In this document: positions 1 to 64,000 of the stretch, one piece after another
Layout of the letters: each line of letters starts with the position of its first letter
Numbering within the stretch: position 1 is the first letter of the stretch
Origin: Phycicoccus sp. HDW14
GTDB taxonomy: Bacteria > Actinomycetota > Actinomycetes > Actinomycetales > Dermatophilaceae
DNA: 64,000 bases
NCBI RefSeq assembly: GCF_011383005.1
Contig: NZ_CP049935.1
Location: 1,116,001-1,180,000, forward strand
Direction of reading: 5' to 3'
Translations under genes and position numbers: made by a program
Notes under the pieces: generated by a model
What the model saw: only the letters and a program-made list of their open reading frames with translations
Databases searched by the model: none
Told to the model about the DNA's origin: nothing

Positions 1-609
1 CACAACCAGCGCGCCCGCGACCGGCGCGGCCTGATCTTCACCAAGCTCGACCGGGCGGGTGAGTCGGTGCTCTCCTCGCGCCTCGGGCTCGAGACGACAG
101 CCGTCGAGGTCGGTGACGACCTCGACTTCTGGGACGTCGTCGTCGCCCAGCTGACGGCGGGCGACCGGGTCGACTACGTCATCTGCGACGAGGCGCAGTT
201 CTACACGCCCGCGCAGGTCGAGCAGCTGGCCCGGCTCGTCGACGAGCTGGGCATCGCCGTGACGGCGTTCGGCATCACCGCCGACTTCCGCACCGAGCTC
301 TTCCCCGGGTCGCGCCGCTTCATCGAGCTCGCCGACCGCGTCGAGGTGCTCCAGGTCGAGGCCCTGTGCTGGTGCGGGCGCCGGGCCACGCACAACGCCC
401 GCATCGTCGACGGCGTCATGGTCGTCGAGGGCGAGCAGGTGGTCGTCGGCGACACCGCGGCGGCCTCGGCCGGGCTCGTCGAGTACGAGGTCCTCTGCCG
501 CCGCCACCACATGCGCCGGATGAACAGCCACGCCGCCCGGGCCGCCTCCCCGACCCCGGACACCCTGCCGTTCGACCTCGACGCCTGCCCGGTGCCCCCG
601 CCCCTCTGA
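1..609 (+). CDS. tdk: Thymidine kinase (type II), 5' end cut by window
   Basis: Phosphorylates thymidine to dTMP in pyrimidine salvage. The reading frame is open from base 1, so the first residues (P-loop region) lie outside the window; 202 residues are visible. They include the DEAQF segment of type II kinases near residue 65 and the C-terminal zinc-site cysteines (CWCGRR, later CRRHH), which distinguish this family from herpes-type kinases. The tail after the last zinc ligand is proline-rich and ends at TGA 607-609. Family assignment is secure; only the N-terminus is missing. Confidence 0.93.
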   Translation, partial: HNQRARDRRGLIFTKLDRAGESVLSSRLGLETTAVEVGDDLDFWDVVVAQLTAGDRVDYVICDEAQFYTPAQVEQLARLVDELGIAVTAFGITADFRTELFPGSRRFIELADRVEVLQVEALCWCGRRATHNARIVDGVMVVEGEQVVVGDTAAASAGLVEYEVLCRRHHMRRMNSHAARAASPTPDTLPFDLDACPVPPPL

Positions 610-639
610 GCGGCGAGCGCGGCCGGGCCGGCGCGACGT

Positions 640-1581
640 TCAGGTCCCGCTCTCGACGGCGGGCGCCGGCGGTCCGGACACGGGGTAGGTGCGCCGCAGC
701 CACGACCCGTACCTCCGGTCGTCCCGGCACGCCGCGGCCGACTGGCAGACGTGCGAGTCGTGCGCGGCGTAGGCGAGGAAGGTCGCCAGCTTCCGCGCGT
801 CGACCGCCTCGGGCTGGTTGGCGGGCAGCCGGCCCATCGGGTAGCCGCGGAAGCCCTCCACGCGGTGCGGCACGGTGTAGGCCCGTTGGGCCTCGTACGT
901 GTAGTACGCGACGTTGTGGTGGTCGGTGTGGTCCCCGTCCCCGGTGGGGTCGGTGTAGTCGAGCGTGCGCACGACGCCCGGGTGGAACGTCGTCATGAGC
1001 CCGGTGAGGGTGGCCCGCAGCGACGCGCTCGAGTAGCTCGCGGTGCCGTCGACGGCGTGCACCACCGGGCCGGTCCCCGCGCGCAGCCTGCTGAGGCACT
1101 CGTGGTGGTGGACGGCGCGCCCGCGGGGGCTGCCGGCCGGCAGCCGCAGGAAGACCAGCCGGACGTGCGTCCCGTCGAGCGCCTGGGAGAGGACCACCTG
1201 GCCGGACGCGGTGCGCATCCTCGTGGTCGTCCAGGTGTTGCCCACACCGGCCATCCCGGCGTACGCGGCCATCGCGCCGGCCTCACGGCCCTCCCAGTAC
1301 GACCGGCCGAGGCCGTCGTCGCCGGCCGTCAGGTACACCGTGGTGACGCACCGGCCCGCGGCCACGTCGGACGCCGTGGGGGAGTAGATGAAGAGGAGGT
1401 CGTCGTCCTGGTGGGCCACGACGTCCATGCTCGAGCTCGCGGTCGTGCAGGCGGCCGGCACCACGACGGGGTCCACGGCGGGACCCACCCGGTCGGTGGC
1501 CTGATCGGAACCGGCACACCCGGCCAGGGTCGCGACGAGCCCGGCCGCGACCAGCAGGGCCCTGGTGCGCCGGAGCCCCAT
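640..1581 (-). CDS. PIG-L family deacetylase-like lipoprotein
   Basis: A 313-residue secreted protein related to LmbE/PIG-L zinc-dependent N-acetyl-sugar deacetylases. The start is the ATG at 1581, because it gives a clean lipoprotein signal peptide with lipobox LAGC at residues 19-22. The metal motif near residues 56-61 reads AHQDDD instead of the usual AHPDDE, and the second metal motif DHTDHHN is present further on. The substrate cannot be read from sequence; cell-envelope or glycoconjugate sugars are plausible. The gene converges on tdk with 30 bp between stops. The P-to-Q and E-to-D changes in the first motif may alter metal binding or activity. Confidence 0.8.
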   Translation of the reverse strand: MGLRRTRALLVAAGLVATLAGCAGSDQATDRVGPAVDPVVVPAACTTASSSMDVVAHQDDDLLFIYSPTASDVAAGRCVTTVYLTAGDDGLGRSYWEGREAGAMAAYAGMAGVGNTWTTTRMRTASGQVVLSQALDGTHVRLVFLRLPAGSPRGRAVHHHECLSRLRAGTGPVVHAVDGTASYSSASLRATLTGLMTTFHPGVVRTLDYTDPTGDGDHTDHHNVAYYTYEAQRAYTVPHRVEGFRGYPMGRLPANQPEAVDARKLATFLAYAAHDSHVCQSAAACRDDRRYGSWLRRTYPVSGPPAPAVESGT

Positions 1582-1682
1582 CACGCGTCCGCCGTCCCCG
1601 TCATGGGACACACGGTGCCAGTCCGGGGTCGTCCGGCGCCACGGAATCGGCACCACGGGGCGTGCGAGGTGGCGCCGAGGTG

Positions 1683-2789
1683 TCAGGCGGGGCCGGAGCC
1701 CTTGGTGCCGAAGACGATGTCGTCCCAGCTGGGGACGCTCGGCCGGCCGCGGCGCGACCCCGACGCGGAGGCCGACCCCGCGGAGGCGCTCGACGCCGTG
1801 CGGGCCGGGCTCTCGTCCGGCGCCGCGCGCGTCGAGTCGGTCTCGGGCCGCTGCGGCTCGTCGTCCTCGGGCCAGCCACCGACCATGGTCCGGGCGCGGC
1901 TCGGCTCCTCGAGGTGCTCGCGCACCGGTTTGCGGGCCCGGGCGGCGGGCGGCGGGCCGGCCTGCGACAGGTCGCCGGCCAGCTCCTCGATGGGCAGGGC
2001 GTCGTCGCGGGGGCCGTCCTCGCCCGGCGTGTGCGTGGGGGAGGAGCGGCGGCGCGAGCGCCGCCCGCGGGCGCTGTGCTCGCGCATCGCGGCCATGAGG
2101 TCGATGGGCTCGTGCGGTGCGCGCTGGGCGGCGGCCCGCTCGATGCCGCCGTCGGCGTCGACGTCGTACACGTCGAGCTCGGGGGAGGTCGCGGCCCGGT
2201 GCGGGGTCGGGATGAGGCCGGAGGTCGACTCCTCGCTCATCCAGCGCGCCTCGTCGTTGCTCGGGGTCACCGAGCCGCCGAGGGGCTCGTAGAGCCAGGT
2301 GGCGGTGCGGCGCCGGCCGCCGGCGGCGAAGGTCATCGACAGCTGCCAGACGCCCTCCTCGTCGCGGGCGGAGTCCCACTCGATCTCATCGCGGTCGACA
2401 CCGCGGTCGCGCAGCCGCTCCGAGACGCGGTCGGCGAGGGAGACGGGCGCCGGCCCGCGGGTGCCGACGGCGCAGCCGCGGGCGATGCGGGCGATGTGCT
2501 CGCGCTCGGCGAGGATCGGGCCCTCGAAGCGGCGCACCTTCTCGACGGTCCAGCCGGAGCGGTCGGCGACCTCCTCGGCGGACAGGCCGCGCCGGATGAG
2601 CGCCTGCACCTCGCGCGGGCGCATGCCGCCGTCCATCTCGATCTGCAGCTGGCCGAGCCGCGGTCGGTCGCGGCGTGCGGCGGCTCGCAGGGGCTCGTCG
2701 AGGGACAGCCGGAACCGGCCCCCGTCGGCGTCCGCGAGCAGGAGGTGCTGACCGTCCTCGTGGACGCCGATCAGGCGAAGGTCCTGCAT
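1683..2789 (-). CDS. sepH: Septation protein SepH (DUF3071)
   Basis: SepH promotes FtsZ ring assembly in actinobacteria by a direct interaction. The first 165 residues match the conserved DUF3071 domain: the MQDLRL opening, a stretch rich in RDRPRLGQLQIEMDG, then an HTH-like helix pair at about 90-130. The remaining 200 residues are a charged, low-complexity tail typical of the family. I chose the ATG at 2789 because the family begins with MQDLRL; a GTG six codons upstream (2807) is possible but adds no conserved residues. It is transcribed divergently from hemH, and an SD-like GGGAG lies upstream of the start. Confidence 0.9.
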   Translation of the reverse strand: MQDLRLIGVHEDGQHLLLADADGGRFRLSLDEPLRAAARRDRPRLGQLQIEMDGGMRPREVQALIRRGLSAEEVADRSGWTVEKVRRFEGPILAEREHIARIARGCAVGTRGPAPVSLADRVSERLRDRGVDRDEIEWDSARDEEGVWQLSMTFAAGGRRRTATWLYEPLGGSVTPSNDEARWMSEESTSGLIPTPHRAATSPELDVYDVDADGGIERAAAQRAPHEPIDLMAAMREHSARGRRSRRRSSPTHTPGEDGPRDDALPIEELAGDLSQAGPPPAARARKPVREHLEEPSRARTMVGGWPEDDEPQRPETDSTRAAPDESPARTASSASAGSASASGSRRGRPSVPSWDDIVFGTKGSGPA

Positions 2790-2884
2790 GTCGGTCTCCC
2801 GGGTCACTCGTCGTCAGGCCGACGATGCCACCGCGGGGCGCCCGGATCGTGGAGCCCACGCCGGGCGCGGCGCGATTGCCCGGA

Positions 2885-2890
2885 TAGCGT
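2885..2890 (+). promoter_or_regulatory. -10 element (TAGCGT) of hemH, leaderless type
   Basis: TAGCGT ends 6 nt before the hemH ATG at 2897, so transcription would start at or beside the start codon. The same geometry recurs at least ten times in this window. Confidence 0.6.
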
Positions 2891-2896
2891 GGTGCC

Positions 2897-4009
2897 ATGC
2901 CCGATGCGTCCGCCGACCTCTCCCCGTACGACGTGGTGCTCCTCGGGTCCTTCGGGGGACCCGAGGCACCCGACGAGGTGATGCCCTTCCTCCGCCGCGT
3001 CACGGCCGGCCGGAACATCCCCGACGAGCGGCTCGCCGTCGTCGCCGAGCACTACGACGCCCGGGGTGGTGTGAGCCCCATCAACGCCCTCAACCGCGAC
3101 CTGCTGGCCCGGCTGCGCGCCGAGCTGGCCCGGCGCGAGATCGACGTGCCGGTCGTGTGGGGCAACCGCAACTCCGAGCCGTTCTTCACCGGTGCGCTCC
3201 ACGAGGCGCTCGACCTCGGTGCGACACAGGTGGTCTCGCTGTTCACGAGCGCCTACTCCTGCTACTCCTCCTGCCGCCAGTACCGCGAGGACCTCGCGGC
3301 CGCGCTCGAGGAGGTGGGCCCCGCCGCCGACGGGCTGGTCGTCGACAAGGTGCGCCAGTACGTCCACCACCCCGGCCTCGGGCGGGCCTGGACGCGGGCC
3401 ATGGTCGAGGCCCTGCGCGGGCTGCCCGACCCCGCCGCCGCGCGCATCCTCTACGTGACGCACTCGGTGCCGCTCGCGATGGACGACACGTCCGGGCCCG
3501 GTGACGGCGAGGGCAACCTCTACACCGACCAGCACCTGCGCCTCGCCCGGCGGCTCGACGAGGCCGTCGGTGCCGAGCTCGGCGTCACCCTGCGCGGCGA
3601 GCTCGTGTTCTGCTCGCGCTCGGGGCCGCCGAGCCAGCCGTGGCTCGAGCCCGACGTCAACGACCGCATCGAGGAGCTCGCGGCCGAGGACGCCACCGCA
3701 CCGGTCGTCGTCGTGCCCATCGGCTTCGTCTCCGACCACATGGAGGTCGTGCACGACCTCGACACCGAGGCCGCCGAGACGGCCGAGCGGGTCGGGGTGC
3801 CGTTCGTCCGCGTGGCCACCCCGCACGGCGACGACGGGTTCGTCGAGGCGCTCGTCGACCTGCTCCTCGAGCGGGCGGCCGAGGCCCGCGGCGAGGTCGT
3901 CGTCCCCGACACCTGGCTGCCCGGCGACGTCCGGCCCTCGGTGTGCGACCCCGGCTGCTGCCCCAACCTGCGCGTCGCGAAGGCGGCGCTCTGCGGACGG
4001 GACCGATGA
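2897..4009 (+). CDS. hemH: Ferrochelatase (coproporphyrin III type)
   Basis: Inserts ferrous iron into the porphyrin near the end of haem synthesis. In actinobacteria the substrate is normally coproporphyrin III, and HemQ (present here at 50.3 kb) finishes the pathway. The 370-residue protein has the N-terminal GSFGGPE motif, the family YSCYSSCRQYRED segment, THSVP with the conserved active-site histidine, and DHMEVVHDLD with the metal-site glutamate. The C-terminal CDPGCCPN cysteines together with YSC fit the [2Fe-2S] cluster described in actinobacterial ferrochelatases. Its stop overlaps the next start (ATGA), so the two are cotranscribed. Confidence 0.95.
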   Translation: MPDASADLSPYDVVLLGSFGGPEAPDEVMPFLRRVTAGRNIPDERLAVVAEHYDARGGVSPINALNRDLLARLRAELARREIDVPVVWGNRNSEPFFTGALHEALDLGATQVVSLFTSAYSCYSSCRQYREDLAAALEEVGPAADGLVVDKVRQYVHHPGLGRAWTRAMVEALRGLPDPAAARILYVTHSVPLAMDDTSGPGDGEGNLYTDQHLRLARRLDEAVGAELGVTLRGELVFCSRSGPPSQPWLEPDVNDRIEELAAEDATAPVVVVPIGFVSDHMEVVHDLDTEAAETAERVGVPFVRVATPHGDDGFVEALVDLLLERAAEARGEVVVPDTWLPGDVRPSVCDPGCCPNLRVAKAALCGRDR

Positions 4010-4877
4010 GCACCGCGCCGTCACTGCCCGCCGGCCTCGACCCGGTCGCGCTCGAGCAGGTGGCCTGCGACGTGGCGCGCGACGCCGGCCGGCTCGTCGT
4101 CGACGACCGGCCCGCCGAGCTCGGCACCAGCTCGAAGTCGACCCGCACCGACGTCGTCACCGAGATGGACCAGCGCAGCCAGGAGCTGCTCCTCGAGCGG
4201 CTCGCGGCCCTGCGCCCCGACGACGCGGTGCTCGGCGAGGAGGAGGGCGGCCGGGCGGCACGAGCGGGGTGACCTGGGTCGTCGACCCCATCGACGGCAC
4301 CATCAACTACCTCTACGGGATGGCCGAGTACGCGGTGTCCGTCGCGGCCGTCGTCGGCGACCCGGAGGTGCCCGGCGCCTGGCGCACCGTGGCCGCCGCC
4401 GTGCTCAACCCCCCGACCGGCGAGCTCTTCCACGCCCACCTCGGCGGCGGCGCCCGGCTCACCACGCCCGCCGGGACGCGCGTCGTGCACGCCAACCCGG
4501 TCAGCGACCTCGGCCTGTCCCTCGTCGGCACCGGGTTCGGCTACGACGCCGGGGTGCGCGAGCGCCAGGCCCGGGCCCTCGTCGAGCTGCTGCCCCGGGT
4601 CCGCGACGTCCGGCGGCACGGGAGCGCCGCCCTCGACCTGTGCTCCGTCGCCTGCGGGCGGCTCGACGGCTACTACGAGACCGGGCTCAACGCGTGGGAC
4701 CGCGCCGGCGGCGAGCTCGTGGCCACCGAGGCCGGCGCCGTCGTCGGCGGACCCGTCGACGGGGTGAGCACGCGCGACCTCACCTGGGCCGCCGCGCCGG
4801 GCATCGCCGTCGAGCTCTCGACCCTCGTGCGCGAGCTGAGCGCCCGCCACGTCGGGTCGGTCGGACCCCCCGCCTGA
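4006..4877 (+). CDS. Inositol monophosphatase family protein (one apparent frameshift)
   Basis: A Mg-dependent phosphatase of the IMPase/SuhB fold. The N-terminal part (4006 to about 4250) carries the GEE metal motif; the rest continues in another frame with WVVDPIDGT and the C-terminal WDRAGGELVATEAG motif. Adding one base in the G/C-rich stretch near 4245-4260 joins them into a roughly 290-residue protein of normal family length with every catalytic motif intact. I treat it as one gene with an assembly error. The ATG overlaps the hemH stop. Whether it acts on inositol-1-phosphate, histidinol phosphate or another sugar phosphate is not visible. Confidence 0.85.
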
Positions 4878-5035
4878 GACGTCCGCGACGAGCGCCCGGG
4901 TCGTGGTGTGGACCCGCGTGGCGGTGCTCACCGTCGATGGTGCACAATCTGGCGCGCACGGCGACGGCGCGGGCACAAAGCCGGGACCCCGTGCGTTGTC
5001 CCGGCCGATCGCACGACGAAGGGTGGACACCGACG

Positions 5036-5335
5036 ATGGCAACCGACTACGACGCACCGCGCAAGACCGACGACGAGCTCTCCGAGGACTCCATCGAGGA
5101 GCTGAAGAACCGTCGCGTCGACAAGCGCGCCTCGAGCGTCGACGTCGACGAGACCGAGCAGGCCGAGGGGTTCGAGCTGCCCGGCGCCGACCTCTCCGGG
5201 GAGGAGCTGTCGGTCCGGGTGCTGCCGCGCCAGGCCGACGAGTTCACGTGCTCGCGCTGCTTCCTCGTGCACCACCGCAGCCAGCTCGCCAGTGAGCGCG
5301 CCGGCGTGCTCGTCTGCCGGGAGTGCGCCGCCTGA
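5036..5335 (+). CDS. DUF4193 zinc-ribbon-like protein
   Basis: A 99-residue conserved actinobacterial protein of unknown function. The N-terminal half is acidic and charged; the C-terminal half has two cysteine pairs (CSRC and CREC about 28 residues apart) that should bind one zinc. The start ATG at 5036 has a GAAGGGTGG Shine-Dalgarno region upstream. It leads a conserved actinobacterial gene order with dut, DUF3710, an OB-fold protein and DUF3159. The 158 bp upstream of it holds only a weak AT-richer stretch near 4940-4950 that might contain a promoter. Confidence 0.88.
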   Translation: MATDYDAPRKTDDELSEDSIEELKNRRVDKRASSVDVDETEQAEGFELPGADLSGEELSVRVLPRQADEFTCSRCFLVHHRSQLASERAGVLVCRECAA

Positions 5336-5355
5336 CCGGCGGCCGCGACCGACCG

Positions 5356-5826
5356 GTGGCCGCACCCACCCGCGTCCCCGTCGCCGTCCGGCGCCTGCAC
5401 GCGGACGCGGTGCTGCCCCGCTACAGCACCGACGGCGACGCCGGCGCCGACCTCACGAGCGTGGCCGAGCTGACCCTCGCCCCCGGCGAACGTGCCCTCG
5501 TGCCCACCGGCCTCGCGCTCGCCCTGCCGCCCGGCACCGTCGGGCTGGTCCACCCGCGCTCGGGCCTGGCCGCCCGCCACGGCGTGAGCATCGTCAACGC
5601 CCCGGGGACGGTCGACTCCGGGTACCGCGGCGAGGTGCTCGTCAACCTCGTCAACCTCGACCCCACCGAGCCGTTCACCGTGCGGGTCGGCGACCGCATC
5701 GCCCAGCTCGTCGTCCAGGAGTACCTCCACGGCGAGTTCTCGGAGGCCGATTCGCTTCCGGACAGCGCGCGGGGGGAGACTGGACACGGGTCCACCGGGG
5801 GCTTCGGCTCCACCGGTCGCCGGTGA
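5356..5826 (+). CDS. dut: dUTP diphosphatase
   Basis: Hydrolyses dUTP to dUMP, keeping uracil out of DNA and supplying the dTMP precursor. About 156 residues, the size of a trimeric dUTPase, with all five motifs: DAGADL, PRSGLA, NAPGTVDSGYRGE with the catalytic Asp, RIAQLVV, and the glycine-rich C-terminal arm TGGFGSTG. The GTG at 5356 is chosen because it starts just before the conserved core and does not overlap the upstream gene; an in-frame ATG at 5323 would overlap the DUF4193 gene. Confidence 0.95.
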   Translation: MAAPTRVPVAVRRLHADAVLPRYSTDGDAGADLTSVAELTLAPGERALVPTGLALALPPGTVGLVHPRSGLAARHGVSIVNAPGTVDSGYRGEVLVNLVNLDPTEPFTVRVGDRIAQLVVQEYLHGEFSEADSLPDSARGETGHGSTGGFGSTGRR

Positions 5827-5863
5827 ACCCGCCGACCACCTGACACCCGAGGACCCCACCACC

Positions 5864-6612
5864 GTGAGCATCTTCCGCAGGAGCAAGACCACCGGCCCCG
5901 AGCCCACCGAGGCGCTCGAGCCCGACGACGCCGTCGAGGCCGAGGAGGCCGACGGGTCCGCCGAGGACGAGGCCGCCGAGGAGGCGCCCGCCCGCGACGG
6001 CGGCCCCTTCGACGTCGCCGACGTCCCCGGGCGTGACGGCCGGGTCGACCTCGGGTCGCTCTGGGTCCGCGGCGTCCCCGGGATGGAGCTGCGCCTCGAG
6101 GTCGAGCAGGAGACCCAGCAGGTCAACGCGGCCACCGCCGTCATCGGCGAGTCCGCGCTCCAGCTCCAGGCCTTCGCGGCCCCGCGCTCCAGCGGGCTGT
6201 GGCGCGAGATCCGGCGCGAGATCGCGATGGCCGTCGAGCAGCAGGGCGGCACCGTCGAGGAGCACACCACCGACCTCGGCACGCAGCTGCGCACCCGCAT
6301 GCCCTCGGCCGGCCCGGACGGTCGCACGGTCTTCGCGCCGGCGACCTTCGTCGGCGTCGACGGCCCGCGCTGGTTCCTGCGCGGCGTCCTCTCCGGCCGC
6401 GCGGCCATCGACGAGGCGGCCGCCGAGGCGCTGCTCGAGGTCCTGCGCGACGTCGTCGTCGTCCGTGGCACCGACCCGATGGCCCCCCGCGAGCTGCTGC
6501 CCCTCGTCCTCCCGCAGGACGCCCACCCGGAGGTCGCCCCGAGTCGGACGCCGACGACGAGCAGACCCTCGACCCGTTCGAGCGGGGCCCCGAGATCACC
6601 GAGGTGCGCTGA
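5864..6612 (+). CDS. DUF3710 domain protein (one apparent frameshift near the 3' end)
   Basis: Conserved actinobacterial protein of unknown function. An acidic N-terminal segment (about residues 10-50, rich in Glu and Ala) precedes the DUF3710 core, which includes VPGMELRLEV and GPRWFLRGVLSG. Near 6535 the frame breaks: restoring one C in the run before GAGTCGG gives the acidic tail DEQTLDPFERGPEITEVR ending at TGA 6610-6612, directly overlapping the next ATG. Without that repair the frame would run about 95 residues into the next gene, so a one-base under-call is the better reading. GTG start at 5864. Confidence 0.85.
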
Positions 6613-6971
6613 TGGGCGTCCGCGAGCGGCTGCGCGACCTGGCCCGCACCTCCACCGAGCAGCACGCCGACGAGCTGCGCGAGCAGACCGTGTCCGAGGG
6701 CGGTGACGACCTCACGGCGCTCGCCCCGCGGCACTCGGCCTGCGTCTGCGGCACCGTCCGCACCGTCACGCTGCCGCCGCGCACCAGCGTGCCGGCCCTG
6801 GTCGCCGAGGTCTGGGACGGCCAGGGCGCGGTCAACCTCGTGTGGGTCGGGCGGCGCTCCATCGGCGGCATCGAGCCGGGCACCTTCGTGCGCGCCCGCG
6901 GGCGGGTGACCACCGTCAAGGGCTCGCCGACGATCTTCAACCCGGCCTACGAGATCCTCCCGAAGCCGTGA
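6612..6971 (+). CDS. OB-fold nucleic acid-binding domain protein
   Basis: A 119-residue protein whose residues about 40-115 look like a single OB-fold of the kind found in actinobacterial proteins next to DUF3159. Visible core strands include CVCGTVRTVTL, LVAEVWDGQGAVNLVWVG and FVRARGRVTTVKG. The N-terminal 35 residues are a charged helix. The start overlaps the preceding stop (TGATG) and the stop overlaps the next start (GTGA), so it sits in the middle of a translationally coupled operon. The ligand (RNA, DNA or protein) is unknown. Confidence 0.8.
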   Translation: MGVRERLRDLARTSTEQHADELREQTVSEGGDDLTALAPRHSACVCGTVRTVTLPPRTSVPALVAEVWDGQGAVNLVWVGRRSIGGIEPGTFVRARGRVTTVKGSPTIFNPAYEILPKP

Positions 6972-7699
6972 CGGCCCCCGTCCCCGACGCCCCCGCCCCG
7001 CGCGCGGAGACGGTCGAGGCGCTGATCCGCCACCGCCTGTCGGTCGCCCTCGGCGGCTGGCGCGGCTCGGTCGAGACCGCCCTGCCCACCGTCGTCTTCG
7101 TCCTCGCCTGGTCGCTCACCGACCACGACGTGCGCACCGCGGCCATCGCCGCCATCGGGGTGGCGCTGGTCCTGGCCGCCGTCCGCGTCGTGCAGCGCTC
7201 CTCCCTCCAGCACGTGCTCGGTGCGGTGTTCGCCACCGCCGTCGCGGCCTTCTTCGCGCTGCGCTCGGGGCAGGCCGAGGACGCCTTCCTGCCGGGCATC
7301 CTCACGAGCGTCGGCTTCTTCGTCGCCACCCTGGTGTCCATCGCGACGCGGTGGCCCGCCGTCGGGTTCATCGTCGGCGCCGGTGACCCCCGCGCCCAGG
7401 AGGACCCGTTCGGCTGGCGCCGCGACCGCGGGCTCGTCCGGGTCTGCACCCGCCTCACGTGGGTGCTCGTGGCGATCTACGTCGTGCGGCTCGGCATCAT
7501 GGTGCCGCTGTACCTCGGCTCGCACGTCACGCTGCTCGGGGCGGCCAAGATCGTCCTCGGCTGGCCGCTCTGGGTCGCCGGCCTGGCCGTCATGGGCTGG
7601 ATGCTCGTGTCGGGGCACACGCCCCTCGAGCCCGGTGCGGGCCCGGGGGCCGACGACGCGCAGGACGCGGACGACGCCGAGGACGCGGAGGCGGTCTAG
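6968..7699 (+). CDS. DUF3159 family membrane protein
   Basis: A 243-residue integral membrane protein with five or six hydrophobic segments, between roughly residues 35 and 205, and an acidic cytoplasmic tail rich in Asp and Ala. DUF3159 has no assigned biochemical function; its position behind the OB-fold gene is conserved in actinobacteria. The GTG at 6968 overlaps the previous stop. Its TAG stop at 7697-7699 interlocks with the stop of the convergent trkA gene (7696-7698). Confidence 0.85.
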   Translation: MTAPVPDAPAPRAETVEALIRHRLSVALGGWRGSVETALPTVVFVLAWSLTDHDVRTAAIAAIGVALVLAAVRVVQRSSLQHVLGAVFATAVAAFFALRSGQAEDAFLPGILTSVGFFVATLVSIATRWPAVGFIVGAGDPRAQEDPFGWRRDRGLVRVCTRLTWVLVAIYVVRLGIMVPLYLGSHVTLLGAAKIVLGWPLWVAGLAVMGWMLVSGHTPLEPGAGPGADDAQDADDAEDAEAV

Positions 7700-8388
7700 C
7701 CCTCCGGGTCCTCCTCGCGCTTGTGGCGCCGACCGGGGGAGAGCAGCGACTCGAGCTCGGGCTCGGCCTCGGGTGTCGTCACGAAGAGCAGCTCGTCGAG
7801 GGGCTCGAGCGCGTCGTCGCGGCTCGGGGCGATGGGGTGCCCGTCGCGGATGATGCCGGTGAGCACGGTGTCGCCGGGGAACGGCACCTCGCCGACGCGC
7901 GACCCGGCGTACGGGCTGCCGACGGGCAGGGTCATCTCGACCATCATCGCCCGGCCCTGCTGGAACTCGAAGATCCGTACGAGGTCGCCGACGCTCACGG
8001 CCTCCTCGACGAGGGCGGTCATGAGGCGCGGGGTCGAGACGGCGACGTCGACGCCCCAGGCCTCGTCGAACATCCACTCGTTCTTCGGGTTGTTGACGCG
8101 GGCGACGGTGCGCGGCACCCCGAACTCGGTCTTGGCGAGGAGCGAGAGCACGAGGTTGACCTTGTCGTCACCGGTCGCGGCGACGACGACGTCGCACTCG
8201 GCGAGCCCGGCCTCGGAGAGGGCCTCGATCTCGCAGGCGTCGGCCTGCAGCCAGCTGGCGTCGGGGACCTTCGACACCCGCTCGCCGTCGGCCTCGCGGT
8301 CGACGAGGAGCACGTGGTGGCCGTTGCGGATGAGCTCGCGGGCGATCGAGCGCCCGACGCTCCCGGCTCCGGCGATGACGACGCGCAT
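7696..8388 (-). CDS. trkA: TrkA-family K+ channel regulatory (RCK) protein, copy 2
   Basis: Cytoplasmic gating subunit of a potassium transporter. Residues 1-125 form an RCK-N Rossmann domain (GAGSVGRSIA, then VLLVDRE) that binds NAD(H) or ATP; residues about 140-220 form the RCK-C (TrkA_C) domain, the site that binds c-di-AMP in many Gram-positive homologues. 230 residues, intact. It lies 20 bp downstream of a second trkA gene on the same strand. No Trk/Ktr pore subunit is present; the divergent neighbour is a KimA-like permease. Confidence 0.92.
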   Translation of the reverse strand: MRVVIAGAGSVGRSIARELIRNGHHVLLVDREADGERVSKVPDASWLQADACEIEALSEAGLAECDVVVAATGDDKVNLVLSLLAKTEFGVPRTVARVNNPKNEWMFDEAWGVDVAVSTPRLMTALVEEAVSVGDLVRIFEFQQGRAMMVEMTLPVGSPYAGSRVGEVPFPGDTVLTGIIRDGHPIAPSRDDALEPLDELLFVTTPEAEPELESLLSPGRRHKREEDPEG

Positions 8389-8408
8389 GGACAGGTGCCT
8401 CTTTCGGC

Positions 8409-9070
8409 TCAGTGGGCGGGGGGCGGCGCGTCGAGGACGCGCTCGGCGGTGGCGAGGTCGTCGCGGCGCAGGGCGAGGTGGATGAGGTCGCCCTCTTGGT
8501 ACACCGTGTCGAGGGTGGGCAGGAAGCCGTCGCCGAGCCGGGTGAGGTAGGCCATCCGCCCGCCGGTGGCCGCCTCGATCTCGCTGACCCGGTGCCCGAT
8601 CCACGGCGCGGCGACCGACATCTCGGCGATGACGACCTGGCCCGACGGGTCGGTGTACTCGGGACGTGGCCCTGCGGGAGCAGGCGTCGCAGCATCTGGT
8701 CGCTCGTCCACTTCACGGTGGCGACGGTGGGGATGCCGAGGCGCTGGTAGATCTCGGCGCGGCCCGGGTCGTAGATGCGGGCGACGACGTTCTCGACGCC
8801 GAACTTCTCGCGGGCCACGCGGGCGGCGAGGATGTTCGAGTTGTCACCGCTGGAGACGGCGGCGAAGGCGTAGGCGTTCTCGATGCCGGCGGCCCGCAGG
8901 GTGTCGCGGTCGAAACCGACCCCGGTGACCGTGCGGCCCTCGAACGAGGTGCCGAGGCGGCGGAAGGCCGACTCGTCCTGGTCGACGACGGCCACCTCGT
9001 GGCCCGCCCGTTCGATGGCCCGGGCGAGCGAGGCGCCGACGCGGCCGCAGCCCATGATGACGAAGTGCAC
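8409..9070 (-). CDS. trkA: TrkA-family K+ channel regulatory (RCK) protein, copy 1 (one apparent frameshift)
   Basis: Second RCK protein, paralogous to the neighbour. It starts at GTG 9070 (VHFVIMGCGRVG) with a complete Rossmann domain (GCGRVGASLA, AVVDQDES). Near 8668 the frame changes between the QGHVP and EYTDPSG segments; one C restored in the CCC run joins the N-terminal domain to an intact RCK-C domain ending DAPPPAH. Total length is about 221 residues, normal for the family. It is divergent from the permease at 9161 with about 90 bp between starts, so a shared control region is likely. Confidence 0.88.
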
Positions 9071-9147
9071 GGGGGCGACGCTACTACGGCCCGCGGGTGC
9101 CCGAGCCGGTGACCGGAACGTGTGCACCGCCGCCCCTGCGCTCTGCA

Positions 9148-9153
9148 TACAGT
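9148..9153 (+). promoter_or_regulatory. -10 element (TACAGT) of the KimA-like permease
   Basis: TACAGT ends 7 nt before the GTG at 9161, predicting a leaderless transcript. It is one of the few AT-containing stretches in the divergent region with trkA. Confidence 0.6.
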
Positions 9154-9160
9154 TGTCCTC

Positions 9161-11167
9161 GTGTCTACGCCCGGACGTCTCGTCAAGCGTGTCCTCCTCG
9201 GTCGCGCGATGCGCAGTGACCGCCTCGGGGAGACCCTGCTGCCGAAGAAGCTCGCCCTGCCGGTCTTCGCGAGCGACGCGCTCTCGTCGGTCGCCTACGC
9301 CCCCGACGAGATCCTGCTCACCCTGGGCCTCGCCGGTGGCACCCTCGCGCTGACGCAGTCGTGGAAGATCGCGCTCGTCGTCGTGCTCGTCATGGGCGTC
9401 GTCATCATGAGCTACCGGCAGAACGTGCACGCGTACCCGTCGGGCGGAGGCGACTACGAGGTCGCGAGCGTCAACCTCGGGCCGCGCGCCGGGCTCACGG
9501 TGGCCAGTGCGCTGCTCGTCGACTACGTCCTCACCGTCGCGGTGTCGATCTCCTCGGGCGTGCAGAACGCGGCGGCGGCCTTCGGGTTCGTCCGCGGGCA
9601 CGAGGCGGTGGTCGGCGTCGTCATCATCGTCGTGCTCACCGCGATGAACCTGCGCGGCGTCCGCGAGTCCGGTGGCGCCTTCGCCGTGCCGACCTACCTG
9701 TTCATGGCCGCCGTCATCGGGATGGCGCTGTTCGGGTTCTACCGCAAGCTGTCCGGCGACCTGCCGCTCGCCGAGAGCGCCTCCCTGACGCTCCGCCCGG
9801 AGGACAACTACCAGCAGCTCGGCGGCCTGGCGATGGCCTTCCTGCTGCTGCGGGCGTTCTCGTCGGGCTGTGCGGCGCTCACCGGTGTCGAGGCCATCTC
9901 CAACGGCGTTCCGGCCTTCCAGAAGCCGAAGAGCAAGAACGCCGCGACGACCCTCCTGCTCATGGGCAGCATCTCGGTGACGATGCTCCTGTCGATGGTG
10001 TTCCTCGCCCGGTGGACCCAGGTGCACTTCGCCGACGACGAGGCGAACCAGCTGCTGCGCGACGGGGTCCCGGTCGGCAGCTCCTACGTGCAGGACACCG
10101 TGATGGGGCAGGTGTCGAAGGCGGTCTTCTCCGACTTCCCCGCCGGGGTCGTCCTCGTCTCGGTCGTCACCGGCCTCATCCTCGTGCTCGCCGCGAACAC
10201 CGCCTTCAACGGCTTCCCCGTGCTCGGCTCCATCCTCGCCCGCGACGGGTTCCTGCCCCGCCAGCTGCACACGCGCGGCGACCGGCTGGCCTTCTCCAAC
10301 GGCATCCTCATCCTCGCGGGGGCCGCGGCCGCCCTCGTCGTCATCTTCGACGCCGACGTCACCCGCCTCATCCAGCTCTACATCGTCGGGGTGTTCGTCT
10401 CCTTCACCGTCTCCCAGATCGGCATGGTCCGGCACTGGAACCGGCACCTGCGGGTCGAGAAGGACCCCGCCGGCCGGGCCCGGATGATGCGCAGCCGGGT
10501 CATCAACGCCGTCGGCGCGACGATGTCGGGCACCGTCCTGCTCGTCGTCCTCGCGACGAAGTTCATCCACGGCGCCGGCTACGCGATCGCCGCGATGGCC
10601 GTCCTGTTCTTCCTCATGCTGGCCATCCGCCGCCACTACGACCGGGTCCGCGACGAGCTGACGGTGATGGAGGGCGACACCAAGCACCAGCTGCTGCCCT
10701 CGCGGGTGCACGCCATCGTCCTCGTGGCGAAGATCCACAAGCCGACGCTGCGGGCGCTGGCCTACGCGCGGGCGACCCGCCCCTCGATCCTCGAGGCGCT
10801 CACCGTCAACGTCGAGCCCGACGAGACCTCGGCCCTGCAGGCCGAGTGGGACCGGCGCGACATCCCGGTGCCGCTCAAGGCCCTCGACAGCCCGTACCGC
10901 GAGATCACCCGGCCGGTCGTCGAGTACGTCAAGTCGATCCGCACCGACAACCCGCGCGACCTCGTCGTCGTCTACATCCCGCAGTACGTCGTCGGCCACT
11001 GGTGGGAACAGCTGCTGCACAACCAGAGTGCGCTGCGACTGCGCACCCGGCTACTCTTCACGCCGGGGGTCATGGTCTCGTCCGTGCCGTGGCAGCTCGC
11101 GTCGTCCGCGGGCGCCGAGGAGCGGATGGACGGCCCGGTCGTCGGCGACGTCCGGCGCGGCGAGTGA
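9161..11167 (+). CDS. APC-superfamily permease, KimA-like K+ uptake candidate
   Basis: A 668-residue membrane protein: about 12 hydrophobic segments in the first 480 residues and a cytoplasmic C-terminal domain from about 500. The opening (SDRLGETLLPKKLALPVFASDALSS, then VAYAPDEIL) strongly resembles KimA/YdaO, the H+-coupled potassium symporter of Bacillus, rather than an amino-acid permease. The position beside two RCK potassium-gating genes supports K+ transport. The GTG at 9161 is chosen because the conserved region begins there and a -10 box sits 7 nt upstream. Homologues are often annotated simply as amino-acid permease or DNA-binding protein. The stop overlaps the next ATG. Confidence 0.78.
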   Translation: MSTPGRLVKRVLLGRAMRSDRLGETLLPKKLALPVFASDALSSVAYAPDEILLTLGLAGGTLALTQSWKIALVVVLVMGVVIMSYRQNVHAYPSGGGDYEVASVNLGPRAGLTVASALLVDYVLTVAVSISSGVQNAAAAFGFVRGHEAVVGVVIIVVLTAMNLRGVRESGGAFAVPTYLFMAAVIGMALFGFYRKLSGDLPLAESASLTLRPEDNYQQLGGLAMAFLLLRAFSSGCAALTGVEAISNGVPAFQKPKSKNAATTLLLMGSISVTMLLSMVFLARWTQVHFADDEANQLLRDGVPVGSSYVQDTVMGQVSKAVFSDFPAGVVLVSVVTGLILVLAANTAFNGFPVLGSILARDGFLPRQLHTRGDRLAFSNGILILAGAAAALVVIFDADVTRLIQLYIVGVFVSFTVSQIGMVRHWNRHLRVEKDPAGRARMMRSRVINAVGATMSGTVLLVVLATKFIHGAGYAIAAMAVLFFLMLAIRRHYDRVRDELTVMEGDTKHQLLPSRVHAIVLVAKIHKPTLRALAYARATRPSILEALTVNVEPDETSALQAEWDRRDIPVPLKALDSPYREITRPVVEYVKSIRTDNPRDLVVVYIPQYVVGHWWEQLLHNQSALRLRTRLLFTPGVMVSSVPWQLASSAGAEERMDGPVVGDVRRGE

Positions 11168-12462
11168 TGTCGCCCGGGGGGTCCGGGCTGTCGGTCGGCG
11201 ACGAGGTCGAGGTCGAGGTCACGGCCTTCGCGCACGGCGGGCACTGCGTCGCGCGGCACGACGGGCAGGTCCTCTTCGTGCGGCACACCCTGCCCGGCGA
11301 GCGGGTGCTGGCCCGGGTCACCGAGGTGGGGTCGGGGTCGCGGTTCGTGCGGGCCGACGCCGTCGAGGTGCGGCACGCCTCGGACGACCGGGTCGTCCAG
11401 CCGTGCCCGTGGAGCGGTCCGGGTGCCTGCGGCGGGTGCGACCTCCAGCACGTCTCGCTCGATGCGCAGCGCCGGCTCAAGGCGGGCGTCGTCCGCGAGC
11501 AGATGGCTAGGCTGGCCCACCTCGAGGTCGACGTCGAGGTCGAGCCGGTGCCCGGTGACGACCGGGGGCTGCGCTGGCGCACCCGGGTCGAGTTCGCCGT
11601 CGACGGTGCCGGGAACGCCGGGCTGCGGCGGCACCGCTCGCACGAGGTGGTGCCGGTCGACCGGTGCCGCATCGCCACCGACGCCGTGACCGCGCTCGAG
11701 GTCACCGGCCGGGACTGGCCCGGGGCCGAGGCCGTCGACGCCGTCGCACCGTCCGGGGGACCGGCGGTCGCGGTCGAGGTGCCCGGGGAGGAGGTCCCGG
11801 AGGTCCTCGAGCGCGTGTCGACGTCGTGGCGGTCGGCGCACGGGCCCGTCTCCTTCGCCCGGGAGTTCGCCGTCTCGGCCCGTGGGTTCTGGCAGGTGCA
11901 CCCCGGCGCCGCGGCCACCTTCCTCGCCGCCGCGATGGAGCCGCTCGCGGTCCGCCCGGGGGAGCGGGTCCTCGACCTGTACTGCGGCGTGGGCCTGTTC
12001 GCGTCGGCCCTGTCCGAGGCGGTCGGTCCCGGCGGACAGGTCGTCGCGGTCGAGGCCGACCGCGACGCCGTCGAGCGGGCCACGCGCGACCTGTCGTCGC
12101 TCGGCAACGTCGCCGTGGTCGCCGGCCGGGTCGACGACCTGTTCGGCGTGCCCCGCACCGACCGGCACCGGGGCCGCTCCCGCTCCCGCCGGCCGGCACG
12201 GTCCCCGCTGCTGCCCCAGAGCGCCGACGTCGTCGTCCTCGACCCCCCGCGGACCGGCGCCGGCACAGCCGTCGTCCGGGCCGTCGCGGCGACCGGCCCG
12301 CGCGCCGTCGCGTACGTGGCCTGCGACCCCGCCGCCCTGGCCCGCGACACCGCGGCCTTCCTCGCGGCCGGGTACCGGCTGGCCTCGCTGCGGGCCTTCG
12401 ACGCCTTCCCGATGACCCACCACGTCGAGTGCGTGGCGCACTTCGTGCCGGCCGGGGCGTGA
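11167..12462 (+). CDS. TrmA/RumA-family RNA 5-methyluridine methyltransferase
   Basis: SAM-dependent RNA uracil-C5 methyltransferase, 431 residues. A TRAM domain occupies about residues 8-65. The Fe-S cysteine cluster follows (PCPWSGPGACGGC), then the SAM-binding VLDLYCGVGLFAS, the DPPRTG motif and the catalytic ACDPAALARD, where the Cys is the nucleophile. Whether it modifies rRNA or tRNA cannot be decided from sequence. An arginine-rich insertion (about residues 333-345) is odd but in frame. The ATG overlaps the permease stop, so the genes are coupled, a linkage common in actinobacteria. Confidence 0.9.
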   Translation: MSPGGSGLSVGDEVEVEVTAFAHGGHCVARHDGQVLFVRHTLPGERVLARVTEVGSGSRFVRADAVEVRHASDDRVVQPCPWSGPGACGGCDLQHVSLDAQRRLKAGVVREQMARLAHLEVDVEVEPVPGDDRGLRWRTRVEFAVDGAGNAGLRRHRSHEVVPVDRCRIATDAVTALEVTGRDWPGAEAVDAVAPSGGPAVAVEVPGEEVPEVLERVSTSWRSAHGPVSFAREFAVSARGFWQVHPGAAATFLAAAMEPLAVRPGERVLDLYCGVGLFASALSEAVGPGGQVVAVEADRDAVERATRDLSSLGNVAVVAGRVDDLFGVPRTDRHRGRSRSRRPARSPLLPQSADVVVLDPPRTGAGTAVVRAVAATGPRAVAYVACDPAALARDTAAFLAAGYRLASLRAFDAFPMTHHVECVAHFVPAGA

Positions 12463-13334
12463 CCGGTACCGCGCGCCCCACGCGCCGTGCCGCACTCACG
12501 CTGGGGGCCGCGGTCGTCGGGGTGCCGGCGGCCGGTCTGGTGGGCTGCTCCGGGGAGGGCGGCGCAGCGCGTCCGTCGGCGTCCGACGGGGTCGAGCGGC
12601 TGGTCTACGGCTCCCACGCGTCGCAGTACGCAGAGCTGAGCCGTCCCGAGGGGCGTTCTCGCGGAACGGTGGTCGTGCTGCACGGCGGCTTCTGGGTGGC
12701 GTCCTACGACATCTCGCTCGGCCGCCCGCTGGCCGAGGACCTCGTCGGTCGTGGCTGGACCGTCCTCGACGTCGAGTACCGCCGGGTCGGTGACGGCGGC
12801 GGGTACGCCGCGACGTTCGACGACGTGTCGGCGGCGTTCGACCTCCTGACGGCGGCCGGGGCCGACGGGCAGCCGGTCGTCGCGCTGGGTCACTCGGCCG
12901 GGGGCCAGCTCGCGGTCTGGGCCGCCGGGCGCCGCCGGCTGGAGCGCTGGCGCGGCGCCACCGTCGTCCCCACCCACGTCGTCAGCCAGGCCGGGGTGCT
13001 CGACCTGCGGACGGCCGACGAGCAGGACCTCGGCGGCGGGGCGGTGCGCGACCTCCTCGGCGGCTCCCCGACGCAGCGGCCGGAGGCGTGGGCGGCCGCC
13101 GACCCGATCGGCCAGGTGCCGGTCGGCGTGCCCGTGTGGTGCGTCCACGGGAGCGACGACACCACCGTGCCCCTGTCGCAGTCGGCGGCGTACGTCGACG
13201 CCGCCCGGGCCGCCGGGGGAGAGGCGACCCTCGTCGAGGTCCCCGGCGAGCACCTCGACCAGATCGACACCGGTACCCCCGCGTGGGCCCGTACGCTCGC
13301 CCTGCTCGACGACATCGCGCCGCGCGAGGGCTGA
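12459..13334 (+). CDS. Alpha/beta hydrolase (BD-FAE-like), Tat lipoprotein
   Basis: A 291-residue exported hydrolase. The N-terminus has a twin-arginine signal (TRRAALTLG) ending in the lipobox LVGC near residue 30. The catalytic triad is visible: oxyanion motif LHGGFW, nucleophile GHSAGG, acid in HGSDDTTVP and base in GEHLDQI, as in kynurenine formamidase/BD-FAE-type esterases. The true substrate is unknown. The GTG overlaps the methyltransferase stop by 4 bp. It converges on the response regulator with both stop codons inside a hairpin. Confidence 0.85.
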   Translation: MTGTARPTRRAALTLGAAVVGVPAAGLVGCSGEGGAARPSASDGVERLVYGSHASQYAELSRPEGRSRGTVVVLHGGFWVASYDISLGRPLAEDLVGRGWTVLDVEYRRVGDGGGYAATFDDVSAAFDLLTAAGADGQPVVALGHSAGGQLAVWAAGRRRLERWRGATVVPTHVVSQAGVLDLRTADEQDLGGGAVRDLLGGSPTQRPEAWAAADPIGQVPVGVPVWCVHGSDDTTVPLSQSAAYVDAARAAGGEATLVEVPGEHLDQIDTGTPAWARTLALLDDIAPREG

Positions 13335-13346
13335 GCGGGCTCAGCC
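13329..13346. terminator. Bidirectional hairpin enclosing two convergent stop codons
   Basis: Arms GGCTGAG and CTCAGCC with a 4-nt loop. The left arm contains the hydrolase TGA and the right arm the regulator stop read on the other strand. No T-tract follows, as is common in high-GC actinobacteria. Confidence 0.55.
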
Positions 13347-13997
13347 GCCCGAGCGCCGCACGAACCCGGTCTCGTAGGCCAGGACGACGGCCTGCACCCG
13401 GTCGCGCACACCGAGCTTCGTGAGGACCCGGGCCACGTGGGTCTTCACCGTCGTCTCGGCCACGACCATCTCGGCCGCGAGCTCGGCGTTCGACAGGCCG
13501 CGGGCGAGGAGGCGCAGGACGTCGAGCTCGCGCTCGGTGAGCGCGGAGAGCCGCTGCGGCACACCCTCGTCGGCGGACGGCTCCGCGTACTGCTCGACGA
13601 GCCGACGCGTGATCGAGGGCTCGATGAGCGAGTCGCCGGTGGCCGCCGCCCGCACCGCGGCGAGCAACCGCGACGGGGGAGCGTCCTTGAGGAGGAACCC
13701 GGCGGCGCCGGCTCGCAGCGCGCGGTAGACGTACGCGGTGCCGTCGAAGGTCGTGAGGACGACGACGGTCGGCGGGTCGGGCCGCGACAGGATGCGCTCG
13801 GTGGCGGCCAGGCCGTCGAGCACCGGCATCCGGATGTCCATGAGCACGACGTCCGGCCGCACGAGGGCCGCCTGGCGGATCGCCTCCTCGCCGTCGGCCG
13901 CCTCGGCGACGACCTCGATGTCGCCCTCGGTCTCGAGGATGACCCGGAAGCCGGCGCGCACGAGCTCCTGGTCGTCCGCGACGAGCACCCTGATCAC
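13341..13997 (-). CDS. NarL/FixJ-type response regulator
   Basis: A 218-residue two-component regulator. Receiver domain 1-120 with acidic pocket DD at 8-9, phosphoacceptor Asp54 (VLMDIRMP) and the conserved LLKD lysine. The LuxR-type HTH at about 150-210 has the LTERELDVLRLLARG and NAELA signatures. The GTG at 13997 fits the canonical receiver start (VIRVLVADDQ). It is divergent from the membrane/kinase genes at 14.1-17 kb, its probable cognate sensors. Confidence 0.92.
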   Translation of the reverse strand: MIRVLVADDQELVRAGFRVILETEGDIEVVAEAADGEEAIRQAALVRPDVVLMDIRMPVLDGLAATERILSRPDPPTVVVLTTFDGTAYVYRALRAGAAGFLLKDAPPSRLLAAVRAAATGDSLIEPSITRRLVEQYAEPSADEGVPQRLSALTERELDVLRLLARGLSNAELAAEMVVAETTVKTHVARVLTKLGVRDRVQAVVLAYETGFVRRSGG

Positions 13998-14003
13998 GAG
14001 GTC

Positions 14004-14072
14004 ATCCTGCCGTGGCGGGGCGCGTCGCGGGTCGTCCGCGAGGAGGACGCGACCGTCGCAGGATCGTCCTCC
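14004..14072. promoter_or_regulatory. Divergent control region with inverted repeats
   Basis: Two oppositely oriented GCAGGAT copies (minus strand 14004-14010, plus strand 14058-14064) look like paired -10 regions. An 8-bp inverted repeat (GGAGGACG at 14042 and CGTCCTCC at 14065) overlaps the rightward one, a plausible binding site for the adjacent regulator. Confidence 0.35.
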
Positions 14073-14158
14073 GGGACGACGCGGGTCGGGCCGGCGCGGG
14101 CGCACCGTGGTGCCGACGGCTCCGGCAGGGGGCCGGACCCGACCGGAAAGGCACCACC

Positions 14159-14692
14159 ATGACCCACGGAATCCGTCCCAGCGACGTCGTCCTCACCCTC
14201 GTCTCGCTCGCCCTCGCGGTGCTCATCGCCGTCGAGAACATCACCGCCGCGGCGGGTGCCGAGCTCGCGCACCCCCTGGAGTCCCGCTCGGTGCTCCTCG
14301 TCCCCGTCTTCGCGCTGGCGGCGCTGCCGATCCTGTGGCGGCGGCGGCACGTGCTCCTGGGCATCGCCCTCTCGACGCTCGTCCTCGCGGCCAGCATCCC
14401 CGCCTTCGGCTGGGTGACCCGCTGCGGCTTCGCGCTCCCGCTCGCGGCGTTCTTCGCGTACGCCGTCGCGCGGTTCGCCGGCCCGGCCCGCTCGCAGCTC
14501 ATCGGGCTCGCCGCCGTCCTCCTCCTCCAGCTCGTGACGCTCGTGCAGGACGCCTCCACGGGGGGTCTGGGAGGGCTCGTCCTCGGGGTGCCGGCCGCGG
14601 CGCTGGCCTACGGCGCCGGGGTGGCCGTCGAGAAGCTCTCGGCACGGCGCCCCGCGGCGCCTACGCTGTCCGTCGAGCACGTCCACGCCTGA
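14159..14692 (+). CDS. Small integral membrane protein linked to a two-component locus
   Basis: A 177-residue protein that is almost entirely hydrophobic, with about five transmembrane segments. I do not recognise a named family. It closely resembles the membrane part of the next gene: both share WVTRCG followed by ALPL, then QDASTGG versus RDATTGI at matching spacing, so the two are tandem paralogues. Start ATG 14159 follows an SD-like GGAAAGG. It lies 12 bp upstream of the pseudokinase gene, so cotranscription is near certain. Likely role: accessory sensor or membrane partner of the kinases. Confidence 0.72.
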   Translation: MTHGIRPSDVVLTLVSLALAVLIAVENITAAAGAELAHPLESRSVLLVPVFALAALPILWRRRHVLLGIALSTLVLAASIPAFGWVTRCGFALPLAAFFAYAVARFAGPARSQLIGLAAVLLLQLVTLVQDASTGGLGGLVLGVPAAALAYGAGVAVEKLSARRPAAPTLSVEHVHA

Positions 14693-14704
14693 GGTGATCG
14701 AGTG

Positions 14705-15874
14705 ATGGAGCAGGGCATCCGCGAGGTCCTCCGAGGGGTCCGTCCCCTCGACGGGGTCCTCGCGGGTGCCCTCACCGCGCTCGGCGTCCTCCTCATGGTG
14801 TTCAACGTCCTCGACACGCCGGCCGAGTCGGCCGCCGCCGTGGCCGAGGGGTCAATGGTCCACGTGACGTCGTCGCACTCGTGGTGGATGGTCCCGGTGT
14901 TCGTCGTGGCCACGGTGGCGGTCCTCTGGTGGCGCCGCGGCGTCACGGAGGTGGCGACGGTCGCGGCCGTGGCGATGGGCGTCCACGTGCTCCTCTTCGA
15001 CTGGGTCACGCGCTGCGGTGCGGCCCTGCCCCTCGTCCTCGTGCTGGGGTACCTCGCCGGCCTCGCCGAACGCGGCCGTCGGCGGTGGGCCGCCGCCGCG
15101 GTGCTGTCGGTGCTGTCGGCACTCGTCCTCGTCCGGGACGCCACGACCGGCATCGAGCCGCTCGTCATCGTGCTGCCCCTGCTCGCCGTCCTCCTCGTCG
15201 TCGGCGGGGCGGTCCGGCAGCGCACCGTGATGGCCGACGAGCTGCGCCGCAAGGGGGCCGAGCTCGCCGCGCTGCGCGACGAGCGCGCCGCCCTCGTCGT
15301 CGCCGACGACCGGCAGCGCCTCACCGAGCAGCTCGACGGGCTGCTCCAGGCCCGGCTCGGTCGCCTCGCGACGGTCGCCGACGGGGCGCGCGACCTCGAC
15401 CCGGTGCGCGCCCGGGCCGCCCTCGTCGAGATCGAGGCCGACGGCCGGCAGATGCTCGAGGAGATGCGCGAGGTGGTCGGCCGGCTGCGCGGGGACGCCG
15501 CCCTGGCCCCCCTCCCCGCGACCGCGCACCTCGACGCCCTCCTCGCCCGTCGGGCCGGTCCCGGCTCGCACCTCACGGTGACCGGGGACCCCACCGGGCT
15601 GCCCGCCAGCGTCGAGCTGTCGGTCTACCGCATCGTCGAGCACCTCGTCGAGGCCCTGCGCGAGCGCGAGTCCGGGGTCGAGGTCACGGTGCTGCTCGAC
15701 GGGCCCGCCCTCGAGATCTGCGTCGAGGGGCGGGCCGCACGCGGAGCGGCGGTGCGCGCCGCCCTGGCCCGGGCGCGGGAGCGGGCCCGCGTCGTCGGCG
15801 GCACCCTCGAGGTGACGACCGTCCGCGGGCGGGCGCTGGCCGTCGCGGCGGTCCCGGTCCCGGACCGGGTCTGA
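14705..15874 (+). CDS. Membrane-anchored degenerate sensor kinase (pseudokinase)
   Basis: A 389-residue protein: about five transmembrane segments (20-180), then a cytoplasmic part that aligns to HisKA_3/HATPase kinases but has lost the catalytic residues. Where the next gene has RQRIAGELHD, this one has RQRLTEQLDG, placing Asp211 where the phospho-accepting His should be. The N-box is reduced to VYRIVEHLVEALRE without its Asn, and the glycine-rich ATP lid is missing. The sequence is otherwise well conserved and open, so it is not decaying. It is probably a signalling partner for the true kinase downstream. Start ATG 14705; GTG 14702 is an alternative. Confidence 0.78.
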   Translation: MEQGIREVLRGVRPLDGVLAGALTALGVLLMVFNVLDTPAESAAAVAEGSMVHVTSSHSWWMVPVFVVATVAVLWWRRGVTEVATVAAVAMGVHVLLFDWVTRCGAALPLVLVLGYLAGLAERGRRRWAAAAVLSVLSALVLVRDATTGIEPLVIVLPLLAVLLVVGGAVRQRTVMADELRRKGAELAALRDERAALVVADDRQRLTEQLDGLLQARLGRLATVADGARDLDPVRARAALVEIEADGRQMLEEMREVVGRLRGDAALAPLPATAHLDALLARRAGPGSHLTVTGDPTGLPASVELSVYRIVEHLVEALRERESGVEVTVLLDGPALEICVEGRAARGAAVRAALARARERARVVGGTLEVTTVRGRALAVAAVPVPDRV

Positions 15875-15877
15875 GCC

Positions 15878-17014
15878 GTGCGCCGCGCGGAGTCCGCGGG
15901 CATCGTCCTCGGGGTCCTCCTCGCGGTCGTCCTGCCCGTCCTGCTCCACGGCCCGTCGTGGTCCCCCCGGGAGGTCGCGGTCGACCTCCTGCTCGTCGCG
16001 GCGGGCCTGGCCCTGCTCTGGTGGCGCACCGCGGCGCAGGTGGCCGCGTCCCTGTCGCTCGGCCTGCTGCTGGCGGTGCTCGTCCTCGGCCCCGACGTCT
16101 GGTTCCCCGACTCGGCGCTCGTCGTCCTGGCGGTCGCCAGCGCGCTCCTCGGGTTCGCCTGGAGCGGTCGCCAGTCCGTGGTCGTCGGCCTCGTCGGGCT
16201 GGCCTACCTCGGGGTCCTCGTGGCCCTCGCAGGGCCCGGCGGCGTCGTGTCCCTGCCGATGTTCACCCTCCCGGGGTACGCGGCCGGGACGATCCTGCGC
16301 AGGCGACAGGACACCGCCGAGGAGCTGGCCCGCCGGACCGCCGAGCTCGAGCGCGAGCAGGAGGAGCTCGAGGAGCTGTCCGTGCGGCACGAGCGGCAGC
16401 GCATCGCGGGCGAGCTCCACGACGTCGTCGGTCACGCGCTGAGCGTCCTCGTCATCCAGGCGGCCGCCGGCCAGCGGCTCGTCGACAGCGAACCGGAGCG
16501 GGCGGCACGCACCCTCGACGTCATCGCCGAGTCGGCCCGCCGCGGCACCGCGGACCTCGAGCGGCTCGTCGAGCTGCTCGGCGGCGAGGCGACCCCCGCC
16601 CCGGACCTCGGGCTCGTCGACGACGTCGTCGCGCACGCCGTCCGCAGCGGCCTCGACGTCACGTACCGCGTGGACGCCGACCGCGCCGCCGTCACCGACC
16701 ACGCCGCCCACCTCGTCCACCGGGTCGTCCAGGAGGGGTTGACCAACGCCCTGCGCCACGCACCGGGCTCCCCGGTGCGGATCCGGGTCGCGGCGCAGGC
16801 CGAGGGTGGCCTCGCCGTGAGCGTCGAGAACGACCGGTCCGCCGGCGTCGGGACCCTGCGGGGGAGCGGCCGCGGGCTCCTGGGGCTGCGCGAGCGGGTG
16901 CAGGCCCAGGGAGGGCGGTTGCGGGCCGGGCCGACGGACAGTGGTGGGTGGCGGGTCGAGGCGTGGCTGCCGCTGGTCGCGGGCGCCCTCGCGACACCCC
17001 GGCCCCGGGCATAG
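15878..17014 (+). CDS. Sensor histidine kinase (HisKA_3 type)
   Basis: A 378-residue membrane histidine kinase with about five transmembrane segments in residues 8-140, a coiled linker rich in Glu and Arg, the DHp motif ERQRIAGELHDVVGH with His181, and a C-terminal ATPase domain with N-box EGLTNALRHA and G-box GRGLLGLRERV. It should phosphorylate the divergent NarL-type regulator at 13.3 kb. The GTG start is 3 bp after the pseudokinase stop. Confidence 0.9.
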   Translation: MRRAESAGIVLGVLLAVVLPVLLHGPSWSPREVAVDLLLVAAGLALLWWRTAAQVAASLSLGLLLAVLVLGPDVWFPDSALVVLAVASALLGFAWSGRQSVVVGLVGLAYLGVLVALAGPGGVVSLPMFTLPGYAAGTILRRRQDTAEELARRTAELEREQEELEELSVRHERQRIAGELHDVVGHALSVLVIQAAAGQRLVDSEPERAARTLDVIAESARRGTADLERLVELLGGEATPAPDLGLVDDVVAHAVRSGLDVTYRVDADRAAVTDHAAHLVHRVVQEGLTNALRHAPGSPVRIRVAAQAEGGLAVSVENDRSAGVGTLRGSGRGLLGLRERVQAQGGRLRAGPTDSGGWRVEAWLPLVAGALATPRPRA

Positions 17015-17044
17015 GCTCGACGGAGCGGACCCCGTGTGGTTAGA

Positions 17045-17062
17045 TATCTTGACGTCAAGATA
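17045..17062. promoter_or_regulatory. 18-bp perfect palindrome upstream of aconitase
   Basis: TATCTTGACGTCAAGATA is a perfect dyad in strongly AT-rich surroundings, about 50 bp before the acn start, and contains a TTGACG -35-like core. The architecture fits a MarR-family operator; from memory, TamR-type regulators control aconitase in Streptomyces, but I cannot verify the match. Confidence 0.7.
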
Positions 17063-17113
17063 AATCGCGGGACGCACATCGTCGCGACGACGCAACGACC
17101 GAAGGGAGCCCCG

Positions 17114-19900
<2,787 letters not shown>

Positions 19901-19913
19901 CGCGCCGACGAAC

Positions 19914-19961
19914 GACGAGAACATGCCGTGGGCCCCTCGGGGCACACGGCATGTTCTCGTC
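19914..19961. terminator. Strong bidirectional terminator hairpin between acnA and the sugar ABC operon
   Basis: A 17-bp perfect stem (19914-19930 pairs with 19945-19961) with an inner CCCC/GGGG pairing in the loop. It sits between the convergent acnA and permease stops. No T-tract. Confidence 0.85.
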
Positions 19962-19987
19962 TCTCGACGGGTGGATCGGGGGCGGGG

Positions 19988-20923
19988 TCAGCCCTTCTCG
20001 GCCCCGGCGTTCGCGCCCTGGGTGAAGTAGCGCTGGAAGACGACGAACACGATGGCCGTCGGGATGGTCATGAGCAGCGCCGCGGCCATCGAGATGGGGA
20101 ACTGGTTGCCCGACCCCAGCCCGCCCGAGGTCAGCTGGGCCACCCCGCGCGTGAGCGTGAACAGCCGGGGGTCGTCGGTGGCGATGATGAAGTGCGCCAG
20201 CTCGTTCCACGACCCCTGGAAGGACAGGATCGTCAGGGTGATGACGGCCGGCCGGGCCATCGGCAGCACGATCGACCAGAAGATCCGGAAGGTGCCGGCG
20301 CCGTCGATGCGGGCCGCCTCCTCGACCGAGGGCGGGATCGACTCGAAGAACTGCTTCATGATGAACACTCCGGCGGCGTCGACGAGCAGGGGGACGACGA
20401 GCGCCGGGTAGGTGTTGTAGATCCCAAGGTAGTTGAGCACGAGGAACTTCGGGATGAGCAGCACGATGCCCGGCACCGCGAGCACCGCGAGGATCGCCGT
20501 GAACACCGCGTCGCGCCCACGGAACCTCAGCCGGGCCAGCGCGTACCCGGCGAGCGAGTTGAAGAAGACCCGCCCGAGGGTGACGCACACCGTGACGACC
20601 ACCGAGTTCGTGAACCACAGGGGGAAGTCGGTGTCGGCGAGGCGCGCGAACGCGGCCGTCGTCCACGGGTCCGGGAGGACCGCGAGCGGGTGCGCCACGG
20701 CGTCGGCGTTGGTCTTGAGCGAGGTCGAGACCTGGACGACGAACGGGTAGATGTAGACGAGCGCGAACGCGACGAGCGCGAGGTAGACCAGGAGCTTCTT
20801 CCCGCGGCTGCTGCGGTGCACGACCGACCCGCCGTCGCCGGCCGGTCTCCCGGTCGGGTCGAGCCGCCGCATGTCCTTGACGGTCTGGGCCTGGGTCCGG
20901 GCGTCGATGCCGATCTCGCTCAT
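19988..20923 (-). CDS. Sugar ABC transporter permease (MalG-type)
   Basis: Inner-membrane subunit of a carbohydrate ABC importer, 311 residues, six predicted transmembrane segments. The EAA loop (SVEEAARIDGAGTFRIFWSIVLP) that docks the ATPase is intact at about residue 215. The unusually long polar N-terminal tail of about 45 residues precedes the first segment. It overlaps the upstream permease by 4 bp (ATGA). No ATPase is encoded nearby, so a shared MsiK-type ATPase is likely. Confidence 0.92.
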   Translation of the reverse strand: MSEIGIDARTQAQTVKDMRRLDPTGRPAGDGGSVVHRSSRGKKLLVYLALVAFALVYIYPFVVQVSTSLKTNADAVAHPLAVLPDPWTTAAFARLADTDFPLWFTNSVVVTVCVTLGRVFFNSLAGYALARLRFRGRDAVFTAILAVLAVPGIVLLIPKFLVLNYLGIYNTYPALVVPLLVDAAGVFIMKQFFESIPPSVEEAARIDGAGTFRIFWSIVLPMARPAVITLTILSFQGSWNELAHFIIATDDPRLFTLTRGVAQLTSGGLGSGNQFPISMAAALLMTIPTAIVFVVFQRYFTQGANAGAEKG

Positions 20924-22076
20924 GCCGCCACCGCCTTCTTCGCGGCGCGCTGCTGGGCCCGCTCGGCCTTCTTGCGGGCGGCCTCGTCCCTGTCGCGCAG
21001 CACGAACCGCTGGAACGAGGTGAGCACGAAGATCAGGACGAAGAGCAGGAAGGCCATCGCGGCGCCCTGGCCCCACTGCTGCTGGCTGAAGGCCGCCGTG
21101 TAGGACAGGTAGGCCGGGGTGAGGGTCGTCTTGGCCGGGCCGCCCTGGGTCATGACGTACATCTGGTCGAAGACCTGCCAGGTGCCGATGACCCCGAGCG
21201 TGACGACGAGCAGGACGGTCGGGCGCAGGTGGGGAGGGTGACGGCCCGGAAGCGCTGCCAGGCGTTGGCGCCGTCGACGAGGGCGGCCTCCTCGACCTCG
21301 GTCGGCAGGTCCTGGAGGGCCGCGAGGAACATGAGCATGAAGGTGCCCGCGGTGGTCCAGACGACCTGGAGCATGATCGCCGAGAGGGCGACCGACGGTC
21401 CGCTGAACCAGTCCCAGAGCGACAGGCTCATCACCTGCGTGCCGGCGAGACCGGACGGCGGGGCGTCGATGCTCCACAGCCCGAGGCCCTGCCCCACGAG
21501 GTGGATCAGGCCGCGCGGGTCGGAGAACCACGTCGGTCCGTCGACCCCGAAGACGCCGAGGAACTGGTTGACCGCGCCCGTCCCGGTGAAGAGGAAGAGG
21601 AAGACGAGCGAGATGGCGACCGAGGAGACGACCGACGGGAAGTAGAACGCCGTGCGGAAGAAGGTGCGGCCCTTGAGGAAGCGCTGGTTGACGATGACCG
21701 CCAGCCCCAGGGCCAGCACGGTCTGGAGCGGCACGACCCCGAGCACGTAGTAGAACGTGTTGCGCAGCGAGATCATGAAGTCCTGGCGCGACAGGCCGGG
21801 CTCGGTGAGCAGCGCCTGGTAGTTGTCGGCCCCGACGAAGCCGACCCGCGACGAGAACGGGCTCCCACGTCCGGTCCAGTCGGTGACGGACACCCACAGG
21901 GCCATGACGATGGGCACGACGAGGAAGAGCCCGAGCACGACGAGGGTCGGCGTGACGAAGAGCCAGCCGGCCCCGGACTGGCGCTGCCCGCCGCCGCGGC
22001 GGGGCCGCCGGGGGGACCGGCCGGAACCGGTCCCCGCGACGACGTCGCGCCCCTCGACGGTGTCGGCGGAGGTCAC
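20920..22076 (-). CDS. Sugar ABC transporter permease (MalF-type, one apparent frameshift)
   Basis: Partner permease of the sugar importer, about 385 residues when joined. The N-terminal part has the first transmembrane segments and the EAA loop beginning TEVEEAALVDGANAWQRFRAVTLP. Near 21235 the frame shifts; one C restored in CTCCCC joins it to HLRPTVLLVVTLGVIGTW and the final helices. The C-terminal tail is long and Lys/Ala/Arg-rich. GTG 22076 overlaps the stop of the binding-protein gene by GTGA. Confidence 0.88.
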
Positions 22077-23323
22077 TTGCCGAGCGCCGCGCCGGCGTTG
22101 GTGTCGAAGCCGCCGAGGACCTGCGGGAGGTTGGCCCCGCCGAAGTTCTCGAGCTTGGAGTTGAGGTCGGCGACGACCTGCTCCATGCCGGGCGCGTTGA
22201 TCGGGCCGTGGCCGTACTCGCCACCGGCGATGAACGGCGCGTCCTCCGGGAACTTCGTCTTGTACGCGTCGGCGGCCGACTGACGGCTCGGCATGACGCC
22301 GAACGCGTCGGCGAAGGACATCTGCTGCTCGACCGTGGTCAGCGACTTCACGAGGTCGACGGCCTGGGCCTGGGCCTTGGAGTCGGCGGCGACGCCCCAG
22401 CACTGGGTGAACTGGAGGGTGCCCTTGCCCTTCGGTCCGGCGGGCAGCTCGACGGTCTTGTACTTCAGGTCGGGGTAGTCGTTCTTGACGGCACCCTTGA
22501 TCCAGTTGCCCTCGATGGTCATCGCGGCCTTCTTCGTGCCGAACGCCTCACCGCCCCAGCCGGAGTCGAGCTGGTTGGACATCTTGAAGTTGCCGGCCTT
22601 GACGTTGCGCTGCACGTACTCGAGGGCCTGGGTGACCTCGGGGGTGTTCGCGGAGGCGCCGGAGCCGTCGTCCTTGAGCCACCAGCCGCCGTTCTGGACG
22701 ACAAAGGCCCCGAGCCGGTCGATGCCGACCCCGATGCCGAGACCGGCCTGGGTCTTGGTGGTCAGCTTCTTCGACACGGCCTCGAGCTGCTCCCACGTGG
22801 TCGGGACGTCGGCGTCGGTGAGGCCGGCCTTGGTCCACGCGTCGGTGTTGATCTCGAGGGCCAGGGTCGAGAAGTCCTTGGGCGCGCAGTACTGCTTGCC
22901 GTCGAACGTGAAGGTCTGGCGCAGCGGCTCGTAGAAGTCCGAGTTGTCCGAGAGCTGGTCGGCGTAGGCGAAGAGGCTGCCGTTCTTCGCGTAGTCCGCG
23001 AAGCGCGAGGCGTCGAGGTAGAAGACGTCGGCGGGCTTGCCGCTCGCGAACCCCTGGGCGAGCTGCTGGTTCATGTCGCTGGCCACCGTGACGGTGACCG
23101 TGTTGCCGCTCTTCTTGGCCCAGGCGTCGGCCGCGGCCTTGACGGCGTTGGTCTCGGCGTCACCCGAGGACGCGATGAGCATCTTGAGGTCGACCGGGCC
23201 GCTGGCCGACGCCGGCGCGCTCGAGCCCCCGTCCTCCTCGAAACCACCTCCACCGCAGGCGCTCAGGGCGAGTGCCCCCGCGAGGGTCAGGGCCAGGGTT
23301 GCGGATCGGGCGGTGCGGGTCAT
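22073..23323 (-). CDS. Extracellular sugar-binding lipoprotein of the ABC importer
   Basis: A 416-residue family 1 solute-binding protein. The lipoprotein signal ends in the lipobox LSAC near residue 22 followed by a Gly/Ser linker. The mature part has type-1 binding-protein features (FASGKPADVFYLD near residue 95, and the GGEYGHGPINAPG hinge region near the end). It captures an unknown sugar for the two downstream permeases. The start at 23323 has a clear SD (AAGGAG). Regulation is presumably by the LacI gene 48 bp upstream. Confidence 0.92.
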   Translation of the reverse strand: MTRTARSATLALTLAGALALSACGGGGFEEDGGSSAPASASGPVDLKMLIASSGDAETNAVKAAADAWAKKSGNTVTVTVASDMNQQLAQGFASGKPADVFYLDASRFADYAKNGSLFAYADQLSDNSDFYEPLRQTFTFDGKQYCAPKDFSTLALEINTDAWTKAGLTDADVPTTWEQLEAVSKKLTTKTQAGLGIGVGIDRLGAFVVQNGGWWLKDDGSGASANTPEVTQALEYVQRNVKAGNFKMSNQLDSGWGGEAFGTKKAAMTIEGNWIKGAVKNDYPDLKYKTVELPAGPKGKGTLQFTQCWGVAADSKAQAQAVDLVKSLTTVEQQMSFADAFGVMPSRQSAADAYKTKFPEDAPFIAGGEYGHGPINAPGMEQVVADLNSKLENFGGANLPQVLGGFDTNAGAALGK

Positions 23324-23370
23324 CGGTGACTCCTTCGTGGGGTGACTGGGCAGTCGTGACGGGCATCGGG

Positions 23371-24395
23371 TCAGGGGGAGGGGACGGTGCTGCGGTCGGC
23401 GCGGACGGCGGGGACGAGGAGGGAGCCGGAGGCCGGGGCGTCGTCGCCGCGCATCGCCGCCCGGACGAGGCGCAGCACCTCCTCGGCGACCGCCTCGTAG
23501 GGCTGGGCGACCGAGGTGAGGTGGTGCATCGCGGCGGTCTCGGACCCGTCGAAGCCGACGATGCCGAGGTCGCGGCCGGGCTCGAGCCCCGCCCGGACGC
23601 AGGCCTGGTGCACGCCGAGGGCGAGCACGTCGGACGCGCAGACCACCGCGTCGCCCCGCGAGAGGGAGGCGACGAGGGGGCGGCGACGGCGAGGGCGGCG
23701 TCGAGGTCCTGCACGGCCCGGCCGACCGGGCCCACGCCCGCCCCGGTCTCCGCGCACGCGGCCAGCCAGCCGGCGTGCCGGTCGTCGCCGACGACCGAGC
23801 CCTCGGGCCAGCCGACGAAGCCGATGGTGCCGTAGCCCTGCGCGACGCAGTGGCGGACGGCGGCCGTCGTGCCGGCCGCACCGTCGACGTCGACCCAGCG
23901 GGTGAAGGTGGGGTCGTCCCAGACCCGGCCGAACGAGGCGTACGGGATGCCCTGGGCCTCGAGCCACGGCGGGCGGGGGTCGCCGTGGTGGGTGTCGGCG
24001 AGCAGGAAGGCGTCGACGAGCCGACCGGCCCACATGGAGCGGTAACCCTCGAGCATCGGTGCGCCGGAGGCGGATCCGAAGGGCACGAGGTGGCAGCCGT
24101 ATGTGGCCGCCCCGAGGCTCAGGGCGGTGAGCACCGGGGCCACGGTCGCGTTGTGCCGTCCGAGCGTGTGCATCTCGAACCCGATCGCGCCGGACCGCTG
24201 GCTGCGCAGCGACTGCGCCGAGGTGGAGGGGTGGTACCCCAGGTCGTCGATGGCCGCGCGGACCCGCTCGAGGGTGTCGGGGTGCACGCGCTCGGGGTTG
24301 TTCACCGCGTTGCTCACGGTCTGCCGGGAGACCCCGGCCATCCGGGCTACGTCGTGGATCGTCACCCGCGCGCCGTGCGCACCGTGCTGCGGCAT
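23371..24395 (-). CDS. LacI-family transcriptional regulator (one apparent frameshift)
   Basis: About 341 residues. The N-terminal LacI HTH is complete (TIHDVARMAGVSRQTVSNAVNN, hinge HPSTSAQSLRSQRSG), followed by the sugar-binding core. Near 23680 the frame breaks between AVAAP and LVASLSRGDAVVCASDVLALG; one C restored in the CCCC run repairs it and gives a normal C-terminus. It is divergent from the glycosidase gene and precedes the importer on the same strand, so it should repress both when the inducing sugar is absent. Confidence 0.88.
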
Positions 24396-24434
24396 CGGTC
24401 CTCCTCGACCGTCGGCCGGGCGGACCCGGCTCTG

Positions 24435-24481
24435 TGAACGTTCAAACCGTCGAGAACGGGGTGTGATTTGAACGATCAAAT
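24435..24481. promoter_or_regulatory. Two candidate LacI operators in a divergent promoter region
   Basis: TGAACGTTCA (24435-24444) is a perfect 10-bp dyad. ATTTGA-ACGA-TCAAAT (24466-24481) has perfect 6-bp arms and overlaps the promoter of the glycosidase gene. Both lie between lacI and the glycosidase, where the neighbouring LacI protein would be expected to bind. Confidence 0.6.
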
Positions 24482-24484
24482 GGT

Positions 24485-24490
24485 TAGGGT
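24485..24490 (+). promoter_or_regulatory. -10 element (TAGGGT) of the glycosidase gene
   Basis: TAGGGT ends 7 nt before GTG 24498, a leaderless arrangement, and lies 4 bp beyond the second operator, so bound repressor would block initiation. Confidence 0.55.
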
Positions 24491-24497
24491 CGTCACT

Positions 24498-26604
24498 GTG
24501 CATCCGTCGCCGCCGCCGTGTCAAGACCTCGCGCCCACCGACGAGCGCTCGCGCCAGCCGTGGCTGCACGAGCTCGAGGTGGCCGTCCGGGGGCCGGTGA
24601 CCTCGCTCTCGGGTGCCGACGGTGACATCGACGCCACGCGTGCCGGCGGGGAGGCCACGGGGGTCCTCGTCGACGACCGGCGCGTCCTGCACCGCCTCAC
24701 CGTGCGCCTCGACGGCCGGGCCGCCACCGGGGTCGCCGCCGCGAGCCGGGCCGGGGTCACCGAGACCGTGGGGGTCGCCCGCCACCTCGGGTCACCGGAC
24801 CCCGACCCCACCGTCGAGGTGATGCGTCGCCGGGTGCTCGTCGACGGCGGCCTCGACGAGGTCGTCACCGTCCGCAACCGCTGGGACCGCGACGTCACGT
24901 GCCGGGTCGAGGTGGCCGTCGCCGGTGACGGTGCCGACCTCGCGGACATCAAGCACGGTGTGGCGCAACCGGTCCCGACCCCGGCATCGGTGGTCGACGA
25001 CGGCCTCGTGTGGGTCGACGCGCGGCACCGCGTCCGGGTCGTCGCCGAGGGGGCCGAGGCGTCCGCGGCCGACGACGGGGGAGTGCTGGCCCGCGACGTC
25101 GTCGTCCCGGCGGCCGGCTCCGTCGAGCTGACCGTGCGGGTGCGCTGCGAGCGGGTCGCCGCGTCGGACTTCGACGCCGACGCGGGGGCCGACGCCGTCG
25201 ACCTCGACCGGGTGGTCGTCACGGCCCAGGACTCCCGGCTCGACCGCACCGTCGGCACCGCGCTGGAGGACCTGCGCCACCTCACGATGCGCGACCCGCT
25301 GGCGCCGGGCGACGTCTTCGCCGCGGCCGGCACGCCGTGGTACCTCACCCTCTTCGGCCGCGACTCGCTGTGGGCCGCTCGCCTCGCCCTTCCCTTCGGC
25401 ACCGACCTCGCGCGGGGCACGCTGCGCGCGCTGGCCCGGCGGCAGGGCACCGTCGACGACGTCGCGACCGCCCAGGCCCCCGGCAAGATCCCGCACGAGA
25501 TCCGGCGCGGGGCGTTCGGCTCCAGCGGCGGGATGGTCCTGCCGAGCACCTACTACGGCACCGTCGACGCGACGCCCCTGTGGGTCTGCCTGCTCCACGA
25601 CGCCTGGCGGTGGGGATGGACCCCGCCGTCGTCCGCGAGCTCGCACCGGCCCTGCGCGGCTGCCTCGGGTGGATGGAGCGCGCGGCCGGCGGCAGCCCCG
25701 ACGGCCTGCTGCGCTACCTCGACGAGACCGGTACGGGGCTGGCCAACCAGGGCTGGAAGGACTCCGGCGACTCGATGCGCGACGCCTCCGGGCGCATCGC
25801 CGACGGACCGATCGCGCTCGTCGAGACCCAGGCCTACGCCGTCGAGGCGGCCCTCGGGCGGCGACGCTGCTCGAGGAGGTGCTCGGCGAGGACGGCAGGC
25901 GCTGGCGCGACTGGGCCACCGACCTGTCCCGGGCCGTGCGCGACCGCTTCTGGGTGCCCACCGACGGTGCCCCGCGCCTCGCGATGGCCCTCGACGGCGA
26001 CGGCCGCCCGGTCGACGGCCTCGGCAGCAACATCGGGCACGCCCTCGGCACCGGGATGCTCGACGCGTCCCGCGAGGCGGTCGTCGCGGCGGCCCTCGCC
26101 GGCCCCGACCTGCTCGGCCCGCTCGGCATCAGCACGCTGTCGCGCTCGAACCCGGCGTTCAACCCGATCGGCTACCACACCGGCTCGGTGTGGACCCACG
26201 ACACGGCGATCTGCGCGCTCGGCCTGGCCCACGTCGGCCGAGGGGACGCGGCGAGCGCGATCGTGCGTTCGCTCGTCGACGTCGCAGCCGCGAGCGACTA
26301 CCGCTGGCCGGAGCTCTACGGAGCCGACCCCGTTCTCGGACAGCCGGTCCCGTACCCCGCGAGCTGCCGACCGCAGGCGTGGGCCGCCGCGTCGGCGGGC
26401 GCCATCGTCGAGGTGCTGCTCGGCGTGCGGCCGGATGCCCCGGGCGGCACGGTGCGGCTGTCGCCGCTCACGCCGTCACCCTTCGGTGCGCTGCGGGTCG
26501 AGGGGCTGCGTCTCGGCGCGTCGACGTGGTCGGTGTCGCTCGACGCCTCGGGCGACGTCCTCGACGTGGTCGCGCCGGAGGGAGTCGAGGTCGTCGTCGG
26601 CTGA
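24498..26604 (+). CDS. Amylo-alpha-1,6-glucosidase / debranching-enzyme-like glycosidase (two apparent frameshifts)
   Basis: About 702 residues when joined. The N-terminal beta-rich domain of glycogen-debranching-like proteins (1-260) is followed by an (alpha/alpha)6 barrel (about 280-640) with LFGRDSLW, NQGWKDSGDSM (probable catalytic acid Asp) and SNIGHALGTGML. Breaks near 25617 (GGGG run before ATGGACCC) and 25858 (GGG run before CGGCGACG) are each repaired by one G. Paired with a LacI regulator and importer, it probably degrades the imported oligosaccharide. The linkage and substrate are not readable. GTG 24498 is preferred over an ATG-like start at 24468 that lies inside the operator. 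Confidence 0.85.
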
Positions 26605-26623
26605 GCCTGTGCCTGTGCCGACG
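26595..26623. terminator. Hairpin between the glycosidase and cysH stops
   Basis: Arms CGTCGGC and GCCGACG with a 15-nt loop containing the glycosidase TGA. It is placed where convergent transcription must end. Confidence 0.45.
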
Positions 26624-26629
26624 TGCGGC

Positions 26630-27346
26630 TCACTCGTGGATGCCGCACTCCGTCTTCGACGTGCCCTGCCAGCGCCCCGACCGGGGGTCGGCTCCGGGCT
26701 CGACCCGGGCGGTGCACGGCTCGCACCCGATCGAGGGGTACTCGTCGGACAGCAACAGGTTGAGCGGCACCCGGTTCCGCATCGCGTACGACATCACGTC
26801 GTCGGCGCTCCACGCGGCGAAGGGATTGACCTTGACCATCTCGTTGGTCTCGTCGAAGGTGACGAGCGGGGTGTCGGCGCGGCGCTCGGACTCGTCGCGG
26901 CGCACACCCGACATCCAGCACTCGTAGTCGCCGAGGGCCTCGCGCAGCGGCTCGACCTTGCGCATCCGGCAGCAGGCCCCGGGGTCGCGGTCGTGCAACC
27001 GCGGACCGTACCGCTCGTCCTGCTCGGCGACCGAGAGCTTCGGGAGGATGCTGCGCACGGTGACGTCGAGCGAGAAGTCGACCTCGTCGCGCGCCCCGAG
27101 GGTCTCGGCGAAGTGGTAGCCGGTGTCGAGGAAGAGGACGTCGACTCCGGGCGCGTGCTGCGAGACCAGGTGCGGCAGAGCCGCGTTCTCCATGCTCGAG
27201 GCGACACCGAGGGTGCCGGGGAAGGTGCGCGCGGCCCAGGCGACGACCTCGTCGGCGGAGGCGTCGGCGAGCAGCCGGGCGCCCTCCTCGGCGAGGGCGC
27301 GCAGCTCGCCGGCGGAGCGCTTGCGGCGGGTGGTGACGGCGGTCAT
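26630..27346 (-). CDS. cysH: Phosphoadenylyl/adenylyl-sulfate reductase
   Basis: Reduces activated sulfate to sulfite. 238 residues with the PP-loop-like N-terminal fold (SSMENAALPHLV) and cysteine pairs CCRMRK and CEPC that bind a [4Fe-4S] cluster; these mark the APS-reductase subgroup common in actinobacteria. The C-terminal ECGIHE carries the catalytic cysteine. Its start overlaps the nirA stop (ATGA), placing it second in a sulfate-assimilation operon whose sulfite product feeds nirA. Confidence 0.93.
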   Translation of the reverse strand: MTAVTTRRKRSAGELRALAEEGARLLADASADEVVAWAARTFPGTLGVASSMENAALPHLVSQHAPGVDVLFLDTGYHFAETLGARDEVDFSLDVTVRSILPKLSVAEQDERYGPRLHDRDPGACCRMRKVEPLREALGDYECWMSGVRRDESERRADTPLVTFDETNEMVKVNPFAAWSADDVMSYAMRNRVPLNLLLSDEYPSIGCEPCTARVEPGADPRSGRWQGTSKTECGIHE

Positions 27347-29047
27347 CGCAGCTCGTCCTCCTCGACGCGGTGGGCCCAGGTCGAGAACGACTCGCCCCCT
27401 CGCGCTGGTCGAGGAAGCGGCGCACGAGGCGCTCGACGAGATCGGGCAGCTCCTCGGCGGTGACCTTGAGCCCGCGCACGGTGCGGCCGAGGCCGGCCTC
27501 GTCGCGCTCGGGGGAGGCCAGCCCGCCGCCGAGGTGCACCTGGAAGCCGGGCTGCTGCTCGCCGTCGACGGTGACCAGCTGGCCCTTGAGCCCGATGTCG
27601 GCGACCTGGATGCGCGCGCAGGAGTTGGGGCAGCCGTTGACGTTGAGGGTGACCGGGGTGTCGAGCCGGTCGGTGACGTCGGCGAGGCGCTGCTCGAGCT
27701 CGGCGACGGCCGTGGCCGCGGTGGCCTTGGTCTCGACGATCGCCAGCTTGCAGTACTCGATGCCGGTGCAGGCCATCGTGTGGCGGCGGAACGGGCTGGG
27801 GGAGACCGAGAGACCCAGCTCCTCGAGCCCGGTGACGAACGCGTCGAGGGCGGCCGGCGGGACGTCGAGGACGACGAGCTTCTGGTGCGGGGTGAGCCGG
27901 ACGCGGTCGGTGCCGGCGGTGGCCATCAGGTCGACGAGGCCGTGGAGCAGGTCGCCGCTGATCCGGCCGACGACGGGGGCGGCGCCGACGTAGTGGCTGC
28001 CGTCCTTCTGGAGGTGCACGCCGACGTGGTCGCCGGGGCCGGTGGCCCGGGCCGGTGGCGGGCCGTCGGGGAGGGCGCGGCCGAGGTACTCGGTCTCGAG
28101 CACCTGGCGGAACTTCTCGGGGCCCCACTCGGCGAGCAGGAACTTCAGCCGCGCCTTGGTGCGCAGCCGCCGGTAGCCGTAGTCGCGGAAGATGCGGATG
28201 ACGCCGTGCCAGACCTCGGCGGCCTCCTCGGGCCGGACGAAGACGCCGACCCGCTCGGCGAGCCGGGGGCGGTGGACAGGCCGCCGCCGACCCAGAGGTC
28301 GTAGCCGGCGCCGAGCTCGGGGTGCACGACCCCGACGAGCGAGATGTCGTTGATCTCGTGGACGACGTCGAGGCTGGGGTGGCCGGTGATCGCCGACTTG
28401 AACTTGCGGGGGAGGTTGGCCAGCTCGGGGTCGCCGATGTGCAGCCGGGTGATCTCGTCGATGACCGGTGTGGGGTCGAGGATCTCGTCGGCGGCGATTC
28501 CGGCCAGGGGGCTGCCGAGGATGACGCGCGGGGTGTCGCCGCACGCCTCGGTGGTCTGCAGGCCGACGGACTCGAGGCGTCGCCAGATCTCGGGCACGTC
28601 CTCGACGCGGATCCAGTGGTACTGGATGTTCTGGCGGTCGCTGATGTCGGCGGTGCCGCGGGCGAACTCGGTGGAGAGCTCGGCCAGCACGCGCAGCTGG
28701 GCCAGGGTCAGGGCGCCGCCGTCGAGGCGGACCCGGAGCATGAAGTACTCGTCGGACAGCTCGGTGTCGTCGAGCTGGGCGGTGCGGCCGCCGTCGATGC
28801 CCGGCTTGCGCTGGGTGTACAGCCCCCACCAGCGGAACCGGCCGCTGAGGTCCTCGGGCGGGATGGAGGCGAAGCCCTCGCGCGAGTAGACCTGCTCGAT
28901 CCGCTCGCGGACGTTCAGCCCGCCGTCCTGCTGCTTCCAGACCTCGTTGGCGTTGAGCGGCTCCCGGCCGTCGACGGACCACTGGCCGTTGGACCGGCCG
29001 GCGCGCGGGGGACGCAGGGCGCGGCCCGAGGCGTCGGTCGTCGTCAT
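27343..29047 (-). CDS. nirA: Ferredoxin-dependent sulfite (nitrite) reductase (two apparent frameshifts)
   Basis: Six-electron reductase of about 568 residues carrying sirohaem and a [4Fe-4S] cluster. The cluster ligands are visible: CTGIEYCK and NGCPNSCARIQ. The gene breaks near 28270 (GCCCCC run before GGCTCGCC on the coding strand) and near 27403 (GGGGG run before GAGTCG); one base restored in each gives a continuous protein ending WAHRVEEDELR. Coupling to cysH suggests sulfite rather than nitrite as the main substrate. Confidence 0.9.
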
Positions 29048-29109
29048 GTCAGGGGTCCTCGTTCGGGTCGGGGTTCGGCGGGCACATCGGTCAGGAGTTC
29101 ATGCAATCT

Positions 29110-29124
29110 ATAACGCCCGGTTAT
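29110..29124. promoter_or_regulatory. Inverted repeat ATAAC-N5-GTTAT over the nirA promoter
   Basis: Perfect 5-bp arms. On the minus strand it runs into TATAGA, a good -10 for nirA, so a bound regulator would control sulfur assimilation. I cannot name the regulator. Confidence 0.45.
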
Positions 29125-29160
29125 TCCCCGGTGCCGGGTCCACGATGCGGTCCGAGGGCC

Positions 29161-29185
29161 TATCATCGAACACGTGTTCGATGAT
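29161..29185. promoter_or_regulatory. LexA (SOS) box overlapping a leaderless promoter
   Basis: TCGAAC-ACGT-GTTCGA (29166-29181) is an exact match to the actinobacterial/Gram-positive SOS box and is the core of a perfect 24-bp palindrome (29162-29185). It overlaps the -10 hexamer TATCAT (29161-29166) and the GTG start at 29174. LexA binding would block transcription directly. Confidence 0.85.
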
Positions 29186-29632
29186 GCGGGGGCCGGTGGC
29201 GGGCCACCGCTCCGCGCGCCGACCCCCGCCGCACCGGCCCGGCGCCGGTCCGGGGCCGGGGCCACGGGCGCCGGCGGGCCACCCGGCTGGCCGCAGGGCG
29301 TGCCGCCGCCGGGCACCCGCGGGTGGGAGCACCGGGCGGTGGCCTGGCTGCTCGACCACTGCCCGCCCGACTACCGGCTCTACCCGTCGTGGCGGCGCCA
29401 CCCGGTCGCGCTCGGCTGGCTCGCGGTGCGCCACCTCGACGCCCAGCTCGAGGCGATGCGCTCCTCCTACCGCGAGGTGCGGGTGGCCCTCGTCGACGAC
29501 ATCGGGCCCGAGGGGGTCACCCAGGTGCTCGCCGACCTCGAGTGCGAGGGCGTGCGCCTCGTGGCCGCGCGCCGGGCCGCCGGGCTGCTCCACGACGCCC
29601 TGCGCGGCCTCGAGTTCGTCCCGCGGCTCTGA
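29174..29632 (+). CDS. Small SOS-controlled protein of unknown function
   Basis: A 152-residue protein I cannot assign to a named family. The first 50 residues are low-complexity (Gly, Ala, Pro). A conserved-looking folded part follows: WEHRAVAWLLDHCPPDYR, a mainly helical middle containing LDAQLEAMRSSYREVR, and a C-terminal helix LLHDALRGLEF. No signal peptide, membrane segment or enzyme motif is visible. The start is GTG 29174, 7 nt after the -10 box and inside the LexA site, so expression should follow DNA damage. It converges on the DUF305 gene. Confidence 0.72.
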   Translation: MFDDAGAGGGPPLRAPTPAAPARRRSGAGATGAGGPPGWPQGVPPPGTRGWEHRAVAWLLDHCPPDYRLYPSWRRHPVALGWLAVRHLDAQLEAMRSSYREVRVALVDDIGPEGVTQVLADLECEGVRLVAARRAAGLLHDALRGLEFVPRL

Positions 29633-29642
29633 GCGCCCCACG

Positions 29643-30245
29643 TCAGGACCGCTCGCGGAGCATCCCCTCCATGAGGGTGATCTCGACGGCCTGGGCCCGG
29701 CTGATCGCCCGGGCCAGGGTGCGCACCTCGTCGGTGCGGGCATCGGCGAGGGCCGCGTCGGCCATCTCCACCCCGCCACGGTGGTGGGCGATCATCAGCC
29801 GCAGGAAGATCCGGTCGGCCTCGACCCCCCGGGCCGCCCGCAGCTCGGCCAGCTGGTCGGCGGTCGCCATCCCCGGCATCGGCTGCCCCTCGGCGCCGTG
29901 CAGCGCGTGCTCGCCGCCGACCCAGGCCATCGGTGCGCGCTCGCCGGTCTGCGGCAGGCCCCACTGCACGAGCCAGCCGTACATCTGCCCGGCCTGCTGC
30001 TGCTGGCTCGTGATGATGTCGAAGGCCAGGCTGCGCACGGCCTCGTCGCTCGTGCGGTCGCGCGCGAGGAAGGCCATCTCGACGGCCTGCTGGTGGTGGG
30101 TCTGCATGTCGCGGGCGAACCCCGCGTCGGCCCCGAACTCGGTGACCCGGCCGGAGTCGGTCGCGCGCTGGACCAGGAGCGTGGCGCCGACGCCGACGAG
30201 GAGGGCGAGGACGGTGGCCAGCGCCACGGCGCCGCGGCGGCTCAC
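29643..30245 (-). CDS. DUF305 family membrane-anchored protein
   Basis: A 200-residue protein with one N-terminal membrane anchor (10-30) and a four-helix DUF305 domain. Two His/Met-rich segments are visible, RDMQTHHQQAVEMA and MIAHHRGGVEMA, with several further Met residues; these resemble metal (often copper) binding sites, though function is unproven. GTG 30245 overlaps the DUF3105 stop. DUF3105-DUF305 pairing recurs in actinobacteria. Confidence 0.88.
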   Translation of the reverse strand: MSRRGAVALATVLALLVGVGATLLVQRATDSGRVTEFGADAGFARDMQTHHQQAVEMAFLARDRTSDEAVRSLAFDIITSQQQQAGQMYGWLVQWGLPQTGERAPMAWVGGEHALHGAEGQPMPGMATADQLAELRAARGVEADRIFLRLMIAHHRGGVEMADAALADARTDEVRTLARAISRAQAVEITLMEGMLRERS

Positions 30246-30883
30246 GAGCTGGGCTGGGCGCTCGACGACGGCGTCGGGTAGGTCCCCTCGGTGCCGTCGC
30301 TGCCGCCGGTGCAGGCCGCGCCCGGCTCGGGTGTCTTCGGGCCCTGCCGGTACTCGCGGACGAACTCGGCCAGGCGCGGGTCGTCGACGCCGTTCAGCCG
30401 GACCTGGGTGGCCCACGACGAGGCGACCACCGGGGCCGGCAGGCCCTCGTAGGGCGAGACGAGGACGTAGGTGTCGGGCAGCGACTCGACGAGCGTCTTC
30501 ACCTGGGCGGCCGGCAGGTCGGGACGGTAGGTGACCCAGACGGCGCCGTGCTCGAGCGAGTGCACCGCCAGCTCGTTCTTCACCGGCTGGTCGTAGACAC
30601 CGCAGTTCAGCCAGATCGGGTTGTGGTCGCCGCCGACCGGCGGGGTCTCGGCGTAGTCGACCGGGGTCGTCACGTGCGACGAGGTGATGCCCTCGAAGTT
30701 GCGCACGGCGTCGAGCGAGGGCCGGTTCGAGGTGTCCCGCCAGATCACCACACCGACCACGCCGACGAGCACGAGCACGAGGGCCGACACGCCGCCGACG
30801 AGGAGGATCCGGCTGCGCCGCTCCTTGGCCCGCTGGGCCTTCTGCACCTCGGCGAGGGCGCGGGCGCGGGACGACGACGGCAC
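30242..30883 (-). CDS. DUF3105 family membrane-anchored protein
   Basis: A 213-residue protein. A short basic cytoplasmic N-terminus and one transmembrane segment (about 28-50) lead into the extracellular DUF3105 domain with the conserved PPVGGDHNPIWLNCGVY and HSLEHGAVWVTYRPD motifs; the His and Cys residues suggest metal binding. The tail is Ser/Pro-rich. The GTG start has a strong SD (GGAGG). First gene of a two-gene operon with DUF305. Confidence 0.88.
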   Translation of the reverse strand: MPSSSRARALAEVQKAQRAKERRSRILLVGGVSALVLVLVGVVGVVIWRDTSNRPSLDAVRNFEGITSSHVTTPVDYAETPPVGGDHNPIWLNCGVYDQPVKNELAVHSLEHGAVWVTYRPDLPAAQVKTLVESLPDTYVLVSPYEGLPAPVVASSWATQVRLNGVDDPRLAEFVREYRQGPKTPEPGAACTGGSDGTEGTYPTPSSSAQPSS

Positions 30884-31043
30884 AGTGGACCTCCGGTGTG
30901 GGGCCCGGGCAGGGATCCGGGCTTCGCCCTCCCCAGCGTCCGGAACGGCGCGGGAGTTCCCGCCTCCCGTCGGTCGCCTGCACGGGTCGTGGAGGTTCCC
31001 GGGAGATGACCGCCGCGGTGCGGGTGGGCGCGCGACCAGCGCC

Positions 31044-31049
31044 TAGACT
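31044..31049 (+). promoter_or_regulatory. -10 element (TAGACT) of dxs
   Basis: Lies 45 bp before the dxs GTG; a 5' leader with SD GAGGAGG (about 31078-31084) follows, so this transcript is leadered, unlike several neighbours. The rest of the 210 bp between DUF3105 and dxs shows no other clear signal. Confidence 0.5.
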
Positions 31050-31093
31050 CGTGGGGTTCGACCGGACCCGACAGCGACGAGGAGGTAGGCGCG

Positions 31094-32962
31094 GTGAGCC
31101 TGCTGCAACGGATCGGCGGTCCGCGCGACCTCAAGGCACTCCCGGCGGCCGAGCTGCCCGCGCTCGGCGAGGAGATCCGCGGGTTCCTCGTCGACCAGGT
31201 CGCCCGCACCGGTGGCCACCTCGGCCCCAACCTCGGGGTCGTCGAGCTGACCATCGCCCTGCACCGGGTCTTCGACAGCCCCACCGACGCGATCGTCTTC
31301 GACACCGGGCACCAGTCCTACGTGCACAAGCTGCTCACCGGGCGGCACGACTTCTCGGCGCTGCGCAAGGAGGGCGGCCTCTCCGGCTACCCCAGCCGCG
31401 CCGAGTCCGAGCACGACGTCGTCGAGAACTCGCACGCCTCGACCTCGCTGTCCTGGGCGCACGGCATCGCCGCCGGCCGGGTGGTCCGTGGCGAGCGCAA
31501 CCGGCACACCGTGGCGGTCATCGGCGACGGCGCCCTCACCGGGGGGATGGCCTGGGAGGCGCTGAACAACATCGCCGCCGAGACCGACCTGCCGCTCGTC
31601 CTCGTCGTCAACGACAACGAGCGCTCCTACGCCCCCACCCGCGGCGGTCTCGCCGACCACCTCGCGACGCTGCGCACCACCCGCGGCTACGAGCGCTTCC
31701 TCGACTGGGGCAAGCGCAACGTCTCGCGCACGCCGGTCGTCGGCGGCGCGATGTACGAGACGCTGCACGGCGTCAAGAAGGGCATCAAGGACATCGTCGC
31801 CCCGCAGGGGATGTTCGAGGACCTGGGCCTCAAGTACATCGGCCCGGTCGACGGCCACGACGAGCCGGCCCTCGAGGCCGCGTTGCGCAAGGCCCGCGCG
31901 TTCGGCGGCCCGGTGCTCGTGCACGTCATCACCCAGAAGGGCCGCGGCTACGACCCGGCCATCACCGACGAGGCCGACCAGTTCCACGCCGTCGGCGTCA
32001 TCAACCCCGAGACCGGCCTGCCCCTCGAGATCGCCGGCCGCAGCTGGACCGACGAGTTCGCCGACACGATGGTCGAGCTGGGGGAGGAGCGCGACGACGT
32101 CGTGGCCATCACCGCGGCGATGATGATGCCCGTCGGCCTCCAGCCGTTCGGCGAGCGCTTCCCCGAGCGCACCTTCGACGTCGGCATCGCCGAGCAGCAC
32201 GCACTGACCATGGCTGCGGGACTGGCCTTCTCGGGTCTGCACCCGGTCGTCGCCGTCTACGCCACCTTCCTCAACCGCGCCTTCGACCAGCTGCTCATGG
32301 ACTGCGCCCTGCACAAGGCCGGCGTCACCGTCGTCCTCGACCGCTCGGGCGTCACCGGGCCCGACGGCGCCTCGCACCACGGCATGTGGGACATGACCAT
32401 CTCGGGAGTCGTCCCGGGGCTGCACCTCGCGGCGCCGCGCGACGGCCAGCAGGTGGCGGCTGCCGTGCGGGCGGCCGTCGAGATCTCCGATGCGCCGTCG
32501 GTCGTCCGGTTCCCCAAGGGCACCGTCGCCGACCCGATCGAGGCCGTGCGCACCGTCGGCGGCGTCGACGTGCTCGTCGAGCCCGACGAGGGTGACGTCG
32601 ACGTGCTGCTCGTCGGGGTCGGGTCGATGGCCGCCACGGCGCTGACCGCTGCCGAGAAGCTCGCCGCCGAGGGCCACCGGGTGCGGGTCGTCGACCCCGT
32701 CTGGGCGCTTCCGGTGCCCGACGCGGTCGTCACGCTGGCCCGCTCGGCCGGCCGGGTGGCCGTCGTCGAGGACAACGTCGTGGTCGGGGGCATCGGCTCG
32801 CAGGTCGCGCAGGCGCTGCGCGAGGCGGACCTCGACGTGGCCGTCGACACCTTCGGCATCCCGCGCCGCTTCCTCGACCACGCCTCGCGGGGGCAGGTCC
32901 TCGACGCCGTCGGGCTCACCCCCGACGCCGTCGCCACCGCCCTGCGCGCCCGCCTCGGCTGA
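31094..32962 (+). CDS. dxs: 1-deoxy-D-xylulose-5-phosphate synthase
   Basis: First enzyme of the MEP isoprenoid pathway; condenses pyruvate and glyceraldehyde-3-phosphate using thiamine diphosphate. 622 residues, intact. The N-terminal ThDP half has [17 protein letters not shown] and [16 protein letters not shown]; the transketolase-like half has [15 protein letters not shown] and [14 protein letters not shown]; the C-terminal domain ends ALRARLG. GTG start with a strong SD. Confidence 0.97.
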
Positions 32963-32969
32963 GCCGGCC

Positions 32970-33626
32970 GTGGGCGTGCCCGGCGGCAGCCGCGACGAGG
33001 TCCGCACCGCCTACGACGCCATCGCCGAGGACTATGCGGCGGCCTTCCCGGGCACCGAGCCCGAGGCCCCGCTCGACCTCGCGATGGTCGAGCACCTCGT
33101 CCGCGTCGTCCACGAGGGCGGGAGTGCCCGCGTGCTCGACGCCGGGTGCGGCACCGGCCGGATGGGCCGCTTCCTCGCCGACCGCGGCTGCTCGGTGGTC
33201 GGCGTCGACCTCTCACCCGGGATGCTCGCGATGGCCCGGCGCGACCACCCCGACCTCGACGTGCGCGAGGCGTCGGTCACGGAGCTGCCCTTCGAGAACG
33301 GCTCGTTCGACGGAGTCCTGTTCTGGTACAGCCTGATCCACCTGCCCGATGACGACGCAGCCGTCGCGCTGGCCGAGGCCGCGCGGGTGCTCCGGCCGGG
33401 TGGGTACGTGCTCGTGGGGTCGCAGAAGGGCGAGGGGACGGTCGACGTCGGCGCGCGCCTGCGCGAGCGCGGCCACGACGTCGCGCTCACCCGGTGGCAC
33501 CGTGGCCCGCGCGAGCTCATCGGCCTCCTGCGCGGCGCCGGGCTCGAACGGGTGGCTCGGCTGGTCCGTGAGCCGATCGGGCGGGAGCGCGAGGGCCAGG
33601 TCTTCGTCCTCGCCCGCCGTCCCTGA
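32970..33626 (+). CDS. Class I SAM-dependent methyltransferase
   Basis: A 218-residue small-molecule-type methyltransferase. Motif I VLDAGCGTGRMGRFLA near residue 50, motif II VVGVDLSPGMLAMAR, and a later VLRPGGYVLVG are present, as in UbiE/Methyltransf_11 proteins. The substrate is unknown. It starts 7 bp after dxs, so it is likely cotranscribed. Confidence 0.85.
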   Translation: MGVPGGSRDEVRTAYDAIAEDYAAAFPGTEPEAPLDLAMVEHLVRVVHEGGSARVLDAGCGTGRMGRFLADRGCSVVGVDLSPGMLAMARRDHPDLDVREASVTELPFENGSFDGVLFWYSLIHLPDDDAAVALAEAARVLRPGGYVLVGSQKGEGTVDVGARLRERGHDVALTRWHRGPRELIGLLRGAGLERVARLVREPIGREREGQVFVLARRP

Positions 33627-33771
33627 CCTCACGGGCCGCCCGTCCTGTGTATCAGCCGTGCGTTCGGGCTCTCCTCAGGACGACGGCGGACCTCTGTCGT
33701 CACCCACGAGACCAGTGGGCGTCCCATCGCCGCGACCATCCTGGACGGGGCGCCAGCAGAAGGAGACCGAC

Positions 33772-33948
33772 ATGGCCGGCACGTTCGTCCTGAAGAGAAG
33801 CGGGACCCAGTTCATGTTCAACCTCAAGGCCGGCAACGGCGAGATCATCGCCACGAGCGAGCGCTACACGAGCAAGCAGAAAGCGCTCGCCGGGATCGAG
33901 TCCGTGAAGTCGAACGCCCCGGGCGCCTCGACCGACGACCAGACCTGA
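33772..33948 (+). CDS. DUF1508 (YegP-like) small protein
   Basis: A 58-residue single-repeat DUF1508 protein: FVLKRSGTQFMFNLKAGNGEIIATSERYTSKQKALAGIESVK is split here only by its turns and contains the family core (GEIIATSE and YTSK). YegP has two repeats; this has one. Function unknown. ATG 33772 has a very strong SD (AAGGAG). Base composition is less GC-rich than its neighbours, typical for a highly expressed small gene. Confidence 0.88.
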   Translation: MAGTFVLKRSGTQFMFNLKAGNGEIIATSERYTSKQKALAGIESVKSNAPGASTDDQT

Positions 33949-33967
33949 CGCCGGGACCTCGACCTCC

Positions 33968-33996
33968 GGGGCGCTCCCTCCCCACGGGAGCGCCCC
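33968..33996. terminator. Terminator hairpin after the DUF1508 gene
   Basis: 11-bp perfect stem GGGGCGCTCCC / GGGAGCGCCCC with a 7-nt loop, followed by a C-rich tail. It lies between convergent stops and can serve both directions. Confidence 0.8.
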
Positions 33997-34045
33997 CACC
34001 GGTCGGGCCTCCGCAGCCTGCGCATCGAGCTTCTCGGCCTCGAGC

Positions 34046-35593
34046 TCAGCCCTCGGCACGTAGCCGGGACTTGATGTCGGTCTTGAGGACCTTGCCGACG
34101 GTCGAGCGCGGGAGGTCGGGCCAGACCTCGACCTGCTTGGGCGCCTTGACCGAGCCGATTCGCTCCTTGACGAACGCGACCACATCGGCCGGGTCGGGGG
34201 AGTGTCCTGCGAGCGGCTGGACGACGGCCACGACCCGCTCGCCCCAGTGGTCGTCGGGCAGGCCGATGACGGCACAGTCCTGGACGTCGGGATGGGCCAG
34301 GAGGGCCTGCTCGACCTCCGTGGAGTACACGTTGAAGCCGCCGCTGATGATCATGTCCTTGGCCCGGTCGACGATGAACAGGTACCCGTCCTCGTCGAGG
34401 TAGCCGATGTCGCCGGTGTGGTGCCAGCCGTGGGCCGACGCCTCGGCCGTGGCCTCGGGGTTCTTGTGGTACCCCGGCGTGACGAGCGAGCCGCGCACGA
34501 CGATCTCACCCCGCTCGCCCTGCGGCAGAAGGGTTCCCATCGGATCCATGACCGCCACGGTGACGAGTGGGGTGGGCCGCCCGGCGGACGCGAGCCGCCC
34601 GCGTGCCACCTCGCCGTCGGCCGTGAAGTGCTGGCGCGGCGACAGCGTCGAGATCATCATCGGCGCCTCGGTCTGCCCGAACAGCTGGCCCATGACCGGC
34701 CCGATCCGGGTCAGCGCCTCCTCGAGCCGGGACACCGACATCGGGGCCGCGCCGTACCAGAAGCACTGCAGCGACGAGAGGTCCGTCGTGTCGAGGGCCG
34801 GGTGCCCGAGGACCGCGTAGATGACGGTCGGCGGCAGGAAGGTGTGCGTGACCCGGTGCTCCTCGATGAGCCCGACGAACCGGCCGACGTCGGGGGAGCG
34901 CATGACGACCACCTCCCCACCGAGGCTCATCACCGGGAAGCAGAGCACCCCGGCGGCGTGCGTCAGCGGCGCCAGGGCCAGGTACACCGGCCGGCCGTCC
35001 TCGGGGAACGGGTAGCTCATGAGCGTCAGCGCGGTCATCGTCTCGAGGTTGGTCCCGGTGAGCACCACTCCCTTGGGGCGCCCGGTCGTCCCGCCGGTGC
35101 CGACGATCATCGCGACGTCGTCGACGGCGGGCCGGTCGACGACCTCGTCGGGGCCGGCCGCGAGGAACGCGTCGAAGCCCAGTGCGCCCTCGACCTCACC
35201 GTCGAGGCAGACCCACGTCCGGACCAGCGGCAGGTCGTCGCGGATCTGCTCGACCAGCGGGGCGAACCCCGACTGGAAGATGACGAGCGTGCAGTCGAAC
35301 AGCTCGAGGAGCTCGCGGTTCTCCGCGGCGACGTTGCGAGGGTTGACCGGGCACCACACCGCACCCGCCCGGCTGATGCCGAAGACGCACGAGAAGGCGA
35401 CCGGGTCGTTGGCCGAGATGATCGCCACCGAGTCGCCGGGCCGCACGGCGTGCGCGGCGAGCGCCGCCGCCACCCGGAAGGACAGCTCGCGCACCTGCCC
35501 GTAGGACCGCGACGAGCCGTCGGTCGTCAGGCACGGCGCATCGACCCCGAGCGAGGCGCCCTTGTCGAGGTGGTCGACCAGCCGCATCCCCAT
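34046..35593 (-). CDS. Acyl-CoA synthetase / AMP-dependent ligase
   Basis: A 515-residue ANL-superfamily enzyme that adenylates a carboxylic acid and loads CoA. Motifs: P-loop GTGGTTGRPKGVV near residue 168, core GYLDEDGYLFIVDRAKD near 410, hinge and SGGFNVYSTEVE, and catalytic Lys in RSTVGKVLK near the C-terminus. The acid is unknown; linkage to an SDR and TetR points to a catabolic cassette for a fatty or cyclic acid. It lies 18 bp downstream of the SDR gene on the same strand. Confidence 0.9.
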   Translation of the reverse strand: MGMRLVDHLDKGASLGVDAPCLTTDGSSRSYGQVRELSFRVAAALAAHAVRPGDSVAIISANDPVAFSCVFGISRAGAVWCPVNPRNVAAENRELLELFDCTLVIFQSGFAPLVEQIRDDLPLVRTWVCLDGEVEGALGFDAFLAAGPDEVVDRPAVDDVAMIVGTGGTTGRPKGVVLTGTNLETMTALTLMSYPFPEDGRPVYLALAPLTHAAGVLCFPVMSLGGEVVVMRSPDVGRFVGLIEEHRVTHTFLPPTVIYAVLGHPALDTTDLSSLQCFWYGAAPMSVSRLEEALTRIGPVMGQLFGQTEAPMMISTLSPRQHFTADGEVARGRLASAGRPTPLVTVAVMDPMGTLLPQGERGEIVVRGSLVTPGYHKNPEATAEASAHGWHHTGDIGYLDEDGYLFIVDRAKDMIISGGFNVYSTEVEQALLAHPDVQDCAVIGLPDDHWGERVVAVVQPLAGHSPDPADVVAFVKERIGSVKAPKQVEVWPDLPRSTVGKVLKTDIKSRLRAEG

Positions 35594-35611
35594 GGGGTCA
35601 GCGAACCCGGC

Positions 35612-36403
35612 TCACATGCCCATGCCGCCGTCGACCGGGAGGCCGGCGCCGGTGATGAACTTCGCCGCGTCCGAGGACAGGAAGACGACGGCGTCGGCCA
35701 TGTCGTCGACCTGGCCGAGCCGGCCCGAGGGGGTCAGCTCGATGACGGCACCGACGGCGGCCTCCGGCGAGGGGAAGAGGCCGATCTCGGCGACGTCGTT
35801 GGCCAGGCCGGCGCCCATGGCCGTCGGGACGAGCCCCGGGTAGACGCAGTTGACGCGCACGCCGTAGCCGAGCTTGCCCGACTCGGTGGCCGCCACCCGG
35901 GTGAGCCGGTCGACGGCGGACTTCGTGGCGGAGTACACCGCGATGCCGGGGAAGGCGATGGTCGCGGCGACCGAGGCGATGCTCGTGATGGCGCCGCCCT
36001 TGCCGGCCGCGCCGCCCGGCCGCATCGCGCGCAGGCCGTGCTTGAGCCCGAGCGTGGTGCCGAGCACGTTGACCTCGAGCATCCGGCGGACGTCGTCGGC
36101 CTCGACCTCGGTGATCAGGCTCGTGATCTCGATGCCGGCGTTGTTGACGAGGATGTCGAAGCCGCCGAGCCGCTCGACGATGGCGGCCACGGCGGCCTCC
36201 CACGAGGCGTCGTCGGTGACGTCGAGGTGGACGAAGCCGTGGCCGTCGCCGAGGGCGGCGGCGGTCTGCTCGCCGGAGTCCTGGACGTCACCGATCATCA
36301 CGCGCGCACCGGCCGCGGCCAGCGCCTGCGCCATCCCCTCCCCGAGCCCCTGGGCTCCTCCGGTGACGAGGGCGGTGCGTCCGGACAGGTCGTACGACGT
36401 CAT
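35612..36403 (-). CDS. Short-chain dehydrogenase/reductase
   Basis: A classical SDR of 263 residues: cofactor motif TGGAQGLGEG, DVTDDASW, NNAG, catalytic Ser in the SIASVAA segment and YSATK with Tyr/Lys, ending in the PVDGGMGM C-terminus. The Asp in GDVQDSG after beta2 suggests NAD(H) preference. First gene of a two-gene operon with the acyl-CoA synthetase; a TetR operator overlaps its promoter region. Confidence 0.92.
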   Translation of the reverse strand: MTSYDLSGRTALVTGGAQGLGEGMAQALAAAGARVMIGDVQDSGEQTAAALGDGHGFVHLDVTDDASWEAAVAAIVERLGGFDILVNNAGIEITSLITEVEADDVRRMLEVNVLGTTLGLKHGLRAMRPGGAAGKGGAITSIASVAATIAFPGIAVYSATKSAVDRLTRVAATESGKLGYGVRVNCVYPGLVPTAMGAGLANDVAEIGLFPSPEAAVGAVIELTPSGRLGQVDDMADAVVFLSSDAAKFITGAGLPVDGGMGM

Positions 36404-36456
36404 GGGCTCGGCTCCTTTGCCTGTGCTCCCGGGTGGGTGGCAGCAGCCTCCACCAG

Positions 36457-36478
36457 AGTCTTGACACTCGTCAAGACT
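36457..36478. promoter_or_regulatory. TetR-type operator between SDR operon and tetR
   Basis: AGTCTTGAC-ACTC-GTCAAGACT has perfect 9-bp arms around a 4-bp spacer. It lies in the divergent region between the SDR gene and the TetR gene, ideal for autoregulation and operon repression. The core (CTTGAC...GTCAAG) resembles the aconitase palindrome at 17 kb. Confidence 0.75.
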
Positions 36479-36507
36479 TCGGCCGCCACCGGCCCTACGA
36501 TGGCCCC

Positions 36508-37139
36508 GTGACCCCACCCGGCAGGACGCCCCGCCGCGCGTGGCCCGAGACGCCCGCACCCGTGAGGCGCGCCGCGACGCCCTCGCCGAGTCGGCGCTCA
36601 CCACCCTCGGCACCCTCGGGTACGCCCGCACCTCGCTGCGCGAGATCGCCGCCAACTCGGAGTTCAGCCACGGCGTCGTCCACTACTACTTCCGGGACAA
36701 GACCGAGCTCATCACCTACTGCGTGCGGTACTACAAGGCCCGGTGCGTCCACCGCTACGACGCGGTCGTCGATGACTCCCGGACCGCCGACGGGCTGCTG
36801 GCGGCGTTCGCGGACAAGCTCGTCGAGACTCTCGTCGACGAGGCACCGATGCACCGGCTCTGGTACGACCTGCGCACGACGAGCATGTTCGAGGAGGCCC
36901 TGCGCGCCGACGTCGTGGCCATCGACGCGAGCCTGCAGGACATGGTGTGGCGGGTCGTCTCGCGCTACGCCGAGCTGGCCGGGCGAGAACTCGTCGTCAG
37001 CCCGGGCGTCGCCTACGCGATGCTCGACGGCGTCTTCGAGCGCGCCCTGCTGCGCCACCTGGCGGGGGAGGCCGGCGCCCTCGACGAGCTGCGTGGCGCG
37101 GTGCTCGGCGCCCTCCCGCTGCTGCTGCACGCGGGCTGA
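36508..37139 (+). CDS. TetR-family regulator (possible one-base break near the 5' end)
   Basis: About 200-210 residues. TetR HTH at the N-terminus (TLGTLGYARTSLREIAANS, HYYFRDKTELI), then a ligand-binding helical domain. The uninterrupted frame begins at GTG 36540. However, a -10 box TACGAT (36496-36501) sits 6 nt before a GTG at 36508, the leaderless geometry seen elsewhere; that GTG is one base out of frame, and adding one C in the GCCCC run near 36530 would join it. I therefore give the longer gene; if wrong, the start is 36540. It probably binds the 22-bp operator upstream and represses the SDR/synthetase operon. Confidence 0.85.
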
Positions 37140-37148
37140 GGGCGGAGC

Positions 37149-37394
37149 TCAGCCGGCGGCGCTGCGGGGGTGGCGCGTGACGTCGTAGCCGTCGGCCAGA
37201 CCGCTGACGAGCACCTCGACGAGGGCGGGGACGTCGTCGGGGTCGACCCGCACGGTGGAGACGCAGACGTTGTCGCGCCAGACCGACAGGACGAGCACGC
37301 CCGCCTCGTGGTGCCAGGTGGCGCGCAGCGCACGGCCCTCGCCGCGGGTGTCGGGGACGACCCCGGTGCGAGCCGGTCCCGGCGCGCGCTCCAT
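37149..37394 (-). CDS. Small conserved actinobacterial protein
   Basis: An 81-residue protein of unknown function. The core reads ATWHHEAGVLVLSVWRDNVC followed by VSTVRVDPDDVPALVEVLVSGL, a beta-strand then helix pattern I have seen in short uncharacterised actinobacterial proteins. No motif suggests an activity. It converges on tetR with 9 bp between stops, and a hairpin separates it from murA. Confidence 0.65.
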   Translation of the reverse strand: MERAPGPARTGVVPDTRGEGRALRATWHHEAGVLVLSVWRDNVCVSTVRVDPDDVPALVEVLVSGLADGYDVTRHPRSAAG

Positions 37395-37419
37395 CCACCG
37401 ATTGTGCGCCGGCAGCGAC

Positions 37420-37450
37420 TCGCCTGTCCACGGTTCGTGCCGACGGACAG
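37420..37450 (-). terminator. Candidate terminator downstream of murA
   Basis: 8-bp stem GCCTGTCC / GGACAGGC with a 15-nt loop, about 75 bp beyond the murA stop in its direction of transcription. Confidence 0.45.
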
Positions 37451-37525
37451 GCAGAGAGCCCGCAGCGGTGCGTCACGTGGAGGCCGGTGGCGCCTCTGCC
37501 TGTCGGTGCGACCGGTCAGCGGTTC

Positions 37526-39067
37526 TCAGATGTCGCGGAAGGTCTCGATCGTCGCGCCGAGGGCGTTGAGCCGCTCGGCGAGGTCCTCGTAGCCGCGGTT
37601 GATGACGTAGACGTTGCGCAGCACCGAGGTTCCGGGCGCGGCGAGCATCGCGAGCAGCACGACGACACCGGGACGTAGCGCCGGCGGGCACATCACCTCG
37701 GCCGCGCGCCACTTCGGCGTCGGGCCGGTGATCATCACGCGGTGCGGGTCCAGGAGCTGGACCTGGCCGCCGATCTTGGTCAGCTCGGTGAGGTAGATCG
37801 CGCGGTTCTCGTAGACCCAGTCGTGGATCATCGTCGTGCCCTCGGCGCAGGCCGCGATGAGCGCGAAGAACGGCAGGTTGTCGATGTTCAGCCCGGGGAA
37901 GGGCATCGGCGCGATCTTGTCGACGGGCGCGGTGAGCGGGCCGGGGTGGATCGTCAGGTCGACGAGCCGGGTATGGCCGTTCTGCGCGAGGTACTCCTCG
38001 GTGAGGTCGAACGTCAGCCCCATCTCCTCGAGGGTGGCCAGCTCGATCTCGAGGAACTCGATCGGCACGCGCTCGATGGTGATGGTCGACTCGGTGACGA
38101 CCGCGGCCGCGATGAGGCTCATCGCCTCGATCGGGTCCTCGGAGGGGGAGTACTCGATGTCCATGTCGACCCGGCCGACGCCGGTGACGACGAGGGTCGT
38201 GCTGCCGATGCCCTCGATCTGCACCCCGAGGCCCTGGAGGAAGAAGCACAGGTCCTGGACCATGTAGTTGGGGGAGGCGTTGCGGATGGTCGTCGTGCCC
38301 TCGTAGCGGGCGGCGGCCAGCAGCACGTTCTCGGTGACGGTGTCGCCGCGCTCGGTGAGCACGATGGCGCGCTTCGGGTGGCGGCTGCGGTCGACCGCGG
38401 CCTCGTAGAAGCCGTGCGTCGCCGTGACGTCGAGGCCGAAGTGGCGCAGGGCCGACAGGTGCGGCTCGACGGTGCGGGTGCCGAGGTCGCAGCCGCCGGC
38501 GTAGGGCAGCTGGAAGGCGTCGTACTCGGCGAGCAACGGGCCGAGGAACATGATGACCGTGCGGGTACGCCGCGCGGCCTCGATGTCGATGCCGGCGAGG
38601 TCGAGTCGGGCCGGGGGCACGATCTCGAGGTCGTTGCTGTCGGGGAGCCAGCGGACCCGGACCCCGATCGAGGTGAGCACCTCGATGATCCGGTTGACCT
38701 CCTCGATGCGGGCGAGGCTGCGCAGCGTGGTCTTGCCCTTGTTGAGCAGGCTCGCGCAGAGGAGGGCCACGGCGGCGTTCTTGCTCGTCTTGACCGGGAT
38801 CGAGCCGGACAGCTTCTTGCCGCCGACGATCCGCAGGTGCTGGGGGCCGGAGTGGCCGAGCGAGACGAACTCGCTGTCGAGCTTCTCGCCGACCCGCGCG
38901 AGCATCTCGAGGGACAGGTTCTGCTTGCCCTGCTCGATGCGCGCCACGGCGCTCTGGCTCGTGCCGAGGAGGTCGGCCAGCTCGTTCTGCGTCAGCCCCT
39001 GGTGTCGGCGGGCGTCACGGATGAGCGTGCCGATCCGGGTCAGGTACGTGTCGGAGGTCGTCGTCAC
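37526..39067 (-). CDS. murA: MurA-like UDP-GlcNAc enolpyruvyl transferase with N-terminal HTH
   Basis: A 513-residue protein in two parts. Residues about 10-70 are an XRE/Cro-type HTH (IGTLIRDARRHQGLTQNELA, LLGTSQSAVARIEQGKQ); residues about 85-513 are a full EPSP-synthase-fold MurA. Enolpyruvyl-transferase residues are kept: the loop Cys and Arg in AGGCDLGTR, Asp in FPGLNIDN, Arg in LRPGVV and in INRGYE. It should make the first committed peptidoglycan precursor, possibly also binding DNA. The start is GTG 39067, because a -10 TACGAT lies 7 nt upstream and overlaps the alternative ATG at 39076. Confidence 0.85.
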   Translation of the reverse strand: MTTTSDTYLTRIGTLIRDARRHQGLTQNELADLLGTSQSAVARIEQGKQNLSLEMLARVGEKLDSEFVSLGHSGPQHLRIVGGKKLSGSIPVKTSKNAAVALLCASLLNKGKTTLRSLARIEEVNRIIEVLTSIGVRVRWLPDSNDLEIVPPARLDLAGIDIEAARRTRTVIMFLGPLLAEYDAFQLPYAGGCDLGTRTVEPHLSALRHFGLDVTATHGFYEAAVDRSRHPKRAIVLTERGDTVTENVLLAAARYEGTTTIRNASPNYMVQDLCFFLQGLGVQIEGIGSTTLVVTGVGRVDMDIEYSPSEDPIEAMSLIAAAVVTESTITIERVPIEFLEIELATLEEMGLTFDLTEEYLAQNGHTRLVDLTIHPGPLTAPVDKIAPMPFPGLNIDNLPFFALIAACAEGTTMIHDWVYENRAIYLTELTKIGGQVQLLDPHRVMITGPTPKWRAAEVMCPPALRPGVVVLLAMLAAPGTSVLRNVYVINRGYEDLAERLNALGATIETFRDI

Positions 39068-39082
39068 GTCGACCATCGTAGA

Positions 39083-39092
39083 TCACATGTGA
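39083..39092. promoter_or_regulatory. Palindrome TCACATGTGA at the murA promoter
   Basis: Perfect 10-bp dyad within AT-rich DNA immediately upstream of the murA -10 hexamer (39075-39080, minus strand). It is a plausible autoregulatory site for the HTH carried by MurA itself. Confidence 0.45.
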
Positions 39093-39176
39093 GATATCGC
39101 GACCTTCGCGGCCCCGGACTCTCAGGGTGTCGTCAGGCGTCGCCCTGACCTGCGCCGTCGCGCCCTGCCCGTCCCG

Positions 39177-39224
39177 GAACGTGTGTGAAGACCGTCGGCA
39201 TGCCGACGGTCTTCACACACGTTC
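39177..39224 (-). terminator. 48-bp perfect palindrome, terminator of the fadBA operon
   Basis: The 24-nt left half (39177-39200) is exactly complementary to the right half (39201-39224), giving one of the strongest hairpins in the window. It lies about 38 bp beyond the fadB stop and before murA. No T-tract. Confidence 0.85.
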
Positions 39225-39261
39225 GGGGGTGGGGCGGGGGTGGTGCCGGGGTGGTGCGGGG

Positions 39262-41388
39262 TCAGGCGGTGGTCGGGACGCTCGCCACGCCGTGGGGGAG
39301 CACGCGGCGTCCGAGGACGCGCTCGCTGACGCCCTCGCGGTCGAGCAGAGGCACGATCCCACCGTTCCAGAACTGGAAGCCGGCGCCGGTGATCATCGCG
39401 AGGTCGATGTCCATCGGGGCCTCGACGACGCCCTCGGAGAGCATCATCCCGACCTCCTCGGCGATGGCGCCGAGCACGCGGGCCCGGACGTCCTCGACCG
39501 ACAGCTCGACCGGGGAGTCCGGCTGCTCACGCATCGCCTCGACCTCCGGGTCGGGCACCGGCCGGCCGCGCTCGTCGGTGGCGTAGTACCCACGCTTGCC
39601 GGCCTCGACGATGCGCCGCAGCGTGGGCGAGACGAAGAAGCGGTCGCCGAAGGCGCGGTGCAGGGTCTCGCTGTTGTGCAGCGCGATCGCCGGGCCGACC
39701 AGCCCGAGCAGGACGAACGGCGGCATCGGCGCGAGACCGGCGACGGCGCGGTCGGCGACGGCCACCGGCGTGCCCTCGTCGACGACCCGCGAGTACTCGC
39801 CCATGAACCGGCCGAGCAGCCGGTTGACGACGAACGATGCCGAGTCCTTGGACCGGATGCACGTCTTCTTGAGCCCCTTGCCGACCGCGAAGCCGGTGGC
39901 CAGGGTCGCCTCGTCGGTGCGCTCGCCGGGGATGACCTCGAGGAGCGGCATGACGGCGACGGGGTTGAAGAAGTGCAGCCCGACGACCCGCTCCGGGTGC
40001 TGCAGACCGCTCGCCATCTCGGTGATCGAGAGCGAGGAGGTGTTCGTCGCGAGGACGCACTCCGGCGACACGACGGCCTCGACCTCGGCGAAGACCTGCT
40101 GCTTGACCGACATCTCCTCGAAGACCGCCTCGATGACGAGGTCGGCGTCGGCGAAGCCGTCCTTGCTCGTCGAGCCGGTGATGAGGCGCTTGAGGAAGGA
40201 GGCCTTGTCGGGGGAGACGCGGCGCTTGGCGAGCAGCCCGTCGATCTCGGCGTGGACGTACCCGACGCCCTTGGCCACGCGCTCCTCGTCGAGGTCGGTC
40301 ATGACGACCGGCACGCCGAGGCTGCGGGCGAAGAGCAGCGCCAGCTGGCTGGCCATCAGCCCGGCGCCGACGACGCCGACCTTGGTCACCGGTCGGGCGA
40401 GCGCCTTGTCCGGGGCGCCGGCGGGCCGCTTGGCCCGCTTCTGGACGAGGTCGAAGGCGTAGAGGCCCGCGCGCAGCTCGTCGGTCATGATGAGGTCGCC
40501 GAGCGCCTCGTCCTCGGCCGCGAACGCCTCCTCGCGGGTGGCGGTGCGGGCGGCGCGCACGAGCTCGACGGCCCGGCGGGCGCCCGGCGCACGGCCGGCG
40601 GTCTTGGCGAGCACGACCCTTCCGGCCCTGTCGCACGCGGCGTCCCAGGCGGTCTCGTCACGGTCGACCTCGCGGCGTTCCACGGTGACGGCGCCGCTGA
40701 GCACGCCGGCGGCCCAGCGCAGGGAGTCCTCGAGGAAGTCGGCCGGCTCGAGCAGCACGTCGGCGATGCCGAGCTCGGCGACCTCCTTGGCCTTGAGCAT
40801 CCGGTTCTGCGACAACGGGTTCTCGATGACGACCTTGAGGGCGGCCTCCGGTCCGACGAGGTTCGGCAGCAGCCAGCATCCACCCCATCCGGGGAGCAGC
40901 CCGAGGAACGTCTCGGGGAGCGCGAAGGCCGGGACGCCGGCCGACACGGTGCGGTACCGCGCCGACAGGGCCAGCTCCACGCCGCCACCCATCGCCGCGC
41001 CGTTGACGAACGCGAAGGTCGGCACCGGCAGGTCCATGAACGTCGCGAAGGCGCGGTGGCCGGCGCGGGCGATCTCGACGGCCTGCTCGCGGTGCGTCAC
41101 GTACGGGATGCCCGAGAGGTCGGCGCCGACCGCGAAGATGAAGGGCTTGCCGGTGACGGCGACGGCCTGGATCTCGCCGGCCGCGGCGCGGGCACGCAAC
41201 CCGTCGAGCGTGGCCTGCAGCTCGGCGATGCCCTCGGGGCCGAAGGTGTTCGGGCGGGTGTGGTCCTTGCCGTTGTCGAGCGTGACGAGGGCGAGGGTGC
41301 CGGCGCCGCCGGGCAGCGTCACGTCCTGCACCGGGGTGCGGGTGACGACCTCGGTGGGCAGGGCGGGGGACGCGGTGGTGGTGGTCAT
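39262..41388 (-). CDS. fadB: FadB-type enoyl-CoA hydratase / 3-hydroxyacyl-CoA dehydrogenase
   Basis: Bifunctional beta-oxidation enzyme of 708 residues. Residues about 20-300 are a crotonase domain (AVTGKPFIFAVGADLSG, VNGAAMGGGVELAL, and PETFLGLLPGWGG with the catalytic Glu). From about 335 comes the NAD-binding domain (GVVGAGLMASQLAL), the 3HCDH signature (HFFNPVAVMPLLEVI with catalytic His) and the C-terminal domain. The gene follows the thiolase by 2 bp, so the two form the classical multienzyme pair. It is intact. Confidence 0.94.
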   Translation of the reverse strand: MTTTTASPALPTEVVTRTPVQDVTLPGGAGTLALVTLDNGKDHTRPNTFGPEGIAELQATLDGLRARAAAGEIQAVAVTGKPFIFAVGADLSGIPYVTHREQAVEIARAGHRAFATFMDLPVPTFAFVNGAAMGGGVELALSARYRTVSAGVPAFALPETFLGLLPGWGGCWLLPNLVGPEAALKVVIENPLSQNRMLKAKEVAELGIADVLLEPADFLEDSLRWAAGVLSGAVTVERREVDRDETAWDAACDRAGRVVLAKTAGRAPGARRAVELVRAARTATREEAFAAEDEALGDLIMTDELRAGLYAFDLVQKRAKRPAGAPDKALARPVTKVGVVGAGLMASQLALLFARSLGVPVVMTDLDEERVAKGVGYVHAEIDGLLAKRRVSPDKASFLKRLITGSTSKDGFADADLVIEAVFEEMSVKQQVFAEVEAVVSPECVLATNTSSLSITEMASGLQHPERVVGLHFFNPVAVMPLLEVIPGERTDEATLATGFAVGKGLKKTCIRSKDSASFVVNRLLGRFMGEYSRVVDEGTPVAVADRAVAGLAPMPPFVLLGLVGPAIALHNSETLHRAFGDRFFVSPTLRRIVEAGKRGYYATDERGRPVPDPEVEAMREQPDSPVELSVEDVRARVLGAIAEEVGMMLSEGVVEAPMDIDLAMITGAGFQFWNGGIVPLLDREGVSERVLGRRVLPHGVASVPTTA

Positions 41389-41390
41389 GC

Positions 41391-42602
41391 TCAGGCCTCC
41401 TTGCCGTACTCGGCGTGGTGCGGGTTCTCCCAGATGACGCTGCCGCCCATCCCGATGCCGATGCACATCGCGGTCAGGCCGTAGCGCACCTCGGGGTGCT
41501 CCTCGAAGTGGCGGGCGAGCTGGGTCATCAGCCGGACGCCGGAGGACGCGAGCGGGTGCCCGGTGGCGATGGCGCCGCCCCAGGGGTTGACCCGCTCGTC
41601 GTCGTCGGCGATGCCGAAGTGGTCGAGGAAGGCCAGCACCTGCACGGCGAAGGCCTCGTTGAGCTCGAAAAGGCCGATGTCCCCGATGGTCAGGCCGGCC
41701 TTGCGCAGCGCCTTCTCGGTGGCCGGCACCGGGCCGATGCCCATGACCTCGGGCTCGACGCCGACGAAGGCGTGCGAGACCAGGCGCATCCGCACCGGGA
41801 GGCCGAGCTCGTCGGCCGCGGCCTGGCTCGCGAGGAGGCAGGCGGTGGCGCCGTCGTTGAGGCCGGCCGCGTTGCCGGCGGTGACGTTGCCGTGCGGTCG
41901 GAACGGGGTCTTCAGGGCGCCGAGCTCCTCGAGGGTGGTGGCCGGGCGGGGCGGCTCGTCGGCCGTCGCGAGGCCCCAGCCCTTCTCGACGTGGCGCGTG
42001 GCGACCGGCACGAGGTCGGGCTGGACTTTGCCGGCCTCGTAGGCGGCGGCGAGCTTGCGCTGGCTGGCCACGGCGAACGCGTCGGAGCGCTCCTTGGTCA
42101 GCTGCGGGAAGCGGTCGTGGAGGTTCTCGGCGGTCTTGCCCATGACCAGCGCCGACTCGTCGACGATCCGCTCGGCGACGATCCGCGGGTTGGGGTCGAT
42201 GCCCTCGCCCATCGGGTGGCGGCCCATGTGCTCGACCCCGCCGGCGATGGCGACGTCGATGGCGCCGACGCCGATCGAGGACGCGACGTTGGTGACCGCC
42301 GTCATCGCGCCGGCGCACATCCGGTCGATGGAGTACCCCGGGGTCGACTTCGGCAGGCCGGACAGGAGCGCCGCGAGCCGGCCGAGGGTCAGGCCCTGGT
42401 CGCCGATCTGCGTCGTCGCGGCGATGGCGACCTCCTCGACCCGCTCCTTGGGGAGCTCGGGGTGGCGTCGGAGTAGCTCGCGGACGCACTTGATGACGAG
42501 GTCGTCGGCGCGGGTCTGGGCGTAGACGCCCTTCTCACCGGCCTTGCCGAACGGGGTGCGGACGCCGTCGACGAAGACGACCTCCTGGAGCTCACGGGGC
42601 AC
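41391..42602 (-). CDS. fadA: Acetyl-CoA acyltransferase (3-ketoacyl-CoA thiolase)
   Basis: Final step of beta-oxidation; cleaves 3-ketoacyl-CoA. 403 residues with active-site Cys in DRMCAGAMTAV near 89, His in GHPLASSG and Cys in CIGIGMGGS. Start GTG 42602 is chosen because AGGGAGG lies 7 nt upstream and the conserved thiolase N-terminus (ELQEVVFVDGVRTPFGK) begins there; a GTG at 42653 coincides with the predicted transcription start but would add an unconserved 17-residue extension. First gene of the fadA-fadB operon. Confidence 0.93.
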   Translation of the reverse strand: MPRELQEVVFVDGVRTPFGKAGEKGVYAQTRADDLVIKCVRELLRRHPELPKERVEEVAIAATTQIGDQGLTLGRLAALLSGLPKSTPGYSIDRMCAGAMTAVTNVASSIGVGAIDVAIAGGVEHMGRHPMGEGIDPNPRIVAERIVDESALVMGKTAENLHDRFPQLTKERSDAFAVASQRKLAAAYEAGKVQPDLVPVATRHVEKGWGLATADEPPRPATTLEELGALKTPFRPHGNVTAGNAAGLNDGATACLLASQAAADELGLPVRMRLVSHAFVGVEPEVMGIGPVPATEKALRKAGLTIGDIGLFELNEAFAVQVLAFLDHFGIADDDERVNPWGGAIATGHPLASSGVRLMTQLARHFEEHPEVRYGLTAMCIGIGMGGSVIWENPHHAEYGKEA

Positions 42603-42659
42603 GGGTGGCCTCCCTGGTCGGGATCGGGGATCGGCCCGGCGGACCGGGCTCACCCGGCG

Positions 42660-42682
42660 AGCGTACTAAGCGAGCGCTTAGT
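42660..42682. promoter_or_regulatory. fadAB promoter with TetR-type operator
   Basis: ACTAAGCG-AG-CGCTTAGT (42665-42682) has perfect 8-bp arms and overlaps the minus-strand -10 hexamer TACGCT (42660-42665). A bound regulator would shut off the beta-oxidation genes. The dyad class fits TetR-family fatty-acid repressors, which is inference. Confidence 0.7.
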
Positions 42683-42752
42683 CGTCGACGGTCGGGGAGG
42701 TGAGCACCGTCACTGCGACGCGTGGGCGTGGGGGACCTGCGGGGACGACGGC

Positions 42753-44025
42753 TCAGGCGTCGGGGTGCGCGGCGAAGGTCGCCGCGAGCATCGGCGCGAC
42801 GATGTCGGCCTGCCAGCGCCGCACGCCGGAGGCCTCGAGCGCGGCGGCGAAGCCCTCGACCGAGCGGTCCGCCGGCGGGGTCCAGACCGCCCGGCGCAGC
42901 GGGTCGGGCGAGCAGACGTTCTCGACGGGGATCGTGTGCTCCTCCGCGAAGGCCGTCAGCGCGGCCCGGGTGTCGCCGAGCCGCTCGGCCGCGACCGGGT
43001 TCTTGTCGGCCCACACGCGCGGCGGCGGCGGCCCGTCGTTGGGGAGGGTGCGCGGCGGGAGGTCGTCCTCGTCGACGGCCAGCCCCCGCTCGACCGCCTC
43101 GAGCCACTGCCGCGCGTACCGCTTGACCGCCCGGTGGCCCGGGGCAGGTCGGCGGCCGTGCGCGGGGCGGCGCGGGCGATGTCGACGAGCGAGGCGTCCG
43201 GCAGCACGCGGCCGACCGAGGTGTCGCGCTCCCGCGCGATGGTGTCGCGGGCGTACCAGAGCTCGCGGATGACCCCGATGGCCCGGCGCGAGCGCAGCGT
43301 GTTGATGCCCGAGGTGCGCCGCCACGGGTCGACCCGCTCGGTGGGGGTCCACTCGAGCAGCGCGGCGAACTCCTGGCGGGCCCACTCGTCCTTGCCCTGG
43401 GCGGCGAGGTCGACGCCCATGAGGTTGCGCAGCTCGCCGAGGACCTCGACGTCGAGCGCGGCGTAGCGCAGCCACGGGTCGGGCAGCGGACGGGTCGACC
43501 AGTCGACGGCCGAGTGCTCCTTGGCCAGGCGCAGGCCGAGGTAGTGCTCGACGACCGCCGCCAGCCCGACGCGGGCAGACCGAGGATGCGGGCCGCGAGC
43601 TCGGTGTCGAAGAGCTGGCGCGGGCGCAGGCCGACCTCGGCGAGGCAGGCGAGGTCCTGGGTCGCGGCGTGCAGGATCCACTCGGCGGGGCCGATGGCGT
43701 CGGCGAGCGGGGTGAGGTCGGGGACCGCGATGGGGTCGACCAGCCAGGTGCCCGAGCCCTCGCGCCGCACCTGCACGAGGTAGGCGCGCTGGCCGTAGCG
43801 GTACCCGGAGGCGCGCTCGGCGTCGATGGCGATGGGGCCGACACCGGCCCCCACGGCGGCCGCGGCCTCGTCGAGCGCCCGTTCGGTCTCGACGACGTCG
43901 GGGACGCCCTCGGCGGGCTCCTCGAGCGGGACGGGGTCGGGGTGGGTGAGCTCGGGGTCGACGGCGCGGGCCTCGTCCGCGGGCAGGCCCTCGTCTCCCG
44001 GCGGCACGTCGGTCACCGGGCTCAT
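42753..44025 (-). CDS. rnd: Ribonuclease D (HRDC-domain, two apparent frameshifts)
   Basis: 3'-5' exoribonuclease for tRNA maturation, about 424 residues. The DEDD exonuclease motifs are present: IAIDAERASGY, the LHAATQDLACL region, FDTELAARILG and YAALDVEVLG. A C-terminal HRDC region follows (PDASLVDIARA). The frame breaks near 43577 (CTGCCC run before GCGTCGGG) and 43145 (CTGCCCC run before GGGCCACC); one C in each restores a single protein. Start ATG 44025. It lies downstream of the DUF3000 gene with 7 bp between. Confidence 0.9.
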
Positions 44026-44032
44026 GCTGCGG

Positions 44033-44617
44033 TCACCGTCGAGGCCCCGGGAGGGCGACGACGCCCTCGGGCAGCGGGGGAAGTCCCGCGATGGTGCAGA
44101 GCAGGTCGGACCAGGCGAGGAGGTGCTCGCCGACCTCGGGGCCGAGTGGGGTCCACGACGCGCGCAGCTCCATCTCGACGCTCGCGGGCCGGTCGGACAG
44201 GCCGCCGAAGCTCTCGGAGACCACCCGCGTGACGGTGCCGGCCTCGGCCACGAAGGGCACACCGCGGGCGGTGAGGGCGTCGGTGAGCCAGCTCCAGCCG
44301 ACCTCGCCGAGCAGCGGCTCGACGGCGAACTCGGCCTCGAGCTCGGCGCGGGCGAAGGTGACGGCCCGCCACTCGCCGCCCCACGGCTCGGGCGCCGACG
44401 GGTCGTGGAGGAGGACGAACCGCCCGGAGGCGAGCTCGTCGTCGGGGTCGCGCGGGTCCATGACGTCGGCGGTCAGCGCGACGGCGTGCGGGGCGATCCG
44501 CTGGGGTGCCGGGACCTCGGTGAGCCGGATCTCCGGGCGCAGCCGGGCACGGTGGAGCTCCTCGAGAGCCCGGGCGAAGTCCGGGGACTCCCTCCCGGTC
44601 AGGGTGCTGCGTGCCAC
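44033..44617 (-). CDS. DUF3000 family protein
   Basis: A 194-residue actinobacterial protein of unknown function, conserved next to ribonuclease D. It contains the family blocks SGRFVLLHDPSAPEPWGG, FRIRAELEAE-type helix, and RASWTPLGPEVGEHLLAWSDLLC. No membrane segment or enzyme motif. GTG 44617 follows a minus-strand -10 TACATT by 6 nt, predicting a leaderless transcript shared with rnd. Confidence 0.88.
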   Translation of the reverse strand: MARSTLTGRESPDFARALEELHRARLRPEIRLTEVPAPQRIAPHAVALTADVMDPRDPDDELASGRFVLLHDPSAPEPWGGEWRAVTFARAELEAEFAVEPLLGEVGWSWLTDALTARGVPFVAEAGTVTRVVSESFGGLSDRPASVEMELRASWTPLGPEVGEHLLAWSDLLCTIAGLPPLPEGVVALPGPRR

Positions 44618-44623
44618 GGCAGC

Positions 44624-44629
44624 AATGTA
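44624..44629 (-). promoter_or_regulatory. -10 element (TACATT) of the DUF3000-rnd operon
   Basis: 6 nt before the GTG at 44617 on the minus strand; leaderless geometry. Its divergent partner promoter is at 44697. Confidence 0.6.
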
Positions 44630-44696
44630 GGCCGCGGTCGGCGCTCAGGGCGTGAGGCCACGCCGGACGGGGCGGCCCGGCGCGTCGTGGGAGGCC

Positions 44697-44702
44697 TACG
44701 CT
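44697..44702 (+). promoter_or_regulatory. -10 element (TACGCT) of the DMT transporter gene
   Basis: 7 nt before the GTG at 44710; leaderless geometry. Confidence 0.6.
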
Positions 44703-44709
44703 GCCCTGC

Positions 44710-45533
44710 GTGATCGCCCTCCTCGCGCTCGCGTCCTCGGCCGTCTGGGGCACCTCCGACTTCTTCGCCGGGCTCGCCTCGCGCCGCCGACCCGCCGTGG
44801 CCGTCGTCGGGTGGACCCAGGGGCTGGCGCTCGTCGTCGTGTCCCTCATCGTCGCGGTCCGCTGGGACACGGTGACCTTCGAGGGCTGGCCGGTGTGGTC
44901 GGTGGCCGCGGGGCTCTCGGGGATGACCGGCCTCGTCTGCTTCTACAGCGCGCTGTCCAGCGGGACCATGGGCGTCGTCGCGCCCATCGCCGCCCTCGGC
45001 GTCGTCGTCCCCGTGGCCCTCGGCGTCGCGAGCGGGGACGCCCCCTCGCCGTGGGCCTGGGTCGGGATGCTCGTGGCCGTCGTCGGGGTGACCCTCGCGA
45101 GCGGTCCGGAGCTCACCGGTACCGTGTCGGCCCGCCCGGTGCTCCTCGCCTCGGTCGCGGCCGTCGGGTTCGGGTTCGCCCTCTTCTGTCTCGACCGCGG
45201 GGCGCGCGAGTCGGCCCTGCTCACCCTCTGGGGATGCGCCTGACGTCGGTCACCGTCCTCTTCGTGGTCGCGCTGCTCCTGCGCACGACGGGCGGGGTGA
45301 CGCCGCGCGAGGTGCCGGGCCTGCTCCTCATCGGCTCTGGCGACCTCGCGGCCAACTTCCTCTTCGGCATCGCCTCCTCGCGCGGGCAGGTGAGCATCGC
45401 GTCGGTCCTCGGGTCGCTCTACCCGGTCGTCACGACGCTGCTGGCCCGGGTGGTCGTCAAGGAGCGGCTGCAGCGGGTGCAGCAGGCCGGCGTGGTGCTG
45501 GCCGTCGGCGGGGCGGTCCTCATCGCGCTGTGA
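44710..45533 (+). CDS. DMT-superfamily (EamA) transporter, one apparent frameshift
   Basis: A 274-residue membrane protein with ten hydrophobic segments in two EamA repeats, as in drug/metabolite exporters. Motifs include [12 protein letters not shown] at the start and [25 protein letters not shown] near the end, the EamA signature. The break near 45230 (TGGGG run before ATGCGCC) is repaired by one G, joining the two repeats. The substrate cannot be inferred. Confidence 0.85.
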
Positions 45534-45580
45534 CGCCGGCCGTCCGGCAGCCCCGGCGCCGGGTGGGAGGATGGGTCACC

Positions 45581-46659
45581 GTGACGACCCCTTCCCCGAA
45601 CGCCGCCACCCCGAGCGCTCCCACGACCGCCTCCCCGGCCGACTCCGCCCTCGTGCGCGCCGCCCGTGGCCTGCCCGTGCCGCACACACCGGTCTGGTTC
45701 ATGCGCCAGGCCGGGCGCTCGCTGCCCGAGTACCGGAAGGTCCGCGAGGGCGTCGGGATGCTCGAGTCCTGCCGGCGCCCCGACCTCGTCACCGAGATCA
45801 CCCTCCAGCCGGTGCGCCGGCACGGGGTCGACGCCGCGATCTTCTTCTCCGACATCGTCGTCCCGCTCGCGGCGGTCGGGGTCGACCTCGACATCGTGCC
45901 GGGGGTGGGGCCGGTCGTCGCCGAGCCCGTCCGCACCCGGGCCGACCTCGCGCGGCTGCGCGACCTCGTCGCCGACGACGTCCCGGACATCACCGAGTCC
46001 GTGCGGATGCTCGTCGCCGAGCTCGGGGCCACCCCGCTCATCGGCTTCGCCGGGGCGCCGTTCACCCTCGCCTCGTACCTCGTCGAGGGCGGGCCGTCGA
46101 GGAACCACGAGCGGACCAAGGCGCTGATGCACGGCGACCCGCAGCTGTGGCACGACCTGTGCGCGCAGCTGGCCCGGGTGTCCGGCGCGTTCCTGCGGGT
46201 GCAGGGGGAGGCCGGTGCCTCGGCCCTCCAGCTCTTCGACTCCTGGGCCGGCTTCCTCAGCCGCGCCGACTACACGCGCTTCGTCGCCGAGCACTCGGCC
46301 GCCGCGCTCGCGTCGGTCGCCGACCTCGGCGTGCCGCGCATCCACTTCGGCGTGGGCACCGGCGAGCTGCTGACCCTCATGGGCGAGGCCGGGGCCGACG
46401 TCGTGGGCGTCGACTACCGGGTCTCGCTCACCGACGCCCTCGAGCGCACCGGCGGGCGCTGGCCGCTCCAGGGCAACCTCGACCCGGCCCTGCTCTTCGC
46501 GCCGTGGGAGGCGTTGTCCCGCAGGGTGGTCGAGATCGTCGAGGAGGGCCGGGCCGCCCCGGGCACATCTTCAACCTCGGCCACGGCGTCCTCCCCGACA
46601 CCGACCCCGACGTCCTGACCCGGGTCGTCGAGCTGGTCCACGAGGTCTCGGTGCGATGA
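45581..46659 (+). CDS. hemE: Uroporphyrinogen decarboxylase (one apparent frameshift)
   Basis: Converts uroporphyrinogen III to coproporphyrinogen III. About 359 residues, with [14 protein letters not shown] (conserved Arg residues), [10 protein letters not shown] and the substrate Asp region, [13 protein letters not shown], and the C-terminal [14 protein letters not shown]. The break near 46562 (GCCGCCCC run before GGGCAC) is repaired by one C. GTG 45581. It heads a haem-related stretch that includes hemG and hemQ; its stop overlaps the next ATG. Confidence 0.94.
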
Positions 46660-47159
46660 GCCACGCGCACGGGGTGCCCGAGGGCGCCGACGGGCGGGCG
46701 ATGCTCGACGGCTTCGTCGACGAGCACCGGGAGGGGCTGCGCCTGAGCCTCGAGGGGCTCACCGAGGAACAGGCACGTCGGCGGCTCGTCCCGTCCGCGA
46801 CGACGCTGCTCGGGCTGGTCAAGCACGCGACCTTCGTCGAGCGGGTCTGGTCCGAGGAGGCGGTGCTGTGCCGGCCGCGGACCGAGCTCGGCCTGCCCGC
46901 CGCGGCCGAGGACTCCTTCCTCCTCACCGACGACGACACCGTCGCCTCGGTGCTCGCGGAGCACGAGAGCGCCTGTGCCGCAGCCCGGTCCATCGCGTCA
47001 TCGGTGGGCCTCGACGACCTCGTCCACGGCAACCGCCGCGGCCCGCTGCCGTTCCGCTGGGTGCAGCTGCACCTGCTGCGCGAGCTGGCCCAGCACTGTG
47101 GGCACGCCGACATCCTGCGCGAGCAGGTGCTCGCCGCGGACGCCGCGCCCCGGGCCTGA
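46656..47159 (+). CDS. DinB-family (DUF664-like) protein
   Basis: A 167-residue four-helix DinB-type protein, the fold of mycothiol- or bacillithiol-dependent enzymes. Putative metal-site histidines are in [15 protein letters not shown] and [18 protein letters not shown], and the surrounding helices fit the family. The thiol substrate and reaction are unknown. ATGA overlap with hemE. Confidence 0.85.
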
Positions 47160-47163
47160 GCCC

Positions 47164-47676
47164 GTGGCCGAGCCGGCGCGCGTCCTCCTGGTCGGCGACG
47201 GACTGCGCCTCGAACCGCTGCGCACCGACCACGCCGCCGCGATGGTGCCCGTGCTCGCCGACCACGCGCTGTACGACGTCATCGGCGGGGTGCCGCCGAC
47301 GGTCGAGGAGCTGACCGAGCGCTACGCCCGCCAGCTGCGCGGTCCCGAGGACCCCGACGAGGAGTGGCACACCTGGGTCGTGCGCGACGGCGAGGACGGC
47401 CCGCTCGTCGGGTTCGTCCAGGCCACGCTCACCGGGGCCGGGTCGTGTGCCGAGCTGGCCTGGGTGGTGGGCACACCGTGGCAGGGACGGGGTGTCGCGC
47501 GCCGGGCCGCCGCCCTCGTGCTCGACGAGGTGCGGCGGCGGGGCGTCGCGACCGTCGTGGCCCACGTGGCGCCCGGGCACCGGCCGTCCGAGCGGGTGGC
47601 CGCCGCCCTCGGCCTCGCCCCGACACCGGTCGAGGTCGACGGCGAGGTCCGCTGGGAGCTGCGGCTGCGGTCCTGA
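47164..47676 (+). CDS. GNAT family N-acetyltransferase
   Basis: A 170-residue RimJ/RimL-type acetyltransferase. GLRLEPLRTDHA opens the fold, and the acetyl-CoA loop VVGTPWQGRGVARRAA follows the central strand. The acceptor is unknown. GTG 47164 is 4 bp after the DinB gene stop, so it is cotranscribed. It converges on the DUF4349 gene with 5 bp between stops, which form a short CCTGA/TCAGG dyad. Confidence 0.87.
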   Translation: MAEPARVLLVGDGLRLEPLRTDHAAAMVPVLADHALYDVIGGVPPTVEELTERYARQLRGPEDPDEEWHTWVVRDGEDGPLVGFVQATLTGAGSCAELAWVVGTPWQGRGVARRAAALVLDEVRRRGVATVVAHVAPGHRPSERVAAALGLAPTPVEVDGEVRWELRLRS

Positions 47677-47681
47677 GCCGG

Positions 47682-48691
47682 TCAGGCCGTCGGTGCGACC
47701 GGCGGGGTCGGCGTCGTCACCGTGACCCGGCGACGGCGCCACCACAGGACGACGGGGGCGACGACGACGCCCGCGGCGACCGCGAACGGCAGCAGCGCGC
47801 CGAGGAAGGTGAGGACCAGCCGCACCGAGGTCGTGAAGGCGTCCCACCCGGAGGCCAGCCCGGCGAGGAAGCCGGTGGGGTCCTCGGGCGTCGTCACGGC
47901 CGCGGTGTCGGTGCTGAGTCGCACCGTGACGGGGGAGAGGGTGACCTGGTCGTCGAGGGCGGCGAGCTGGCTCTCCATCGCCTCGAGGTCGGCCTGCCGG
48001 CGGGAGAGCTCGGCCTCGAGGCTGACGACGTCGGCGAGCTTGTCGGCCTTCGACATCAGCGCCCGGACCCGCTCGACGCTGGCCTTCATCGTCTGCACGC
48101 GGGCGGAGGTGTCGACGTACTGGCCGGTGACGTCCTCGGTGCTGCTCTGGCGGGAGAGGACCGTGCCGACCTTCGCGACCTCGTCGAGGGTGGCGTCGAG
48201 CTTCGCGGTGGGGACGGAGATGGTGACGGTGCCCCACGCGGCTTGCGCGTCGGAGGCCTTGGTGCCCTCGGCGTCCTCGGCGGCGCCCGGCGCGGACGGG
48301 TCGCTCGAGACCTCCTCGGAGACGACCAGACCGCCGGCCCTCGAGGCGATGGTGCGCAGGGTCGAGGCGGCCCGGGCGACGTCCGTGACCTGCAGGGCGA
48401 CGTCGGCCCGGCGGGCGAGCTTGCGCGCGGCGACGGCCGCGGCGACGTTCGTCGTGGCGGCCTTCGGGTCGGCGCCGGAGGTCGTGGCCTGGTCGGGGGC
48501 GCTCGCGGCGCTCGGGGCCGTGAACCCCTGGCGGGTGGCGCCGGAGGAGTCCTCGGCCACGCTGCCCCCGCGGCGTCGCTCGCGGCCCCGGAGTCGCCGG
48601 CTCCACAGGCGGCGAGGGCGGAGACCGCGAGGACACCGGCGAGGAGCGGTGCGACGAGGCGGCGGGCTGGGGGTCGGGAGGTGGGGCGCAC
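47682..48691 (-). CDS. DUF4349 lipoprotein (one apparent frameshift)
   Basis: About 336 residues. Lipoprotein signal with lipobox LAAC near residue 29, a Ser/Ala linker, a DUF4349 domain with a long coiled coil (about 190-260, including VERVRALMSKADKLADVVSLEAELSR in parts), and one transmembrane segment near the C-terminus followed by a basic tail. Function unknown; the family is envelope-associated. The break near 48570 (GCGGGGG run before CAGC on the coding strand) is repaired by one G. GTG 48691. Confidence 0.82.
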
Positions 48692-48772
48692 GGGAGGACT
48701 CCTTCGTCGGTGGCTCGTTCGTCGCTGAGGCGTGACCGGTGCGCGGAAGGTTCCCGGTCGCGCGTCTCGATC

Positions 48773-48825
48773 CGGTCACGGTGCGGGAGCGCGGCGGTCA
48801 CGGGTGCGTCCCGGTTCGGTCACGG
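48773..48825. repeat. Three direct repeats CGGTCACGG at exact 22-bp spacing
   Basis: CGGTCACG(G) begins at 48773, 48795 and 48817. An inverted GTGACCG lies at 48732-48738. All are in the divergent space between the DUF4349 gene and hemG, so they look like a tandem regulator site spaced by two helical turns (2 x 11 bp), in the manner of PhoP-type direct-repeat boxes. Confidence 0.65.
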
Positions 48826-48899
48826 TGGGGTCGGCGGGATCGGTGGGGCGGGCGGGGTCCGGTGCCGACCGGCCCGTGGCCCCGTGAGACGCTGGCGGC

Positions 48900-50351
48900 A
48901 TGGCAGGCAGCCCCGAGACGACCCGGCCGCACGTCGCCGTCGTCGGGGGCGGGATCGCCGGGCTGACCGCCGCGCTCGAGGTCCTCGACGCCCTACCGGA
49001 CGCCCACGTCACCGTCCTCGAGGCGGCCGACCGCTTCGGCGGGAAGCTGCGCGTCGAGCCGGTCGCCGGGTGCGTCGTCGACGTCGGTGCCGAGTCGCTC
49101 CTCGCCGTCCGCCCCGAGGCCGTCGACCTCGCCCGGCGGGTCGGGCTCGAGGGCGACCTCGTCACGCCGGCCACGACATCGGCCTCGGTGTGGAGCCGGG
49201 GGGCGCTGCACGCGCTCCCACGGGGCACCGTCATGGGCGTGCCCACCGACCCGGACGCCGCCCGCGGGGTCCTCACCGACCTCGAGGTCGAGCGGGCATC
49301 GGCCGAGGAGCCCTGGCATGGCGGTGAGCTCACGGGTGACGTGTCGGTCGGCGACTACGTCGCGCGCCGGCTCGGGCGCGCCGTCGTCGACCGCCTCGTC
49401 GAGCCGCTGCTCGGCGGGGTCTACGCCGGCCACGCCGACCGCCTGTCCCTGCGCGCCACCGTGCCCGCCCTCTGGGAGCGGGCCGTGCGGGGCGAGTCGC
49501 TGCTCACTCCCGTGCCGGCGCGTCCGGGGCCCTCCGGGAGCGAGGGCGGGGCACCGCGCTCGCCGTTCACCGGGGTGCGCGGGGGCGTCGGACGGCTGCC
49601 CCTGGAGGTTCTCGAGGCCCTGCGGACGCGCGGGGTGCTGCTGCGCACCGACGCGGTCGTCCGGGGCCTCGAACGTGCGGGGTCGCGCTGGCGGCTGGTC
49701 GTCGGGTCGGCCGCCGACCCCGTGGCCCTCGAGGCCGACGCCGTCGTGCTCGCGGTGCCGCCGACCCCGGCGTCACGGCTGCTCGCCGACCTCGCGCCGG
49801 TCGCGTCCCGTGCCCTGGCCGACATCGAGACCGCGTCGATGGCCGTGGTCACCCTCGCCGTGCGCCGCGACGGCCTCGGCGACCTGCCGGGGTCGGGCTT
49901 CCTCGTGCCCCCCGTCGAGGGCCGGGCCGTCAAGGCCTCGACCTTCAGCTCGGTGAAGTGGGAGTGGGTCGGCGCCCTGTCCTCCGACGTCGTCCACCTG
50001 CGCGCGTCGCTCGGGCGGGCGGGGGAGGAGGCGGTGCTCCAGCGGGAGGACGCCGACCTCGTGACGCTCGCCGTCGCCGACGTGGGCGAGGCGCTCGGGT
50101 GGCCGCTGCCGCCGGTCGTCGACCACCACGTGCAGCGCTGGGGCGGGGCGCTGCCGCAGTACGCCGTCGGGCACGTCGAGCGGGTCGGGTCGGTGCGCGA
50201 CGACGTCGCCCGCCTGCCCGGGGTCGAGGTCGCCGGTGCGGCCTACGACGGCGTCGGCGTCCCGGCCGTCATCGCCTCGGCGGCGCGGGCCGCCCGGGGC
50301 GTCACCGACCACCTCATGAGCAGCACGACGTCCCCAGGAGGACCACGATGA
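48900..50351 (+). CDS. hemG: Coproporphyrinogen III oxidase (HemG/HemY type, CgoX)
   Basis: FAD enzyme oxidising the porphyrinogen to the porphyrin. 483 residues with the dinucleotide motif [36 protein letters not shown] and the C-terminal FAD-binding [21 protein letters not shown]. In actinobacteria with HemQ the substrate is expected to be coproporphyrinogen III. ATG 48900 is 6 nt after a GACGCT -10-like hexamer. It overlaps hemQ by 4 bp. Confidence 0.93.
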
Positions 50352-51073
50352 CCACCCCGTCCCGCCCTGCGCCCGGCAAGCCCGGAGCCGCCCGCATCCG
50401 CGAGATCAACGACACCATCCGGTACGCGATGTGGTCGGTGTTCGCGGTCGCCGAGCCGCTCGGTGACGAGGATCGCGACGCCCTGGCCACCGAGGTCGAG
50501 GAGCTGTTCACCGACCTCGCCGAGCGCGACGTCGTCGTCCGCGGCACGTACGACGTCGCCGGTTTGCGCGCCGACGCCGACCTCATGGTGTGGTGGCACG
50601 CGGAGACCATCGAGGCGCTCCAGGAGGCGTACCACGCGCTGCTGCGCACGGCCTACGGCGACCACCTCGACCCCGTGTGGTCGGTGGCCGCGCTGCACCG
50701 GCCGGCCGAGTTCAACAAGAGCCACATCCCGGCCTTCATGTCCGACGAGGAGGCGCGCGACTACGTGTGCGTCTACCCGTTCGTGCGCTCCTACGACTGG
50801 TACCTCCTCGACGACAAGGAGCGGCGCGACCTGCTCGTCGAGCACGGCCAGATGGCGCGCGAGTACCCCGACGTGCGGGCCAACACCATCGCCTCGTTCG
50901 CGCTCAACGACTACGAGTGGATCCTCGCCTTCGAGGCCGACGAGCTGCACCGCATCGTCGACCTGATGCGCGAGCTGCGGGCCTCCGGCGCCCGGCGGCA
51001 CGTGCGCGAGGAGGTCCCGTTCTACACGGGTCCTCGCGTGCCGGTCCGCACCCTGGTCCACCGCCAGCGCTGA
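50348..51073 (+). CDS. hemQ: HemQ, H2O2-dependent haem synthase (coprohaem decarboxylase)
   Basis: Chlorite-dismutase-fold enzyme that decarboxylates coprohaem to haem b, the last step of the coproporphyrin pathway. 241 residues; [27 protein letters not shown] holds the family active-site Tyr and flanking helix, given here as its key residues, and [11 protein letters not shown] the conserved loop. Translationally coupled to hemG (ATGA). Together with hemE and hemH in the window, it supports the CPD branch of haem synthesis. Confidence 0.94.
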
Positions 51074-51105
51074 CCGCCGTCGCCCCGAGGTCGGCCGACG
51101 CCGGG

Positions 51106-51143
51106 GGGAGGGTCGGCCGGGTGGTGACCCGGTGGACCCTCCC
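51106..51143. terminator. Two-stage hairpin terminator between hemQ and msrB
   Basis: Outer arms GGGAGGGTC / GACCCTCCC (9 bp) enclose inner arms CCGGGT / ACCCGG. It lies between convergent stops, so it can end both transcripts. Confidence 0.75.
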
Positions 51144-51154
51144 GCGGGTCGGGG

Positions 51155-51585
51155 TCAGGCGGGGTCGGCCGGCTTGAGGGTGAGGCTGATCGAGTTGATG
51201 CAGTAGCGCTGGTCGGTGGGGGTGTCGAAGCCCTCGCCCTCGAAGACGTGGCCGAGGTGGCTGCCGCACGACGCGCACCGCACCTCGACGCGCTTCATCC
51301 CCATCGAGCGGTCCTCGATCAGCTCGACGGACTCACCGGCGAGCGGGCTCCAGAACGACGGCCAGCCGCAGTGCGACTCGAACTTCGTGTCCGACTCGAA
51401 CAGCTCGGCCCGCACGCGCGGCAGGCGTAGACCCCGACGGTCTTGCTGTCGGTGTACTCCCCGACCCAGGGTCGTTCGGTGCCGGCCTGGCGCAGCACCT
51501 GGTACTCCTCGGGAGAGAGCGACTCGCGCCACTCCGCGTCCGAGCGCTCGACGGTGTACTCACGTCCGGTGGGCTTCAGCGTCAT
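51155..51585 (-). CDS. msrB: Peptide-methionine (R)-S-oxide reductase (one apparent frameshift)
   Basis: Repairs methionine-R-sulfoxide in proteins. About 143 residues with zinc pairs CRAC and CASC, CGWPSFW and the catalytic RYCINS. The break near 51420 (TGCGGG run before CCGAGC on the coding strand) falls just after the first zinc pair and is repaired by one G, restoring CRACGAELFES. Start ATG 51585. Confidence 0.93.
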
Positions 51586-51650
51586 GTCGGTCCCAACACC
51601 GCGGCGCACCGGATGGTTCCCGCCCGACCCCGCGCGTCGGTCCCCGTCGT

Positions 51651-51656
51651 TAGAGT
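51651..51656 (+). promoter_or_regulatory. -10 element (TAGAGT) of ligD
   Basis: 6 nt before ATG 51663; leaderless geometry. Confidence 0.6.
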
Positions 51657-51662
51657 CGCGGC

Positions 51663-53829
51663 ATGGCCGATGCGCAGATCGTCGAGGTCGAGGGCCCGGA
51701 CGGGGTCCGGGACGTGCGCCTCAGCAGCCCTGACCGGCTGATGTGGCCGGACGCCGGCATCACCAAGGGCGACCTCGCGGGGTACGTCATGGCGGTCGGC
51801 GACGTCCTCGTGCGGCACATCGGCGACCGCCCGGTCACGCTGCAGCGCTTCCCCGAGGGCATCGAGGGCGAGGAGTTCTACCAGAAGAACCCGCCGAAGG
51901 GGATGCCCGACTGGGTGCGCACCACCTCGTGCCGGTACCCCAGCGGGCGGCGGCACGCCCAGGTCGTCGTCGACGAGGTCGCCACGGCCGTCTGGGCGGT
52001 CCAGATGAACACCGTCACCTTCCATCCCTGGCCGGTGCGCACCGGGGACAACGACGACCCCGACGAGCTGCGCATCGACCTCGACCCGCAGCCGGGCCGC
52101 TCCTTCCCCGACGCCGTCGAGGCCGCCGTGGCGCTGCGCGAGCTGATGGCCGAGCTCGGCCTCACGGCGTGGGCCAAGACGAGCGGCAACCGCGGCGTCC
52201 ACGTCTACGCCCGCATCGCCCCCACGCACGAGTTCCTCGACGTCCGCCACGGCGTCATCGGCATCGCCCGCGAGCTCGAGCGCCGCCTCCCCGACCTCGT
52301 CACGACCTCGTGGTGGAAGGAGGAGCGCGGCGAGCGGGTGTTCGTCGACTTCAACCAGGCCTGCCGCGACCGCACCATCGCCTCCGCCTACAGCCCGCGG
52401 CCGCTGCCGGGTGCGCCGGTCTCGATGCCGGTCACCTGGGACGAGCTGGCCACCGTCGCGCCGGGCGACTTCACGGTGCTCACCGTGCCCGACGTCCTCG
52501 AGGACCGCGGCGACGCCTGGACGGGCATCGACGACGCGGTCGGTGACGTCCGCACCGCGATCGCCCTGTGGGACAGGGACGTCGAGGAGCGTGGGCTCGG
52601 TGAGCTGAACTTCCCGCCCGACTACCCGAAGATGCCCGGCGAGCCCCCGCGCGTGCAGCCCAGCAAGCGCCGGCAGGAGAAGGCCGACGACGAGTACATG
52701 GCCCCCAAGGCCGAGCGCGACGCCGCCGCGCGCGAGGAGTGGGGGATGCCCCTCGTGCCGCCCATCCCGCCGATGCTCGCCAAGCCGGTCAAGGGGCTCG
52801 ACGCGAAACCGTTGCAGGACACCGAGGTCCTTTACGAGCCGAAGTGGGACGGCTTCCGCTCCATCATCTTCCGTTCCGGCGACCGGGTCGAGATCGGCAG
52901 CCGCAACGAGAAGCCGATGACGCGCTACTTCCCCGAGGTCGTCGAGGCCGCCCTGGCCAACCTGCCCGAGCGCTGCGTCGTCGACGGCGAGATCATCGTG
53001 GTCCGCCCCGACGACGACCGCCTCGACTTCGACCTGCTGAGCCAGCGCATCCACCCGGCAGCCAGCCGCGTGAACAAGCTGTCGGTCGAGACGCCCGCCC
53101 GGTTCGTCGCCTTCGACCTGCTCGCCCTCGGCGACGACGACCTCACGGGCCGCCCGTTCGCCGAGCGGCGCGCGCTCCTCGAGGGCGCCCTGGCCGGCGC
53201 GCAGGCGCCCATCCACCTCACCCCGGCCACGAGCGACCCCGCCGTCGCCGCGCAGTGGTTCACCGAGTTCGAGGGGCCGGCCTCGACGGCCTCGTCGCCA
53301 AGCCGGTCGACGGCACGTACGAGCCCGACAAGCGGACGATGCTCAAGATCAAGCACGAACGCACCGCCGACTGCGTCGTCGCCGGCTACCGCACCCACAA
53401 GAGCGGTGACGACCTCGTCGGCAGCCTGCTCCTCGGCATCCACGACGCCGACGGACAGCTGCTCTCGGTCGGCGTCATCGGCGCCTTCCCCATGGCCCGG
53501 CGCAAAGAGCTGTTCGACGAGCTCCAGCCCCTCGTCACCGACTTCGACGACCATCCGTGGGCCTGGGCGAAACAGGAGGAGGGGACCCGCACCCCGCAGA
53601 ACGCCGCGGGCAGCCGCTGGGCGGCCGGCAAGGACCTGTCCTTCACGCCGCTGCGCCCCGAACGGGTCGTCGAGGTGCGCTACGACCACATGGAGGGGGT
53701 GCGGTTCCGGCACATCGCGCAGTTCGCCCGCTGGCGGCCGGACAAGGACCCCGCCGCCTGCACCTACGACCAGCTCGACGAGCCCGTGTCGTACGACCTG
53801 AGCGCCGTCCTCGACGGGGGCGCGGGTGA
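51663..53829 (+). CDS. ligD: LigD-type polymerase-ligase for non-homologous end joining (two apparent frameshifts)
   Basis: About 722 residues. Residues 1-300 are the LigD polymerase/primase domain (PEGIEGEEFYQKNPPKG, DLDPQPG, KTSGNRGVHVY); residues about 360-700 are an ATP-dependent ligase with the nucleotidyl Lys in YEPKWDGFRS, VDGEIIV and a Lys-containing DGLVAKP. No phosphoesterase domain is present, unlike mycobacterial LigD. Breaks lie near 53275 (GGGG run before CCGGCC) and near 53818 (GGGGG run before CGCGGG). The second is supported by context: one G added there brings the TGA at 53827-53829 into frame, overlapping the next GTG as GTGA. No Ku gene is in the window. Confidence 0.9.
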
Positions 53830-55016
53830 GGCAGGGTGCGACCACCCGCCCCGAGCACGGCAGGGCCCGTCGAGCCGCCGTCGCCGGGGCGGCCGTCGGG
53901 GGCACCGCCGCCCTGGCCTCCGGGGGCGGCTCGCTCGCCGCGGCGGCCTACTTCGCGCGCAAGGTCCTGACACCCGACGCCCGGCGCCCCGACGACGTCG
54001 TCGTCCGCGCCGCCGACGCCCGAAGCATCACCCTCGACACGACCGCCGAGACCGTCGTCCCGGGCCGCTACGGACTGTGGCTCGAGGAGGGGGAGGGGCA
54101 CGCCCGCGTCGGTGACGTCCTCGAGCTCGATGCCGGTGCCGGCCGGGTGCGCCGCGAGCTCCTCGCCGTCGACCGCGGCGTCCTCTCGCCGGGGCCCGCG
54201 CGGTGGAACCAGTACTTCCACGGCTCGCCGCCCGACGAGAGCCTCGACCTGCCGACCGAGCACGTCACCTACGACGGCGAGCTCGGGGCGATGCCCGCGT
54301 GGGTCGTCGCCCCCGGGGGTGCGCCGACCGGGCGCTGGGCGGTCCTCGTGCACGGTCGCGGCGCCCGGCGCGAGGAGGCCCTGCGTGCCCTCCCGCCGCT
54401 GCTCGCCGAGGGATGGACCTGCCTCGTCCCCACCTACCGCAACGACGAGGGCGTGCCCTCCGGGCCCGACCGCCGCTACGCCCTCGGCCTCTCCGAGTGG
54501 CGCGACGTCGAAGCGGCGATGGAGTACGCCGTCGCACGAGGCGCCACCGAGCTGCTGCTCGGCGGGTGGTCGATGGGTGGGGCGATCGTCCTCCAGGTGC
54601 TCGACCGCTCGCCGCGCGCCTCCCTCGTCAGCCGCGTCCTGCTCGACGCACCGGTCGTCGACTGGGGCGACGTCCTGTCGCACCACGCCCGTCAGCACCA
54701 CCTGCCGCGGCCGGTCGGGTCGCTGGCCCGGACGATGATGCGCCAGCGCTGGGGCCACCGGCTCGTCGGCGTGCACGAGGGCGTCGACCTGGCCCTCACC
54801 GACTGGGTGCGCCGGGCCGACGAGCTGCGCCACCCCGTGACCGTCATCCACTCCGCCGACGACGAGTTCGTGCCGTTCGGCCCCTCGCTCGCCCTGGCCC
54901 AGGCCCGACCGGACCTCGTGACCTTCCACGAGTGGCGGCTCGCGCGGCACTGCAAGGAGTGGAACACCGAGCCCGAGCGCTGGGAGTCGCTGGTGCGCGA
55001 GTTCGCCTCCGGCTGA
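53826..55016 (+). CDS. Alpha/beta hydrolase, possibly membrane-anchored
   Basis: A 396-residue hydrolase. The N-terminal region has a basic stretch then an Ala/Gly-rich hydrophobic segment (17-43) that could anchor or export it. The core has LVHGRGARREEAL, nucleophile GWSMGGA near residue 246, acid in HSADDEFVP and base in RLARHCKEW, matching the dienelactone hydrolase/BAAT-like fold. Substrate unknown. GTG 53826 overlaps the predicted ligD stop. Confidence 0.8.
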   Translation: MRQGATTRPEHGRARRAAVAGAAVGGTAALASGGGSLAAAAYFARKVLTPDARRPDDVVVRAADARSITLDTTAETVVPGRYGLWLEEGEGHARVGDVLELDAGAGRVRRELLAVDRGVLSPGPARWNQYFHGSPPDESLDLPTEHVTYDGELGAMPAWVVAPGGAPTGRWAVLVHGRGARREEALRALPPLLAEGWTCLVPTYRNDEGVPSGPDRRYALGLSEWRDVEAAMEYAVARGATELLLGGWSMGGAIVLQVLDRSPRASLVSRVLLDAPVVDWGDVLSHHARQHHLPRPVGSLARTMMRQRWGHRLVGVHEGVDLALTDWVRRADELRHPVTVIHSADDEFVPFGPSLALAQARPDLVTFHEWRLARHCKEWNTEPERWESLVREFASG

Positions 55017-55124
55017 GGGGTTCTCCGTACGCGTCAGCGGCACCCCCGACGCGCGCCGCCGCGCCCGGAGCGCTCCGCCGGTGTGATGTGCCTCGGCGCC
55101 CTTCCCCGGCCCCGGGAGGATGGG

Positions 55125-55130
55125 TATCGT
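55125..55130 (+). promoter_or_regulatory. -10 element (TATCGT) of the PAS kinase gene
   Basis: 7 nt before GTG 55138; leaderless geometry. It also disfavours the in-frame ATG at 55120. Confidence 0.6.
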
Positions 55131-55137
55131 CACGATC

Positions 55138-57426
55138 GTGGGTGACGACCGGGTCCCTCACGACCCCGGACGGACGGCTGCCACGGTCCCGGACCTGGCG
55201 GATGCCGACGCGTGGTTCCGCGAGGTGGTCGAGGGGTCCCCGGACGGCGTCCTCCTCGTCGACGACGGAGTGATCCGCTACGTGAACCGCTCCCTCGAGC
55301 AACTCAGCGGGTGGTCGCGCGAGGACCTCGTCGGCCGTTCTCCCGAGCACCTGGTGCCCCCGCGCCGTCGGCAACGGCACGTCGCCCTGCGGACGGCCTT
55401 CGCGCGCGAACCCCGGCCCCGGCCCATGGGGGAGGCCCCCGACCTCGAGCTGCTGCGGGCCGACGGCACCACCCGGGCGGTGGAGATGGCCCTCGCCCCG
55501 GTGGCCGTCGGCGACCGGACACTGACCGTGGCGACCGTGCGCGACGTCTCCCGCCGCCGGGTCGCCGAGGCCGAGCGCGCCCGGCTGGCCCACATCGTCG
55601 ACCTCGTCCCGGACAGCATCGTCGTCGTGGACCTCACCACCGAGCGGGTCGTCGAGGTGAACCGGGCCGCCCCGCTGCTGCTCGGCCGCCCGGCGTCCGA
55701 GCTGCGGGGCCTGCCCGTGGCCGCGTTGGCGGCGGGCGGCTCGCCGGTCCTCCTCGAGGACGGGCGCTCCCTGCACGAGCAGCTGCTGCGCACGGGCGAC
55801 GGCGCGGTCGTCGAGTGCGAGGTGCACGCGCGCACGATCTCGACACCGGACGGCCCCCGCCTCGTCAACGTCGTCCGGGACGTCAGCGGGCGCCTGGACC
55901 TCGAGCGCCGGCTGCGCGCCCAGGAGGAGTCGTTCCGCATCGCGTTCGACCAGGCCCCGGTGGGCATCGCCCTCACCGAGCGGGACTCCGTGGGCGAGCG
56001 GACCATCCTGCGGGCCAACCCGGCCTTCACCGCGATGTTCGGGTACGAGCCGGGGGAGCTCGACGGTCGGGACCCCGCGCTGCTGCGACCACCCGGGAGC
56101 AGGATCGGTCCCGGATCCACGCGGCCGCACGACGACCTCGTCGACCGCACCGTCGTGCGCCCCTACGCCCGCAAGGACGGCTCGGGACTGTGGGCGGAGG
56201 TCCGGGCCTCCCGCCTCGACTCCGGCTCCGAGGAACGGCCCCGGTTCCTCGTCCACGCCGTCGACGTCACCGACCGCGTCCGGGGGGAGCAGGCCTCCCG
56301 GCGGCACGCCGCGGTCACGGAGTGCATCGCCGACGTGGCACGGGCCGCCCTGGAGCACCGGGACGAGGACGGGGTGTTCGAGCGGATCGCGCGCGGGGCG
56401 GCCGAGGCCCTCGGGGCCGACGCCACCGCGGTGCTCCTCGTCGACAGGCCGGACGAGCCGGAGGCCGTCGTGGGAGGCCATCGGGTGGTGGCCACCTCCG
56501 GGCCCCTGACCGCCCGGCTCACCGGTGGCCTGGAGTCACCGGCCGGGCGGCGACTCGTGGTCGACCTCCTCGGACCGCGGTCGGTGGCCGCCTCGCTCAC
56601 GGCCCGGGCCGCAGACGCGCTCGGTCCGGAGGTGGGGTCCCTCGCGGCGGCCCGGTTCGGCACCGACGGTGCGACACCGGTGGGCGGCATCCTCGCCTGC
56701 CGGCGCCACGGCGACCCGCCCCTGACGGCGGACGACCTCGACCAGCTGGCCCGCCTCGCGGTGCAGTCGCAGATGGCGGTGCACCTGTCCCGGGCCCGGG
56801 CCGACCAGGAGCGGGTCATCCTGCTCGAGGAACGCCAGCGGATCGCCCGGGAGCTCCACGACACAGTCATCCAGGACGTCATCGCCCTCGGGATGGAGAT
56901 CAGCGCGGAGGTCGACCGCGAGCGCGACCCCGTGCGCCAGGCCCGCGACCTCGACCGGATCGCCCGGCTCGAGGAGGTCACCCGCACCCTGCGCCGGGCG
57001 GTGTTCCAGCTGCGCAGCGGCACGCACCGGGGGTCCCTCGCCCGCGAGGTGGCAGCCGTGGTCGGCGAGTCCGAGCGCGTGCTGGGCCACGCCCCCTCGA
57101 TCACGTTCTCGGGGTCCCTGGACCGGCTCGGCAACGAGCTGGCCGCGGACCTCCTCGGTGCCCTGCGCGAGGCCCTGTCGAACGTCGCCCGGCACGCCCG
57201 CGCCCAGCACACCGGCGTGGCCGTCCGGGTGGTCGACGACGAGGTCGTCCTCACGGTGGAGGACGACGGCGTCGGAACCGAGGACTCGGCACCCGCGGGG
57301 TACGGGCTGCACTCGATGGGGGAGCGGGCCGAGCGCCACGACGGGTCGGTGCGGGTGGGTTCCGGGGTGGGGCGCGGGACCCGGGTGGAGTGGCGCTGCC
57401 CGGTGCGCGGCGAACCGCCCGCCTGA
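55138..57426 (+). CDS. Cytoplasmic PAS/GAF sensor histidine kinase, DevS-like
   Basis: A 762-residue kinase without transmembrane segments. Domain order: PAS (about 25-140), second PAS (about 148-260), third PAS/PAC (about 265-380), a GAF domain (about 385-555), then HisKA_3 with RQRIARELHDTVIQ and His574, and an ATPase domain with N-box EALSNVARHA. The kinase core resembles mycobacterial DevS/DosT, but the haem-GAF pair is replaced mostly by PAS domains, so the signal (oxygen, redox or other) is unknown. The convergent regulator downstream is its likely partner. Confidence 0.88.
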   Translation: MGDDRVPHDPGRTAATVPDLADADAWFREVVEGSPDGVLLVDDGVIRYVNRSLEQLSGWSREDLVGRSPEHLVPPRRRQRHVALRTAFAREPRPRPMGEAPDLELLRADGTTRAVEMALAPVAVGDRTLTVATVRDVSRRRVAEAERARLAHIVDLVPDSIVVVDLTTERVVEVNRAAPLLLGRPASELRGLPVAALAAGGSPVLLEDGRSLHEQLLRTGDGAVVECEVHARTISTPDGPRLVNVVRDVSGRLDLERRLRAQEESFRIAFDQAPVGIALTERDSVGERTILRANPAFTAMFGYEPGELDGRDPALLRPPGSRIGPGSTRPHDDLVDRTVVRPYARKDGSGLWAEVRASRLDSGSEERPRFLVHAVDVTDRVRGEQASRRHAAVTECIADVARAALEHRDEDGVFERIARGAAEALGADATAVLLVDRPDEPEAVVGGHRVVATSGPLTARLTGGLESPAGRRLVVDLLGPRSVAASLTARAADALGPEVGSLAAARFGTDGATPVGGILACRRHGDPPLTADDLDQLARLAVQSQMAVHLSRARADQERVILLEERQRIARELHDTVIQDVIALGMEISAEVDRERDPVRQARDLDRIARLEEVTRTLRRAVFQLRSGTHRGSLAREVAAVVGESERVLGHAPSITFSGSLDRLGNELAADLLGALREALSNVARHARAQHTGVAVRVVDDEVVLTVEDDGVGTEDSAPAGYGLHSMGERAERHDGSVRVGSGVGRGTRVEWRCPVRGEPPA

Positions 57427-57558
57427 GCATCGCCGAGAGCACGTGAGAGCGGCCGGCACCCGGGACAACCGTCACTGGAACTGCTCCCCGCCGTCGGGCA
57501 CGCTCGTCAGCGGACGAGGTGAGGGCAGGTCAGCGTCGACCGGCCTCCGCTCGTCCGC

Positions 57559-57603
57559 GTGGGAGGGTGGGCCGCCGGGCAGGGGCAGCGCCCGCCCTCC
57601 CAC
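57559..57603. terminator. Hairpin between the convergent kinase and regulator genes
   Basis: Arms GTGGGAGGGTGGGC and GCCCGCCCTCCCAC pair over 14 bp with a single G-T wobble and a 17-nt loop. It is the only notable structure in the 220 bp between the two genes. Confidence 0.65.
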
Positions 57604-57646
57604 CCAGGCCCCGCCGAGCGGTGACCCCGACCGGGTCGCGGTGGGC

Positions 57647-58315
57647 TCATCCCTCGCGGCGGGCCATGAACACCGCGGCCTGGGTGCGGCGGGCGAACCC
57701 GAGCTTGGCCAGCACGTTCGTCACGTGGTTGCGCACCGTCTTCTCGGCGATGCCCAGCCGCTGCCCGATCTCCTGGTTGGTCAGCCCGTCGACGACGAGG
57801 TCGAGGATGCGACGCTCCTGCGGGGTCAGGGAGGCGAGGGCCCGTTCTCCGAGGCCTCCGGCCGTGGTGCGTTCCTGGCGGGGGGACGGGAGGAGCGTCC
57901 CCCCGGCCGCCACCCGGCGCACGGCGTCGACGAGGTCGGTGCCCCGGATCTGCTTGAGGACGAACCCTGCCGCGCCGGCGAGCACGGCCGCGCGCCGGGC
58001 CTCCTCGTCGTCGAAGCTCGTGACCATGAGGGCCCGGATGGCCGGGTCGCGCGACCGGACCGCACGGCAGACCTCGATGCCCGAGCCGTCGGGGAGGCGC
58101 ACGTCGAGCAGGGCCACGTCCGGGCGCAGCGCCGGGATGCGGCGGGCGGCCTCGGCACCGGACCCCGACTCGCCGACGACCTCGATCCCGGGGGCGGTGT
58201 CGAGCACGTCGCGCAGGCCGCGACGGACGAGCTCGTGGTCGTCGAGGACGAAGACCCGGATGGTCGGCGCGGCGGGCGTGGGCGGGTCGGTGGGTGGCCC
58301 ACCGCTGCGTGTCAT
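57647..58315 (-). CDS. NarL/FixJ-family response regulator, DevR-like
   Basis: A 222-residue regulator with a Pro-rich 18-residue N-terminal extension, receiver domain with DD at 25-26, phosphoacceptor Asp71 and the FVLKQ lysine, and a C-terminal LuxR-type HTH (LTPQERRILDLVVDGL, NQEIGQRLGIAEKTVRNHV). The HTH closely resembles DevR/DosR. The ATG at 58315 has an SD (CCGGAGG); a -10 TACGAT lies at 58360-58365 on this strand. It probably acts with the PAS kinase and on the GGGAC-N4-GTCCC box at 59.8 kb. Confidence 0.88.
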   Translation of the reverse strand: MTRSGGPPTDPPTPAAPTIRVFVLDDHELVRRGLRDVLDTAPGIEVVGESGSGAEAARRIPALRPDVALLDVRLPDGSGIEVCRAVRSRDPAIRALMVTSFDDEEARRAAVLAGAAGFVLKQIRGTDLVDAVRRVAAGGTLLPSPRQERTTAGGLGERALASLTPQERRILDLVVDGLTNQEIGQRLGIAEKTVRNHVTNVLAKLGFARRTQAAVFMARREG

Positions 58316-58438
58316 GTCGCACCTCCGGGGCGGCACGGACCCGCGCCACCACCTCCTCATCGTATCGCCGCGACCCGGGACCGGGTTCGCGTGCCGAGGG
58401 CCCGGCAGCCGACGGGATCCGGCTGCCCGACGGGTTGG

Positions 58439-59377
58439 TCACGACCTCCGGTCGGGGTCGGTCTCGGACGCGTGGGCCAGCCAGTCGGCGCGCTCCGCCC
58501 CGTGGGCGATGGCGCGCACGGCCGAGGACGCGGTGAGCACGGGGACCGGTGGCGCACCGAGCGAGGGGAGGCTCCCTCGGGGGGCGCCGACGACGACGGG
58601 GACGTCGACGCCGCGGACCACCGCCTCGAGCTCGTGGAGCAGCGCACGCGACGGGCGGGCCGGGGTGCGGGCCAGGGCCAGCAGGACCGCGTCGACCTCG
58701 GTGGAGTCCAGGAGCGTGCCCACGACGTCGGCCACGGCAGCCGGGTCGGCGACCGGGTCGAGCGACACGGGGTTCTCGGCCCGCCCGACCCCGTCCGAGG
58801 CCAGGGCCAGGCGCCGCTCGCACGAGGCGGTCAGCCGCGTCACGGCCAGTCCGGCGCGCTGGGCGGCGCGGCCGACCTCGGCGGCCAGCAGCGCGGACGA
58901 GGCGACCACGCCGAGTCGTGGTCCCCGGGGCGACGGTTGGGAGCCGAGCAACAACCCGGTGTCCGCGAGGTCGGCGAGGTCGGCGCAGCGCACCAGGCCC
59001 GTGCGCCGCGCGGGCGACCGCGCCGTGCGACGCGGTGGGACGGTGAGCAGCGGCTTGCGCCGCGCGAAGGCCCGCGCGGCGCGCACCAGCGCCGGCGACG
59101 TCGACGAGGTCCCGAGGCAGACCGCGGCGGCCCGGATGGTGCCGTCCTCGGCCCAGGCGGCAATGAGCTCCTCGGGCGCGACGTCCACCTCGCCGAGGGT
59201 CACGGCCCACGCGAGCCCGGCGTCGTGCCTCCGGAGACGCTCCACGACCGTGCGCGTGACGTCGGCGGAGTCGGTGAGCAGGGCCAGACCCCCGCCGCCC
59301 GAAGGGTGTTCCGAGGCGCCCGCGCCCCGGGGCGCGTGGGTGCCTCCCTGCGGGTCACCGGGCCTCCGGGGCTCCAC
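58439..59377 (-). CDS. CoA-ligase-like (Succ_CoA_lig-fold) protein
   Basis: A 312-residue protein resembling the flavodoxin-like second domain of NDP-forming acyl-CoA synthetases: GLALLTDSADVTRTVVERLRRHDAGLAW replaces the usual GGIALVSQSG-type opening, followed by VTLGEVDVAPEELIAAWAEDGTIRAAAVCL. There is no CoA-binding N-domain, ATP-grasp or obvious catalytic His, so it is either a degenerate or a binding-only form. It is related to the acetyltransferase/CoA-ligase fusions of actinobacteria. It follows the STAS gene by 16 bp. Confidence 0.55.
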   Translation of the reverse strand: MEPRRPGDPQGGTHAPRGAGASEHPSGGGGLALLTDSADVTRTVVERLRRHDAGLAWAVTLGEVDVAPEELIAAWAEDGTIRAAAVCLGTSSTSPALVRAARAFARRKPLLTVPPRRTARSPARRTGLVRCADLADLADTGLLLGSQPSPRGPRLGVVASSALLAAEVGRAAQRAGLAVTRLTASCERRLALASDGVGRAENPVSLDPVADPAAVADVVGTLLDSTEVDAVLLALARTPARPSRALLHELEAVVRGVDVPVVVGAPRGSLPSLGAPPVPVLTASSAVRAIAHGAERADWLAHASETDPDRRS

Positions 59378-59393
59378 CGCAGGGCCCCGGTCC

Positions 59394-59777
59394 TCAGACG
59401 AACACGGCGGGCCCGGCGTCCGACCACGGGGGGGCGGCGGGCACGACGGGGTAGACGAGCAGGTCGAGCTCGACCCGGAGCGGGTCGAGCACCTCCCGAG
59501 ACGGGCCGGTGGGCCCGGCCACCGCGAACCGCGAGCCCCGGGTGGCCACCTCGTCGTGCAGGTCGCTCAGCAGGGTGCGCGATGCGGGGACGAGGAGCGC
59601 CCGGCTGATGTCGAGGACCACCGTCACGGCTCCCGCGCAGAGCGCCGTGTCGACGAGGCGGCGCAGCGCCTCCTCCTGGGCCGCGTCGACCGTCCCCAAC
59701 GCCTCGACCACCGCGACCCCGCCGGTCCGGTGCAGTCGGGGCGGGTCGGCGACGCTGGTGGCTGGTGTGGCGGACAT
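59394..59777 (-). CDS. STAS-domain protein (anti-anti-sigma factor-like)
   Basis: A 127-residue single STAS domain: GVAVVEALGTVDAAQEEALRRLV opens the fold and TVVLDISRALLVPASRTLL holds the position where anti-anti-sigma factors carry their phosphorylatable Ser in DSSG; here the surrounding residues differ, so classical partner switching is uncertain. ATG 59777 has GGGAGG upstream. No anti-sigma kinase is in the window. Confidence 0.78.
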   Translation of the reverse strand: MSATPATSVADPPRLHRTGGVAVVEALGTVDAAQEEALRRLVDTALCAGAVTVVLDISRALLVPASRTLLSDLHDEVATRGSRFAVAGPTGPSREVLDPLRVELDLLVYPVVPAAPPWSDAGPAVFV

Positions 59778-59833
59778 GGCGACCTCCCGAGGTGGTGGAC
59801 CTCCACGGTCGCCCGGGCGGTCCGGTGGCGGCA

Positions 59834-59847
59834 GGGACGAACGTCCC
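59834..59847. promoter_or_regulatory. DevR/DosR-type box GGGAC-GAAC-GTCCC
   Basis: Perfect 5-bp arms around a 4-bp spacer match the core of the DosR dormancy box (GGGAC-N4-GTCCC). It lies 57 bp before the STAS gene start and near the end of the reductase gene, with a DevR-like regulator encoded 1.5 kb away. Confidence 0.6.
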
Positions 59848-59891
59848 ACTCCCGTGCCGTGCGGACGGCCGGAGGGGGTCGGAACCGGCCG

Positions 59892-60634
59892 TCAGCCCGG
59901 GCGACGCGCCAGAGGCCGAGCAGCGTGCCGGCCTCCTCGACGAGCAGGTGCGGACGGACCCCGACGCCGCCCGGCTCCGCGAGCGGAGGTCCGGTGACGA
60001 TGCGCCGGAAGTCGCCGCCGACGACAGCGGGCGCGATGGTCGTTGCCATCTCGTCGACGACCCCGGCGGCGAGCGCGGTGCCGAGCAGCGACGGCCCGCC
60101 CTCGAGCAGGACGTGCCGCAGCCCCCGCGCGGCCAGGGCGTCGAGCGCGGCCGGGAGGTCGACCGACGGTCCGCCGCAGACGAGCACCGCGTCCTCGCCG
60201 AGGGCCGACCGGGCCGCGCGCAGGGCCTTCGCCCCGGCCCCCTCGCAGGTGACGAGCAGCCCGTCGCCCCGTCCCTCGACCGGAGTGCGCAGGCCGTCGG
60301 GGACCCGACCGCTGCGCGTGACGGCGACGAGGGCCGCCGGCACCGGGGAGTGGCGCGTCGGCCGCACACGGGTGTACCCCTCGTCGCGCACGGTCCCGGC
60401 CCCGACGAGCACCGCGTCGGCGTGGTCGCGCAGCAGCGCGAAGACCCGGTGGTCCGGTGCGGTGTTGACCGACCCGCTGCGCCCGTCGGCCCCGACCGCC
60501 GACCCGTCGAGCGTGGTCACCATGTTCGAGCGGACCCAGCGCCCCCGCGGTGGGCGGTAGAGGTCGCGCAGGGCCTCGGCGCCGAGCCGCGACCCGGGAG
60601 AGGCCGGACGGCGGGGGTCGAGGAGCACGCGCAT
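59892..60634 (-). CDS. RibD C-terminal-type reductase (pyrimidine/dihydrofolate reductase family)
   Basis: About 247 residues of the DHFR-like RibD_C fold, NADPH-binding. VRSNMVTTLDGSAV is the substrate motif, HADAVLVGAGTVRDEGYTRV contains the cofactor loop, and GGPSLLGTALAAGVVDE the C-terminal helix. The frame runs on past 59892 into the STAS gene; adding one G to the GGG run near 59897 ends it at TGA with VARG, the usual family length, so I place the end there. It is divergent from PPK2 with mirrored starts. Confidence 0.75.
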
Positions 60635-60676
60635 GGCGGCATCCTCGCAGCCCGGCTCTGCGAGGATGCCGCCATG
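60632..60676. repeat. Palindrome carrying both start codons of divergent genes
   Basis: 18-bp perfect inverted repeat (60632-60649 and 60659-60676) with a 9-nt loop. Each arm contains an ATG start and its upstream GAGGA SD-like element, so the reductase and PPK2 genes share mirror-image initiation regions. Confidence 0.85.
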
Positions 60677-61656
60677 GGCAAGGGTGCGAAGAAGGCGGGG
60701 AAGACGACGACGGCCGACGAGGCGGGTGTCGACGCGGCCGAGCTGACGGGCAAGGCGGCGAAGAAGGCCCGCAAGAAGCGCGAGAAGGCCGAGAAGGCCC
60801 GGCAGGCGGAGGCGATCGCCGCGTCGTCGTGGTCGGACCTGCTGCGGGTGGGCGCCGGGTTCCAGCTGAGCGACGTCGGTCCCTCCTCCACACCGGGTTT
60901 CGACGGTGACGAGAAGGACGCCGACCGCGTGATGGCCGGTCTCCAGAAGCGGCTGGCCGACCTCCAGGAGCGCCTCTACGCCGAGTCCAAGGGCGGCGGC
61001 ACCCGCTCGGTGCTGCTGGTCATCCAGGGCATGGACACCTCGGGCAAGGGCGGCATCATGCGGCACGTCGTCGGGGCGGTCGACCCGCAGGGCGTGCGCA
61101 TCACCGCGTTCAAGGCCCGAGCGCGGAGGAGCGACGGCACCCGTTCCTGTGGCGGATCCGTCGCGCCCTGCCCGCGCCCGGCATCATCGGGGTCTTCGAC
61201 CGCTCGCACTACGAGGACGTCCTGATCGTGCGGGTGCACGACCTCGTGCCGCCGACCACCTGGTCCCGCCGTTACGGCCAGATCAACCGGTTCGAGGAGG
61301 GCGTGGTCGCCGACGGCGCCACCGTGGTCAAGGTGATGCTCCACCTCTCACCGGCCGAGCAGAAGGCGCGACTCGGCGAACGGCTCGAGCGCGGCGACAA
61401 GTACTGGAAGTACAACCCGGGCGACCTCGACGAGCGCGCCCACTGGGTGGAGTACATGGAGGCCTACCAGGTTGCGCTGGAGCGGTGTTCGACAGCCGCC
61501 GCGCCGTGGCACGTCGTGCCCGCAGACAACAAGTGGTACGCCCGGCTGGCCGTCACCAACCTCCTGCTCGAGGCGCTCGAGGGGATGGACCCGCAGTGGC
61601 CGGCGGCCGACTTCGACGTCGACGCCGAGCGGGAGCGGCTGGCCCTCAGCCCCTGA
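60674..61656 (+). CDS. ppk2: Polyphosphate kinase 2 (one apparent frameshift)
   Basis: Transfers phosphate between polyphosphate and nucleotides. About 327 residues with a Lys/Ala-rich N-terminal extension (1-50), Walker A GMDTSGKGG near 120, HPFLWRIRRALP and Walker B FDRSHYEDVL, and the C-terminal NKWYAR lid. The break near 61118 (GGCCC run before GAGCGC) is repaired by one C, restoring KAPSAEERRHPF. PPK2 class (ADP versus AMP substrate) is not decidable here. The stop overlaps the convergent acyl-CoA dehydrogenase gene by 11 bp. Confidence 0.92.
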
Positions 61657-61661
61657 GGGCC
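61641..61661. terminator. Hairpin enclosing the overlapping stops of ppk2 and the acyl-CoA dehydrogenase
   Basis: GGCCCTCAG-CCC-CTGAGGGCC, 9-bp perfect arms. Both convergent genes end inside it and overlap by 11 bp, as also seen for the pair at 13.3 kb. Confidence 0.6.
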
Positions 61662-63298
61662 CGGTCGAGGATGTCGGCCGACGCCGTCAGTCCGATGCCC
61701 GCGTCGAGGGTGCCGAACACCGCGCCCCGCTCGCCGCGCACCCGGCTGGCGACGAACGCGTCGGCGACCGGTCCGGGGGAGTACCGCACGAGCAGCGCGG
61801 CCTGCAGGGTCACCGCGAGCAGCTCGACGAGCCGCCGCGCGCCCCACGGTGCGTCCGCGCCGAGCGCCGTCGCGCCGGCCGCCTCGCACGCGTCGATGGC
61901 CTCGTCGAGTGCCCGGTCGTGGCCGCGGGCCAGCGCGAGCTCCTTGCCGACGGCCGCGAGTGACGCCGGCTCGCGGGTGATGGCCCGCAGCACGTCGAGG
62001 GCGCCGACGTTGCCCGAGCCCTCCCAGATCGAGTTGAGCGGCGCCTCGCGGTAGAGCCGGGCGAGGCCGTTCTCCTCGACGTACCCGTTGCCGCCGAGGC
62101 ACTCCAGCGCCTCGGCCACCATCGGGGCGGTCCGCTTGCAGACCCAGAACTTGCCGAGGGCGACGCCGAGCCGGGAGAGGTCGTGCTCACCGGCGTCGAC
62201 CGCGTGGGCCAGGCGCATCGCGAGGACGGTCGCCGCCTCGGACTCCAGCGCGAGGTCGGTGATCACGTTGCGCATCAGCGGCTGGTCGACGAGGCGGGCG
62301 CCGAACGCGGAGCGGTGTCGCGCGTGGTGCACGGCACGGGTCAGTGCGGCGCGCATCGTCGCGGTCGAGCCGAGCACGCAGTCGAGCCGGGTCGAGGCGA
62401 CCATGTCGATGATGGTCCGCACCCCGCGTCCCTCGTCGCCGACCCGGACCGCCCACGCCCCCTCGAGCTCGATCTCCGAGGAGGCGTTCGAGCGGTTGCC
62501 GAGCTTGTCCTTGAGGCGCTGGAGCCGGACGGCGTTGCGTGCGCCGTCGTCGAGGACGCGGGGGAGCAGGAAGCAGGTGACGCCCGCATCCGTCTGCGCG
62601 AGGACGAGGAAGCCGTCGCTCATCGGGGCCGAGCAGAACCACTTGTGGCCGGTGAGCCGGTGGGTCTCGCCCACGAGCGGGCCGCCGGGCTCGGCGACCG
62701 CCCGGGTGGTGTTGGCCTGCACGTCCGAGCCGCCCTGCTTCTCGGTCATCCCCATGCCGACGGTGAGCCCGGGCTTGTCGCGGCGGGCCCGCAGCACCGG
62801 GTCGTAGCCGCGGGCGGCCAGGCCCGGCAGCCAGCGCGCCGACACCTCGGGGGCCGCGGCGAGCGCCGGCGCGGCGGAGTAGGTCATCGACACCGGACAG
62901 AGGTGCCCGGCCTCGACCTGGGACCACACGACGAACGCGGCGGCCCGGCGGGCGTGCGCCCCGGACCCCTGCGGTCGGGTCCACGGCTCGGCCGTCAGTC
63001 CCTCGCCGACGGCGACCTCCATCAGGCGGTGGTAGGCGGGGTGGTACTCGACCTCGTCGAGCCGCTCGCCGGTCGGGGAGTGGGTGCGCAGGACGGGGGT
63101 GACCCGGTCGGCCTGGTCGGCCCAGTGGCGCACCTCGGCGGTGCCGGCGAGCCGGCCGAGGTCGGTGAGGGCGGCGGCGCCGTCGGCGTCGTGCGGCTCG
63201 ACCCACCGCGCGACGGCCTCGGAGAGAGCGGGATCGGCCCCCAGCACGTCGTGCCCCTCGAGCGGCGGCACCTGGTTGGTCACGTCGTGGGTGCGCAC
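61646..63298 (-). CDS. Acyl-CoA dehydrogenase family protein, AidB-like
   Basis: A 550-residue FAD enzyme, longer than typical acyl-CoA dehydrogenases (about 380) and matching the AidB/isovaleryl-like branch with an extra N-terminal domain. GMTEKQGGSDVQANTT, TGHKWFCSAPMSDGF and the C-terminal ECLGGNGYVEENGLARLYREAPLNSIWEG are family hallmarks (conserved Gly/Asn and the Arg/Glu positions). Either a fatty-acid oxidation enzyme or an AidB-type alkylation-response protein; sequence alone does not decide. GTG 63298 is 6 nt after the minus-strand -10 TACAGT. Confidence 0.87.
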   Translation of the reverse strand: MRTHDVTNQVPPLEGHDVLGADPALSEAVARWVEPHDADGAAALTDLGRLAGTAEVRHWADQADRVTPVLRTHSPTGERLDEVEYHPAYHRLMEVAVGEGLTAEPWTRPQGSGAHARRAAAFVVWSQVEAGHLCPVSMTYSAAPALAAAPEVSARWLPGLAARGYDPVLRARRDKPGLTVGMGMTEKQGGSDVQANTTRAVAEPGGPLVGETHRLTGHKWFCSAPMSDGFLVLAQTDAGVTCFLLPRVLDDGARNAVRLQRLKDKLGNRSNASSEIELEGAWAVRVGDEGRGVRTIIDMVASTRLDCVLGSTATMRAALTRAVHHARHRSAFGARLVDQPLMRNVITDLALESEAATVLAMRLAHAVDAGEHDLSRLGVALGKFWVCKRTAPMVAEALECLGGNGYVEENGLARLYREAPLNSIWEGSGNVGALDVLRAITREPASLAAVGKELALARGHDRALDEAIDACEAAGATALGADAPWGARRLVELLAVTLQAALLVRYSPGPVADAFVASRVRGERGAVFGTLDAGIGLTASADILDRALRG

Positions 63299-63304
63299 CG
63301 TTGC

Positions 63305-63323
63305 ACTGTACGGCGGATACCGT
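63305..63323. promoter_or_regulatory. Back-to-back leaderless promoters
   Basis: Minus-strand -10 TACAGT (63305-63310) serves the acyl-CoA dehydrogenase; plus-strand -10 TACCGT (63318-63323) serves the gene at 63331. Both leave 6-7 nt to their start codons, so the two promoters face apart within 20 bp. Confidence 0.6.
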
Positions 63324-63330
63324 GGGGCGC

Positions 63331-64000
63331 ATGACCGACGCGAAGCGCCGTGTGCGCCGGGCCCTCGCGCGGGTCCCGGGGGCGCTGCCGGCCGCACGGC
63401 TCACCGTCGTGACGACCCGCATCTGCCTGCGCTACCGGGTGACCGGGCTGGCGTCCGAGGCGGGCTTCTTCGCGCTCCTGTCGCTGCCACCGCTCGTGCT
63501 CGGGCTCTTCGGTGGTCTTGGGTACCTCAAGGACTTCCTGGGTCCCCAGACCGTGGAGGACGTGCGCCGGGCGATCATCGACTACGCCACGCAGTTCCTC
63601 ACGTCCGACGTCATCGACTCCGTGCTGGGGCCCACCGTCGACGACGTCTTCCGCGGCGGGCGGGCCGACCTGCTCTCCATCGGCTTCCTGCTGTCGCTGT
63701 GGTCGGGCTCGCGCGCGGTCAACGTCTTCGTCGACACCATCTCGATCATGTACGGGCAGTCGGGGGTCCGCGGCATCGTCCAGACCCGGGCGCTGTCGTT
63801 CTCCCTGTACGTCGTCGCGCTCGTCATGGGGATCATCACCATCCCCCTCGTGCTCCTCGGCCCGTCGATCCTCGGCGACATGCTGCCGAAGCCCTGGGAC
63901 TGGCTGACCCTCCTGTACTGGCCGCTCGTCACGCTGCTCACCGTCGGCGGTCTGGCCAGCCTCTACCACGTGTCCACCCCGCACCGTTCGCCCTGGACGC
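63331..64000 (+). CDS. YihY/BrkB family membrane protein, 3' end cut by window
   Basis: Integral membrane protein of the YihY/virulence factor BrkB family; 223 residues are visible and the frame is open to the end. Several transmembrane segments are present (about 40-65, 105-130, 150-180, 195-215), with the family-typical FFALLSLPPLVLGLFGG and LWSGSRAVNVF regions. The family is of unknown function; the old RNase BN name is wrong. ATG 63331 follows the leaderless -10. Confidence 0.88.
   Translation, partial: MTDAKRRVRRALARVPGALPAARLTVVTTRICLRYRVTGLASEAGFFALLSLPPLVLGLFGGLGYLKDFLGPQTVEDVRRAIIDYATQFLTSDVIDSVLGPTVDDVFRGGRADLLSIGFLLSLWSGSRAVNVFVDTISIMYGQSGVRGIVQTRALSFSLYVVALVMGIITIPLVLLGPSILGDMLPKPWDWLTLLYWPLVTLLTVGGLASLYHVSTPHRSPWT

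Follow-up and report, generated by a model that had tools for sequence, protein, structure and literature searches.

Why would a two-component system keep, beside its histidine kinase, a second kinase-like protein in which the histidine itself is replaced, and on what does this protein act? The question is raised by four genes in the 64-kb stretch of DNA of the soil actinobacterium Phycicoccus sp. HDW14 analyzed here (hereafter, the window; Table 1), which encode a response regulator (RR), a membrane-only protein (MEM), a pseudokinase (PSK) and a histidine kinase (HK). Substitutions at the histidine site, Asp among them, are put at ~1% of kinases, and few bacterial cases are described as studied in the excerpted text of the source (PMC5361649). 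PSK has been kept, with its key residue unchanged, beside HK in distantly related species, and this retention of a dead kinase next to a live one suggests that PSK steers HK.

Table 1. Genes and predicted regulatory sites of the locus, with positions in the window.
Feature	Positions	Strand	Description
RR	13341..13997	-	NarL/LuxR-type response regulator, 218 aa, divergent to mem/psk/hk
Dyad 1	14032..14047	.	predicted RR operator, TCGTCC-N4-GGAGGA
Dyad 2	14064..14079	.	predicted RR operator, TCGTCC-N4-GGACGA
MEM	14159..14692	+	membrane-only protein of 177 aa that shares its module with PSK residues 5-175
PSK	14705..15874	+	pseudokinase, 389 aa
HK	15878..17014	+	catalytic histidine kinase of the DesK type, 378 aa, membrane domain different from that of MEM/PSK

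Gene order and spread of the locus

All four genes are intact in the window, and the divergent NarL-type regulator and the three further genes lie where the initial annotation had placed them. The order RR/MEM/PSK/HK is identical in 28 of 28 orthologous loci beyond the window and is also kept in the genomes G199, G222 and G503; the broken order that had been named as grounds for abandoning the proposed unit was thus not encountered. Genera with the four-gene locus include the soil genera Kribbella, Actinoplanes and Aeromicrobium, and PSK occurs in at least two classes of the phylum. Five deeper loci carry PSK, HK and RR with no MEM detected, and for this reason PSK is considered the core of the unit. 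The duplication that gave MEM, a copy of the membrane half of PSK that is present only in part of the PSK family, is accordingly not the essence of the unit, so that of the proposed duplicated-and-specialized signaling unit the membrane module shared by MEM and PSK stands, whereas the duplication as its defining trait does not.

Clustering of the neighbors of the 28 loci and the window revealed no gene family kept beside the unit between genera, the commonest neighbor families reaching 5 of 29 loci, in Kribbella or at differing positions. The neighboring aconitase gene is frameshifted in the window genome.

The pseudokinase and the adjacent histidine kinase

PSK consists of approximately six transmembrane helices, a DHp domain (about residues 196-261) and a CA domain (271-384) without an ATP lid. 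In the alignment with HK, the PSK segment LTEQLDGLLQA places Asp211 opposite the histidine of IAGELHDVVGH, as originally proposed. The residue at this site is Asp in 39 of 39 PSK family members (29/29 orthologues and 10/10 more distant members), and no orthologue with the active histidine that would have spoken against a conserved pseudokinase was found. The other kinase-like relatives that were read are histidine kinases, except for the fused ORF L155, the first part of which has Arg. At the lower end of the PSK family the score cut-off is not clean, because the second PSK of G1000, at 143 bits, falls below some histidine kinases, which score up to 155 bits (a double ORF); membership there was therefore judged by the residue and the gene order.

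In Pfam searches, PSK matched HisKA_3 at 20.2 bits, below the 24-bit cut-off (25 of 29 PSK members match this domain at E <= 0.01), and did not match HATPase_c. The lid and the G boxes are gone and the G1 Asp is missing, but 5 of 29 PSKs retain Asn at the aligned N-box position, so that the initial description of a protein with no ATP-binding boxes applies to the lid and G boxes and only in part to the N box. Between strand and helix, the lid measures 4 residues in the PSK model compared to 13 in the HK model. PSK thus departs from active DesK-type kinases in both the phosphorylatable His and the ATP boxes with the lid and, to judge from its sequence, seems unable to act as a kinase. The fold of DHp and CA is predicted to be kept: the best Foldseek matches of the PSK model are to DesK (E 1.7e-7), and the modeled CA domain superimposes on that of DosS with a Z score of 16.2 (rmsd 2.2, 116 residues). 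Within the DHp domain, all 29 PSKs agree at positions -5, -1, +7, +10 and +14 relative to the His site.

HK matches DesK and contains the His, the N box, the G2 box and curated domain matches above cut-off (HisKA_3, E 1e-14; HATPase_c, E 8e-9), with residues H181, D182, H186, N290, G329, G331 and G333 present in 29/29 orthologues. The label of a complete kinase is borne out by His181, Asn290 and the G2 glycines but not by the G1 Asp position, which is occupied by Asn318 in 29/29.

In searches that scored the best few candidates per genome, the 6 of 186 genomes of the family in which PSK was found were precisely those with the HK orthologue, and the two also coincided in the same 2 of 396 genomes of the phylum. 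In the phylogenetic tree, the PSKs form one clade and the partner HKs another (support 100/100 each) with a near-identical branching order, and under midpoint rooting a single branch (support 100/100) sets the 11 PSKs apart from 29 sampled His kinases. Given these separate, fully supported clades and this branch, the view of PSK as a recent copy of HK was rejected. Among the six protein pairs, PSK-HK shows the highest distance correlation (0.925), with a partial correlation of 0.725 once RR and MEM are removed; taken over 29 related sequences, such correlations are weak evidence. By the same measure, MEM correlates better with the membrane part of HK (0.864) than with that of PSK (0.721), and the MEM-HK partial correlation is 0.530; these values do not fit a simple MEM-PSK pair.

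The dN/dS ratios of PSK range from 0.08 to 0.44, below 0.5 in 8 of 8 pairs, and in all 8 pairs that of its dead CA domain lies below that of the live HK; the DHp domain of PSK reaches 0.69 in the pair of the window with L068. Judged by these ratios, PSK is under purifying selection, and because of the ratios together with the co-occurrence with HK, the selection for a role that was initially suggested is supported.

The membrane module, the regulator and the intergenic dyads

The claim that MEM and PSK share a membrane module is well founded. MEM is 38% identical to the N-terminal part of PSK over 141 residues (E 3e-16) and aligns with it in profile-profile comparison with probability 100 (E 6e-45, 163 columns), and on this similarity the two are one module. 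In MEM, residues H38, R88, C89, G90, D131 and S133 are fixed in 29/29 orthologues and W85 in 28/29, and the near-invariant RCG loop of the MEM/PSK module is predicted to lie on the outer face. The window MEM has no match in Pfam or NCBIfam at E <= 1, and no accessory-protein family of the LiaF type is among the Pfam matches listed for 26 MEM members (E <= 0.05). Neither MEM nor PSK of the window matches DUF7134 (Pfam, E <= 1). Weak matches to this family, the curated Pfam score of which is 27 bits, were obtained for 15 of 26 MEM members (E <= 0.05), and two PSKs score 29.4 bits (G944, above the curated value) and 23.5 bits (G274, below it).

No kinship of the HK membrane domain with MEM is detectable (profile probability 0.5), in agreement with the initial description of a membrane domain of its own, but the PSK-HK profile alignment extends into the membrane part and the HK of G274 has a DUF7134 match of 16.8 bits, below the 27-bit cut-off; because of these two observations, the HK membrane domain and the MEM/PSK module may have a distant common origin.

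RR combines a receiver domain containing the phosphorylatable Asp (Response_reg, E 1.3e-26) with a LuxR-type HTH (GerE, E 1.5e-19), as is typical of NarL/LuxR response regulators. Its residues D8, D9, D54, T82 and K104 are fixed in 29/29 orthologues, and it is the slowest evolving of the four proteins (mean pairwise distance 0.190). In 29/29 loci the rr-mem intergenic region contains a dyad that departs from TCRTCC-N4-GGAYGA by no more than 2 mismatches, followed after 31-34 bp by a second dyad in 27/29 (at most 3 mismatches; none was seen at this threshold in L076 and L084). Dyad 2 is the sole exact match to the pattern in the 64-kb window. From this arrangement we infer that RR binds both dyads and is autoregulated through them. 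Matches with at most 2 mismatches number 60 in the window vs 19.7 in shuffles; the count of single dyad sites is not significant, the excess being put down to codon bias. Exact sites, with those of a reversed-pattern control in parentheses, number 8 (4) in G000, 14 (4) in G005, 4 (3) in G026, 7 (4) in G199 and 5 (1) in G222. Apart from the own promoter, the 7 other sites of G000 and the 7 of 14 examined in G005 lie within ORFs according to a crude frame filter; several of these ORFs (L125, L134, L135 and L136 among them) look doubtful. The paired-dyad pattern matches many other places as well, e.g., 7 in G000 vs 3 in the control. Among the exact sites (all in G000 and 7/14 in G005), no RR target outside the own operon was found.

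Possible roles of the pseudokinase

The explanation as a whole toward which we lean, by a slight degree, is that the four genes form a two-component unit complete in itself, with a second, catalytically dead kinase of its own. In this unit, PSK would be tied to HK as its obligate allosteric partner and would couple a membrane sensor to it. The signal would be received by the membrane module of PSK and MEM and passed through the coiled coil and DHp domain of PSK to HK, by DHp-DHp pairing (in a heterodimer or higher form) and/or through the lid-less CA domain. PSK, which may also form homodimers, would set the balance of kinase and phosphatase activities of HK and would not itself handle phosphoryl groups. 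HK would phosphorylate RR, which would bind both dyads and control its own divergent operon, and MEM would probably tune or anchor the complex.

That PSK acts directly on RR instead, its DHp domain binding the regulator and then sequestering or dephosphorylating it via Asp211 and Gln215, appears unlikely. Asp211 (29/29) and Gln215 (26/29) form a DxxxQ spacing, one residue shifted from the HDxxxQ of the NarX/DesK type, and at least one pseudokinase, DivL, binds a response regulator (PMC5361649, excerpt). When the regulator contacts of DesK given in the excerpt of PMC5231405 are mapped onto PSK and HK by offset from the His, position +15 (DesK Asp203) is acidic in 27/29 PSKs (and Ala in 27/29 HKs), so that some contact between PSK and the regulator is possible. 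Against such a role, however, positions +8, +12 and +18, which are fixed in 29/29 HKs, are free to vary in PSK (1.83, 2.16 and 2.94 bits), PSK lacks the family's phosphatase residues (Gly at +1 in 27/29 and Glu at +5 in 22/29), and Gln215 is replaced by Leu or Arg in 3/29 PSKs, with residues other than Gln also in G503, G274, G1007 and the second G1000 copy.

A role as a homodimer in the membrane, in which PSK would serve another partner as sensor or scaffold and be adjacent to HK for shared expression only, would be compatible with the complete DHp core of PSK, which should be able to homodimerize, but we regard it as distinctly improbable: no genome searched yielded PSK without the HK orthologue or the reverse, and no third family travels along, the widest neighbor families being those of 5/29 loci. 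There is very little to recommend signaling by a CA domain that still binds a nucleotide or other ligand, given the 4-residue lid of the PSK model (13 in that of HK), the missing G1 Asp and an N-box Asn confined to 5/29, even though the model shows a complete CA fold and the CA sequence is highly conserved. The loss of catalytic residues and the frameshifts in the aconitase gene next to the unit would suit a decaying duplicate retained by chance, but this can practically be discounted in view of Asp alone at position 211 in 39/39 members, dN/dS of 0.08-0.44 in 8/8 pairs and the spread of PSK over two or more classes of the phylum.

An allosteric partnership of PSK with HK has relatives among known systems. 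By title and abstract, no earlier report of the RR-MEM-PSK-HK unit was found among the matches listed, in a search with subscription journals mostly outside its scope, and to that extent its description as new to the literature is sustained; the kind, an auxiliary pseudokinase of a two-component system, is already known (DivL, ChrS, FasBC), and the present unit is a new form of it. The Fas system contains another type of kinase and regulator than the present unit. The set of FasB, FasC and FasA in group A Streptococcus resembles the present unit in that a single regulator goes with two kinase-like membrane proteins encoded side by side, and FasB and FasC form heterodimers, not homodimers, by two-hybrid analysis, FasC being proposed as a pseudokinase (PMC12675982, excerpt). 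The same layout, with two adjacent kinase-like genes and one regulator gene, is present in 28/28 loci and the window. Unlike PSK, with Asp in 39/39, FasC keeps His246, reported to be important for phosphate flow, and the excerpted text mentions no membrane-only paralogue comparable to MEM (PMC12675982).

In Corynebacterium glutamicum, the excerpt of PMC9491836 describes another actinobacterial inactive kinase that aids a paralogous active one: a pseudokinase variant of ChrS stimulates the transfer of phosphate from HrrS to ChrA. The native kinases ChrS and HrrS were found to heterodimerize, and interaction of the truncated ChrS itself was not seen in two-hybrid assays (PMC9491836). The variant is a laboratory-evolved CA frameshift with the His kept, and ChrS and HrrS belong to two separate systems (PMC9491836), whereas PSK is natural, ancient and encoded in one operon-borne unit with HK. 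DivL of Caulobacter is similar to PSK in that the His is replaced, by Tyr rather than Asp, and the kinase fold is kept, and it controls the kinase CckA; DivL, however, joins two pathways by binding a response regulator (PMC5361649, excerpt), whereas most of the compared regulator contacts are lost in PSK. DesK of the Bacillus subtilis DesK-DesR system represents the fold family of PSK and HK. It is an active kinase for which, unlike HK with PSK, the excerpt mentions no pseudokinase partner (PMC5231405). Because DesK H188E serves as a phosphomimetic (PMC5231405), Asp211 may be viewed as a natural acid in the place of the His.

A bolder possibility, put forward tentatively and with considerable doubt, is that PSK and HK form an obligate asymmetric kinase complex of which PSK is the permanently dead half, with the invariant Asp211 mimicking phospho-histidine and holding the DHp domain in a phosphorylated-like state, so that the paired HK is locked in a single state of activity until freed by the outer RCG module. 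If so, PSK would be a bacterial counterpart of receptor pseudokinases, and HK by itself would lack either activity or regulation. Few natural histidine pseudokinases have a known partner. In the present case one short locus contains the presumed partner together with the regulator and a promoter that could probably serve as a reporter. A four-gene system of this kind, which could be transferred as a whole to a laboratory strain, would allow one to ask by what means a live kinase is controlled by a dead one and for what reason Asp has replaced the His in every family member read.

Conservation and distribution of the four-gene unit

The initial annotation had described a sensor cluster in which a divergent NarL-type regulator (RR) is followed by a membrane-only protein (MEM), a pseudokinase (PSK) and a complete kinase (HK). 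In the window, which belongs to a genome of 4.07 Mb in a single contig, all four genes are intact, with spacers of 12 bases between MEM and PSK and 3 bases between PSK and HK; the nearest named orthologue of PSK, from Phycicoccus sonneratiae, is 67% identical. A contig scan yielded 29 loci, including an ordinary kinase-regulator pair from Serinibacter (L096); in each of the 28 orthologous loci all four genes are matched and are arranged and oriented as in the window (the RR match in L087 spans only residues 1-170 of 218). These loci, among which genomes G005, G017 and G026 are each counted once, cover Phycicoccus, Humibacillus, Marmoricola, Aeromicrobium, Kribbella, Micromonospora and Actinoplanes/Paractinoplanes, among others, and whole-genome searches added G199, G222 and G503, each with the complete set of four genes.

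Coordinates of the module genes, the downstream aconitase segments and loci with unusual arrangements
Feature	Source	Coordinates	Direction
RR	window	13341-13997	leftward (-)
MEM	window	14159-14692	rightward (+)
PSK	window	14705-15874	rightward (+)
HK	window	15878-17014	rightward (+)
Aconitase gene, whole	window	17114-19897	
Aconitase segment	window	17114-17623	
Aconitase segment	window	17533-17865	
Aconitase segment	window	17862-18437	
Aconitase segment	window	18425-19897	
MEM-like stretch, PSK, HK, PSK	G971, L177	1477-6939	
Second module	G1000, L178	1803-4677	
Regulator gene	G944, L162	3311-4732	
Two-part kinase-like frame	G727, L155	1447-3678	(-)

The aconitase gene 3' of HK is split across three reading frames in the window; its L068 orthologue is a single open frame of 929 codons. 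Because this single-contig assembly is 92.7% complete, it likely contains sequencing errors.

Among the genomes searched, with the best few candidates scored per genome, PSK is rare. Within its own family, 6 of 186 genomes reached at least 500 bits (next best, 111 bits). The class sample of 394 genomes yielded three (G000, G503 and G274), and the other five genomes with E <= 1e-30 contain His kinases (5/5 read). Of the 396 genomes sampled across the phylum, two scored at least 298 bits, and in the G944 family at least 4 of the 61 genomes have PSK. Since only 2 of the 12 own-genus genomes in the family set have PSK, the module seems to have been gained and lost as a unit. The partner HK follows the same pattern: exactly the six family genomes with PSK match its profile at 450 bits or more, neither orthologue was found at these levels in the remaining 180, and in the phylum sample scores above 205 bits occur only in the two PSK genomes, G000 and G944.

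Deeper loci in G944, G1007, G1000 (two loci) and G274 encode PSK, HK and RR, and the stretches read gave no sign of MEM; RR of G274 lies downstream of HK on the same strand. The core of the unit is thus PSK-HK-RR, with MEM, a copy of the PSK membrane half, present in part of the family.

Several of the loci read stand out. In G971, a second PSK comes after HK, so that HK is flanked by two pseudokinases. The second, more diverged module of G1000 consists of PSK (with Asp211 retained), HK and a divergent RR. The G944 regulator gene, whose true start is unsure, may begin with extra N-terminal residues, the receiver starting at residue 254 of this frame; the extra part has no Pfam match and may resemble a nucleotide-cyclase domain. 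In G727, one open frame comprises a first kinase-like part with Arg for His (ELRDVLAHS) and a second that is a His kinase, possibly another, fused pseudokinase-kinase pairing.

Lost catalytic residues and conserved surfaces

The substitution of Asp for the phosphoacceptor His at residue 211 holds in all 29 PSK orthologues and in 10/10 additional PSKs (G199, G222, G503, G944, G1007, G274, and two each in G1000 and G971). In the structural model (pLDDT 84, built with 29 sequences), TM-like helices at 14-36, 62-78, 80-98, 107-121 and 124-143 precede a helix (151-228) whose start is likewise TM-like and which continues into DHp, followed by helix 2 (233-261) and the CA domain (271-384). The modeled CA domain superposes on that of DosS (Z 16.2, rmsd 2.2, 116 residues); DHp-CA superposes on DesK with Z 14.1 and rmsd 16.5 over 194 residues (CA alone, 2.4), presumably reflecting a different angle between the two domains. 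Only four residues separate strand 335-343 from helix 348-363, the corresponding gap in the HK model (pLDDT 86) being 319-331. The model thus preserves the kinase fold, and the apparatus for handling nucleotide is lost. The reported absence of ATP-binding boxes agrees with the model, but Asn occupies the aligned N-box position in 5/29 PSKs.

Around the His site, PSK is invariant (29/29) at -8, -5, -1, 0, +6, +7, +10 and +14. If the helix is taken to be free of gaps, the regulator contacts of DesK given in PMC5231405 (Ser196, Leu200, Arg206 and Asp203) correspond by offset from His to +8, +12, +18 and +15. The first three are variable in PSK (1.83, 2.16 and 2.94 bits) and fixed in 29/29 HKs; at +15, PSK has Glu/Asp in 27/29 and HK Ala in 27/29, which counts against contact loss. 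The phosphatase positions also differ: +1 is Gly in 27/29 PSKs and Asp in 29/29 HKs, and +5 is Glu in 22/29 and His in 29/29, respectively. By this pattern of fixed and variable positions, PSK retains the DHp-bundle residues and lacks most of the regulator-gripping ones; we infer that PSK pairs with HK, not with itself. In HK, the G1-box Asp position (residue 318) is Asn in 29/29 orthologues, and its ATP affinity may be unusual.

Membrane parts and coupling to the partner kinase

As the initial annotation had it, MEM and PSK share a membrane module (sequence and profile comparisons match MEM to PSK residues 5-175), and HK has a membrane domain of its own, for which profile comparison found no relation to MEM. 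The PSK-HK profile alignment (314 columns, probability 99.3) extends beyond DHp and CA into the membrane region, part of which it covers, and the membrane parts of the two proteins may therefore also be distantly related; G274 HK has a below-threshold DUF7134 match. PSK loop 99-106 is GWVTRCGA in most sequences (mean entropy 0.16 bits versus 1.07 in the TM helices). Across 29 PSKs, the predicted inner stretches contain 201 K and R residues and the outer ones 51, which places this loop and Asp145 outside. MEM carries the same loop (H38, R88, C89, G90, D131 and S133 in 29/29), and RCG precedes the fourth TM helix in 9/10 additional PSKs, with RCS in the second G1000 copy. Our guess is that a ligand, metal or redox cue acts here from outside.

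A tree was built from 40 cytoplasmic parts, a selection of those read. Its 11 PSKs fall into a single clade, as do its 11 partner HKs (100/100 for each), and in both G274 branches first and G944 next. Distance correlations, computed on related rows and without a significance test, are highest for PSK-HK (0.925), followed by MEM-HK (0.853), RR-HK (0.787), MEM-PSK (0.777), RR-PSK (0.770) and RR-MEM (0.692); partial correlations are 0.725 for PSK-HK (given RR and MEM), 0.530 for MEM-HK (given RR and PSK) and -0.075 for MEM-PSK (given RR and HK). Because MEM best tracks the HK membrane domain (0.864) and PSK CA the HK DHp (0.840), these values hint at HK as a hub that would be contacted by MEM in the membrane and by PSK on the cytoplasmic side. 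Nei-Gojobori dN/dS in eight pairs (two loci used twice; rough values given high-GC codon bias) is 0.077-0.435 for PSK and 0.120-0.480 for HK; PSK CA (0.050-0.366) is below the same-pair HK value in 8/8, and PSK DHp spans 0.025-0.691, with the maximum in the window-L068 pair.

Predicted output and relation to known pseudokinases

The rr-mem gap (114-186 bp with homology-based starts) contains a dyad with at most two mismatches to TCRTCC-N4-GGAYGA in 29/29 loci and, 31-34 bp further, a second with at most three in 27/29. With TCNTCC-N4-GGANGA and up to two mismatches, both dyads recur at 31-32 bp in G199, G222 and G944, only the first at that place in G503, and none in the 400 bp taken in G274. 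Given this recurrence, RR likely regulates its own expression through the predicted dyads; among the exact-pattern sites read (G000, and 7/14 in G005), no targets beyond its own operon were found.

Auxiliary pseudokinases are known from DivL (PMC5361649), a ChrS variant (PMC9491836) and FasBC (PMC12675982), which forms heterodimers; PMC5361649 also lists Asp at the His position among known kinase substitutions. The kind is thus familiar, but the unit itself does appear to be unreported, as initially suggested: no published account of it was found among the titles and abstracts listed in searches of a library with few subscription journals. What is new is that an operon encodes a DesK-type pseudokinase in which Asp invariably replaces His, together with its constant partner kinase and a split-off membrane paralogue.
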